Position numbers and translations under genes: made by a program
Assembly (NCBI GenBank): GCA_964023275.1
Contig: OZ029916.1
Location: forward strand, 35,217,727-35,281,726
DNA: 64,000 nucleotides
Reading direction: 5' to 3'
DNA from: Norana najaformis
Taxonomy: Eukaryota > Annelida > Clitellata > Crassiclitellata > Hormogastridae
Notes under the pieces: generated by a model
What the model was told of the DNA's origin: nothing
What the model saw: the letters and a program-made list of their open reading frames with translations, nothing else
The model's database searches: none
In this document: positions 1 through 64,000 of the stretch, piece by piece
How positions within the stretch are numbered: position 1 is the first letter of the stretch
Layout: every line of letters starts with the position of its first letter

Positions 1-298
1 ACAGGTGCATCTTAAAATAAGAAGAGAATAACTTGAGTTGAGTTAGAAGGAACAGTACGTATGTTCAAGGGAATCCTGTTCCCAACAGATGGACCAACAA
101 ACGACAGTGGGCAGTTGATGCACGGTAGAAAGGAACCAAAACATTTTCACATGGAGTCAAGTTAAGTGAATGAAGCCCCTACTGGGTTTAAACTGGGACG
201 AACAGCTCTCGAATGTATGCTAGGGTGGTGCTGACTAACCAGGCCTTGCCCTGGCGGAGGAGGTTATCAAAACAGCAAATGCCTGACCTAACAGATTG

Positions 299-457
299 CT
301 AATGCATCTGCCTTTCACGTTTATGTCCAAATTCCAGCGTGTCTTGTGATATGGACAATTTGTTGTCAAGCCATGCAACCCGTAAGGAAAGGCTGTCCTG
401 TTGAATTGCTGCTGTTGTCTGTGCTTCAGCTAAAAGATCCTTCAACCCTTGGATCAT
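299..457 (-). other. Unassigned small ORF of 52 residues
   Basis: An ATG-to-TAG ORF on the minus strand encodes a polar, helix-prone peptide with no cysteine (start MIQGLKDLLAEAQ, end GHKRERQMH). It lies downstream of the last kinase exon I could place, but it has no kinase C-lobe motif and I see no clear acceptor joining it. Its composition resembles the helical tails of proteins linked to DNA transposons, which is only an impression. It could equally be chance. The rest of 1-752 holds no exon I can support, so the missing kinase C-lobe probably lies beyond the left edge. Confidence 0.15.
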
Positions 458-752
458 GTCTCATGACTACCACTGATGCAGGCATGTAATAAACAAATGA
501 TTAACTTACCTTAATTACCACATGTGTCAAATTTGTCAAAGGGATGTTGAACCAAAGTTTCTCTCTTTTGGACTCACTTAGTCAGTGATTAAGTAAGACT
601 ACTTTCTTACTCACTTATAAATAAGTAAGAGCATTGTATACATGTATATAAGATAACATTTCCTGTAGTGCCCCTCAGAAAAATGCTGCATACACGACTC
701 TCGCTGATCTAAACAAGCAAGTTTTACGGTATTGTCAGAGCACAAGAGTTAC

Positions 753-3700
753 CATGTAAAAGGAAGCATTCCACTCAGCATCTGATAACAAACGACACCA
801 GCCGACCAGACATCAACTTTTGTACCATAGCTACAAACATGACCAGAATTAACAATATAAATAATCAGCCAGGATCTAGGTCATAATAGGCAACTAGTCG
901 CCACTGTCATTGTCATCATCTTCATTCTTCATTATTGTCATAATCAACATATTCATCGCCATCATCACTCTAAGCCTCATCATCATCCTCATTATTATCA
1001 TCACCATGATCTTTATAGTCACCACATTAATTGCCATCTTAATCATCATAACCATCATTAAAATCATCACCACAAGCATCTGCAAGAGCATAATAGTAAT
1101 CATCATTATAACATGTATCACCCATGTAATCATCACCACATTCATCATTCTCATAAAAGCTATCCTCAATAATCGACACCATCCTAATGATCATCATCAA
1201 TTATGTCACTACTATCATCCCTGCTAGAGATTTTTAAAAGCATCATCGAACCAAGGTCCCTGAAGCATTTCTGGTGCAGTGTATTCCAAAGTTCCCCATA
1301 TCTTGCTCACAGAATCCTCCCCAATCTCCATGGCAACAGCCAGCCCTGCAAGACGTAACTGCCTGTGTACGCCCTGACGGTCATAGGAGACCTAAACCAC
1401 ATCAACACATATTTATTTATTTCTGGATCTTCTTTTATTTATAACCTGTCTTAAGTCACACCTTCAAGTATTTAGCTCTGTTAGACAGCCATGTTTAACT
1501 ATTTTGTGAGGTTCTTAAAAGGCTTTATATAAATAATCACATACATACATAAAAATACAAACACAAACATACATAGTCAGATACATACATACATTCATAC
1601 ATACATACATACATACACACAGATACATATACCGTCGACGCGGCTTAAGTGCATAGCCTGGGGACTGCCTTGAACCTATGCACTTAATCGACTTATGCAC
1701 ATAAGAGAAGTGAACATGAACTGTGCTAAGTTGGCTAAATGTATTGGTATATGTACTTAATAACAGAGATGGAGCCTGCATACTATAATGCCTTCAGAAA
1801 CAATTCAGTTAAAATAAATCTAAGGGTTAAATTAGAATTGTTAGTGCCAAATACACCGTACGTGTACTCCAACTTCTTACAACGGGGGAAAGAAATGATA
1901 CGGTTTGCACACTCCGGAATGTCGACCGGTAACAATGTTAAGTCACCTGCTGATATGGACCACAGTGCAACTAAGACAGACCATTTGACAGCCGGAGTCG
2001 TTTGCTGTCCGTGGGCGAAATACGGGTGGGAGGATCAACTGCTGGCGCCATGTATTGCTGGTAAGGGACCACAATGCCTCGGCGGCCAGATTGTTCTAAG
2101 CTGCCTATGCAGTTAAGCGGCGTTGATATACACAGAGCAAAGCATAACGAGCCTGTAGTCAGCTGTGCACATAACCGAATTATGCACATATGCGATATGC
2201 ACATGCCCACAGTTGGCTTCCATTGAAATACCCTATATTAAAATGGGACCGGCCAGCTTCTATGCACATAAGCGACTGATGCATTTATCTGCTACGCACA
2301 TAAGTGGCGTCGACTGTATGCACATATATATGCATATATACATGATAAAAATATATGAAATTATGAGGCATCTACCGATGATGCTAACAAAATGTGCATT
2401 AGGGTTGCACTAACAACTTGCTCCAAGTCCTGTTGGATTTTGACTTGACTTTTTACTACGATTTCGCTGGAAGTGACCACCAGTCAATGGATGCTTTGTG
2501 AGTATTATGATAATGGCAATATAAAAGTGATTAGATTCAATTAGAAGTGTCTCTGCAACGATTGTCTCAGATAAGACTCAATCCTTCACACTTTGCATTG
2601 CAAGTTGAGTGCTCAATCAATTGGCAGTGATGGTGGATAACTGACCAACAAGACAACCAGTGAAATGCAGCAAATTAAGCAAAGACAGTGCAATGCTCAA
2701 TGAATAAATTAACAACTAAGCCAATTTAGGATAAGGGATTTAAGTCTTGTTAAATGCATTAAGAAACTAAAAGATGCAAAGTAAATCAGGCAAAGGAAGC
2801 AAATAAGAGAAGTCCTGACAGATGCATTAAGTAGATTTATATAACGGCAACATCAAAAACCCACAGAATCTTGGCTCTGGGGAGGACAACCTACCAGAAT
2901 GTTTTCAGGTTTGATGTTTCGATGAACAATGCGCAGAGAGTGGAGGTAGCTGATGGCAGAGCACAGCTGAGCCATCAAGCATCCGGCCTCCCTTTCCGTA
3001 AAGAACTCGGACAGAAGGATTGCGTCCATCAGGTCTGCGCCCTGGATTGAAAAATGAAAAACTAATATCCAAAGGATCATTGTTTAAATACTCAAATTTA
3101 TAATGATGATGACAATGATGATCAGGATGGTGATGATGATGATATGTAATGATTAAAGTGTATATGTAATGTCATGTAAATTTCTTAGTGCCATACAAAA
3201 GCCACATGAAGGAGACCAAATTATTCATTGATACTAAATCAAATCAAGTAATGATAACAGTGGTTAAAATAAAAACAGATGACTGCGAAAAATGAAGACT
3301 GCTTGTGTGTGATGCATCCTAGAAACAGCTCACCAATAATGTAGTATAAATTAGCATTATTACATTACTCTGATTGGTGGTATGCTTAACCCATAATCTA
3401 ATGATTGTGGGTTTGAGCCCGTTCAGCAGATTCTGTGTAATGACCCTGGACAAGTCAATCACGCACATCTGTGTCTGTCCCCAAGCAGCGTAAATCTGTA
3501 CCGGCATAAGCTGGAAAGTAAATTGCAAGTCTTGCAACGCACTGGCCTAGTCTCCAGGACCTTGGGATTTGCCCATTGCTGGCCCAAGGGCCTAAGAGCA
3601 GAAATAAGCACCACCTCCATATTCAACTAGGGATATGGGAACTATACAATATCCTTTATCCATAATTGTGCCTACCTTGAAATACTCCACTATCACATAT

Positions 3701-6700
3701 AACTCAGGAACCGTATCCATTTCATCAATAAACTGCAAAATGTTGCTATGCTTCAGTCGGCGTAGCATCGAAAGTTCATAGTAGATTGCATCAAGTTCAT
3801 CATCAGTGAGCCTTGCTTTGTCAAAGATCTTCATTGCCATGGCCTGCTGTGAATCACCCCTAGAAGAAAAATCCACAGGTCCACAAACATTATTTTATGA
3901 AAAATCCACAGGTTGACAAACATTACTTAATGAGTGTAGATTGTCTGATGCTGATCTATTCAGTAGCGCATATAATCCAACAATTGGGGGTTTGCACTTG
4001 CAGGGCAAACTTCAAGTAATGACTCCAGACAAATTGTGTATGCACACTTGTCTCACACCTCAGACCCTGATTCACCGACCCTGCATGCAGAACAAGTACA
4101 ATAAATAAAAAATAAAAATTACACACTTCTCAGTTTACAAATTGCATAAATTTTTACAGTACATTTCTAAGTTCTCTCACAAGTCATTATGTAAATACTC
4201 AGTTACCAAAGGCAGCCCAAAACATTTGAAGTTGGTTAAGAGATATTAGAGTCTCTTGTATAATGATGGAACAAATTGCCAAAACATCCATCTGACTAAT
4301 TTAAGATCAAATCTGAAAATGCCAACTGATGCTCATTTCAAAGTGAAACCACAGTCATAATATACTGGAAAATTGCAGTCAAAAGACCTTCTCACAGTTC
4401 CGGTTGGGAGCATTCATCCGCTAAACCCATTGAATTCTAACAGACTGAATCAAACAGGAGAAGCGAGACTCACTTGTCGTAGCAGCATTTCATGACCGCG
4501 TAGTCTGTCCAAATCACAGTCTTGCCCATTCTGTACTTTGACAGCAGGGGAAAAGGAATTCCCAAATCATCACCTTAATATAATGAAACAGATCATTTAC
4601 ATGGAGCCTTTGTTGGGTCCTTAAGGAGTGCCATATGAAAATTACAGTTAATTACATAACATGATCTTACTCTGCAGACATCCATTATTGTGCTATGTAT
4701 GTATGTATGTACGTACGTACGTATGTATGTATAAATGTATGAATGTTTGTTCTATTGGTTGATGCCCCCTTGTGCATTAGACACTGGCACTTCAGAAGTT
4801 TCTAAGTTTTTAATAATAATAATACATATGTATAAATATACATATGCATGCATATTGTAATTGTAATTGTAATCTGACATTTATAAAGCGCCACTTCAAG
4901 AATAGACTCATCAGAAGCGCTCCCGACCCGAACCAGTGAAACCACTGGCAAATAATACAGACTTCAGGCGCTTGCGAAACTGCGGAAGAGACAAACTGAG
5001 GAATATTAATATGTCTGATGAATATTAATACTGATAATTGAAGTATACTACATGAGACCATGTAGTATAATAACATAACTAAGTTTAGATTCCCATAAGT
5101 TAAATCAAACAAGAGAAATTCTCGATCACTGCAGAAGGGCTCCAATAAATTTACAAGTTTTCACAGCCACAACGAATTTCAAAATTATCTAATTATTAAT
5201 GAATATTCAAGAGCATTTACAATCTGCAGGCTTTTCCTGCAGAATGTATATTTAATTATGAATAAACTACACAAGAAATATGTAATTTACCTGCACGACC
5301 TCGGTTTACCACAGTTACTATCTGGAAGAGATATGCAAATAGTTAACATTTAATTTCATAAATGTTCACTAAATAATGATTATTAATACAACTGTGCCAA
5401 AATAATGAAGCTAGTTTTCCAGTTACAGATAATTAAAGGATGAATAGAATTAATAAGACAATCTATTGCCATGATGGGGGAGACACAACCTGCAAAATCC
5501 AGTTATGACAACAATCATGTCACAATCAAGTCAGTTTTGACACTTTCATGCCACATTTGTCAGTACTGACATGATAATGTTACTAGAGTTCAGTGGGAAG
5601 GTCAAAGGTAATACATTCACTTACACACCTCTAAAAAAATCTCCTCAGAGGTGTGTTCCCTATGTTGAAGGATCATGCGGCTGAGGCACATACAACACAG
5701 CAATGCAACAATTGGACACCTTTTTGTGCCCAAGTTACGACAAACGTACGCTTGCATGTATGTAGTAAACAATAAAACATACAACTGTAATTTGATAATG
5801 CCCTCCTTGCCAAGTTCAGAAGTGCACATTAAGCAAAGGAACAGGAATGTTAAGAACTGTAAACAGACTGGAAGAAGGAAGTTTTGAGTTTAGAACGAAA
5901 GATAGTCTTGATAACAGAGTTGTGCACATGAGAGAGTTCCAGACGGAGAGACCAGCAACTGTGAATGAACACCGGCCAAAGACATGTACCAGGACTGTAC
6001 TGGAAAATGCTTTCCAGAAGATGCTGATCAAAGAGGAGATCGGCCTGTAACAGAGCTGTTTCTGATCATGCCAGCCTATGCTTTATTTGGCAGCTGTTGA
6101 AAACCAAGCTCACGATTTCGATTATGATCAGAAGAGGTTGTGGTTCAAATTTTTTACACTATATATAAACAATAGTTTGAATAACAAACACAAATCTAAT
6201 CTAAAATATGTAAACCTTGGCAAAAATTGTATCAAGGCAATTCTTGCATCTAGGGTTTAACAAAAAACTCATAATAAAGGCAATAAATGTTGTGCTCTAT
6301 GTTGCCTATTCACCAACATTACACCCAGATTCTTATGCTTGAACCAGAGTTTTTCTCGGCTCGAATTCATCTTAACCTTCTGTTCATTTACTGATAGACA
6401 CTTCTGAACTTATAAAAGACATCTTCTGATTTACATAGAGGCTCAAAAACACATGCCTCTCTTTCATCTGCTAAAGTTACAGAGAACTTTAAGTACCTTT
6501 GGTTTCTTGATGTTGGAAGAAAACCTGGGCAGATTGTTTGACCAAACACTTGCTGAAGGTGTCTTTGTTACAGCTGGATATGAATTTAGCTCTGAAATTA
6601 ATTTTTAAAATATACTTTTAAAGTATCTTTTAAAATATATTCAAAATATATATTTAAAAAAATATTTTTAAAAAAGCATAGCAAAGGCTTCATGTGAATG

Positions 6701-8481
6701 TAACATTACAACACACAATATTGCCATCTAAAGGTTTCTCATGAGCACATTGTGTATTGGTACACTGCAATGTAACTGAACATATATATATATAGTGTCT
6801 TTTAATATCAGTATTTAAATTCAGTTCGTGTACCTCCTACACAGAGGTCAAGTGATTAAAGTGAAGGATTCAGATAGTTTGTCAGACATCTCAAATGTAT
6901 TAATATGTACAGAAGCCCCATCATCATCACATTTTTAACCACTGAATTTGAGTAAAAATAATCGATTCATGGTGGTCTATAGTATTTGGCTACAAATGGT
7001 GAGAAATCCATAATGTACTCTGCCAAGTTTAGAGGCATGTATTTTCTGCTCCACTGGTGCCTCTAGGGAGCTCAGTGTTGTACACAGTATGCAGTGAGAT
7101 CAGACATGTGCAGAGTTTAGAAAAATGAAGTTGCCAGCACTTCATACTCATTGCTGCCTCCCGGATTTAGCAAGAAGATTTCCATGCACTCTTTGATTCT
7201 TATAATCCCTAAGAGAAGCGTAACAACTTTCATACCGGCTGCACTGAGTAGCAAATCATCCGGTGAAATGATTTCTGTGGCAAAAGCAATAAAAATGGTG
7301 TCCTCCTGGAACAGGTCTTCAAGCCATTTTACCTTCAAAATTAAAACCATTTGTTGAATCATGCATCACGAAAGCAATTCAAAGAGTTCATTAGGCTCTT
7401 ACTCTCTTACATGCATTTTTAACTAGAAATCTACGGATTTTCTGAGAATGTATGAATCATTAAAAGATGAAAAGTAGGGAGATGAGTTTAGAGGTGGGTT
7501 ATGCCAGGCTGGTTACATGCAAAGTAAGCCAGCAACAGAAGATTCCAAATTCAAAGAAAACTGTGACTGTATTGTACTTATAGCAACAAAGGAACGCTTG
7601 GTAAGTTGATCAGGCATCTCTTACATACCAATTTGTTTGATTAGCTATTAAACTGCTGTACACAATAGAAGTGATTAGATTAGATCAGGCAAATGAAATT
7701 AGTTATCATGAAATTAACTGACCTCATTTCCAGACACTGAACAGAGATGTTTAATTCCTCCTTCACGCATCATCAGATTCTGCTCTAGACTACCAATGAC
7801 CTGATCCAAAGATGTCGCAGTTTTGTTATCCAGAGTCACCTTAGTCATGTAGCGAGGCCGAGGGCCAGCCCGAATCACATAGATTGTCCTCGATTGAACG
7901 AAACTGCGATCTCCACCACTGACGGACAATTCAATAGGATCCTGTTCTCCGTAAGATGGGCTCGGTGGCCCATCTTGGTGCGTATCAGCTGGTGATCGAT
8001 TTCTTGACAGGATCGGATCAGCACTTCCATACTGCAATGGCTTAAACAATTCGGTAGAACTGAATACGTAGCCTCTGCCCTCTTGGAGTTCATCCAGTGA
8101 CGTAATGCGTCTTCCATCAGTTGAAAATATGTAACGAATTCCCTTTGGAAGGACAGAAACGTCGCATATTGGATGTCGATTGGCATCTAATATCAAGCTA
8201 TCAATGGAAGGATAGATCTTGGAGCTGATGGGTAATACAACTCCTCTGAAGAATGGATCGCCATTTCGAAAAAATGTGATTTTCTTTGCTTGAATGCTGG
8301 ATGACGAGGAACAAGAGGATCTCTGTGGTGATTTCGACCTAAGTTTCGGCGATTTAAGTGTTCTCACTGCACTGAATGAGGATGTTGAATGCCAGTTACT
8401 CTTTGCTCTCTTACTGTGGAAATCGGTGGTTCTGCCATCTTGCCGTGATCTTTTTGAACTCACATCAGAATGAAATGACAT
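753..8481 (-). CDS. DCLK-like: Doublecortin-like protein kinase relative, predicted pseudokinase (3' end missing)
   Basis: Seven exons join in frame for about 501 residues: 8481-7723, 7332-7236, 4573-4474, 3859-3676, 3041-2895, 1391-1252 and 830-753. Residues 1-65 are basic and Ser-rich. DCX domain 1 is about residues 66-151 (starts KKITFFRNGD); DCX domain 2 is about 198-285, ending EDTIFIAF across the first intron. A kinase domain starts near residue 299, as in DCLK proteins, which bind microtubules through DCX. The beta3 Lys329, alpha-C Glu347, catalytic-loop Asn427 and APE (468-470) are kept. The glycine loop is degraded (GKTVIWTDYAVMK), HRD is HRN at 420-422, and the DFG position reads LAGLAV. 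The end of the kinase C-lobe lies off-window. The start is the first ATG; the same frame opens upstream only with TTG. DCLK-type family: sure. Loss of catalysis: inferred from the motifs. Confidence 0.88.
893..1215. repeat. Degenerate ATC/CAT trinucleotide repeat
   Basis: About 320 bases of imperfect CATCAT, TCATCA and ATTATC runs fill part of a kinase intron. Long open frames on both strands here are rich in Ile and Met only because of the repeat. They are not genes. Confidence 0.85.
1540..1626. repeat. CATA tetranucleotide microsatellite
   Basis: Repeated ACATACAT and related runs stop right at the TA target site of the terminal-inverted-repeat element that follows. Confidence 0.85.
1632..2316. 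mobile_element. Non-autonomous pogo/Tigger-like DNA transposon (685 bp)
   Basis: The left end reads CCGTCGACGCGGCTTAAGTG. The right end, reversed, reads CAGTCGACGCCACTTATGTG. The two match over about 20 bases with a few differences. Each end is flanked by TA (1630-1631 and 2317-2318), the target duplication of Tc1/mariner elements. The CAGTCGAC-type end is typical of the pogo branch as I know it. Copies of TGCACATAAG sit in both orientations inside the ends, as subterminal repeats. A 125-codon open frame at 1739-2116 shows no transposase motif, so the element looks like a MITE needing a transposase from elsewhere. It sits in a kinase-gene intron between exons 3041-2895 and 1391-1252. Confidence 0.7.
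3395..3560 (+). repeat. SINE family B copy, tRNA-like head
   Basis: Box-B-like GGGTTTGAGCCC is followed by a conserved body (TGACCCTGGACAAG, CCCCAAGCAG, CGGCATAAGCTGGAAAGT). The body recurs at 25425-25560 and, reversed, at 34770-35060. A weaker relative lies at about 3970-4110. Confidence 0.6.
4692..4750. repeat. GTAT/GTAC microsatellite
   Basis: Consecutive GTAT units switch to GTAC and back within the intron between kinase exons 4573-4474 and 7332-7236. Confidence 0.8.
4850..4990. repeat. Dispersed repeat family E copy
   Basis: TGTAATTGTAATC, AAGCGCCACTTCAAG and a CGCTCCCGACCCGA segment are echoed at about 58110-58320 (AAGCATCGCTTCAAGG, GCGCCCGGCCCGACATCCC). Two copies are too few to define the ends. 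Confidence 0.5.
5650..5765. repeat. Dispersed repeat family F copy
   Basis: GGATCATGCGGCTGAGGCAC and the bases after it resemble 42690-42800 (GATCATTCGGCTGAGGAACA). The type is not recognised. It lies in the kinase-gene intron between exons 4573-4474 and 7332-7236. The rest of that long intron shows no further exon I can support. Confidence 0.45.
6596..6672. repeat. AT-only palindromic tract
   Basis: A run of TTTTAAAATATA and its complement could fold into AT hairpins. It is intronic and no function is visible. Confidence 0.7.
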
Positions 8482-8934
8482 GGATGAGTAGGAGTAGAAA
8501 AATCTCAAGATATTTTAAGTGAAAAAGTGACCTCTTTCATAACTGTTTTAGCACGGATCCTGCCACAATTAAGAACAATTAGAGTAAAAGATTTTTTCAC
8601 CTACTGGAAGTCTTGAAATCTGGACAGGCCTTCTACTGCAACATTGCTTTGGCTTTATGCACGATTATAACAGTGCTATAGAAGTTACTAAATTAAATTA
8701 TCTATCTATAATAATACTGTGTCAGCTGCCAGGTATGTGGAGGTACTTTTGCAATAATAATTCTTTGTACCACACATAACAGTTATTAGGCCTACTGACA
8801 ATTGTTTCACCTCAAAAGGTGTGCTGTCGCTGCATTGCCGTGGTCGTGTATGTGCTTCGGCCAAATGATTTTTCGATCTCTGGGCCACCTTCAGAGAAGT
8901 TTCTACAGAGGCGTGTAAACAAATCTGTTACCTA

Positions 8935-9150
8935 TACAATAACAATCGTAATCTCGAGATTTTTACAGCGTCCAACGAAAGCAAAGTCGCGAGAACCAGC
9001 TTATTCACAGGCGCTCAGTCAAAACAAAATCGATAGGCAAATGGGTTCAGTTCCATGTCAAGATCCGAGAGTCAGGCAGGCAGATAGTCAGACGGCTAAG
9101 GTGGGTGGTGTTTGGAATCGGATCTGCAAGATAAGGGGTAACAACAAATT
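8935..9150 (-). mobile_element. LINE 3' end, truncated copy
   Basis: Read on the minus strand this matches the 3' end shared with 18306-19182: GGTGTTTGGA-type start, then ATCGATTTTGTTTTGACTGA, CTGTGAATAAGCTGG, CGTTGG-type bases and a tail ending GATTACGATT. It lies about 450 bases upstream of the DCLK-like start codon. Confidence 0.75.
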
Positions 9151-9435
9151 TAGTAGCTGTTTCCCACGATCAGTGAAAAGAAATTACAACTGAATCCCAT
9201 AATTACGCATTCAAGCTAGCCTTGACAATTTTTCCATCTTACTTTATTATGCTACAGCTGTTCCGTTTGCGTGGAAATAAAATTAGACAGCTAGAAAATC
9301 ATTCTGATATACGATGGCGTCTGGCTTAAGAAAACATGCGTCATAGTCACTCCATTGACTAAAAATTCCTAATGAAGAGGCTATATTTTATGACGTAATA
9401 ACGCAATTTAACATCTTGATTCCCTATGTAACAGT

Positions 9436-9575
9436 AGCGTAATCGTAATTGCGAATTCCGCATTTCTTTAGCGCCTAGATTTAAAAAGATGAGGGAACAA
9501 GTTTATTCACTTATTAGGACAAAATCAAAGAGACAGATTGAAGCAGGCTCGATTCTAAGCAAGACCCTTTATTTA
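9436..9575 (-). mobile_element. LINE 3' end, decayed copy
   Basis: CGTAATCGTAATTGCG, TTTCTTTAGCGCCTAG and GGAACAAGTTTATTCACTTA follow the order of the family's 3' end reversed, with many changes. Between it and 9150 I see only unique AT-rich sequence. Confidence 0.55.
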
Positions 9576-9689
9576 AATTCTTTGTTTCCGAATCAGATTC
9601 AAATTATTCCATAGGCAAAATGCTCTATCGTTGGTAAGCACATGCTAGTCATCAATACATGTAGATGGAAGCATCACTATGGAAAAGAG

Positions 9690-10710
9690 TTTGACCAGGC
9701 TCTGTTCTTGGACCTCTTCTAGTCATCCAGTACACTACTCCACTCACGTCACTCATTACAGGAAGCTCAAATGACCATCACATCTATGATGACATTACCC
9801 AACTAATCATCTCTTTCTTTCTGAACTGATTCACCAAGTCTATAGATCATTTTCTTCGTGTGGTTACACAAATTTGTTATTGGATGACATCTAATCTCCT
9901 GTGCTTGAACCCATCTAAAACTGTATTCAAAGTTATAAGAATAAGTGAACAGCTCAGAAAAATTCCTAACCCCTTTATCTCCCTCAACTTGTGAGTCTAT
10001 TTCCACTCACACCTTACTACTAACTCTCCAGTCCGGGACTTAGGTGTGATATTCGACCAAAACCTGTTTCTCTGATCATATCACTCATCTTTCCTGCTCT
10101 TGCTTAATGCACATCCTTGACCTTCGCAGAATATACTTGACTTACAAAACGCATCTACCATCACCACATCCATAGTAAATTAGATTACTGCAATTCATTT
10201 TTCCTGAATGTAGACAACACCCAAAGAAACTATCACCAAAACCAAAACACCATCACATCACTCCAGTTCTGAAATCACTTCACTGGCTTAAAATAATGTT
10301 GAACCAACACAGTACAAAGTCCTATCACTTACTTATGACACATTTCAATCCTCAATCCTCCTATATTTACAATGCAACCACTCCCTTCAACCCAATTATT
10401 TTATTCCCCAATACTTCACCCTCCCATCATCTAGCTTATCCTTAAAATTTGGAAACCGCTCACAAGCCACAGCTGCCTCACCCCTCTGGAATAAACTTAA
10501 GCCCAAATTACGACAATTATCCGATCCAAACACCATCCTCCGTAGCCGTCTGACTATTTGCCTGCCATACCCAAGGACCTTGACCTGGATCCGAATCTGA
10601 CCCTTCCTGCCTATCAAATTTGTTTTGACTGAGCGCCTGTGAGTACCCTGTTTCCAGTGACTTGGCTTTCACTGGGTGCTGTAGAAATCTGAAGTTTATG
10701 ATTACGATTA
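9690..10710 (+). mobile_element. Truncated LINE (CR1/L2-like) with decayed reverse transcriptase and 3' tail
   Basis: Broken frames near 9690-9800 resemble a late reverse-transcriptase block (PGSVLGPL-like, then a HIYDDI remnant of the YADD motif). Next come the LDYCNSLFLNVD-like segment near 10180-10220 and the LKSLHWLK segment near 10270. The 3' end (TTTGTTTTGACTGAGCGCCT, TCACTGGGTGCTGTAGAAAT, GATTACGATTA) is shared with all other copies in this window. Frameshifts and stops throughout show it is dead. CR1/L2-like non-LTR elements typically carry this C-terminal segment and end in short microsatellite tails. Confidence 0.8.
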
Positions 10711-10898
10711 GCAATGAACTGTAAAGCCTAGGTGCTTTGTAACTGTTGGAATTGGTAACCAAAAAATATCAATTTGTAATTATATATTCATTTTCTCAAT
10801 AAAAATTAAATCAAGACATTTTTAGGTCAGTTCACATAATTACTCGACAAAGGCCATAAAATATAAAACTCAGCTATCTACGTACCTGTAAAGAAAAA

Positions 10899-10904
10899 TT
10901 TATT
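10899..10904 (-). terminator. Candidate polyadenylation signal for DCAF10
   Basis: AATAAA on the minus strand lies about 100 bases past the DCAF10 stop codon, a normal spacing. No transcript end has been seen. Confidence 0.45.
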
Positions 10905-11005
10905 AAAAAATCAATTTTTTAAGTAAAATGAATCTTCTCAGTAAACATTTGCAGTCTTTGAATGAAAAAGAATTTCTTATGTTTAGGACTTTGACAAAGG
11001 TTAAT

Positions 11006-14000
11006 CTACCAAACCGGCTGGTGGAAACCGATTTTTCCCTCAAGGCAGCCAGTCACGAGTAACGCATCAGTTGGTGAAAATTTATTAGAGACGATGATTC
11101 CTCCACGATTTATGTTAGTAACAACTTCATGGAGTTTAACTGGAGATGTTGGGATGCAGTCACAGAGTTCACTACAAGATGTGTCAAAAGCGAGCATTCG
11201 AACACCGTTTGCAAACGGTGAGCAAACAAGTCGTCCATCGTTACTGAAACAGATTTCTTTGATGAAGCCTCTCCCAACATTTGGCTCTTCGATGTAGTGC
11301 ATCAGACGGGGCGTGTTTTTGTGCATGTGCCAGTTGGGTCTGGTTTCCCGAACAGCAGTTGGATGGATCACACTTTGGATAGGCTCTTCACCACTCTGCA
11401 AATTGACAAAAAAAGTTACATGATTGTTAGATGGAGGCTCAGAACCAGTCGAGTCAGCCCGACTGTCTGAAGAAAAGGTGATGCCGAGTCCATGCTGGGG
11501 AAAACCTGAGACCTGGAATGCAGGGTTTTCCACATCGATGATATTCGAAACAGAAGACGCTAAACGTGCAGAAGAATCGAAGACCATTTCGGCATCTCTT
11601 GCTTCATTTTCCAGCTCTTCTGGAGTGGCAGGTGGTTCAGGAAATCGCTGATCTGGAAAGACATCTTCCATGTCCACATCATCAACTGAACCTTGAATAT
11701 CGTGGATGCATGTCCACTAGAAAAAGAATTTCAGCAAGAGTTAGAACTTCATAAATGAAATTTAAACCGACATACCAAACGCTAAAATAATCACCTTATC
11801 ACTGTCATCAATTACTCTGGAATAGTGTGATCATATCTATCCATTTCTACCATAAGAATTCCTTTAAACCTACACAGAAGAAGTCAAAATTTGAAAGCTA
11901 GGAATAAGTTTACCCTTTGACAAGAAGAAGCAGCGTAAACCTCACCTCGGAGTCTTCATCACTGCCCGTGTTTCTTGAAACTACGCACCAGCCTTGCGGA
12001 TGTACCTGAAACCAGATTCAAACACGTTTACCACTGTAACTTAACCAAACAGAACGTGTTACAAGATATAATCACATAACATAGTGCAAAACAAGATGGA
12101 GAAGTATGCTAAATAATATCTTACTGAACATATACAACAAGTTAAAGACAACATTTGCTAGCATAATACAAACAGCAATTCTTCACAGTTAGGTTTAAAA
12201 ATCAATCGTCAGCCACATGTCAGCAAATTTCCCAGAAGTATCATTTCTCATTAACTGACTCAGAGTTGCAACATACTGACCAACAACTCTTGACGTATCT
12301 ATATAATGATGTCTTGGTAGTGTAATAAAATCATAATGTATCAGATAATTCTAGCTCTCAGCATAACTGCTAATGACAGTAATCTAAAAAGCAGGCCTCT
12401 CAAACTCAGTCGTGTTTTGAAGCGCCTGCAAAATTTAGGTAAGTATGTTTGTGTGTGTGTAAGTACTTATAAAAGACACTTAATATAGCACCTTTTAGGA
12501 TCTCTCAAAAGCACTGCAAAGTGTGAAGAACTTGAACAAGATCCTCACACAGCAAGTGGAGAGCTTCGAACCCTCATATTTCACATTACAAGGCAAACAC
12601 TGCATATAATCAGCCACTGGATTAAAAAATCAACTAATCTCACTGACAACATACATCCAGTGAAGCAATCATCTCGGCATCATTCCATGGCGGAAAATCG
12701 CTTATCAGTTCCACGCGATTTGTTTTCCTTGTGAATAGAGAATTGTACTTGTACGCCTGCGGCAGTGGAAAACCTCGTGTTTGCATCACTCGATAGAGGC
12801 TCGGCTTGAAGCCGGAAAGGTCTTGTGACAAGGTTGAAAGGTCAAGGTCATGTATGACAATGATGTAACCTTCAGTGGTTGTTATGACCAGCTTCTCTCC
12901 ATCAGGAGTCAGGCGAGAGCGCATCAAGCCATTTGTGTGAAAGATTGGATTGCAAACGACCGATTCAGATGACCTTAAAATATCATACTAATAAACTTTC
13001 GAAAATCAGTGAAAATGCTAAAAAGGATATCATAAAACATTAGAAGGTACCATACGTATTCTTCTTAAACATGATAATAACGACTTTTAAAATGATCCTG
13101 ACAACAATAAATACGACACAAACAACTTAACAGTCATGATACTATAAATTATAATACTACTTCTTCCAAGATACTATAAATTATAATACTACTTCTTCCA
13201 AGATATTTCTTGGGTAGTAATTTAATATTATTATCTGGAAAGCCAGTGGCGATATTTGAACCCTTCTTAGGCGTGGATAAAGCTTCAGAGATCTGCGTGA
13301 AGACTTCACAGAATGGCAGACTTAGATGACATTAGAGTTTAATTTTGTTATTGTGAAGATAATCAGTTTCATGTACAGCAGCATCAGTTTCAAAACACCC
13401 CATGTATTCGGCCATTACTTCTCCATTGGAGTCTTCCTTTCGTCTGGGGTACTCTGCTTCTCCATCTCGATTCAGACTCCAGCATACCTTAGTCGGACCG
13501 TTGACTTACTTAAAAACTATCCACGGGACAGTGCATTTACACCCATCAGCGTCTATCCCTTAAGGCGACTGGGTTATGGCATGTCTCAGCCTGCAAGCCC
13601 AATGTGTGACTTAGTAGGTCATAGCAAGTCTGGGAACTCTAGCCCACTGCATGACTTTGTAGATCGTAGCATGTCTTGGCCTGCAAGCCCACTGCGTGAC
13701 TTGATAGGTCACATCATGCCTCGGCTGCTAGCTCACTGCGTGAGTTGGTTAAGAGAGTCTCAGACTCCAGCATGCTTCATCTGGATGCACCAACATTAGT
13801 CAATAAGCAGTCTGTCATACCCTTCACATCCTCCTTAGTCATTCAGAGCATGTCTAAGGCTACAGCGTGTCTCAGCAGGAAGTGCCAGCCTGAGTTTCTT
13901 AGGCAGTCATAATTCTGTCAACTCCTTCACAGCATTTCATCACAGGGCAAAACATGTTGAACTCAACAAGAAACATGAGACACTTAGCCCAAATCAATGC

Positions 14001-16081
14001 AGTCAGCCCAAATCGGTACCCACTGATGCTTTGTTGATCAGAAAATGTTTACAAATCTTTTCTGTCTTTCCAGGGGATTACAAGTTTAAACTTCCATAAG
14101 GCAACTATAGGTATGAGCCTTTCTTATAATTTGCATGCCTTGCTTTCAAAGGGTTAAACCACAAAAAATGTTTAATCAGTGAACTCCAAAAACGAGCTGC
14201 TTCTGTGATTTCTGGGACAGATTTTGCCTTCCAATCAAACTCGTTTATCTCTTGGGGCAGGTGAGAGCCCTCCCAATAATTGAGTTAAGTTGGGAATCAA
14301 AGCCTGACTTCCAGTTGGCAGCCAACATATTAAATTTAAAAACAGTGTGCTACACTCTGTATATGCTGTTGAAGGCAAAATTTTTTTAAAATGCTGTTTT
14401 TGAACCTGTTTTTGTTGATGTCCCAAGTGCAGATGCTGCCATCAAACCCAGACGTCACGAGCAAGCCCTGACTACGAGCGTATTCGATATTCTTTACCCA
14501 GTTGGAATGTCCTCTCAAGGTCATCACATCCTTTCTCAGGAAACGCAAATCCCAAAGGCGAACAGTCTTGTCATCCGAACAAGTTGCAAACAATCGGGAA
14601 TCTAGAAACCTATAGACAAGTAAATATTGATAACAAATTTTTTTGTAGGTCAGATGTTTCATCATCATAATTGTCTCTTGAGATTTCTACAGCATTCAAA
14701 GAAAAACTAAGTCACAAGGAACCAACTTATTCACAGATGCTCAGTCAAAACAAACCTGATAGGCAGGTAAGGTCAGGTTCAGTTTGAGTTAAACAGAAAA
14801 GTCCTAATTTCTTTGCTTTAAAAATTTTCTTAGGTTCAAGGTCTTCTGGTCAAAAGAAAAGGTCCTCAGTTTAAAAGAAATAGTTTGTGGGTTAAATATG
14901 TTTGGGTTGTCTTTGGTTTAAAGGTCATTTTTAATCAGGTAAAAGATAGTTAAAAGATCTTTGAGTTAAAAAGTCTTTTAGTAAATAAAATACCTTTGAA
15001 CAAAAAGACCTTTAGGTACAAAGGGCATGCAGAAGATCCTAGAAAGACAATGTAGTAATTAAAATTTTTAACAGAGTTCTAATTTGCGGAAAGATTAAAG
15101 ACTACCTGACGTAGTTAACGCAATCTGTGTGCGCTTTCTCCTGGGAGCCGATAAGTCGGGCGTTGTGTGGATCAAACACCAACACGCTCTGCCTCTCACA
15201 GGCAACAACCAAAACTGACCTGCAAACACCACACAGCTATGCTCCGATTTTGAGTTGCTTTCAAGGTGCTATATACATTTGTGTTTCTGCATCATTTGTG
15301 GTCATAAGTCAATTGGATGGCATGGTTGGTGGCAGCAGAATGGTCTAAAGGGACACTTCAAAAATGGAAGCTTACAAAGTTAGCATATCATTTCTTAGTG
15401 GCACTTATACTGGCTTTTGGTCCCTAAAAGCCTTTAAAATGATAAACTTATTAAAATGTGATACTGTATTGTAGTCATTATTGCTGTGCCTTAGAATCCA
15501 AGTTAGATGTTAAGCAAATTTATATATAAATTTAATTATACATTTGCTAAATAAATAATGTACTGAACTGTAAAAATGTAAACTGCTTGAATAAGGTGGC
15601 AGGTGATAGTCAAAATATATGAAAATGTCCTTGCAGATTTGATAAGTGCCAGTGATTAAGCAGCTTGCCTAACTAACATCTGGCACAATATCTAACCAAA
15701 ACCCAGCACCTTTTTTGTGGCACATAAAATTTTGGCACTTTACATAACATTACAAACTAACTAACATCTGGCACAATATCTAACTAATACCCAGCACATT
15801 TTTTGTGGCACATAAAAATTTTGGCACTTTATATAACATTACAAACTAAGCAAAACACACACAAGAAAAAATGAACCTTTGGTAACAAACCCATCAAGAG
15901 AGAAATCAAAGTTGAAAATTCCTCCATGGTGCATGTGACAGTCACTGCTCTGAGGAGACCACATACGGAGACATCGAAATGAACTGTAAATGTCTTGGCA
16001 CAAGGAGCTCTTCAAGCTGGCCTGACCAAGGCATCCGCCTTCGCCAAGTTCTCTCCTTGACAGCCAACTGTGGAGGGGCAT
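11006..16081 (-). CDS. DCAF10: DDB1- and CUL4-associated factor 10 (WD40 substrate receptor)
   Basis: Six exons join in frame for 535 residues: 16081-15877, 15214-15106, 14609-14406, 12973-12655, 12005-11946 and 11716-11006. The protein starts MPLHSWLSRREL. Exon 2 gives VLVVACERQSVLVFDP, exon 3 the clear WD repeat FATCSDDKTVRLWDLR and LLVTSGFDG, exon 4 LTPDGEKLVITTTEGYIIV, and the last exon HYIEEPNVGRGFIKE before an end in HQPVW. These are family signatures of DCAF10 (WDR32); the human protein is about 560 residues. DCAF10 links substrates to the CUL4-DDB1 ubiquitin ligase, probably in the nucleus. The ATG is preceded in frame by a stop about 12 codons upstream, which supports the start. The acidic, Ser-rich linker between exons 4 and 6 is shorter than in vertebrates. 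Confidence 0.95.
12480..12625 (-). repeat. SINE family A copy, tRNA-derived head
   Basis: On the minus strand, CCAGTGGCTGATTATATGCA (box-A region) and GGGTTCGAAGCT (box B) precede CTTGTTCAAGTTCTTCAC. This is the same order as the copies at 33372-33575 and 45659-45828. It lies in the DCAF10 intron before exon 5. Confidence 0.55.
13139..13202. repeat. Perfect 32-bp tandem duplication
   Basis: Two identical 32-base units start ATACTATAAATTATAA and end CTTCTTCCAAG. They lie in the DCAF10 intron between exons 3 and 4, and the identity suggests a recent event. Confidence 0.9.
13560..13745. repeat. Minisatellite of about 57-60 bp units with an open frame
   Basis: Three to four diverged units share GCATGTCTCAGCCTGCAAGC, CCACTGCGTGACTT and GTAGGTCATAGC. 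A plus-strand open frame (13326-13799) runs through with PASP and SPLHDFVD-like steps. It lies antisense inside a DCAF10 intron and has no splice or homology support, so I treat it as a repeat. The rest of 13800-14400 shows nothing recognisable. Confidence 0.7.
14664..14790 (-). mobile_element. LINE 3' end, truncated copy
   Basis: TTGAGATTTCTACAGC, AACTAAGTCACAAGGAACCA and ACTTATTCACAGATGCTCAG match the reversed 3' end of the family. The copy is in the DCAF10 intron between exons 2 and 3. It is followed to about 15020 by a stretch of degenerate TTTAAAGGTC-like repeats. Confidence 0.7.
15671..15848. repeat. 88-bp tandem duplication
   Basis: Two nearly identical units begin AACTAACATCTGGCACAATA and contain TTTTTTGTGGCACATAAA. 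They lie in DCAF10 intron 1, just downstream of exon 1. Confidence 0.9.
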
Positions 16082-18249
16082 AGTTCCAACTGGTCTCCCT
16101 GAGTACACTTAAAATCACTTTCTATGTGTCTGAAACACAAGAAGTATTTATATAGGACTGAGTTATCAACCAGATGGTCACAAATTTTGTATGGTTATCA
16201 CAAATTTTGTATGGTTAGCTAATGCATCATCTGTTGTATCTCCTGTTTTCCTAATAGGAACTTACTTAAAACAGAAGTCTTCTGACCAGCTTAATTTAGT
16301 GCTGGGTCACTTTAACCGATACCAAACTGATATCACAGAATTTAGAAAAACTGAAACCGACACCAAAGTCAGTATTCATAAAATCGAAAGTGAAAGTGCA
16401 AGCAAATCGCTGAAACCTATGCTGTGAACTCCATTCGCTCCCCATTACCTACCAAATCATGTACACCATCTGACCCTAAACTACCTCACTGAATTAGGCA
16501 TATTGAACAGTTAGTGTTTCTGATGCAAAATATACAAAGACCAAACATCTTGGGCAAATATTGGACATTCGTATTGTACTGTAGGCCTAGTATAAAATAT
16601 GTAATGCTACTTCTGTATGCTACTTCTGTAAGTAGCTTCATTCCTTATGAGGCATTGTGTAGGCCTACAGAACTAGAGACATGTTAAGAACTGTTCATCA
16701 CAGTCGAATACATATAATTAAAAATTTTGAATTTAAATATATAATTTTTGGAAATGATAAAGCTCTGCACATTTTACATTTGCAAAGTCGAATGATATAC
16801 TTACCAGATAAATAACATATAAAGTCTATACCAATATCGTTACATTTAAAAAACTGAACCCAATACAGAACCGACTTGAAAACAAACTGATAAAAAACCA
16901 ATGACCGATGCCGACTTTAGAAACTGATACCAACCCAGCTATAGTTTAATGGTCCTTCCGCTTCCAGAAGATGGAGAGAAATCTCCAAAAGTCAAGTCAG
17001 AGGATGACTCTGAAGATAGCATGCCTTAATTTTTTAAAACATTTTTATATAAACAATATTTTACAATAATTTAGTAATAATGAACCTGTGAACCTGTCCT
17101 GCTGCATTTGGTTAGCATCCACTGTAAACCTTTTCTCCTTTACGGAATGGAAGCTATCAGCTGAACTCTTTTGGGGTAAACTTAGTACACTAACATATGT
17201 AAAAATTCAAAATCTGTCATCTATAGCAATGCTGAAACTATACTGCACTTCACACAGCAACCTAACACTAAAGACTGCTGGTTGACCAGAAGACTACGAT
17301 ATTTCCGAAAATGTTCTTGCAGTTATAATGCTGCTGTAAATGAAAGTGTACACAGTTTTCTATAGCGACTATATGGCCTCGACACTGGTCATTTTTCAAT
17401 GATTTTATCTGACTAGGTCCGCTGTCTCTTTTCTGTGATTTTCTCAGTCACCATAATTAACTGAATTTTTCTGATGCTGTCAGCAGTATAACATCACAGG
17501 CAGCTATGCTGTCCTTATCAATTTTACGTTTTTTCTTTTTTCCCCTTATTTATCTTTTTTGTTTTCAGTGCGACCATTGCCTGGTGAAATAAAAGATTTA
17601 TATATAATAAGACGACAACGACGTAAGCAAGAAGTTTCGATATTTTCAATATGCATACACAGATTGGCTACTTGTCATTATACAATAACCAAACTCATAA
17701 ACCTGCAACTTTATTATTTTGCTTTTAAAAATGTATAGTACCTCTGCTCTTTCTTTAGAACCTTAAAACGTAGTCAAATTTGCAAAAGCGCAATCCGCCA
17801 TTACAAGAGTATTATACAAATAAACATTGGCAACATCTTGAAAATAAAGTCTCTTTGGTATCTTCTTTTATATTCAAAGCGACTCGCGCTTTCGGATGAT
17901 TTATGCGAAATAATTCGTAATGTTAAATTTGTTCGAATATGAGTGCCTCCATTAAATTCTGTATGATTGATGTGAAAATCCTCTTAGAAATGAGTTCCTC
18001 CTTTAAATTTATTTAAGTGACACAAAAGTGGCATTGGCTGAGCGACCAAAAAGAGGTTTTTTTCAATTCTTCATCGCGGGAAACTAGGACCAATACACAC
18101 CTTATGCGTTATTTGTGCTAACGAAATCGAGCGAATTGTGAAAATACATGCAAATACAATAAGCTGTACTTTATACAATAATTTTCCATATATATGAACC
18201 TAAACACAACCGACCGTCCGTAACAGCTCCTATGTCCCCTTCTTTTAAA
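16082..18249. other. Divergent intergenic space between DCAF10 and MED28, unique part
   Basis: No exon is supported. It holds a doubled 20-mer (TATGGTTATCACAAATTTTG, about 16183-16225) and a family C repeat core at about 17350-17425 (TTTTCTATAGCGACTATATG, GGCCTCGACACTGGTC). The remainder is AT-rich with short chance frames. The DCAF10 promoter must lie near its left end. Confidence 0.5.
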
Positions 18250-18305
18250 CAAATGCGTGACTTTCGTTGGCGCTTTAGAAATCTCGGAATTACGATTACG
18301 ATTAT
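18250..18305 (+). mobile_element. LINE 3' end, shortest copy of the tandem row
   Basis: CTTTCGTTGGCGCTTTAGAA and an ATTACGATTACGATTA tail are all that remains. The next copy begins directly after the tail. Confidence 0.7.
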
Positions 18306-19182
18306 CCTCTTGGATGACATCTAATCTTTTGTGCCTGAACCCATCTAAGACAGAATGCATACCTCTGACCCCTCTATCACCCTCAATCTGGACTCTGCCT
18401 CCACGAACACATTTAATACTAACTCGCCTGTACGCAATTTAGGTGTAGGCCAAAACGTCTCCTTTTCTGATCATATCACCCATCTTTCCCGCAGATTGCT
18501 TCATGCATATCCGTGACCACCGCAGAATCCGCCTTTTGCTTGACTTCACAACGGCATCTACCATTGCCACATCTATAGTCTATGCAAAACTCGATTACTG
18601 TAATTCACTTTTCTTGAATATAGACAAAACCCAGATAAATAGATTTCAAGTTATTCAGAATGCTCTCGCTCGTGCTGTCACCAAATCTCCCGTATACCAT
18701 CACATCACTTCTGTTCTCAAATCACTTCACTGGCTTAAAATACCTGGACGAAAAGAGTACAAAGTCCTATCACTTACATATAACACACTTCAATCCTCCC
18801 AACCCTCCTATCTTCGCCAGTTATTTACAACCCAACCACTCCGTTCAACCCGCTTCCCTCAGAAGTACGACAATTATCAATTTTAAAAAACCATCACTTC
18901 ACCCTTGCAATCTCTCCGCAGGTCTTCCACTCAAGACTGAAAACACTTCTTTTCCAAAAATCTTATCCTGATTCTTCCTCTTCCCCTTATCTCTCTTCTC
19001 GCCTTAATTTCAAACACCATCCACCGTAGCCGTTCGACTGTCTGACTACCTGACTCCTGGATCTTGACCTGGAACAGAACCCTTTTGCCTATCGATTTTG
19101 TTTTGACTGAGCGCCTGTGAATAAACTGGTTCCCGCGACTTAGCTTTCGTTGGGCGCTGTAGAAATCTCGAGATTACGATTA
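18306..19182 (+). mobile_element. LINE (CR1/L2-like) 3' part with reverse-transcriptase C-terminus
   Basis: A 127-codon open frame (18503-18886) carries KLDYCNSLFLNIDKTQINRF, VIQNALARAVT and LKSLHWLKIP, the conserved C-terminal stretch of CR1/L2-type LINE reverse transcriptases. A SLKTENTSF-like LKTxLF segment and the family 3' end follow, finishing GAGATTACGATTAC. It is truncated at its 5' end and lacks the catalytic YADD block. Reading frames are broken downstream of 18886. It is the best-preserved copy in the window. Confidence 0.85.
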
Positions 19183-19410
19183 CTCAAAATTGAAAGCACT
19201 CCTGTTTCGCAGATCCTATCCTAATTCCTCTTCTTCTCTTTATCTATCTCGAAGATCCGATTCCAAACAACACCCACCTTAGCCGTCTGACTATCTGCCT
19301 GATTGACTCGTGACCTGGAACCGAACCCACTTTGCCTATCGATTTTGTTTTGACTGAGCGCCCGCGACTTAGCTTTCGTTGGGCGCTTTAGAAATCTCGA
19401 GATTACGATT
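19183..19410 (+). mobile_element. LINE 3' end, third copy of the tandem row
   Basis: It starts CTCAAAATTGAAAGCACTCC, immediately after the previous tail, and repeats the same 3' end through ATCGATTTTGTTTTGACTGA to GAGATTACGATT. A short internal gap removes the AATAAGCTGGTTCC segment. Confidence 0.8.
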
Positions 19411-19546
19411 GCAATTCTCTTTGGTCTTCTGACAACCGGAATTTGTTCTTCCTCTGGTATCTGACTTGACGCAGCGCTCTTGAATAAGCTGATGTCCTAT
19501 GCTTAACTTTAAAGTAGCGCTTTAGAAATTCTTGAGATTACGATTA
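19411..19546 (+). mobile_element. LINE 3' end, fourth copy, second subfamily
   Basis: CTCTTTGGTCTTCTGACAAC and TTGACGCAGCGCTCTTGAAT differ from the main family but match the reversed sequence at 25094-25250, so there are at least two subfamilies. It ends GAGATTACGATTA. From here to 19780 the sequence is unique and should include the MED28 promoter. Confidence 0.75.
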
Positions 19547-19780
19547 ATTTTGCAAGTTAACACTTTCTTACGATTATCATACTTATTACTTTGTTGGCAA
19601 AATGTGCTGGCATATAGATTACAGTCTACTGTAGGATGGCGCATTAAAAATACGTCATTAACTATAGATTTGAATCTACGAAAGATATATTAGCATTTGT
19701 TGAATTCGCGTGATGCGGTGGTTGGGTGTTTAGTAACTATATGTTTAGTTGCAGGGTTTACGCGAAACTTATTTGTTACA

Positions 19781-21591
19781 ATGGCTTCTTCCCCTCATAT
19801 GGTTGATGAACTAGAAAAAGCTTTCCAGGTAACACTACATTATGACAGTTCTATTGTACTTTATAGCTGAATGTGTTGTATACATTTGCTATAATCCTAA
19901 AATATCGCTCGCTAACAAGCGGACCCCCAGTAGTTTTTTTAAATTCATTGAATTTTAACCAAGTACTCAGTCCAGTTAGTATATTGAACGACCCATGATT
20001 CATGCCAGTGGTATTGTGGTATTCATGCCAGTTGTTATTATTAATAGTATTAGTATGGGCTTCGATGTAATCGTTAACTTGTTTTCCTGCGCTCAAAAAG
20101 CTTAAAGGCATAACCGGTTAAACTTGTTACTTGAACTAGAAACCGTGTAGATGGTTGTTGTTTGAAGACTTATGGGCGTATTGTTTAAATATATAATGTT
20201 TAAACAGGGAACCGAACATAGTGTTTGGTATTGAACACAGTCGTAAATTCAAAGATGGTTCTTAGTTCCATGTTGTTGAATATTGCAGAATAGCTTGGCT
20301 TTGCTGAGTAGTCAGGAACACTTCAACATAGAGACTGATGCAGATGAAATCAAACTTAGTAAGTACTGCAACAGCTCACGTTTTAAATAAAAACCTTTGG
20401 TATGAGATTTTCAGGCTGCTCAGTTACTTGGCTTTTACAATACTGGAACACTAAACAAATGCCATATCAAATTATGGGTATTTTTAAGACAGAATGCCTG
20501 CATTGTTTTGATTAAAGGAAAGTCATTGTGCCATCCTTAAACAAAGATATGCTTTCAGCAATTATTTGCTGTTTTAATGTGAAAGTTTATATAGCACCAT
20601 TTTAAACTTTGACTGAAAAGTTGTTTGTTGCCTCGTCTCTTCTAGGCGTGGAACAGTCAGTGCAGAAATTCACAGACGCTGTCCGACAACTTGACACGTT
20701 CTTCATGCAGAAGCATTTGTTGTTATGTGGTGCTAAAACAGATTCATTGCCTGCCAAAGAGGCAAGTGTTTAATCATGTTACCATAGAAAGAATCTAAGG
20801 TTGCCGAGTTTTGAACTGAACTGTCCAGTACATCATTTACATACATATGTAGAAAGGATTAATGCTATGGACTGGATGTGCATCCTATACAGACACGCTC
20901 TCGGCCTAAAAACGGTCTCCTTCAGTATTTTTAGACTTGTTTTTTGGATGCTGGGGATCTGATAGTTTTGAGGAACCACCAACCATTCATGCTTATTTTA
21001 CAAATTTATTACAGTTTTTACCTAAATAAATGACTGAGCAGATGTGTCTGACATTGCTTTGTCATTGACTGGTATCTGATTGTGCCTATTTCTCCAAGGT
21101 GCTGAAGGTTAAAACATAAATTATGTAAGATAAAATTACTGCCATCCAATAAGACACTCTGTGAAGGGATTACTTGACAGCACATGGTATACTTATTTCC
21201 AAGATTAGAATGTTCTGTTGTGTTTCTGATGTTTTGGAAGTTTTTCTTTGTGTTTCAGGACTTGGAGGAACTTCGAGCAGAGTTACAACGCAAGGATGCA
21301 CTCATCCAGAAGCACTGGGAAAGGTTACAGGGTTGGCAGAACTTGATGAGGCACAGTTCTGGAACCCAGGGAATAGCTGCCTCTGGAACCTCTCCAGGAC
21401 AAGGTCAAGGACAGCCCGGGGTTCAGCCGCAACAACAGCAGCCAGCACCTGGAACACAACAACAGCAAGGGCCTTTTGCCCCAGGCCTAATGGCCTCTGC
21501 TGGAGGACAGCCAGCCGGTTACAGCCAGGGAGGACCTTTAGCATACCTTGAACAGACTACATCAAACATAGGTCTACCAAGAATAAATTGA
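19781..21591 (+). CDS. MED28: Mediator of RNA polymerase II transcription subunit 28
   Basis: Four exons: 19781-19828, 20289-20358, 20646-20761 and 21259-21591, giving 188 residues (human about 178). Exon 1 encodes MASSPHMVDELEKAFQ. Exon 3 gives VRQLDTFFMQKHLLL. Exon 4 gives DLEELRAELQRKDALIQKHW, then a Gln/Pro/Gly-rich stretch and the conserved end GPLAYLEQTTSNI. The helical core and the AYLEQ end are MED28 hallmarks. The protein is a nuclear Mediator head-module subunit linking activators to RNA polymerase II. The Gln-rich segment is longer than in vertebrates. Intron 3 starts with GC, not GT (AAAGAG then GCAAGT at 20762), which the reading frame requires. Divergent from DCAF10, convergent with ABT1. 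Confidence 0.95.
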
Positions 21592-23255
21592 TATTTTGTT
21601 ATTATCAAAATATTTAATACACACTCAGGTGTCACATGTTGATGCAAGTCGGTGAAGTGAAGACATTTTGAAGACAGTAGACCATGTTTTTTAATTTGGA
21701 CAGTCTCGTGGACATTTTTAACATGAAATGTCCTGTATGAGGATTGTTGCTCTTGGTTTATTGCTGCAAAATAATGTTGAAAAATTAGAATGCTTTAATG
21801 TTGCAGTTGTTTGCCTAAAGCAATACAGAGATTCAGTTTGTCTGCTGTTTGTCTAAAGCAGTAGAGATTTGGTCAAGACTGGCAAAAAACAAAGTGTAGG
21901 GGCACCATTAAAGAATGCATGGAAAAGTCCTATTGCTTGCGACAAAGATACAATTTCTGAAAGCTCTTTTATGGCTAGTATGGCCAGTAGCACAGTATGG
22001 CTGAGAGCTGGACCATAAAGAAAGATGAAGAGCCAAGAATCAACATATTTGAAATTAAGTGTCTTCGGCAGATTCTTAGAGTATTGTGGACTGCTAAGAA
22101 GACAAATGAGTAGGTCCTAGAGACGGCAGGAGCAGGGAGGAGTCTGCTTGGATTAATCAAAAAGAGGAAGCCTTCATACTTCACGCATGTGCTACGGAAG
22201 AGTGGAGACTGCCTAGAGAGACAGATTATCCAAGTCACAATGCCTGGATCCTGAGTTTGGGAGGACCCAGGATGACTAATCTGAGCTAATGACTTCTATA
22301 GTGCCATTATCATAATACTAAAAGCATCAGTTGATGGTCACTTCAAGTCAAAAACGCAATCAAAGATCATATACTGTTGAAGAAGCCGGGTTGAATTTCG
22401 ATCAGTCAGAGAAACCAGAAGCCAGGCAGTGGTGGGTCAACAAGTTGAAAAAGATGTGTGGATAACATAGATAGACAACATCAAGTCGTGGACTGAATTA
22501 TTGTTTGACCAGTTACAACAGACGAGGGACAGAAGCAGATGGTACAGAATTGTCCGTGGTGCAGCCAATCCTTGGCTTGAGGATGGCTGAAGACAAGACA
22601 AGACATCTTTTGCCACTGAGTGGAATATGATTTTACAAACTCTGAACTTGAATACCATGCAGTTGTCATAATTTATGACTGTGACTCGACACTGTGAAAC
22701 AAGGCCTTTTGCACCATCACAACCAGAATTTTAAATTTGCTCTGGACAGTGTTTGAATTATGATTTAAAGCAAGCAAAAATTGTCAGTAAAAAATTGGCT
22801 CTTAAAAAGTTAATAGGTAATAGGATCAAAGTTGTACTTGAATGTTTTAGACCCGGATTCGATATGTATTACACAAAGCCTGTTTTTTACTAGTACAAGA
22901 TTGACAGAACTGTCTATGATTTTTCTTTATAGCTTTCATGCCAGTTGATTTTCTGTGCTCATTTCCTCACTTTAATCAATTCACACCATTGCTAAATCAG
23001 ATGAAATAACATAAACTTATTCTATATCAATTTACTTCTGTTTCATAAGTTCACTGGACATAGACTTGCACCATCTGCACTGAACTATAATCTTAAAATC
23101 TAGTAGACAGTGAAAAACTTCATATGTGAACATTGATGTAATGACAAGAAAAACATTTAAGAAAAATTCTCACTGATAATTTCACATCTTAACCATTGTT
23201 CATGGAAACATTTTGAGAGGGAGTTAATTTGTTTCTTTCAAAATATGTTACTGTC
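21592..23255. other. Convergent intergenic space and MED28 3' UTR
   Basis: No further exon is visible. A dispersed repeat occupies about 22275-22450. The rest should include the 3' UTRs of MED28 and ABT1. Short frames on both strands look like chance. Confidence 0.5.
22275..22450 (+). repeat. Dispersed repeat family D copy
   Basis: TGACTTCTATAGTGCCATTA, CATCAGTTGATGGTCACTTC and CAGGCAGTGGTGGGTCAAC recur at 43405-43575, and in part at about 33255-33340. The type is unknown. I see no tRNA head, and the ends are not defined. Confidence 0.6.
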
Positions 23256-24954
23256 TTAAAATAAATGCTTAAGAAAGTCATCATCTTTTGGAATTTTATC
23301 AGTCTCTTTTGCAACAGTGTGGACAGTTTTGAGCTTCGTTTTAAATAGAGGCTTTTTCGTTGCTTCCTCCAAGTCTGTCTGTCTTTTCTTTCCAGTGTTT
23401 AAACTTTGAATGAAGTTACCCGTAATTTTCTTTGCACATTCAAGTCCAAATCTCTGTTTCTGTTTTCTTAATTCCCGTTCTTCAGCTTGCCGCTGGTTGA
23501 GGTGAATCCAGGCAAATCGAGGCAAGTACTTGATGTTCCACAGTTCAGAATTCTTTTTCCTTCCCACTATGGTGCAATTTAAATCTCTAGCTACAGCTTT
23601 GGCTACCTTTTTATCGAGAAATTCAACCCAGCCTTCTGCATATTTTGGGTTCTTCTTAAATTTTCGCTGATGTCCATGAGATTCTGCAACAATACACCAA
23701 TATTTTGTGCCATAAATGCTATTACACCAAATACTACAAACACACCAAGAACAGCAATCAAAGTTGTGCCTATGTTAAAAACTCCCTTATATTTGTGGAT
23801 TTTTCTGCTGATGTGCAAACACAACAACAGCAATTTTTTCCCTTATGAGTTGCATGGCAGTGATGCAATACTTGAGTCCAGCCAAGGACTCGAGTCTGAC
23901 TTTTTCTGTACTCGGACTGGGGCTATCATGACTGGGAGCCTCTGAACTCAAATTTGACTTGATGACTTGGAGTCTAAGTCACAATTACCAAAAATTACCA
24001 GCAATTGTGTAAATGATGTGGTAGAAAATAACTATTAGGTTTGCTTACTCAGCACCTGAATTGAGTGATCTTGTAAAGCAAAGACACTGGACAGAGTAAA
24101 CAATGTCTCTGTTATACCACAACTTTTCTTCCTTTCAGTGTTTTTTAGTACTCATGTTTATTTTTAGCACTTAAGCATTTATTTCTGGAAGTCATAATCA
24201 TGATTGTTATAACTAAAATTGTCTGAAGCATCACAGCCAACAGTTCTGGCTTATACTTTTCATCTCTGGAGTTCTATCCCGAGTGTGTAACGTGAACTTG
24301 AAAATTTGTTATCTAACAATGACAGATCGGCCACTTTTTGGATTACAGAGCACTGACATTTGCGCTTATGTCTAAACATCTCAATCCCATTACCATTCTT
24401 TGGAGGACAAGTGCTAAGAATACATGTAATAAATATGCTTATACCTAAACCACCTTGCAGGGGCAACTAATTTATGACCATGAGTGTACACTGAAGGGTA
24501 ATCCTCGATAAAGTCTGCAGCGACAATATTGCTTTTAGGTAGGGCGATCGCAAGCGGCTGTTTCTCGAGGATAACCACACTAAGATATATTTGTCATAAA
24601 CTTTATTAAGATAGTTCTAGCTGCTAATTAGAACAAAGTTTTTTCTTAGAGATTATAAGGCCTTCCATCTTAAAATAATTCCTGATCCCTTACGATTGGT
24701 ACACTAAGACAACCAATTATATAGTAATCTAAGTAAAACTTACTATCGCGCGCCAGATAGATACGGTCCACTTCACCGTACTCACTGAACACTTCACGAA
24801 TTCGGGACACGTTCATTCCCGTCGGTATTGTACTTAGATAAATGATTCCTCGACGGGTTTTGTTAGCTGATGATGATTCAAATGGGTTAATGTCACCATC
24901 ATACTCCATTACGTCCTTTTCTATGTCATCTGTTTTCTGATTTTCGTCAGCCAT
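23256..24954 (-). CDS. ABT1: Activator of basal transcription 1 / Esf2 family RNA-binding protein
   Basis: Two exons (24954-24744 and 23683-23256) make 212 residues. An acidic N-terminus is followed by an RRM: GIIYLSTIPTGMNVSRIREV, then FSEYGEVDRIYLAR, with the second half in exon 2 (YAEGWVEFLDKKVAKAVA). The family signature ELWNIKYLPRFAWIHLNQ and a basic coiled tail (RQAEERELRKQKQRFG) follow. Members bind RNA in the nucleolus and act in early small-subunit ribosome assembly; the mammalian protein also binds TBP. The single intron (about 1.06 kb) splits the RRM between its beta1-beta2 and later strands. The ATG is the first in frame after the intergenic LINE debris. Convergent with MED28 and divergent from DPM1. 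Confidence 0.93.
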
Positions 24955-25093
24955 GATTAGCTTTCCGAATTACCTAACTAAAACGATCGAAACTTCGCGA
25001 AGCACGTGGCTTCAACCAACGAGCTATAAATATTTCTATTTCCGTTACGCTATAGATAAGAAAGTAGTAGAGGAACTTCAGCTTTTCTCTGTG

Positions 25094-25250
25094 ACGTAAT
25101 CGTAAACTCGAAATTTCTAAAGCGCTACTTAAAAGCTAAGCACAGGGCACCAGCTTGTTCACGAGCGCTGCGTCAAGTCAATGAGGTTGTCCAAAGATGC
25201 CATATCAAGAACCAACTCCGGTTGCCAGGAGACCAAAGCGAAGTGTTGTA
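25094..25250 (-). mobile_element. LINE 3' end, second subfamily
   Basis: CGTAATCGTAAACTCG, TTTCTAAAGCGCTACTTAAA, GCGCTGCGTCAAGTC and AGGAGACCAAAGCG are the reverse of the 19411-19546 copy. It lies just upstream of ABT1. Confidence 0.75.
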
Positions 25251-25424
25251 TAAAGTCAGAAAATAATTTATCCCATATTTAATTAAAACCTACAACTTTC
25301 AATGTGATCCAGTAGAAGATAAGTGCACAATTAAGGGTAATACTTATGCCGTTGATGGGCATATTTATTATAAGCTTACATCAGACTCAGTTATATATTA
25401 GTTAGCGTGCAGCATTTTATTTAT

Positions 25425-25560
25425 TAGTTGGCGTGACCGCAAGGTTGCAGTTTGATTCCCTTCAACGACCCTGGGCAAGTAGTTAATGTTGCACATGCAT
25501 GGTTCAGTCACCAAGCAGTACAGTTTGATACTGACATAAGTTGAGAAGTAAACGAAAAGT
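25425..25560 (+). repeat. SINE family B copy
   Basis: GGCGTGACCGCAAGGTTGCA with GTTTGATTCCC (box B-like) is followed by GACCCTGGGCAAGTAG, CACCAAGCAGTACAG and TGACATAAGTTGAGAAGTAA, as at 3395-3560. Confidence 0.6.
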
Positions 25561-25614
25561 TCTACGTGGTCACGTATACCTATAAGTATAAATTCTGTTT
25601 TATCTGGGTTCAAG

Positions 25615-25750
25615 CACATGAGATTTAATGTAAATGTAGATGTTTTATACAGCGACCGAATGGCTTCGACCCTGCTCATTTTTGCAATGAACTGATCGTG
25701 TGAGATTCTTCATCACCGCTGCCTTAATGTCATCTAGGAAGAGATCTGTG
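25615..25750. repeat. Family C repeat copy
   Basis: ATACAGCGACCGAATGGCTT, CGACCCTGCTCATTTTTGCA and GTGTGAGATTCTTCATCACC match 50245-50340 and the copy at 26765-26965. Between this copy and 26010 no feature is clear. Confidence 0.6.
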
Positions 25751-26009
25751 TAAATACGCGATTGAGATGATCAATAGGCCTAGAGTCTGGGAAACTGTTC
25801 AACGACACATTCGTTTCACAATTTCACGGAATTCGTGCGGTTGACTTTTCCCGGTGGACAAAGCTATGACCTCACTCAAACGCTGCGGATGCACGGTTGT
25901 ACAATACAGCACGATGAGAGAAATTCAGAGAACTTAGGGTGACGTGGCATAAACTCCCCAGAACTGCGACAGTTATCTGACCCCTCTTGCAAACTCATCT
26001 ATGCTCCAC

Positions 26010-26290
26010 CGCTTGCAATTTCTGCATCGGCCTTTCACTCAAAACTGAAAACATTCCTCTTTCATAGATCCTATCCTAATACCCCTCCTTGCTCTTATCT
26101 CTCTTTCCGCTCCAATCTCAAACACCACTCATCGTAGCTGCCACGCTGTCCCTCTGCCCGACTTTTGGATCTTGACTTGGAACCGAACCCTTTTGCCTAT
26201 CGATTTTGTTTTGACCAAGCGCCTATGAATAAGCTGGTCCCCGTGAAGTGACTTTCGTTGGGCGCTCTTGAAATCTCTGAATTACGATTA
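26010..26290 (+). mobile_element. LINE 3' end with LKTFLF-type coding remnant
   Basis: ACTCAAAACTGAAAACATTC continues the LKTxLF segment. The family 3' end follows (ATCGATTTTGTTTTGACCAA, TTTCGTTGGGCGCTCTTGAA, GAATTACGATTA). It ends about 60 bases before the first DPM1 ATG, so it lies in or next to the promoter. Confidence 0.8.
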
Positions 26291-26291
26291 A

Positions 26292-30791
<4,500 letters not shown>

Positions 30792-32087
30792 AGGCTTAGA
30801 TAAAACTCTAGTTAGCTAAGAATTTAATAACTGTGCATAAACAACTCTGAGAAGAAACTGTGTGCAGTTTCTTTCATTACAACAACGTTTATTAAACAAT
30901 AAAACATTCTTAAAAAACAAAAGGTGAGCTTAACACTAACTTCATCATGCGCAAAACTTGCACATATCAATACCTAGATCCAATTGTAGTTTAACTGGCT
31001 CCGATACTTTGTCCAATAATATGTCTCGAGATTCTTAAGTTCGCGTGTCTACAAATCACACTTCTGTGTTGCAATCAAACTTGAAATGTTGAGCACAATA
31101 AAATAAACCTTTTTGAGACAAGGATTTTCAAATTAGGTTATTAAAAAACTAGAATGACTCAGTCATGATACCACAGTGAAAAGGCAAGCACGGTTATAGA
31201 GTCAAATTTCAACTGGTATCGATAAATAGTAGGAAGAAGCGTCCTGAAGAAACTTAACCATCAAATAAATTACTGTAATATGAAACAGAAAGATATGAAC
31301 TAAAACGGTACTGCCAAACTAACTTCAACATATGACTATATCATACAGTATTAAAGCGCTACATGGTGTAACAATTGCCCTGGTTGTTACCTGAACCAAA
31401 AGAAAACAAAAAAGATACTTGGTGCATTTGTTTGCTTGCTTACAGTGGACAGATAAATGTCTAATCCTAGTGTATTACAGTAATGGCATTACAGAAGTTT
31501 CCAGATGAGCCTTCGATTATACTATGAATCTGAGAAAACATATATGAAAAGCTGTTGAGAACGCTCGTGCGAAGCTCGGTGATCGCCTGGCTGAAGTTCA
31601 AGTGCTTGTGGTCAATATGTTTGGCGAAACACATCAGTTAAGATGTGTCATTCTTGAACATTATGCAGTGCACATGAACAGCCCCGTTTACACAGTTCCA
31701 AGAATGTAAAGAATATGTTTATGGTTGTGTTACTTAGGTAAAAGTAATCACAAATGTATACAGTGCCTTGTCAAGAGAGACTGCTCACAGGCACACCTGA
31801 CCACAAAACCACATTCAAATGGAATGCTTTCCAAGTACTTCTAGGGAAGAGGCAAAGAAAGACCTTGGATCTCATTCAAGACACCAAGAGATCTGTAACA
31901 AATAATTCATGACTTAATATTACCAAATTACAGACACAAGCCAAAGCTAAAAACTTTCACCAACAAAACAATATATGTTGGCCACCCACCACCTCAACAT
32001 AAGAATGACAGCTGGAGGTGCACATGACGACATAGACGTATCCCGCAGATGATTAGAACAGGTCGTTTCTGAATTGTGTGGGTGGTG
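30792..32087. other. Convergent intergenic space between DPM1 and the LAT gene
   Basis: Unique AT-rich sequence that should hold both 3' UTRs. I see no gene or repeat apart from the poly(A) signals near 30890. Confidence 0.5.
30888..30903. terminator. Back-to-back polyadenylation signals
   Basis: AATAAA on the plus strand at 30898-30903 is 107 bases past the DPM1 stop. TTTATT at 30888-30893 is AATAAA on the minus strand and could serve the convergent LAT gene, though it lies 1.2 kb past that stop codon. Good for DPM1, weak for LAT. Confidence 0.5.
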
Positions 32088-35000
32088 TCAAATTTTGCGC
32101 TTGGACTCTAGCGGTGCACACTCGAGCAACTTCTGTCCAGTTTGTGTCAGTTGCCCTAAAGCAGAAAAACATTGCCATCACTGAACTGCCAAAATTTATA
32201 ATGCATATTGGAGTAGCGTGTATCTTTATGTACATGTATTAGACAAGCACCTGAGAGAGATCTTAAAGGTTCGATACCAATATCTAGTTACACATTATTT
32301 TAATTATGTATAATCCAAGGTAGGAATAATTCCTCAACAACAAAGGGTGGAAGTGCTGTTTCTGGCAAATAAGGCCTTGTACCCTAGGCAGTATTATTTA
32401 TTATTGCTATTATTAAACAGCTATTTATAACGCGCAGAATCAAAAAAGCATGTACATTAAGCAGCATGTTCATTAATGCAAGCATCTTTCATTATTGTGG
32501 TTATAGATCAGTAGTGCCTTTTAAGAAGCTTTCAAACACCTCAATAAAATGAGGAATCCTGTCAAATACAGCAGTGCTTTCTATGGCTTCAGGTTTAGCA
32601 CACATTTAACCAAAAAAGTAGGTAGCACCCAGTAAAGGAAGAATGGACATTCCAAGTCCTGGACTTGCCGAGTTAGGCAAACTCATCATAACTAATCTAA
32701 ACTAATATAAGTTCTGTGCCGTTTTTATCTAAAATAATACAGTTGTCCACACCACTAATACTTGTAGCAACATATGAATTCACTTACAACAAAAAACAGC
32801 CAAACATTAAAATCTTACTCATCAGTCTTTGGAATGATTTTGGCTTGTTTTTCCACATGACTCCAAACCAGTACACTGGTACCCCAGAAAGAACAATAGC
32901 CAGTCCAATTCCAGTGTCATAGGGAGCAGCATACAAGGGAACCAGAAGTAGGAAAAGGCATATCAACAAGAAGGTGATCGGTATTGCCAAGTTGAACTGC
33001 AAACAGAACAATAACGACGCATCACAGTCTCTTAAAACCTCTTTAAAATATTTTATATAAAAACAAAACTGAGAATATACCAAAGCTGATGCTCACAAAT
33101 GTTTAATATTGACTCTGCACATCCACAAGGATTCAGTTTGATTATAATTATAATCAATGCTACAAAATAAGTGTGATTTCCATCGAATACCAAAGGACCA
33201 TGCAGGCAAATGTTTTGGCAGTCTACTGAATAAATGATGAACTATCGACAATCTGATCTAATGACTTATCATAATTGCATCAATCGATGGTCACTTCAAG
33301 TCAAACTGGTGGGTAAGCAAGTTTAAACAGATGACCATATCTTGCCTGCTATTACTGATAATTATTATAATTCTTATTTCTGTATTTATTAAGCGCCACC
33401 ATCTAATGACAAAGCATCAATCGATGGCGCTGAGCAATTGTAAGTGAAGAACTTGATCAAGGTCCTTACACAGTAAGCATCTTGGGGGAGGCTCAAACCC
33501 ATACTCTTCACGTTATAAGCCGAGCACCCTAAACAGTTAGCTACTATGCTCCACAATCGGCTACTGCGCCCCACAATTACTAAGATAATGATGAAGATGA
33601 TGACAATCACCAATATGACAATTACCATCGACAATGATTAAGCAGCAATTAAGATATATAGAATCCTCAAACAATAAACTGACTTAGCTTTTCAGGTGTT
33701 GAAGAAAAAAGAAGGTTATAATAATCAAAAAAGAAAATGAAATTCTGGAAATTCTAAAACATCAGACATACAAAATGAGAACAAAATCATAAAGTGAACT
33801 TTGACTCTGATAGGTTGTGGAACTAACTGAAATCTTGAAACAGAAGCTACACAACATAAGAAATAATTAATGCCTGAGAAAAGGAACTCTGACCTTGATA
33901 GGTCGTGGCATGTTTGGCTTTTTGAAGCGAAGATACACCATGCCGAGGATGGACATACCGACTGACAACCACTGGACGAAGCTCATGTAATTGATCAGCA
34001 CCCACATGTCATTTGACGTCAGGTACACCAGAGACAAGCCGCCCTGAACACAAAAATGCACGCAGTCTCAGGAGTTGTTTTACACAAGTATTCATCACTA
34101 GCAAACATTTGCACCCTCTCTGACAAACGTCAGCAACATTTCGGATTAGATATTTGAACCAGAAAACAGTGGCAAAGAAACTTAGCAAAAACGCATGGCC
34201 AACTGCCGCTGTTTTTATAAAAAGGATAAAAGAATATAAACAAGCAAAAAGTGGAGAATATGCAAACACCGACCTAAATACATATGTGTATGTATGCATG
34301 TAGGCATATATGTAATGGTATGCATATGTACATACATTGTATATACAAATGTACATATGTATATGTATACATATGTATATGTATGTATGTGGTCATTTAT
34401 ATAACGCCCTTTGAACACAGGTCTGCTAAAGGTGCTGATAAATAGCTCCCAGACTGATCTGAATGGGGACAACAATTCCTTACTGTGAACAGCATCGCTG
34501 GAAGCGGAGTAAATCTCCTTATGTGGATCATGCCGAAGAAATCTGGCAGATGACCTTCACAAGCTCCAACAAAGAATAACCTTAAAGTAGCACAAAATTT
34601 ACTAATTAGAATTACGCCAATTGATTATGGCAAGTAGCTTACTGTGTCTGACACTAACCTGCACATCTGAGGTTCAAATCCCAGTCATGAATGTGAAACT
34701 AATAATGCCCTTTAAAGTCGTTTAATCTGCAAGTAGACTTTGTGACTGCCGCGTTGTGCCTTTAAAGTTAGTAAAGTAAAGCTCCCATGTCCCACAGTGG
34801 AATGTAGAGGAGGCGCTCATTCCCTACTGTCACGCCTTTGAGTCTGCACTGGATGAATCTCAGGGTTCGGGCCAGGATTAGCACATCATAGGGCTTGCCA
34901 GTTACTTGCTGGTTTATGCCAGCACCAAATTCTACTGCTTGGTGAAAGAGATACTTGTGTGTAAACAACTTGTCCAAGGTGGTTACACAAAGTCCATTCC

Positions 35001-38000
35001 ACAAGCTCAAACCTGCAACTCTTGGATTAGAGACAGGGCGCACTACTGAACAGATTACTGTATCACACTTCTGTGCTGGTGCTTGAGCCAAACAACCCTG
35101 ACAAACATTGTTGAAAGAGTTATAAGTAATATGGGAGCAGTTACCTTACCTTACCTGACCACAACATATTCAGACAATCAAATGCTTTCGATGTGCATAG
35201 TAGCCAATTCAAAGAGCATCTGCCTGGCATCATAAGGTGTGTGGATTTGAGCCTTTCTAACTGAGTGCGGTCTTGAGCATAACTGCTCAACACCATCAAC
35301 TGATCATCATTAGATAGCGGCGCTATACAAAAAGCAGAAATAAAACAACCGAAACAGCGAAAGAAAACAGATGGCTTGAAACCTCTGAAGCCTACACAGA
35401 TTAAATCAGAATTCAAAATCAAGCTATAACTCAATGCCACATAATTTGACATTTTTGTGGATAGTTAACTTGGAACTTTCTAACCTTCCAGAAGTGAACA
35501 GAAGTCCGTTGACACCACCAAAGGTTGATAACGACACAAAAACTGGAACTATCCAAGCCATCACACCAAAAACGCGATTGCCAAAAAGCTGTACAGAACA
35601 AAGTGATTCAGTCAGCCACTTCTTGCTGATGACCAGAACCTAGAAATCTTATATTGCAAATTTGTCATATCAGAGACATGAACTGTTCAAGTTTATTTTT
35701 AATCTAAGTAATGTAAAACTAACGAGTCTTCCAAATACACACACTTCATCCACAAAACATCAAATATCAGGTCAGTGCAACACAAAAAATATGCCCCCAA
35801 TGTATATTATTTTTACAGTTAAACTTAAATTTATTATTATATTTGATTTAATAAGACTTCAGTTTCAGTATTTGCAGCTTTTGAGCTTAGATCACAATAA
35901 ATGTATATAAAATCTATATAATTTTGCGAACTGAAACTGATAGGCCAACTGTACTGTTCATAGGTTTAGCTGGAAAATAATTTAGATTATTTCAGCATTT
36001 GGCTAATTTATTTTACACACTGCCTGGTTTACACAGGGTTTTGATGGCTCGGCCTCTGACAACTTTGAGTTAACAGGTAAACACTGTAATGGACGTTTGC
36101 AGGAAAAAGCAACTAAAGGGGTGCTACTTGGGGTAAAACAGGAAGTGATTTGTAGGGGGAAGGGGGAAATTTCACTCTTGCTGGTTCAGACAATCCATGC
36201 ACTGAGATACACTGTCCCCACTCATTGTGTTACTCATTAACAGCTCCTACAAGTTTTGCACCACACTGCTTCCAATGACATGTATCGTACCCTTGTTCCC
36301 TTTTTACAAAATGTTAAGAAATCAAGATCGAATTTGGGATATCTTCAGTCCTGACAAATCACTGATCTCAACGACACGAAATCCACCTACTTATGTTGTA
36401 AATGTGTACTTACTATAGCAACTGCATTGGACGCTTTGATTTCTTCGGGTGACAGGATAGAAAAGTAGGCGACATTAGCCAAGACGTAGATGACGGTGAC
36501 AAGCGGAATGGAGATATAGATTGCACGTGGCATGTCACGAAACGGATCCTTCATTTCCTCAGTCACAAAATTCAGGAAATTCCTGAAATTTTGTTAAACA
36601 CAACAAGCCAATGTGAGTTGGGCACCTGTGGTGATGTAATGCAGTTGTTAATCACTCGACTGTAACATACGTAGTCCCCAAACAACTTGCAATTGAAAAA
36701 TTTGCAGCACGAATACAAATATGATTATTTGACTTAGAAACCTTTCTTTTGGGTTACATGATTCTTCAATTAAATTTAATTTTATGAGATTGGGCATCAA
36801 AACCCAACACACACAGTTTTAAAGGCTGACTTCTTAAAATCAGCCATCATGCAATCACTGTCAGAGTAGTAAAAATACATCAAACTTATGAGGTTACATA
36901 GAAGACCTTCAGTTTAATGATACCATCGATTATGTAGTGAATCCAGTTAACTGTTTTCACAATTTGCACACAATTTCCATCAATTTACTTGAATTAAGTT
37001 TGGTAAACTGAACAGTAGTGCTTACCATCCGGCATAAGCAAACAGACCAGAATAAACAGCCAAAGACAATTTGCCAACATCAGTTGTTGTGTTTTCAAAC
37101 GGGTTGTCAAAATATTCAACATGACCTAGCAAATTTAAATGCAATTCATACAACAAGATTCGACACCAGAAGGTTTAGTTTGTGGACTGAAATGTCAAGG
37201 TTGGGGTCAAGAGGTCAACTCTACAAAGTGAGGAAAGAAGTTATGCAACAGAAACAAATGCAACAAGGTTTATAAAAGGAGTTTATTGAATAAAGCTCAG
37301 AAGAGAAGAGTTGTGTTGGAATTAAGCTTAGAATAGAAGAGGGGTTTATGGTATAAAGCTTATAATTGAAAAGGGATTAACAAAACAAAGTTTAGAATTG
37401 AAGAGTCATGCTGGAATTAAGCTTAGGATAGAATTGAAATTAATCTAAGAATAGCAGAAGGGTTAACAGAATAAAGCTTACAATGAAGATTATAGATGAA
37501 TCAACAAAACGGATTGCACATTTAACCCTAAACATTAAACATTTTAAAAACTATGTAAGATGTCATTGATTTCAGTAAAATTTATTTCTTTATGTTTTGA
37601 ACACATCTGTTATTTACAATTATATCAAATATTAAGTCTATCGATTAGTTATGACCAAATAATATATATAAACTTATTTAAACGTACCCATTCCAATCAG
37701 TGCCAGTCCAGTGATAATGATTATGGACAAAGCAAGCAGCTTGGCCACTGTGAATATATCCTGTATGCGGGTTGCCCAGCGAACACTGCGAGCATTTATA
37801 AATGTGAGAAGAGCTGAAAGCAGTGATCTCGCAAACATATTTTCCAGCAAATAAGGTAATCTGCTTAAACTTCATCCCATTCCAGCTCATACACGATACA
37901 TTTCTCTCACAAATACACCAAATATCCATCAATACCAGGACCACACGTCTGAGAACTACCACAACAAATTACAATTACATTATCATACTTTACCTTCACA

Positions 38001-41000
38001 GTTGATCTAACATCTGACCAACACTGATTGGGCACAATCAAAAAGAACAAATACATGATAGTCACTCATCTTCAGAAAACAATAAGTTATATCAACGAAA
38101 GAAGGACAAACAAGCTGATGGTGCCACGGACAAGTGTTTGAAGAGCAATGCAGAAGATCAACAAGCAGAAAAACACACATGACATCCCAAGATAAGAATG
38201 AAGAAAGAACAAACAACATCTGCCTAATGTAAAGAAGGCTGCAAAAGCAGTATGATTTATGTGATTTGGAATAATCACATAAGCGAGAATAACAATAGAA
38301 TTAGGAGATTAATTAAAAGAATTGCTAGAACATAAATTAACAGACTTATTAGAACATTAACTGTAGAATTACTGGAACATTAAGAGAATTATTAACACAT
38401 TCATTAAAAGAATAAATCGAACATATCATTAATAGAATTATTATAAAATTAATGAATCAGTAAACTGGTATCTTCAGAATCTTTCAGGAACATCATGAAT
38501 CAGCTGGACACACTTATTGTATGAATAGTCTAATCAGTTCATTTCACAGCAGCGCATGGAAGAATTTCTCCAAAGGTGCTATATAAATGTCCAGAAACAA
38601 ATATAGATAAACAAGCACATGAAACTCAATATTTCTGTTGCAGTTTGTAAGAAACATTTTCCACTTACTTATGCACAGTGCAGCAAGCAGTTTGGCTGCA
38701 ATCTGTGGCGGATCACACCAGTCGTACATGGGCTTCAGGGCATAATTAGCAAACGTCAAAGCCACGATTGCCTGTATAGTTGGTCGGATTACAATCAGGT
38801 TCACCTGAAGAACAAAGGAATCAAACATTTAAAACGAAAGGTAATTGCTCGTTTATTATCTGAGAGCTAGTAAGTAAGTAAATAAGAGAGTTAGTAAATA
38901 CAGCATTTGTTAACACACCATATGTCCACCCCAGTATGCATGATTAGAAAAAGACTAAAGATGAGAAAACACTAGATTAGAAAATGTTAGATATGACAAA
39001 TAAATGAAAAAATGGAGATCATTTATTGGCCCTCATCACTGCCAGTTGGTTGGCATCAAAAACTGATGATGATGACTATGATGATGATGATGATGATGAC
39101 GACGACAACGATGGCGACGACGATGATGATGAAGATGAAATGTACTTCCATCAAAAGCTGTTCTCAGAGGCATGATAAATGCATAAGGTGAGGTAAGGCA
39201 CCAGTATTTGGTTTCTTGTTATTATATAGCTACATGTAGAGCTGTCATAACATTTGCAATCAAAGCCATAGGAAAGTAAGAAAGAGAAAGCTATTACTCA
39301 TTAACCACACACGTCTACAACAACATTAGCCCTCAGAGACATGTTGCTGTGGTTGATGGATTTGTTGGTAGAAGCACAATGATAACAACAGCATTCTTAC
39401 AATAGGGCTAGCTTTCCTTATGGGTTGTATGGCAAAATAAACTCCGAGTTTTGTATGCTTCAGTGGCATCCAACGACAGACTCATATGCACATCCACTTA
39501 TCAATCTCAATTATTGGGAGGGGTAGTTCTTCCTACCCGCCCCCGCCCTCCCTCTTCCCCACACCAGAGGAAAATGGGTTGGCTGCATGACAGAAGCTGT
39601 TCAATAAGTCAAACTCCCGCTTCCTATATGAAGTCAATCGATGAAACTATTGGCTTGGTTCAAACTATAGCTAGTTTAGCAGCAAAACTAATCATGGTTC
39701 CTAGTTCCCTCATTAAATTTCAGATTAAGGAGGATTACGTCGTAATTTTTTTCTCTAATCCATGTTTAACTGCAGCACAGAAAATAGACACAACCTTATT
39801 TCACGTATGTGTATGTATGTATGTATTTGGATATTTATATTTTGGCTTCTAAGAAGCTCTTCAAGACACTCCTTGTCAGCCTAAATCATGGTATAGTTCA
39901 ATAAGAACAAAAGTTAATCTGCAGAGGCAGATGAATCTCTTAAATCAGGAAAGATTCCATTTGGTAGTCAATACATGTCCTCATTCAAAAGAATCTGAGG
40001 TTCTAATGTTTGATGGCAAACAAAATGTCAGCAGCAGCTTGCTTCCAGGTGGATGCAAATGCTTCACTCCACTGCAATTGGACTCAGTGGCCAATTGAAT
40101 ATGAAGAGTATGGAATCAAATACTGCAGCAAGCTTTCAACAGAGAGAGGAGAGAAATTGCCTGTCAATTTCACTGGGTCCATTTTAAAAGCAATCGTAGG
40201 AATAAATGGGGCTTCATTTCCTTTAGGAGAAGACAGCTCAATGTACAGACATTCTCAAAATGCCAAACAAATCCACACGTATAAAGGGAAAAACCGGACT
40301 GTGTGTGCACATGTTCATATACTGGTTGCAAATACCCAGTATGCAAGTGTGTGTGCATGTGCACATGTTTGTGCATGTTGTTCCGTTATATCAGAAATAC
40401 TGACTTCACATGGTGATTGTATCTATGACAAGCCCATATTCAGTTTAATTATCCTACATAATCCTCAACTGGCTAAGCACTTGATCTTAGTCTTTATACT
40501 GCTTACATCAACCCCAAAGTATTTAATTACTTATCCTGCAGAAAAAATTAATAAATTACACTAGAACTATAATTCATTTTATTTAACAGTTGGCACAGTA
40601 GCTGTTTAAAAAATTCCAAGAATTTAATGGCAATAATCGTTAATTGTTTTCCAAGCAGTTGATGTAAAAGGGCGGTTTGAATTCACCTAGTGTTTGTTGC
40701 CCTCTCGCCCCACCTCTACTACAGCCGCCACACTCCAAGCCGTGCCTCCCAACTACAGTTTGGGGGCCACATACATGTCATACATGGCTCATGACTACTC
40801 AGAATCCAAACTGACACAATAATGTCTGGCACCAAGGTACAACACACTGTGGCTTAAACTAGACAGTAAGAACAGCCAGCAAAATCCTGCCTGGCTTTAT
40901 CTAAGCAATGTCAGCAGATGTGCTTTCCCAAAAGACAGGCCATTGATTGCATTAGTTTCTGCTGTTACAGACATTAACTGCATATCTACAGCATCATTTC

Positions 41001-42553
41001 ATATTCAAAGTTGTCTAGAGTGTAAAACATTATACCGGGCGATACTCAAACAGGACGTCCATGCGTCCACCATTTGGACTTCTTTACTTCTGATGTCCTC
41101 AACACTCTCTTACCGACCCTATCCATCGCTCTATACTGAAAGCATAGCCTACCTTTTGCCTAAGCCTCATTCTTCTTGTTACCAGGCTTCAAAGTACACT
41201 TCTGAGCAGCTGCATGGGGTGAATATAAAACTTTGGTTGTAATATTGCGCTGTAGAATTAAAATTGTCCAAATTTCACAAAATGACTCACCCACAGCTGA
41301 AGAAAGGCAAGAAATGGGCCAAACGATTCTAGGATGTAGGCGTAATCACCTCCAGAACGCACAATCGTGGTGCCTAACTCGGCATAACACAGAGCCCCAA
41401 TAAGTGAGAGAACTCCACAGGCCAACCAAATGATCAAAGCCATCCCAACCTGACAGAAGCAAAAAATTCGATCTAGCACTTTTTAATTTTACACATCTAG
41501 TATCTACACAGTAACATTTTCAATTAGATAAAATTTGCAGCAACTTATAGGACCCTCTCAAAGTCAAATACAAGCATACACCCAAATTGTATGTGTATCT
41601 GTATTACTGTTTGTCTGTGTCTCTGTATCTGTGTATTCATATTGTATTTGTGTATGTGTATTTTATATATTTGCATGCATGTAACTGTGTATTATGTGTG
41701 TGATGTACTGTATGTGTGTGTACGTTTTATGTGTATGTGTGCAAGTATTATACTTTTTGAACCTCTTGAGAGTGTAAGGAATGCCTTATCCTAAACAACT
41801 GACTAAGTTCATGTGTGGGCTAAAAAATGAAGAAACTGGTAAGTGCATAGCATTAAACTGAACCAACAGATGTTTTAGCTAGAACTGGTGCAAAATTACT
41901 TTGACTGAGCAACATTAGGCCAGCAGCTATAAAATAAATTAGTGAAATTACAGAACCATTTAATACATTAGTTAACAATTCTTATAACCAACTTCATGTA
42001 CAAATGTGATAACGAAAAAGCTTCTACACAGTGACAATGATAGTGTTACTATTAGTTTACAACACTTATAATTGCAGTGATAATTTCCAAATACATTTCG
42101 TATTTTACTACCACTTTAATTACAGCAAGCAGCCATATAGATTAGATTCCCATTAATCTGATCACGCACAGTCAGTATGTTTCTGTCGGCCTAATCAGCC
42201 ACATCAAAGAAACCCATCTGGGATGAGCAATAAAAAAAGGTGGGTCAGCAGACTGAGAATCATAACTTAGTGAGCTAAGTGACAGATTAATTTAGTGGCT
42301 AAAGTTGACAAAACTTGGTGAGTGAATCTTGATTTCTTACAACAGAACTTACAGATCCAGCATTTTCCATGACACCCTTTGGAGTAAGGAAGATTCCAGA
42401 GCCAATGATGCTTCCAACAATGATGGCAACGCCGTTGACCAACGTCAGATTCTTCTTCAGTTTCACCTCATTCTCCACTACCACCTCTCCAGTCTTGTTG
42501 TCATCCCCTTTTAGGGGGTTGACCTGGTAAGTCTGTTTATGACTGTCTCCCAT
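32088..42553 (-). CDS. SLC7A5/SLC7A8-like: L-type amino-acid transporter light chain (SLC7A5/SLC7A8 type)
   Basis: Eleven exons close in frame to 495 residues: 42553-42353, 41449-41291, 38804-38669, 37813-37688, 37125-37026, 36582-36414, 35588-35485, 34580-34484, 34043-33894, 32996-32819 and 32155-32088. TM1 has the substrate-binding GSIIGSGIF. Later motifs are [101 protein letters not shown] and GVPVYWFGV. Cys150 (YDWCDPP) matches the Cys that disulfide-bonds SLC3A2 in LAT1/LAT2, so a heavy-chain partner is expected. This twelve-TM plasma-membrane exchanger moves large neutral amino acids. The short cytosolic tail ends ESKRKI. I cannot separate A5 from A8. An AG acceptor 44 bases before the ATG suggests an upstream non-coding exon. 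Confidence 0.94.
33372..33575 (-). repeat. SINE family A, near full-length
   Basis: On the minus strand, GCATAGTAGCTAACTGTTTA (box-A region) and GGGTTTGAGCC (box B) precede CTTGATCAAGTTCTTCAC. The shared 3' end follows: CAGCGCCATCGATTGATGCT, TTGTCATTAGATGGTGGCGC, then TTAATAAATACAGAAATA. It lies in a LAT intron. A family D fragment sits beside it at about 33255-33340. Confidence 0.75.
34275..34395. repeat. TATG/CATA microsatellite
   Basis: Alternating ATATGTATATG and ACATATGTAC runs sit in the LAT intron between exons 8 and 9. The ORF-like stretches on the minus strand here are repeat artefacts. Confidence 0.85.
34770..35060 (-). repeat. SINE family B, longer copy
   Basis: On the minus strand, GCAGGTTTGAGCTTG (box B-like), CACCTTGGACAAGTTGTT, CACCAAGCAGTAGAA and GCTGGCATAAACCAGCAAGT follow family B. 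A 107-codon open frame through it has no domain. Confidence 0.55.
35195..35345 (+). repeat. SINE family A copy
   Basis: CATAGTAGCCAATTCAAAGA, GGATTTGAGCC, then CACCATCAACTGATCATCAT and TAGATAGCGGCGCTATACAA, the shared head and 3' end. It is antisense to the LAT gene in the intron between exons 7 and 8. Confidence 0.65.
37275..37505. repeat. Degenerate minisatellite in a LAT intron
   Basis: Five to six imperfect units share AATTAAGCTTAGAATAGAAG and GGGTTAACA. It lies between LAT exons 4 and 5. Confidence 0.7.
38290..38470. repeat. Degenerate AT-rich short tandem array
   Basis: Repeats of about 22-28 bases are built on ATTAATAGAATT and TAGAACATTAA, between LAT exons 3 and 4. Confidence 0.6.
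39065..39139. repeat. GAT/GAC trinucleotide repeat
   Basis: About 25 units of GAT with some GAC, in the large LAT intron 2 (38805-41290). The rest of that intron, including the C-rich patch near 39530-39560, shows no exon or gene I can support. Confidence 0.85.
41585..41745. repeat. TGTG/TATG-rich microsatellite
   Basis: Imperfect TGTGTATGTG runs in LAT intron 1. The open frame through it is rich in Cys, Ile and Val only because of the repeat. Confidence 0.75.
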
Positions 42554-43404
42554 GACCAGTGCAATTTCTCAAGGTCCTTCGGTTCAAGCCAAGAGCAATC
42601 TGTCAACCTGAATTCAAAACAGATTTCAGCACATAAGAGGCAAAAAGGTAAATGCAACACAAATTTGAATTAAAAGCCTCTGTAGAGGCTCTTGAGAAGC
42701 ATGGTCTGGAAGTCACAAAAGATCATTCGGCTGAGGAACAAACAAGACAACAGCAATTCAATGACAGGACAACTCTTTTAAAACTACGCACAGGAAAAAA
42801 TACAGGGTCAAACCAGCCACGCCCCATCTGAATTTGGAGTGGCTAAGTCGTTTGGTTGATTTCCAAACCAGTAAGGGTTAGGATTTCGGTGAGGGTTACC
42901 CACTAAACTTGGTCCTCAAAACAGTGGAAACTAAAAACAGGTCATCAAAATACTGGAAATTTAAAAAAGGTCATAAAAACTAAAGTACCAGTAACTAAAA
43001 ACAATGTCATAAAAACAGCAAACTTTGGGATTTTCCACTGAATCCAAGCGAAAGAAAAAACCAAGAGGCAGCCATGGATGTATAAAGTGTTAGCGATTTC
43101 ATTCTCTTAACCACACTCATACACCCCCTTATAATTCTGATAAATTTCACTGGGATCTGTGCCTTGGAATACAGAGATCGGTGGCCAATCCACTCCCTGC
43201 CATCCACCAAGCATTGGAAGACTAATGTTAGCAAATGCATGTACAAATGAGCGATTACCGGTCCTTTAATTTATCTACCCATAAACCAGTGGCTCCCTTC
43301 TTATGTGCCTCTGAAATTCCTTTTGACGTGGATCTGCAGGGCAAATAAGACGACAACATTCTAACAAATGGACAATCTTTCCTTACAGGAGCTACGTATT
43401 GTAA

Positions 43405-43575
43405 TGACTTCTATAGCATCATTATCATGATGCACAAGACATCAGTCGATGGCTGCTTCAAGTGAAACCTTAGTCCAAAGTTGTAATCTGTTGGAGAAGC
43501 CTGGTCAAAATCTGGTATGTCACAGAAAGCAGAAGTCAGGCTGTGGTGGGTAAGCAACTTGAAACATACAAGCCT
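43405..43575 (+). repeat. Dispersed repeat family D copy
   Basis: TGACTTCTATAGCATCATTA, CATCAGTCGATGGCTGCTTC and CAGGCTGTGGTGGGTAAGCA match 22275-22450. Confidence 0.65.
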
Positions 43576-43764
43576 TAACGTTACATGACACTGGAATGAC
43601 ACCCAAATGACATTGAAAAAATCACAAAATACACAGAATTGAGCAGTGAATTCCAAAGCTTTTGGACCAAGGCTAAACTAGGACATATCAATTTCCCTTG
43701 ACAAACCAGGATTCAGAATCACAGATGGAGGGATTAAAAGTCAATGCTTTAGCAGCCACCATCT

Positions 43765-44020
43765 ATGTACATATATGTATGTATGTACATGTGTATGCAT
43801 ATAAGCAAGCATTTATGTACGTATGTACCTACTTTCTGTTAGCTATAATATATACATATGCACATACATACACACATACACATGTACAGCACTAGTTATA
43901 TAAATGTATAAAATTTTCACTTAATACTGGATAGTAGCTACTATTAGTATGTACTTATGTACATACTATTTGCACATATGCACATACATGTGTGTATGCA
44001 TGCACACATGTATGTATTAC
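43765..44020. repeat. TATG/CACA microsatellite patches
   Basis: Several runs of ATGTATGTACATG and CACATACA, mixed with unique sequence. Confidence 0.75.
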
Positions 44021-44074
44021 AGCTAACAAAAGTAGGTAGTACAATAGTAACAGTATTTACTGCAGCAGTATCTC

Positions 44075-44190
44075 CCCTGAGATGTTTACTGTGTAGAGTA
44101 ACCTTGAGCAAGTCCTTCACTCAAAATTATTCAGCTCCATCAACTTATGCTTAGTCATTAGATAGTGGTGCTTAATAAATGCAGAATAAT
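44075..44190 (+). repeat. SINE family A, 3' part only
   Basis: CTTGAGCAAGTCCTTCACTC, CAGCTCCATCAACTTATGCT and TAGTCATTAGATAGTGG, then GCTTAATAAATGCAG. The tRNA head is missing. Confidence 0.65.
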
Positions 44191-44734
44191 AATAGTATAT
44201 AATATTAGGCAATATACTACTTATATAAAATTTGTACTCATAGTAGGCAGAAGCTACTAACAGTAGCTGGTATGTGAAACAGTAGCTACATAGAATTTGA
44301 TGATATGCAGTAAAATACTCACTGGTGAACAAAAATTCACAGTTCAATACATATCAAGAAATGTATCACATAACAGACACTCAGATCAGTAGTTAACGCA
44401 CACTTCTAATGTAGGGTTCATATACCTAAAGTACCTCTAGTACTAAAACAGACCAAGAGGTTTTTTTATAAAAGAAACTGATAAAAGGAAAGCCCTTTAT
44501 CTGTTGATAAGATAGGGGCTTTAAATTCAAACCATTTGCTATAAACATTCCTAGTAAGCAAAAAACTAAAAAAAGGTACAGTTAATTCACTACTTTGTTA
44601 CTGCAGGAATTCTGCACTGGGAGAACAAACAGCCCACCAAGTTACCTACCTCCAGCACATAAAAAGAATTTGTTATTCCCCAGTTCTATCCACTAATCCA
44701 AACTGAACTGAACGGCTTCACCCATTCAAGCATA

Positions 44735-44865
44735 ACCACCCAAACCAACCAACCCATCCATCCATCTATTCATCCATCCAACTGTTAATCCATCCATCTA
44801 CTCATCCATCCATCCACCCACCCAACTTGCTCCCTCCCTTCATCAATCCATCCATCCAACTAAAG
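44735..44865. repeat. CATC tetranucleotide repeat
   Basis: Repeated CCATCCATC units with interruptions. Confidence 0.85.
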
Positions 44866-45394
44866 TAGCTGTCAGCCTATCTGTCTGTCTGCGTCTTCCG
44901 TGAAGCATATATCAATCACTTTGTGCAAAATCCTCTCATCTGGATTTCATCACATCTTAATATCATTGGGAAACAGCTTAGACTACCTTGCTGACAGAGG
45001 GATCAGCACAATCAACAATCATTCCCTTCACGGTGGAAATAAACCACTCACATCAAAAGCCTGGATCCCGATGCACTTCAGCCGAGTAACAGCTCTTCCC
45101 ATCCTACACCATTGCTGGAGACCCAAATATCACATTATTTACATTATACTGCATGCCAATACTCACATCCACATAAAACAAAGACTTCAACACGTCCACC
45201 GATAAACGATCTGCCTGGGACACTGCAGAGGCACTGCTCCTTTAACGGCGTTCTTTAACGACTGGTGGGGGTCGCCCAGTCCAAAGGCTCCGTGGCAATT
45301 ACATTCAAACTCGCCATGTGTCCAGACCCAACTGTATATCTAAATAGCAGATTGCTGCGGCTGGACTACTGCTTTCATGTTTGTGCTTCAATGG

Positions 45395-45506
45395 CTCCTG
45401 TATCCTTTATGTTTTGACTGTGTGCCAGTATATAAGCTGGTTCCTGTGATGTGGCTTTCACTGGGCGCTGTAGAAATCTCGGGATTACGATTATGATTAA
45501 GATTAC
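45395..45506 (+). mobile_element. LINE 3' end, very short copy
   Basis: ATGTTTTGACTGTGTGCC, TATAAGCTGGTTCC, CACTGGGCGCTGTAGAAATC and a GGGATTACGATTATGATT tail. Confidence 0.75.
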
Positions 45507-45658
45507 ATTTACAGCACATGCGTCATCAGTTGATCTTACCACTGAAACAAGCAATCATCTACCCAGAGCATCTGTCAGCTTGGTGGGTTGTTGACTTGCT
45601 CATCTGTTTGTTTATGAACTCAGCTACAACATAAGTACACTGACCACATACTACCAGG

Positions 45659-45828
45659 CATGGTAGCCTATTGGTTAGAGCACTCGGCTTGTAACATGGA
45701 GAGTGCAGGTTCAAGCTTACACTGAGATGGTTACCTTGAGCAAGTCCTTCACTCACAATTGTTCAGCGCCATCGACTGATGCTTTGTCATTAGATAGTGG
45801 AGCTTAATAAATACAGAAATACTAATAC
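45659..45828 (+). repeat. SINE family A, best tRNA-derived head
   Basis: TGGTAGCCTATTGGTTAGAG (box A), GCAGGTTCAAGCTTACA (box B), then CTTGAGCAAGTCCTTCACTC, CAGCGCCATCGACTGATGCT, TTGTCATTAGATAGTGG and AGCTTAATAAATACAGAAAT. The A and B box spacing is as in a tRNA gene, but the region after box B does not fold as an acceptor stem, so this is a SINE and not a tRNA gene. Confidence 0.8.
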
Positions 45829-46496
45829 ACTGTCAAGGGAAAGATCAGGTGGCAAACAAGAGGACTAGCCACCCGCCCTCATATGCTGAGACAAAGAAAA
45901 TGAAGTCACTCACACTTTATATAACAATGGTTGCCTCTCAGGGTTAGCTTAACAGACTGCCCCTGTTGTCATGCCTCTGCTTCTGGGGCAGTCAATACAT
46001 CTGTTGCTGTCTATATATGTCCAATGCACATACAGCAGTGGGAATATACATACATACACAATGTTTTACATATACAGCTTTTTAAAAGCACTACAGAAAG
46101 GCTCACACAAATACATACACAAACCAGAACCTCCTTATAAGGCACATCTTTATAACATGAACTTTCATCTAACATGGCAAAGAATAATGGGTACTAAATT
46201 TAACTCCGCTTTAGCTGTAACCACTTCCAACACATAGATTGGTTATAAAGCCCTACTTTCTATGACTCCCAAAGATATAGCTCATCATACTAAGTCTCCA
46301 GTGTACACCAGGAGAAACACATGAACCTTGTTCACTTTCAATTCAAACACTGCATACGGTTTTGGACTGTGACCTACTTTTATTTTTGCTAAAATCCACA
46401 TTAATTCCAGTTTTATGGTGAGAAGCAGGCAGATTCCCACTTCAGTCAAAGACTCAAAGAATTTGATGCCACTACGGCAGTCTGCCATAAAACTTG

Positions 46497-46665
46497 TGTG
46501 TGTGCATGTGTGTATGTGTGTGTGATTGCCAGATTATATATTTTATATTTTATGTACATATGTATTTATACTATATATGCATACACATGTGTAAGTTCAT
46601 ACTATATACACATGTGCACAGATATCATGTATGTATGAATGTATGTACATGTATGCATGTTATGC
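46497..46665. repeat. TG and ATGT microsatellites
   Basis: GTGTGTGCATGTGTG followed by ATGTATG and ATACAC patches. Confidence 0.75.
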
Positions 46666-46760
46666 ATGCATAGATAAGTATGCAATGAGGCGTGTGGCTG
46701 ACTGGTTATGTCTGAGACTATGTACAGGGGTATGGTATATAGATATATAGACCTCCCTGC

Positions 46761-47045
46761 CTAAGTCCTTGCAAAAAGTCACAAGGACAGCTTTTGCTGG
46801 AGGTGTGTCTCTAAAGAACAGTCCTGGACCTGGATGAAGAAGGAGGCTGACGCTGATCATATTCGTTATGACACAGCTAAGTTAAACAGCAACTATATGC
46901 ATGCCTATGATTCCTCACTCAGTCGATGGACACATGGTGTGTTAACAAATGTCTTACTTACTTACTTGCTTACTTACTTACTTAAGTCCTTGCAAGAAGT
47001 CACAAGCACAGCTTTTGCTGGGGGCATGTCTCTAAAGAACAAGTT
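46761..47045. repeat. Spaced direct repeat of about 60 bp
   Basis: AAGTCCTTGCAAAAAGTCAC with AGCTTTTGCTGGAGGTGTGT recurs about 222 bases later as AAGTCCTTGCAAGAAGTCAC with AGCTTTTGCTGGGGGCATGT. A TTAC microsatellite (46950-46985) separates the copies. Confidence 0.75.
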
Positions 47046-47546
47046 CTCCTGCTTACTATCCAGTGCACACAATAACACAGCTCAGAATAACATAAGCCAG
47101 ACTTAAAGACCATAAAGAAGTGGTAAATTTCTTTGAATGGTACTCTCTTTAGGCAAGTTGTTTACCAATGAGTACATAGTCCAAAACACTCTGGATGTTT
47201 CAAGACCAATTTTCAGTAGCAGCATGTAGTCACGAGATCCTATTATACACTAATTAAAAATTATATTTAGCTGGACCATTGTATACACAGCATTTTGGAG
47301 TCAGAAGCGAAACTATAAGTTATTTGGTAGACCCGTGGCTAGTGTGTGTGGAGCGGAGAACTGATCTCACCACTCTGACCAGCTGACCTGATTTTCAAAT
47401 CAGTTATTAGAAAATAAATGCTTATAGCAAGGTAAGGTAATGGTACATTAATTATGTACATCCATCCACCAGCAAATGTTCTCACCAATCTGTGCACAGG
47501 TGTAGACTTGTGTGCATGTAAGTAAATAACCATGTATTTGCATATG

Positions 47547-47590
47547 TCCACATACATACATACATACATACATACACATACATACATACT
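47547..47590. repeat. CATA microsatellite
   Basis: An almost perfect run of CATA units. Confidence 0.9.
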
Positions 47591-48726
47591 GTAATGTATG
47601 TGGGCATATGGACGTTGTGCATGATGTTGCTTTTGATTTAAAATGTTTGTTATCTAAGAGTCCAGCTGAATTAACTTACATTACATACATATTCCCATCT
47701 GCAGTGAAGTCCTAACTAAGGTCTGCGTCACAGCTGGTATCAACAGAGTTCTACAGCTTACAGACATATTTGCAACATCTAAACCTACCTGTTGCTTTAC
47801 CGCACTGTCCAAACGTATTCTACTAAATTCTTTAAGAACTGACCGAGTTAAAATTATTCTTGAGATCTCAGACGAAATAACCAGCGCTCAAAGATACCCA
47901 TGCACGACAGCGTAACTTCGATCTGCATGTAAGTCGGCCTTCGTGGTTGACCTACTTTGACAGCACAACGTGTACATATGCACCCGCAGTGTGAAACAGA
48001 GGTTCCGGTCCAACGTGTTCGATGAACAGCGTACACGAAGCCGGAATACGTAAATGAATCCTTACCAAATACCAAAATAATTACATCTAGAAAAACAATT
48101 CTAATTACTGTGTATAACCAAACTCTGCAAACCGTTTCTGATTTTGTACCTCTTACATACCACGCGCTACTCAACTTAATCGTAGGGGTCGTTCATAAAT
48201 TACTAATATCAGCAACAAAATTTCAAGTTAGTGCAGCCGAGTTGTGAATTTAATCTCTCCTAAATAAACACTTTAGTAGCGTGCATTGAATTTAGGCCCA
48301 TTCGAAACAAATTGTCAAAACTGTAACTCGTAGTTTATGATAAACATGCTGCCAGCATGCATCTGTTTAAAATGAAATGATTACTAACAATTTTCAGCAG
48401 ACTTACTGCAACCAGCCACGCGTCGGCCTTTTATATATTCCCGCCAAATCACTGATAAATGTTTCCATTCATTAACAACATGCTACTGGTAAAGCAATAA
48501 ACGCACGTGCCTACCAGTACCTCTATGCGGCAGGGAGCATTGGTTTTCTCGTACTTCGATCACCCTACTGCGTTAAAGTAACTGATGTGTAGGCAGGCAA
48601 TTGTGCTCCGGGTTGCATCATCTATATCATTTCTATGAACGGGATGCAATAAATAGTCTAACCTCATGATATTTCATCCATTGTTCATTAGCTAGAGGAA
48701 GCCCCGGGACTAGCTATTTTATTATG

Positions 48727-48960
48727 TGAACAAGCTTATTCACAGGCGCTCAGTCAAAATAACATCGATAAGCAAAAGTGTTCTGTCCCAGGTCAAAATC
48801 CAAGACTCAGGCAGAGAGACAGCGTGGCAGCTACGGTGGGTGATGTTTGGGATTGCAGCAGAAAGAGATTTACGAGGAAGAAGGGGAGTCAGGATAGGAT
48901 CTGTGAGAGAAAATGTTTCCAGTTTTGAGTGAAAGGCCAATGCAGTAATTGCAAGCGGTG
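48727..48960 (-). mobile_element. LINE 3' end, truncated copy
   Basis: CAAGCTTATTCACAGGCGCT, CAGTCAAAATAACATCGATA, then GGTGGGTGATGTTTGGGATT and the ACTCAAAACTGGAAACATTT coding remnant on the minus strand. The extreme 3' tail is missing. Confidence 0.75.
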
Positions 48961-48984
48961 GCGCTTAGGTGAGTTTGTATGATA

Positions 48985-49262
48985 CATGCCTCGTAATCGT
49001 AAGCGTTAGCGTAAACTCGAGAAAGTTAAGTCGCGGGAACCAGATTATTCGCAGGCACTCAGTCAAAAAATCGACTGGCAGGTAAATTCAGATTCAGTTC
49101 CAGATCTAAGGGTCCGTCAGACAGACGACTACAATGGATTGTGTTTAAGTATGGAGACGGGAGAGGTAAGGGGAAGAGGAGGAATCAGGATAGGATTTGT
49201 AGAAGAGGAGTGTTCTCAGTTTTGAGTGAAAGACCTGCCTAGATATCTAGCAAAAGGTGGAG
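48985..49262 (-). mobile_element. LINE 3' end, truncated copy
   Basis: TCGTAATCGTAAGCGTTAGC (tail), AAGTCGCGGGAACCAGATTA, TTCGCAGGCACTCAGTCAAA, and the ACTCAAAACTGAGAACACTC remnant on the minus strand. It is adjacent to and in the same orientation as the copy at 48727. From 49263 to 50240 no feature is clear. Confidence 0.75.
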
Positions 49263-50244
49263 TGTTGTGTATACCGATATCAATAAATAATTTAGTTTTA
49301 AGCAAATATAATAAATCATCGTGTACGAAAGTTAGTGAAAGCAAAATCAAACTGACAAAAAAATTACTTAAGAAGACCCTATAGTCCTATGGTTAGTTTC
49401 TTCATTTTTTGACTGCTATAGGCCAAAGCTAGCAGCTGGTTCAGCAGTGATAGAAAGGCTTTAATTAAAGTCATTTTAAAAGCATCTCGTTGGACTGATA
49501 TGTAAACTGTTTCCACAGAGATTCTTAGTCAGATGATAACATTTATGTAAATCGTTTCATCCATCTTCGACCGGTATCATCAAATTCCTACATTTAAGTA
49601 ATTCATCGTTTCGACTGTTTGCAGTACACTTTCGCAACCGCATCGGAATGCTTTGATTAAGCGATAGGTCAATTAAAAGTCCAGGTATCAACTCCCGAAA
49701 GGTTCCACGTACCAGCAGAATACTGTAAATAACGCCGGACTTCTGGATTACAGGCGCGGTTGGATTTTAACGGGGAAATTCTGTTATTGCAGTAAGCTAC
49801 GCCGGCTATGCCTTTACTGGGGGTTGCAACATTTCTAGGCAAATGCTAGGAATTGAATCTCTTTGTTAAGGATGATGAAGTGATTTGGGCAAGATTAAAG
49901 AATCTTTTCGTTGTTTACGAGTTTTAAGAGGCAGCTTTATTGATGATTACAGATTTACGGTAGAGTATTTGCAATTGTGAAAACAGCGTGGTGTGAGACT
50001 GCCACGTGCTTCGTTATAATTGTTTTTACCTTAATTGATAAGTTGACGACATGATTGGCATCCTTGTTAAAACGCAAATGTAGTCAGTCGATGTTTGTCG
50101 CTCAAAATTGAAACCGCAAAGGTCGGTCAAATTTGGCGAGGTCAGCAGAGAAATCTCGTTCACGTATTGCCGACAATTTTTCATAACACATAGAACAAGC
50201 GATTTCAAACCATATGTCGCTTTTGCAGTTGCGTAATAGTTTAA

Positions 50245-50340
50245 TAATGTAAATGTACACGTTTTCTGTAGCGACTGTATGGCCGCGACCCTGCTCAATT
50301 GTCAGTGAATTAATCGGGTGTGAGATCCTTCACCAAAAAA
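50245..50340. repeat. Family C repeat core
   Basis: ACGTTTTCTGTAGCGACTGT, GGCCGCGACCCTGCTCAATT and GTGTGAGATCCTTCACC match 25615-25750. Confidence 0.6.
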
Positions 50341-50397
50341 TGTACTGGAGTCAACTCCAGTTGGTATTTCGCTTTAAGTTGTAAAACGCAGCACTGC

Positions 50398-50503
50398 GAG
50401 AACTTAGGCCTACTTAAGCGTTAGATTCTAGGAGAGCTTAGACCTACAAAGCGTCGTCAGACTCTAAGAGAACTTAGGCCTACAAAACGTCGTTAGATTC
50501 TAG
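50398..50503. repeat. Three-unit 34-36 bp tandem repeat upstream of the SLC17 gene
   Basis: Units share GAGAACTTAGGCCTAC, CGTCGTTAGATTCTA and the palindrome TAGGCCTA. The array ends about 260 bases before the inferred first coding exon of the sialin-like gene, so it may be in the promoter. Confidence 0.8.
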
Positions 50504-50762
50504 AAAGATTTACATCATAGCACATATATTAAAAACATTGGTGTTTAGCATATTCAATAGGTACTTGGGTGTTAGCAGCTTGCCAGTAGGCCTACTTATG
50601 TGAGCGGCAGCCCTCTGACTTAATGCAAATTCTGCTGTAAACTTGAATGAATTTGAAGTCAACATAAGCGATTCACTAGTTTTAAATTAACATTTTTGAT
50701 TGGTGGTAACTAATTAAGTAACTGTACTAAAATTTTCAGGTATTTTAGAGGTGTATTTGGAT

Positions 50763-53700
50763 ATGGCAAAGATTTACAAAATGGATAAAGATGGTAAGAT
50801 ATTCAACATCTGTCATTCTTTTTCATTGTGGCTGCAATTGACATATAGTGTCTTTATGATTCACTTTTATTATTGGTTCTGTGGCTTTGCACTTAGGTAA
50901 TTGTCATTTTTCATGACAACAAAATGAGCTACACTACTGTCTCCCTTACTAAGTATCAAATGACTCGCTAAATTAAATTACTGAGGTAGGCGATTCTTTT
51001 TGGCATGCTTGAGTTTCAGCTAAAAAATCCCTTTGAATGAATGAAGGTTTCACCTGGAACTTAGTAGAACTGACTGCAGCATTGAGCTTTGCTGTAGTGG
51101 GCCCATCTTTTTGAAATAGGAGGCAACCTCCAAGATGAGCATCTTGGTCTTTCTTTGCCTTTTTGTAAAACCATTCTGTTCAATCATAGCTATATGTTGT
51201 CAGGTTGGGAGTGCCACTGAAGAACGGGTGCTATGCAAATATGGAATTACAGTTGCAATTGAATTGTTGACAGAAGCACGATATGAACAACTTCTAGTGT
51301 GTCTTTCATGGAACATTCTCTAGCTGCGGGTTTGCTGTGATGATTACAGATCCAGCGGCACAGGCTCGGCTGTTTCCTTCCTGCCGACTGGTGCTCGCAA
51401 TCGTCGGTTTCTTCATGTTTGTCCATCTCTATGCTCAGCGAGTTGGCATGTCAGTGGCGATCGTCTGCATGGTCAACCAGACGGCCATTGCTAAACCTGT
51501 GGTGGACATGGAAGCCAACGAGACTAAGATTATTAAACCTGCCTGTGAACGTGATTCTACCAACAAAACCGTTGAAGTGAGCCAGACCTAATTCCTTTCT
51601 AAAATCAGTGTTGCTTGGGATGAAAATTTGCATGGGATGGTGAGTGATTGGTTGAACATGTATGGATGGTGAGCAATTGGTTGAACATGTTTCTTATAAT
51701 GTGGAGTATGACAAGTCACGCCTTTCCTTAGACAAGTGTGCATATATATGTGTATGTTTATATGTGTTAAAACACTTTTCATAATGTCTTTTAAGTGCAC
51801 TGGAGACTCTTTATAACATGCTTCATTCTAACAAATTCTCATATAACTTGGTTAGGGGCATGGAGCCCAAAATTAATTCACCCATAGAAACTAAACTTGT
51901 GAGAACATGACTTTGTGTAACGCAGTTCTCGATATGGCTACCAAAGGCAGCATTAATGAATCATGGGCAACATTGCTTTAGCATCATCTACCAAAGCATG
52001 TCGGTATTTGTAGTGGCCTTTGCTTTACTGTAAATATAAGTAAATAAGCAGAAGTGATTATTTTGTTGCTTTTCAAAATTCAGGCTGCACCTTGGAACTC
52101 TTACTCTAACAATGAGAAAATTTCTTGAATTAAAATACATGGTAAGGCACACTAGAACATAATGGTACCATACCTTCGCATTACTTTATGTTTTCTGAGT
52201 TTGAAACGATCCTGAGTGATACTGTTTGTTCTGTTCTGAAGGATGGACCTTTCATTTGGGAAAAGGAGATTCAGGGTCACATCCTTGGTGCGTTCTTCTA
52301 CGGTTACCTAGTGTCGCAGATCCCTGGAGGAATGTTGGCAGAGCGGTTTGGTGGCAAGTGGGTTCTCACCATCTTTCTTGGTATTTCCACGGTCGCAACG
52401 CTCCTCACTCCTTTGGCGGCGAAGCTGAGCTTTGTTCTGCTAATTATCTTGCGAGTCCTTGTAGGAATTGGTTCGGTGAGTTTTCAGCTTCTTCTCTTTT
52501 GCTGTTCCCAGTTTGTAATGTAATCTAAAGCATTTGTATAGCTGCTTTAAAGAAACTGTCCATGAGGATGACATAATGGGAGATGGATAACACCCAGATA
52601 AGTGGAGGGTGCGATCAACACCAGCAGGCAGTGAGGAAGGCAGGAAGGAAAGGAGAACCTCTCAAAAGGGCTGAACGATGTAAACAGTTGCAAGTTAAGG
52701 TAAGCAGACAATGTATGTAGAGCTGAATCACACAAGGCTGAACACATGGTTGATGTAAACAGTTGCAAGTTAAGGTAAGCAGACAATGCATGTAGAGCTG
52801 AATCACACAAAACTACATACATTCAGTGGAAGATTGATGATTCTTTTATTAGCTTCATAATAGTTGGTTGTGGCTGGCAGACTTTTGGGTCATCTGTATA
52901 GCTAGTTTTCCTGGGCAGCATCCTTAACTAGACTTTGTTTGCTGAGTCATGATTGGGTGATGATGGCAGATTTGGGTGATGATTTTCAGGGTGCCTTGTT
53001 CCCGGCCATGCATGCTATGCTTGGCCAGTGGGCTCCACCAATGGAGAGGTCATTATTGTGTGGACTTACCTATGCAGGTAAATTCTTTTTGATCTAATGA
53101 TGTTGGTAATTGTGTAATTTTTTGCCTATGTAAGTAATTTAGTCATAATTTCCCTAATAGGTAATTTTTCTGGATTTTTTGTGTGCAGTTCATATTTAAT
53201 GATTGAGAAATGGGCATGTATCCAATGAAGATCCTGTTCTTTAAAAGTTAAAGCACAAATATGTAATATCATGAAATCTTGGAATTTCTTGTGTGTAACT
53301 TTTTATAAATGATTCAGAACATCTACAGTTTTGCAGTTTCTGTTGTTCATATTTGTGTGACACATGGAATACACTGTCACATGGAATGCACTGTGTTGTC
53401 GTTTTTCTCCAAATAGGTACTATGATGGGAAATGTGATAGCGCTGCCACTATCTGGTCTGCTGTGCCAGTATGGATTTGCTGGTGGATGGGGATCTGTCT
53501 TCTACCTCATAGGTAAGTGATCTCTGAAGTAAACCTTCACTGAGGAAACCTTTCTTGGCTCCATGTTCCATGTTCATAAGTTACTGGTATCCAACAGAGA
53601 TACCTACCCCAAGTACCTTTGTTAGGCTTTATGGTCCTTTGACTTGTTAAGTATTTTTGCTGTATTACCTGATAAGTCAGATACAATTAAGAGCTGTAAT

Positions 53701-56306
53701 CATGATTTTACATTTATGTCACGCCTCTTCAAGGGAGGCTCTGAATTTATGCTCTTAACCTGACAAAACAAAACCATGACTGACGAGAACCACAGCAAGA
53801 CCTGTTTTGCAGATTCAGTTATGCTTCAGATGTATTGAGGGTTCCAGTTTTCCACTAGTGTTTTATGCAGAGGTTAATGTTGACAGACCTCATTACCTTG
53901 CTGACCTCTTACTGACCTGGACTTTTATATGGCTTAAAAGTTCTGCAATTGGAGAAATGTTGCTGAGTTTAACCTATGCCTGTTTGACTATCTATTGTTA
54001 GGTATGTCATCTGTTGCGTGTATTTTGATGTGGGTTCTGCTGACCAGCAACACGCCAGCCTCTCATCCTCGTATCTCTGAAGCTGAAAGAAACTACATCA
54101 CTCAGGCATTGAAGGGTGAAGTCTCAGAAGATAAAGTGTCAGTAAGTAAAGAAAATTTAAGAATTTTTTTGCTGTGAAATTATTTATAAATGTTGGAATT
54201 GGAATCTGAACTGTGTTGGACTTGTTAAAACTTTAAAGTTTACTTCTTAAACTGATAATTTGTTGTGATGTGTATCTTTATATGCAGCTGTGTTTATTTT
54301 CAGTGGAGCCAAGTGCCCTGGCTGGAGTTTGTGAAATCCGGCCCAGTCTGGGCGCTCATCATCGGCAACTTTTGTACTGATTGGGGCCTGTATACTTACC
54401 TGACAAATATTCCAACCTTCTACAAAGAAGTTCTCTTCTTCGATATCCAGTCTGTGAGTCCAGTCTGCTACAAGATTCTACACAATGACAAGGCTAATTT
54501 CTTACAAAAGACTTCATGGCAGCAGTTTAAACATTTATGTGCTGCAGTAGTTTTGGTGTTAAAAATAGTGTATGTTCTAGTTCATTGGAAGGAAACAGTT
54601 AAAACATGATTCCTTCTGCAAGAAAGTTATGTTTTGTCAATATTAATTATTGTTTCTGGCCATTGTTTATCAACTTTTATTAACTCTTGAAGGTGCTGAC
54701 TACTATGGCTGCAGAACTCTGCACAATACTGAGTTTCTATATGGTATTCTTGGTGTCTGTTTACCTTACCACTGGTGTTAGCATAAACAGCTGATAGGAC
54801 ACTTAAGCAATTGAATTGCTATTTTCCAGAGCATCAGATGATTATAAGTGAACTAGGTCCTGTTTAAAGGTGCTGCATTAATGTCAGGATACATGTACTG
54901 TACATAAATAAATACATAACATGAACGTGTGTTTTCCAGAATGGTCTGTATTCTGCATTGCCATTTGTTGGACTGTGGGCAAACATGAATATTTCACCAG
55001 TAATTGCAGACTATCTGAGGTCAAAAAGAATTCTCTCAACCACAGCAACGAGAAAACTTTTCAATTCCATTGGTAAGTGGTTCTGTCTCTGACCATCCAT
55101 TGGAAATTTCTGCTTCTTCGGCCTGTTGTGTGATGTATGTGCAGTTTTAAATGACCTGCATGTGAAGCTTAATACAGCCTGGTTTTAAAAAGTCTGAGGT
55201 ACAGAGGACATGGTATATCAAGTTTGATGATAGAGTAAAATGACTGTTGCATGGATTTATGTGTAGAGCAAGTTTGTTCCAAGAACAGGTTCTGTTTTGT
55301 GTAGATTTGGTTACTGGAGATTCGATTGCACATGGATTGTGGCTACCTATTTTCTCTCAGGGAAATGTGACCTGGTAATGGCACCTAAATTAACTTGGTT
55401 TGCAATGCAGTATGCATGTTCCATTTTGAGAAATATTTCATTGTTTTCTCTTTCAGGTCTTCTCGGAGCTGGCATTTTCCTAATCGGCCTTAGTTTCCTC
55501 GACTGTAGCCAGACGGCACTAGCGGTTGGCCTGCTAACCCTGGCAGTTACCATAAGTGGCTGTGTCTACTCTGGTTACTTCGTCAACCATATGGATATTG
55601 CACCACAGTATGCTGGCACTTTGATGGGTATCTCGAACGGGATCTCAGCCAGCGCTGGATTCATAGCACCCTACATTGCAGCTGCTCTGACTAAATCGGT
55701 AAGACTTGCACCTTGAGAAAGTAAAATCCATTTAAAGATTTATGTAGCACCTATGTGACGTGGAAACTCAGTGGTTGAGTGCTTATGTTGTATGAAGTCT
55801 CATATGAAATATTTACTGTTTTGGGGATATTGACATTGTTTTGGGGACAGTACAGTTGTGTGGGCACAGTTGCTTTTCATTGGTTTGTGCTTATCTCGAT
55901 AGTTGGTTTCCATTAATAAATATTCATTTTTTCACTCACATTGCTGCCAAGTAGCTGGCATTAGGAACTGATGATGATGATGAGTGAATGAATGAATATT
56001 TCAGTATTTGTTTCTCATGTAGTTGAACATAAATCAAGGAAGGCAACTGTTGATATTTGGTAGCAAACGCGTGAATCTTGGCAGACAGTGTTCTTCATTG
56101 CGGCTGGGGTCTATACCTTTGGGGCGATCATGTACTGTGTCCTTGGCTCCGGTGTTGTTCAGCCGTGGGCCATGAAAAAGGTTCCCACTGTCGAAATGGA
56201 AGTTGCTGCTATTGAGAACGGCTCACCCAACAGCCGTCCGATCTACAAGCCACATCTCTCGAATGGCAGTCTCCCGACGGATCCAATGCTTACGGAAAAA
56301 GTCTGA
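50763..56306 (+). CDS. SLC17A5-like: SLC17 family (sialin-like) proton/anion transporter
   Basis: Ten exons join in frame for 527 residues: 50763-50793, 51350-51576, 52242-52475, 52990-53077, 53417-53512, 54002-54141, 54304-54453, 54940-55072, 55457-55698 and 56064-56306. TM1 ([18 protein letters not shown]) precedes a loop with NET and NKT N-glycosylation sites. Then come [23 protein letters not shown], the family block [64 protein letters not shown] and [17 protein letters not shown]. The Arg in YAQRV and the His in PAMHAM match residues needed in sialin. SLC17A5-type proteins export sialic acid from lysosomes with protons or load vesicles with acidic amino acids; substrate here is unproven. 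The short first exon is inferred from exact phase; a later ATG (51340) would otherwise be the start. Confidence 0.92.
52677..52826. repeat. 75-bp tandem duplication in SLC17 intron 3
   Basis: Two units start GATGTAAACAGTTGCAAGTT and continue AAGGTAAGCAGACAATG with few differences. Confidence 0.9.
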
Positions 56307-56461
56307 GATCCAGTCTCCTGAATACTCGTGAGAAATCCAATTTCAAAGCATGAGTCAGAACCCCACTGTTGCCAGGTTCACCATGTCACATGTTTGTCAA
56401 CTTTCTGAAGGGAGTCTTTTTGGAGTTATCATTATCAGGTTACTAAAGGAAAATGTCTGAT

Positions 56462-56625
56462 TAATAATAATAATAACAATAATAATCATTATTAACATAG
56501 TGTTATTATTATTATTTACATGTATTATTATTAATAGTGTATTATTATTAATAGTATTAATTTATTATAATAATACTATTGTTATTGCTACTACTATTAT
56601 TATTTATTATTATTAGTAGTAGTAC
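56462..56625. repeat. ATT trinucleotide repeat, both orientations
   Basis: Runs of AATAATAAT followed by TTATTATTA could fold on themselves. They lie about 150 bases past the SLC17 stop codon, in the likely 3' UTR. Confidence 0.85.
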
Positions 56626-57135
56626 CATGTTTTATTATGTGCTGGTGTTGAATGTGTTGTATTGGTCTGGAAGCTTTTTAACCATTCATTTGAGGGTATA
56701 AACTTGCCATGATTATATCACATGATCAGCTAATTGTGCCCATTAAGATTCAGTCTTGACTTGAAAACAACAGATTGATGAATGCTGTGAAACGATCTTT
56801 AAGAGAAACAGATGATATGACGTTAACAGGTCCACGTGTATGTATGTATGTAAGCATTTGTGTAGCGTCTTTTGAGAACGTCAAGATCACATGGTTATTA
56901 TCATCAGCTAATGTCCTGGTTTGATTGATAAATAGCATTTATGCAAATTGTGGGGCTGGGTTCCTGTTGGAGCAATGCATTGAATCTCAATTTTGAATCC
57001 ATTGCCAATAACATGTTTTTGATTCAATGCTTCCAATCGCAGTTAAAGTGTTCAATAATAATGGTAATTGTGATGACATCTGTATAGCATCTCAGAAGTT
57101 CTTCAAATGTTTTATCACACAATTAGTGTGTATTT

Positions 57136-57197
57136 GTGTACACTGTTATCTTGATGTGTACACTGTTATCTTGGTGTGTACACTGTTGTCTTGGTGT
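57136..57197. repeat. Three-unit 20-bp tandem repeat
   Basis: GTGTACACTGTTATCTTGAT occurs three times, the third with one or two changes. Confidence 0.85.
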
Positions 57198-58109
57198 GAC
57201 TTGCTACTGATGCATTTTGATTTGTTATTTAATTTAGTGATGTGATTCTGAAATTTACTTCAGTTTTTGGTAAATTAAACTTTCTGCTGTAACTTGATTA
57301 TCATCTGATTGGTAGCATCAAGGTTTATGTCATGGTTTATTTTGTTCTTTTGTAATGTAGGCCACTATTACAGAGCTACACCATGAGACGTAAATCCGAA
57401 TTGTTGCCACTGTCTTGCCTTGGAATAGAATTTAATAGTAGAATTGCCATCTTAAGAGCAATTTACCATAAGTAAAGGAAATTAGATTATTTGTCCTTCT
57501 TTTAATCTGATCTGAATGTATTGGTGATCAAGATCAAAATAGTCGGTTCATCTCAGTGCTCATTTACATTTTTACATGTTACTTTGTTTCCGTGGTATTT
57601 CTTGTCATTTCATCCGTCTTTTATTATCATTTTGTCAGATAACTGTTGCCATTCTAAATTGACTGTTATAAAAGATGAAGTTGACGGATTACCTTACTTG
57701 ATGAAATTTTTACTTTACATTGAAGCACGTGTACCTGTAGCTTATATATTTATATTATGTTTTCATGTTATTTCTTGTCATTTTTATCATCCTTTGTTAT
57801 AATTTTATCTGATACTTTGTGTCATTTTAAGTTGATTATTATTATAAAAGATCGAGTTTTATTTAGTAAATGGTTTACCTTTATGAAATTAATTTTTAAA
57901 AAGGTACATGTGCTCATGTCTGGCAGTCAGTGTTATGTGTTGGTAACAGAAATACCAGTCGAAGCTGTCAACATCTTGTGCTTAATTAGCATGTGTACCG
58001 ATCAGTGCCTGAGTTGTCATAATTACCTTATAATACTAAGTCTAGAGTTCAATTCACTTTATATCATGTGGCTGTTGTCTGTTCGGTAGCACGCTGGGTC
58101 TGTAATACA

Positions 58110-58320
58110 ATGATTGTAATTGTAATCAGAAACTTGTAAAGCATCGCTTCAAGGTAACCTAATCAGAGGTGCGCCCGGCCCGACATCCCAGAACTGGGGA
58201 ATAACAAATAATTGCGGGTTATGCCTGCTGGTTGGCCTTTGTGTTCAAGCGCACTAGTCTTGCACCTAAGATTCAGATTTACTGACCTTGCATGTGTAAG
58301 AAATGCAATAAATAAACAAA
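58110..58320. repeat. Dispersed repeat family E copy
   Basis: TGTAATTGTAATCAGAAACT, AAGCATCGCTTCAAGG and CCCGGCCCGACATCCC echo 4850-4990. It ends in GCAATAAATAAAC. Confidence 0.5.
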
Positions 58321-61043
58321 AAATGGTGAACCTTTCAAACTGCAAAAATGGGTGCTGACCTCTTGCTGCTGTTTTGCACTTTGTCCAAACGAGTATCAAA
58401 AACTAGAACCACGTCTTAAAAATCTTACACAATAAATGTTTACCTTATGTAGGTATGTCATGGTTTCTATATCAAAAGTAAAGTTTGGTGACGAGTTTTT
58501 TATTTCATCTTTTCGATATCAAGCATCTGTGTTGTTGCCACGTTTTTATGCTTATAGTTACGAAAATTCTCATATTTTTATCTCCTACTTAGTCTAGCTT
58601 TAGTTTTTTGTGATAGAGTTATGTTGCATGGTAAATTCAGAGTTGTTGCAACTCGGAATTGATGCCAGATTTTAAAAACATTTACAGACTTTTTACACTG
58701 ATATATCAGTTATCTGGAATACTCTAAAAAAGAACAATTGACGTTCATGGTAGCTAAGTGTTTGGTTAGTATTAAATACAATGCCAGTATTTTTAAAATA
58801 CATTCTTTGTTGGCATAACGTTTGTCATTAAGCATGACATTTACTTTCTAGATAATTTTAAGCTATGATATTACTTTAGATTAAGACGTTGTGTTTAGCA
58901 TTCTTTGTTGAATCCATGAAAATGTGAGCAGGTAGGATGAGGAGGAAAGTGGAGCAGTAAAAGCATATACATTACAACTAAAATTTTAATACCTTAACAT
59001 TTGGTACATATTCAGGTTGGAATTTTATTTTCACTGCCCTTACAACATTGGGCTGTCAGACTGTTCTCTATTTTCTGAGGAAACTTCAAATTGACAGTTT
59101 GTAACCTATAGGGAAAGGTTGTTCATTGTATTTAGTTGCTACAGCTGCTGCCTTCATCGAAATACCCCTCCATTTCAGGACCACCTGTTTGAGAAGTATC
59201 AGTGAAAGATATGTGTGATAATTAATTACATGTATCTTACGTGCAAACACTGTTATATATACTGTAGCAAGAAGAGGTGTGAACAAAATATTGGAAAAAA
59301 GAAGAGCCTGCAAACGAATAGGGTTCAAGCCTTGGTAAAAGCAGGGATGTCCATTCTTCAGCATGTAATTTTCTGTTGAATCTTCATCAAATAAACTAAT
59401 ACAAGCCAGAGAAAAGCTGAACTGTAAACTTCTGGATTTTGTTGCACTGTCTGTTAGGATTTTTAGATGTTATTTTACAGTACCAGCATGTTGTGTTATA
59501 TTTTAGTTTTTTTGTGTTACAACTTGTGTTGCACTATTTGTAGTTTTCTTTTGTATGAAAACATTAAAACTTGCTGTTTGTAATTTTAGAAAAGTTACTT
59601 TTGAAATGCTGAAAGATCCTTGAACCATAGGACTGCGCCATTTTGATGCTTCCATGATGGCACTAAGCATTTACCTTCTTGCCTTTATCCTGGATACCTT
59701 TTCTGTTTCTTCAGTCTGCTGTGTATACCATGTTATATATAAAGCACAATGGTAGAAAAGTAACAATATTTGATATCGGAATAAAATATTACACTGTAAC
59801 CTCCAACATTGATAAACAAGTCACCTGAAATAGACAAATCTGTTACAGTTACCAGAAATGTTAGTGATGCATTAAATTCAACAAGCGAATAAAGATTCAC
59901 GCAAAATGATATCTAAGAAACAGTCTCAATAAGTCTCAATAAGATATAATAAAATTTAAATAAAGGGAGGAAAATCACAAAACTGGAAATTGCATACATT
60001 TGATCTGTAGTTCCAAAGGGAAATGTCAAGGTGTCAAAATAAACAGGATCTATTCTATGCTACTGTATCAAATCTGTATTAAAAACAAGGCAGCATGATG
60101 ATGTGCTCTAACTAAATTTGGAATATACGTACTCACATACAAGTCAATTTTTGAAGCCCAAATTGCTGGGTTGCCTTATACAAGGGTCAAGCCAAGATTG
60201 AAAGACCCATCTGCATCTTGATAAACAACACATCCATTGAGAACATTGTTATACCCACTGGATAGTTATTTCAGCAGAGGCTGTGCTTTAAACACCAAAT
60301 TCAGTCAGACAGTAAAGAGGGACCCTTGTAGATTATGACGCCATGCTCCACCCGGCTAGGGCCGTCGACAGCTCTGCACTCACATCAAAGCCCATTAGAC
60401 CATATGAAATAACGTACCAGTATTATGGTCCCTTTCTGCACTTGGCAGCATGAAAGCACCTCACCCCGCAAGATCAATAGGTCTTTGTACTTTCCACCTA
60501 GAGGATGAGTATGGTAATGCCACAAATGATTAAATTCTTACTGAGGAAGAAGAGTCCAACATCGACTTACACATAGGTCATAGACCTTTCCTTTCCAAGG
60601 TGAAAAATTAAGGGGTCAACTTGTATGCAGGTATATACGATAAGTTCATATGCACATCATACGGTTTCCAAGCATGTGACTGACACTTGAAGAATTAACT
60701 CCAAAGGGTAACTAACTAACAGCAAATTCAGTCTATTTTCTCACCACCAACAGCACTGACAGTCATTTGACTTTATATGTTATCAGCAGCAGAAGCACAG
60801 AACAAACTTAACCACTTCTAATTTGTAGGAACACATTAATGATCACTGTGTAAATGCTCGGTTAAGGTACATCTAAGAAATTAAATACTTCAGTCTAGTT
60901 TTGTTGCTGAGTGTATCGCATTTTACTGCACGCAGTGTCCAACCTTTTGTTTGGTTCTATAATATTTATCTCAAATAATTATCCTAAACAGCAATTACTT
61001 TCAGCACAGCTGAAACAAAACAAAGCTTGGTCAGAGTAAGACC

Positions 61044-63083
61044 TCAATTCTCCAGAGCCTGCTGAGCAAACTGGGCAAGACCTTTGCCCAAGACTTCCTG
61101 TGACATCCCATCTTCTGCTAGAATGCTAACAACACCTAAATATGCAAAGAAAACGAATTCCAATAATAAACAGCTTATAAAATCGGTTGTAAAGAACTGA
61201 ACTAGAATGGAAGCATCACATAACCAGAAACATCCCTTGCTCAATGGTTGAATCATGAAGGCAGACTAGAGTCTGAATTTGGATGAAACTAAAGATGAAA
61301 ATACCTTTCACGCGATACCTAGCATGTAATTTAAAAAACTGCTTTAATGATGTATATAATTAGGAATGTATACACTAGAACTTGTTCACACAGTATATAT
61401 ACAAATACCTCCTTACAACATGGCAACCATTATATAATGTTTGATATGGCTCCCAATAGTAGTATTACATGGAGTTTCCCGTGAACAAAGTATATACCAT
61501 ACATCACATGCATATATATACAGTATATATACATCTGTATATGTGTAATGTAAATGCAAGTCTCGAAAATTTCTCAGCACCACACAAATGCTGCACCAGG
61601 GATATCAGCTTATTAATTAAATGATGCTATTACAAATCAAGTCTACAAGAGCCAGACTGTTAGGTCAGTTTTGGTGCCAGGTCCAAGTCTGGGGCTCAGA
61701 CTGGGAAGACAACGTGGTCCTAAAGCCGAATGTGATCATGATGGCAACGGTGGTCGTAGGATGGTTCAGGATTGGGTGCAGTTTGAAAAGTTTGGTTTTT
61801 CAACCTGCAGTGAAACTCTACATGAGAGATGTGTGTGTTGGTACTGACCGAGTTGAGATACATCCTTTATATTTCTTTTCTCATCATCAAAGAATAACAT
61901 ATCTGAGAATGGTATGCCGCTTTCGTTGAGAAATCTGAAATAAAGTCAAATCTCATTTCATCACACATTGTTCCATAAAGGCATTCCATAAATACGCCAT
62001 TAACTCGTTATAGCATGCTCCAATATAATGTAACTTCAGTTATGTCATGGTCAAGGCCCCAAAATTTTTCTATGAGAAACACTAATTTCTAGCACAACAT
62101 GTATACTGCATTCAGTTGTTCTCACTATAATAGCATACTACTGGAGAAAGACTTTAACAACATATTCAGTTGCTTTTATCGAGTATTTACTTGTTCTCTG
62201 CATTTTATGAACGACAACACATGTGCTAATAGATGTCTGTGTTTGATAACGAGACACCATGACACATGGGTAATTTGCATGTAAGATCCTAAGGACATAG
62301 AACACAAATGTGTATAATAGCAAATCTGATAATTCTCATATAAGTAAAGCTCATTCTATTAAGAATAAATTGGATGCCATTTATGCCATCAACAGGTGCA
62401 CAATTTAAACAGCATTTAGCTGCGATTTATGGAGAGCAGAATAAACTTTCAAGTTGAAAGACAGCTGTGGGTCAACTCGTTACCTTAGGAGATGCTGGAA
62501 TCTCTAGAACCTACTTGTAAAAATGGACTGTTTTCTCTGCTGGGTAGATATGACGAAAATCAAAGTATCTGTCCCACTCAAAGAGAGAAACCAGACTGTT
62601 TGCTTCTTTCAAGCAAGTTGTCCTAAAAAATTATAGCTTACAATTAATAATTTAAAACCTGGAAAAGACACATTTTTCTGTAAAAAGCAGCTGGAATGCT
62701 TTAGTCATGTTGTTTTTGTATAACTTAAAAATCAAATAACTCTCATCACTGTTATTGACAGAGTTGTGTAATAGATGTGTGATTACCATACTTTATCTCG
62801 GATGTTGGAGAAATGCAGTTTACAATTATGGTTACGGTTCTGAACGGGGTGCGATATGTACGTAGTTGGCAGCAGTAGGGAAAGACCTATTGAAAATATA
62901 TCTTTCAAATCAAATAGTCAGAACCAGAGGGAAGTTTTCCCATTGCTCCCCTACAAATCACACCCTGATTAAGATTACTTTACTGTGATTATCATCACTT
63001 ACCGTGAGGCAATTCCCAGTTTGATTCCTTGAGAATGAAGCTCTTTCAGCATTTTTGGCACATCAGGATAGCACGTAACTGGT
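61044..63083 (-). CDS. MDP1: Magnesium-dependent phosphatase 1 (HAD superfamily), 5' exon missing
   Basis: Four exons join in frame: 63083-63003, 62622-62515, 61934-61849 and 61135-61044. The sequence runs VTCYPDVPKMLKELHSQGIK, LGIASR, FDFRHIYPAEKTVHFYK, SGIPFSDMLFFDDEKRNIKD and ILAEDGMSQEVLGKGLAQF, ending ALEN. HAD motif II is in IASRT, motif III is the Lys of PAEK, and motif IV is FFDDE. The match to MDP1 (human about 176 residues) is clear along its length. The first exon, which should carry the nucleophile motif LDYTLW, was not found and is probably past the right edge, so the record starts mid-protein. MDP1 dephosphorylates protein tyrosine and glycated or sugar phosphates in the cytosol. 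The acceptor of the first listed exon is the least certain border. Confidence 0.9.
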
Positions 63084-63349
63084 CTTCGATGAAAATCATG
63101 TATATTCCCATCCCTTCAGCCAATTCACAACAAAGTAGTTCGCTTAAGTTTGTAAAAACATCAGTAACGAAAATCAAAACAGAAGATTTGTTAATATCAA
63201 ACCTTAGTACAAGGCTTTGTTTTCAAGAAGCCAAAAGGAAAGGTCAGCAGATTTAAATGCAACACCTTGTGAATTATAAGACAGACTTTAAACTGGATTA
63301 TTTGCTTGATGGGCAGGCAGCATAATGAATGCAAAACGGATGTAATATG

Positions 63350-63541
63350 TTAATATTTAGGAGTATGTGTTATGAATCTGGTGTGGGAATTTTGGACCAG
63401 TTGTAATTTCTGCAAATCTCTCTTAGTGATGCATCGAGGCAAATTATCTGACAAATAAGTTCTGGATCCCATACATCCATTAATTCCTCTGAAAACTGAG
63501 CAATTTATCAGACAAATAGGTTCAGGGTCCCATACATTCAT
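63350..63541 (-). mobile_element. LINE fragment, reverse-transcriptase C-terminus
   Basis: A minus-strand frame gives ITKRDLQKLQLVQNSHTRFI and THTPKY, the segment after the catalytic core of CR1/L2-type reverse transcriptases. It is a different family from the ATTACG-tailed LINE, judging by the residues, and is cut by the tandem duplication at 63440-63561. Confidence 0.7.
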
Positions 63542-63561
63542 TAATTCCTCTGAAATCTGCC
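63440..63561. repeat. 61-bp tandem duplication
   Basis: Two units run from CAAATTATCTGACAAATAAG (and CAATTTATCAGACAAATAGG) to ATTAATTCCTCTGAAA. The duplication repeats part of the LINE coding remnant. From 63562 to 64000 I see no gene, only a short poly(A)-rich patch near 63715. Confidence 0.85.
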
Positions 63562-63600
63562 CTTTGTTTATAAAGGGCTTAGCACATTATGTGCACTTCA

Positions 63601-63753
<153 letters not shown>

Positions 63754-64000
63754 CTACAGATGGAATACATAATATCACAGCAGTAAGAATTTGAGCATTG
63801 ACCATTTCAGTCAAGTGTCAGATCTCCACACTGCATTAAGAAGGCACGCAGCCAACCAATTAGCCACTGCATCACACATTTATGTTTGAAAAGCTGTATT
63901 AGCATTCATACATATGAATCCTAGTATTCCACCAGTAACAGTATTCATGCTTACTTGTAACTTGTAAGGTCTGCATAATAATAACATAAATTCCATGGTG

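Follow-up and report, generated by a model that had tools for sequence, protein, structure and literature searches.

DCLK1 has been studied for the control that its kinase exerts over its own binding to microtubules. The D511N change, which turns the HRD motif into HRN, is an established kinase-dead mutant of this protein, and at the lower concentration it was found to bind microtubules more robustly than the wild type (PMC8352597). When active DCLK1 was deprived of its tail, binding was abolished via hyperphosphorylation of the DCX domains (PMC8352597). This model of self-switching predicts a joint loss of kinase activity and tail, with the DCX domains staying bound, and natural genes of the D511N type that stand beside catalytic sisters would put it to an evolutionary test.

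A gene of this type was found in the annelid Norana najaformis. Gene A encodes two DCX domains followed by a DCLK-type kinase and occupies positions 8481-753, on the minus strand, of the window, the whole stretch of 64,000 nucleotides that was analysed. Exon 1 (7723..8481) opens with the start codon, the first ATG of its frame (8481), and encodes an N-terminus rich in Ser and Arg, DCX1 (from 8289) and the greater part of DCX2, up to the donor GTCAGT; in exon 2 (7236..7332), framed by an AG acceptor and a GTATGA donor, DCX2 finishes at about 7246 and the linker begins. The linker then passes through exon 3, of only 27 nt (5317-5291), which reads VTVVNRGRA where a second gene, C, has VITVVNRGHS, and ends with GDDLGIPFPLLS in exon 4 (4474..4573), from position 4535 of which the kinase domain begins. 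A 31-nt version of exon 3 was dropped, as it broke the phase that 27 nt fits. The beta3 Lys (codon 3831-3829), the alpha-C Glu (3777-3775) and beta4-beta5 lie in exon 5 (3676..3859), alpha-D/E and the catalytic loop HRNIKPEN in exon 6 (2895..3041), the DFG region and the activation segment up to APE in exon 7 (1252..1391; donor GTTCGA, weak), and alpha-F (KVDVWSAGV...MLPFT) in exon 8 (753..830). The last donor within the window follows position 753, and the gene continues to the left with exons 9 (C4:35217195-35217096) and 10 (C4:35216435-35216307), giving a product of 586 aa, provided that exon 10 runs to its stop. All seven introns inside the window are GT..AG and the exons join in phase. 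The original prediction of seven exons in perfect phase was thus right about the phase but not about the count, which is eight in the window and ten, all open and with GT..AG junctions, in total. Scans of the window for tRNA genes and Rfam families gave no match. A tektin-1 gene scored higher against 7ung, a human structure (374 bits), than against 8snb, from sea urchin (355 bits), which makes an echinoderm source improbable.

The intact DCLK architecture that had been proposed was borne out by the domain searches as well. Pfam recognized DCX1 (61 bits) and the kinase (155 bits) and reported no separate DCX stretch for DCX2; doublecortin (4atu), however, aligned to residues 58-282, which span both domains (1.5e-35, among the best 60 of 2380 PDB matches), so that the tandem DCX domains of the DCLK family are present. 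Among the same best 60 of 2380 matches, DCLK1 kinase took each of the first six places (E 3e-46 to 5e-46), and after DCLK1 and doublecortin came CDPK and MARK kinases from 1.6e-30. In the tree, gene A grouped with seven other DCLK rows, apart from the PSKH and TSSK rows (81/90, a split that was not starred; gene F, PSKH (L021) and one TSSK (L023) are represented by incomplete rows). By both the PDB matches and the tree, its kinase is a CAMK kinase closest to DCLK.

Alignment to DCLK1 showed what the kinase has lost and kept. The glycine loop is degraded (4500..4517, minus strand), with VIWTDYAVMK opposite IGDGNFAVVK and the GxG gone; the codon AAC at 2916..2918 places Asn where HRD has its catalytic Asp (D511 of DCLK1); and GLA (1338..1346) stands at the DFG position. 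A two-codon deletion at DFG was ruled out, since LRLAGLAVA aligns without a gap to LKLGDFGLA, and the missing Asp was therefore replaced and not deleted. Beta3 Lys, alpha-C Glu, the catalytic-loop Asn and APE are retained. These observations agree with the original prediction of three lost catalytic elements in an otherwise conserved domain; the prediction had also named an alternative exon restoring HRD or DFG as grounds for giving it up, and a motif scan of 15.5 kb across the locus detected no such exon. The gene thus has none of the three features of a catalytic DCLK (HRD Asp, DFG Asp, GxG loop), and of the three residues of which a pseudokinase lacks at least one (beta3 Lys, HRD Asp, DFG Asp), two are gone. 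We infer that the kinase fold is retained and is catalytically inactive. That some phosphotransfer or nucleotide binding persists despite HRN would fit the presence of beta3 Lys, alpha-C Glu and the catalytic-loop Asn, and low activity has been reported for the HRN domains of HER3 and JAK2 (PMC9988210). We regard it as quite improbable, as the loop glycines and the metal-binding Asp of DFG are missing from gene A too, and the related HRN pseudokinase PSKH2 is reported to have no activity above background.

DCX-kinase genes number at least seven in this genome, and HRN occurs in three, whereas Venkat et al. (2023; PMC10602587) describe invertebrates as having only two DCLK paralogues. In four of the seven genes that were read (B, D, F and G) all catalytic motifs are intact, which answers the question raised with the prediction of whether a catalytic DCLK gene exists elsewhere in this genome; in the other three, A, C (C4:39.6 Mb) and E (C5:14.95 Mb), the motif reads HRN and the GxG loop is missing. 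Genes A to E have the kinase intron positions and phases in common, those of the DCLK1/2 type, and F and G differ. Six further DCX loci (C7, C9, C16, C4:37.0 Mb and two on C3) had no kinase match nearby; of these six, only C9 was included in the tblastn search, which reported no kinase match for its DCX pieces.

A, C and E formed one clade in the kinase (96/96), DCX-only (100/99.8) and joint (100/100) trees. In these trees DCX2 is not covered to its end in the rows of B and human DCX, and the final 60 or so residues of the human DCLK1 kinase come from outside the retrieved sequence. Masking of 21 active-site columns left the clade at 100/98.8 in the eight-row kinase tree, and support fell to 72/89 when distant outgroups were combined with the masked columns; the masked 11-row tree required a single D/N change. 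The grouping of gene A with B, D and DCLK1 was rejected (p-AU 0.0007). Because the three genes form one clade, the Asp-to-Asn change would most simply have arisen once, in their common ancestor. All three also have one extra residue between beta3 and alpha-C, which a direct count did not find in the other five DCLK rows; it is supporting evidence only, because the program positioned it differently in E. A one-residue gap in DCX1 was dropped as a marker of A, C and E, the residue being absent from F and G too. Topology tests singled out no branching order inside the clade, and rejected none of the alternatives for its age relative to the vertebrate split (p-AU 0.18-0.46; kinase, DCX and joint data).

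Codon models show that gene A is under purifying selection. Omega on its branch was 0.087 for the kinase and 0.043 for the DCX domains, and omega = 1 was worse by 2dlnL 6.4 and 12.5, respectively; because synonymous sites are saturated and the DCX branch length sits at its upper bound, these values are rough and could miss a very recent relaxation. The relaxed selection that would have spoken against the original prediction was not detected when the A branch was compared with the rest (2dlnL 0.15 and 0.33), and the clade-wide contrasts in omega were small and of opposite sign in kinase and DCX. With an exon pattern that matches its DCLK paralogues and an omega far below 1, the gene is not a chance pattern. 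Nor is it easily taken for a duplicate that recently lost its function and is drifting, as might be suggested by its branch, the longest of the clade in the joint tree (0.99), the weak exon 7 donor and the usual donor missing after the last kinase exon. The ten open exons, the low omega and the same Asn in two sister genes all argue against such a dying gene, the least probable of the explanations considered; because those sisters carry the same key loss, gene A looks like an inherited dead-kinase branch.

The DCX domains bear on a different alternative, that gene A is a general scaffold which has lost microtubule binding as well. Its DCX1 is fast-evolving and has lost the conserved R-F-R stretch (SKIYPSID against DRFRSFD) that C, E, B and human DCX keep, which may have lowered its own affinity for microtubules. 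The stretches RNGD, GIRYIF and IRAGPRPR are retained, however, and, together with the low DCX omega on this branch, make the loss of any lattice role improbable; we infer from homology that the domains bind the microtubule lattice.

The autoregulatory C-tail was sought downstream of each kinase. Its exons are conserved between the catalytic genes B and D (E 6e-7 and 3e-4). The 9.6 kb downstream of A, where a diverged tail could escape the search, and the 5.4 kb after E yielded no tail match, and gene C has a possible remnant only; the catalytic F and G gave no convincing match in the approximately 1.3 kb covered beyond their last modelled kinase exons. In gene A, a GT some nine codons beyond the usual donor position could lead to further exons. 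Two tiny downstream exons, EQALTVA and EKLAK, were aligned as its tail and rejected for unconvincing splice signals.

Our preferred reading, held with slightly better than even confidence, is that gene A is an intact, selected DCLK1/2-type paralogue turned pseudokinase, that is, a microtubule-associated protein freed from self-phosphorylation. The HRD-to-HRN change and the loss of the GxG loop would most simply date back to an ancestor shared by A, C and E, with further losses afterwards in each separately. The DCX domains would hold the lattice, and the kinase would stay as a folded module unable to phosphorylate them, so that self-phosphorylation could no longer switch off binding; the regulatory tail, which in DCLK1 holds the active kinase in check, would then have decayed, an order of motif and tail losses that is reconstructed from the genes compared. 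It is also conceivable, if rather unlikely, that the pseudokinase pairs with catalytic B or D, or with another kinase, and activates or restrains it at microtubules. Catalytic paralogues are at hand in the same genome, STRAD for LKB1 and Fam20A for Fam20C offer precedents, and the kept fold residues together with purifying selection imply that the kinase domain still does something; active DCLK1, however, did not trans-phosphorylate the dead form in the D511N experiments (PMC8352597). A broader proposal, which we put forward only tentatively, is that of an old invertebrate DCX-pseudokinase subfamily, absent from vertebrates, in which a D511N-like change was fixed and the inhibitory tail then dismantled, and whose dead kinases, bound to microtubules, would hold lattice binding in the on state and also modulate their catalytic DCLK paralogues. 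Genes of the kind of A would extend pseudokinases to a microtubule-binding kinase family, for which none is described in the literature surveyed.

Among known systems, DCLK1 and DCLK2 share with gene A the two DCX domains followed by a CAMK-type kinase, and DCLK1 is its best match among the best 60 of 2380 PDB matches; the DCLK1/2-like genes B and D of the same genome have its kinase intron pattern. They differ in that gene A lacks the HRD Asp, DFG and the G-loop, and that no C-tail was detected. To our knowledge, neither human PSKH2 nor TRIB1-3 and STK40 have DCX domains. PSKH2, of the CAMK family, resembles gene A as an HRN pseudokinase with a catalytic paralogue, PSKH1 (PMC7586955, PMC9988210), but retains G-loop and DFG, and its non-canonical HRN form is reported to occur in primates only (PMC9988210). 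TRIB1-3 and STK40 are described as CAMK-branch kinase folds with lost motifs that are used for docking; TRIB C-tails dock on the pseudokinase, whereas gene A has no detected tail. DCLK1 D511N has the identical Asp-to-Asn change in the HRD motif (PMC8352597), but there it was engineered as the sole alteration of a DCLK1 that is complete in other respects, whereas gene A is natural and has further losses.

The kinase domain of gene A, the DCX-kinase gene of the window, has lost three catalytic elements relative to DCLK1, as had been predicted: the glycine loop IGDGNFAVVK has become VIWTDYAVMK, the catalytic loop HRDIKPEN reads HRNIKPEN (the Asp to Asn change in HRD, hereafter HRN), and DFG is replaced by GLA in an alignment without gaps at that place. 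The same alignment confirmed that the beta3 Lys, the alpha-C Glu, the catalytic-loop Asn and APE are kept, together with the alpha-F Asp and the C-lobe Arg. Exons restoring HRD or DFG were looked for by scanning the sense strand for these motifs across 15.5 kb at the A locus; the scan found the HRN exon as the only catalytic-loop exon and no DFG exon, so that restoration of these motifs by alternative splicing within the locus is unlikely.

On the minus strand of the window (8481-753), A has eight exons and seven introns, all GT..AG, with junctions in phase; the original prediction of seven in-phase exons held for the phase but fell short by one in the count within the window. In the searched genome (608 Mb, 17 contigs; window C4:35217727-35281726), two further minus-strand exons were found in the genome sequence at C4:35217195-35217096 and C4:35216435-35216307 (exon 10), giving a protein of 586 residues on the assumption that exon 10 runs up to its stop codon. 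The predicted DCLK architecture, two DCX domains and then a kinase, was recovered by Pfam (Pkinase 155 bits, DCX 61 bits) and by a PDB sequence search, where the top six matches were the DCLK1 kinase, followed by doublecortin 4atu and, with far weaker E-values, by CDPK and MARK kinases. The linker between DCX2 and the kinase, VTVVNRGRAGDDLGIPFPLLSKYR (window 5317-5291 and 4573-4530), is closely matched by VITVVNRGHSGENFGIPIPVLAKYR in gene C, another HRN gene, which suggests a conserved peptide. Simple tandem repeats lie within A introns (window 977-1016, 1529-1621 and 4694-4750). Elsewhere in the window, Pfam identified a WD40-repeat exon (14339-14686, minus strand) of a neighbouring gene that we take to resemble DCAF10, with nearby open frames (11009-11716 and 12643-12987) lacking a Pfam match, and a major-facilitator transporter exon (MFS_1; 52146-52520, plus strand). 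Tektin genes are many across the genome (83 matches, e.g., C16:5878846, and on C11, C12, C14, C10, C13 and C3); at nine places the match starts with the first or second profile position and reaches 122 or beyond, and one of the nine is full-length, lying within one open frame.

All 27 candidates of the DCX-profile search of the genome were scored, with 19 matches, and the kinase search gave at least 94 at E up to 0.001; as 150 of 399 first-look kinase candidates were scored, gene counts are lower bounds, and the searches combined yielded at least seven DCX-kinase genes. With DCLK1 as query, HRD, DFG and the GxGNF loop are all present in four of the seven, B (C13:14.95 Mb), D (C12:8.2 Mb), F (C8:19.68 Mb) and G (C6:34.49 Mb), so that a second, catalytic DCLK gene does exist in this genome. 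The other three carry HRN: A (within the window, C4), C (C4:39.6 Mb; VLAQDDF, HRNVRPDK, DFG) and E (C5:14.95 Mb; VVCRCGY, HRNIRPES, DFS). Kinase intron positions and phases are common to A, B, C, D and E, and the pattern of F and G differs. The HRN genes group together as a single clade in the trees of the kinase (support 96/96, 11 rows), of DCX alone (100/99.8, 8 rows) and of both jointly (100/100); some rows are incomplete, and the human DCLK1 kinase row ends in presumed sequence. Masking 21 active-site columns left this clade in the kinase tree with support of 100/98.8 on 8 rows, and only 72/89 with distant outgroups (11 rows). A grouping of A with B, D and DCLK1 was ruled out (p-AU 0.0007). 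On the tree, a single change suffices for the D/N state at the HRD position.

Relaxed selection was looked for with a codon model on A-E, which gave a single omega of 0.054 (kinase) and 0.042 (DCX), and 0.087 and 0.043 for the A branch alone, no different from the other branches (2dlnL 0.15 and 0.33); omega = 1 fits the A branch worse (2dlnL 6.4 and 12.5), and, as saturation affects the synonymous changes and for DCX the estimated length of the A branch lies at its bound, these values show that the branch has been under constraint, but give neither its strength nor the time at which it may have ended.

Two exons encoding the regulatory C-tail come after the kinase in B and D, in B at C13:14960962-14961081 (...VANRIVQFAKSDKKYLATKQPGVAVIT) and from 14961639 on (ATALDKGSKFFQGRKNFQCISGSDEVF, then stop), and in D at C12:8194654-8194517 (ASRIIQFAKSEKIEQ...SAVAVIT) and from 8193568 on (ETALDKGCRYFRRRKLAQNRQGNGDEVF, then stop). 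They match each other (E 6e-7 and 3e-4) and seem DCLK1-like (VAVIT, TALDKG, DEVF end), with the Thr and Lys known from vertebrate tails apparently kept; the VSVI motif and Thr are said to be missing from invertebrate DCLK1/2 in excerpts of Venkat et al. (PMC10602587), which also describe DCLK3 tails as short. The catalytic F and G gave no convincing tail match within the short sequence beyond their kinase exons. Searched with the B and D tail exons, the 9,581 bases downstream of A, 6,218 of C and 5,397 of E gave nothing below E 2.5. C and E retain the splice donor that follows their last kinase exon; A has lost it and has another GT some nine codons beyond. After C, ATTLDQGLNF (C4:39611605-39611742) has a good acceptor and, at E 3.4, is weak by itself; it is possibly a remnant of the second tail exon, in which TALDK has become TTLDQ and the docking Lys Gln. 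That Lys is presumably Lys692, on alignment to the DCLK1 tail. In DCLK1, Lys692 bridges to the HRD and DFG aspartates (Venkat et al., excerpts).

Excerpts of PMC8352597 report that active DCLK1 phosphorylates its own DCX domains, that the tail holds this back, that tail deletion leads to hyperphosphorylation with microtubule binding gone, and that kinase-dead D511N bound microtubules more robustly than wild type at the lower of the concentrations used. As D511 is the HRD Asp (PMC10602587, excerpts), A, C and E natively carry the experimenters' mutation. The change to HRN would abolish self-phosphorylation of the DCX domains; with no kinase activity left to restrain, tail loss is expected, and microtubule binding would be uncoupled from self-phosphorylation. 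We infer that HRN genes encode microtubule-associated proteins of this kind, in which the retained kinase fold may be a structural spacer, a docking site or a partner of B and D. Against a microtubule role for A itself stands its DCX1 (window 8289-8029), which is fast-evolving and has lost an R-F-R stretch kept in C, E, B and human DCX. Residual kinase activity is the other objection: excerpts of PMC9988210 record low activity for the HRN domains of HER3 and JAK2, but none above background for PSKH2, also HRN.

In excerpts of the literature, invertebrate DCLK paralogues number two (Venkat et al., PMC10602587), the Schistosoma and Fasciola kinome papers have one DCAMKL each, and the oyster kinome text mentions DCAMKL once, without a count; no DCX pseudokinase was found in the partly accessible doublecortin, DCLK and DCAMKL pseudokinase and kinome literature, mostly outside subscription journals. 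Pseudokinases alongside catalytic sisters are well known, and PSKH2 is an HRN pseudokinase of the same CAMK branch as A (PMC7586955, excerpts).
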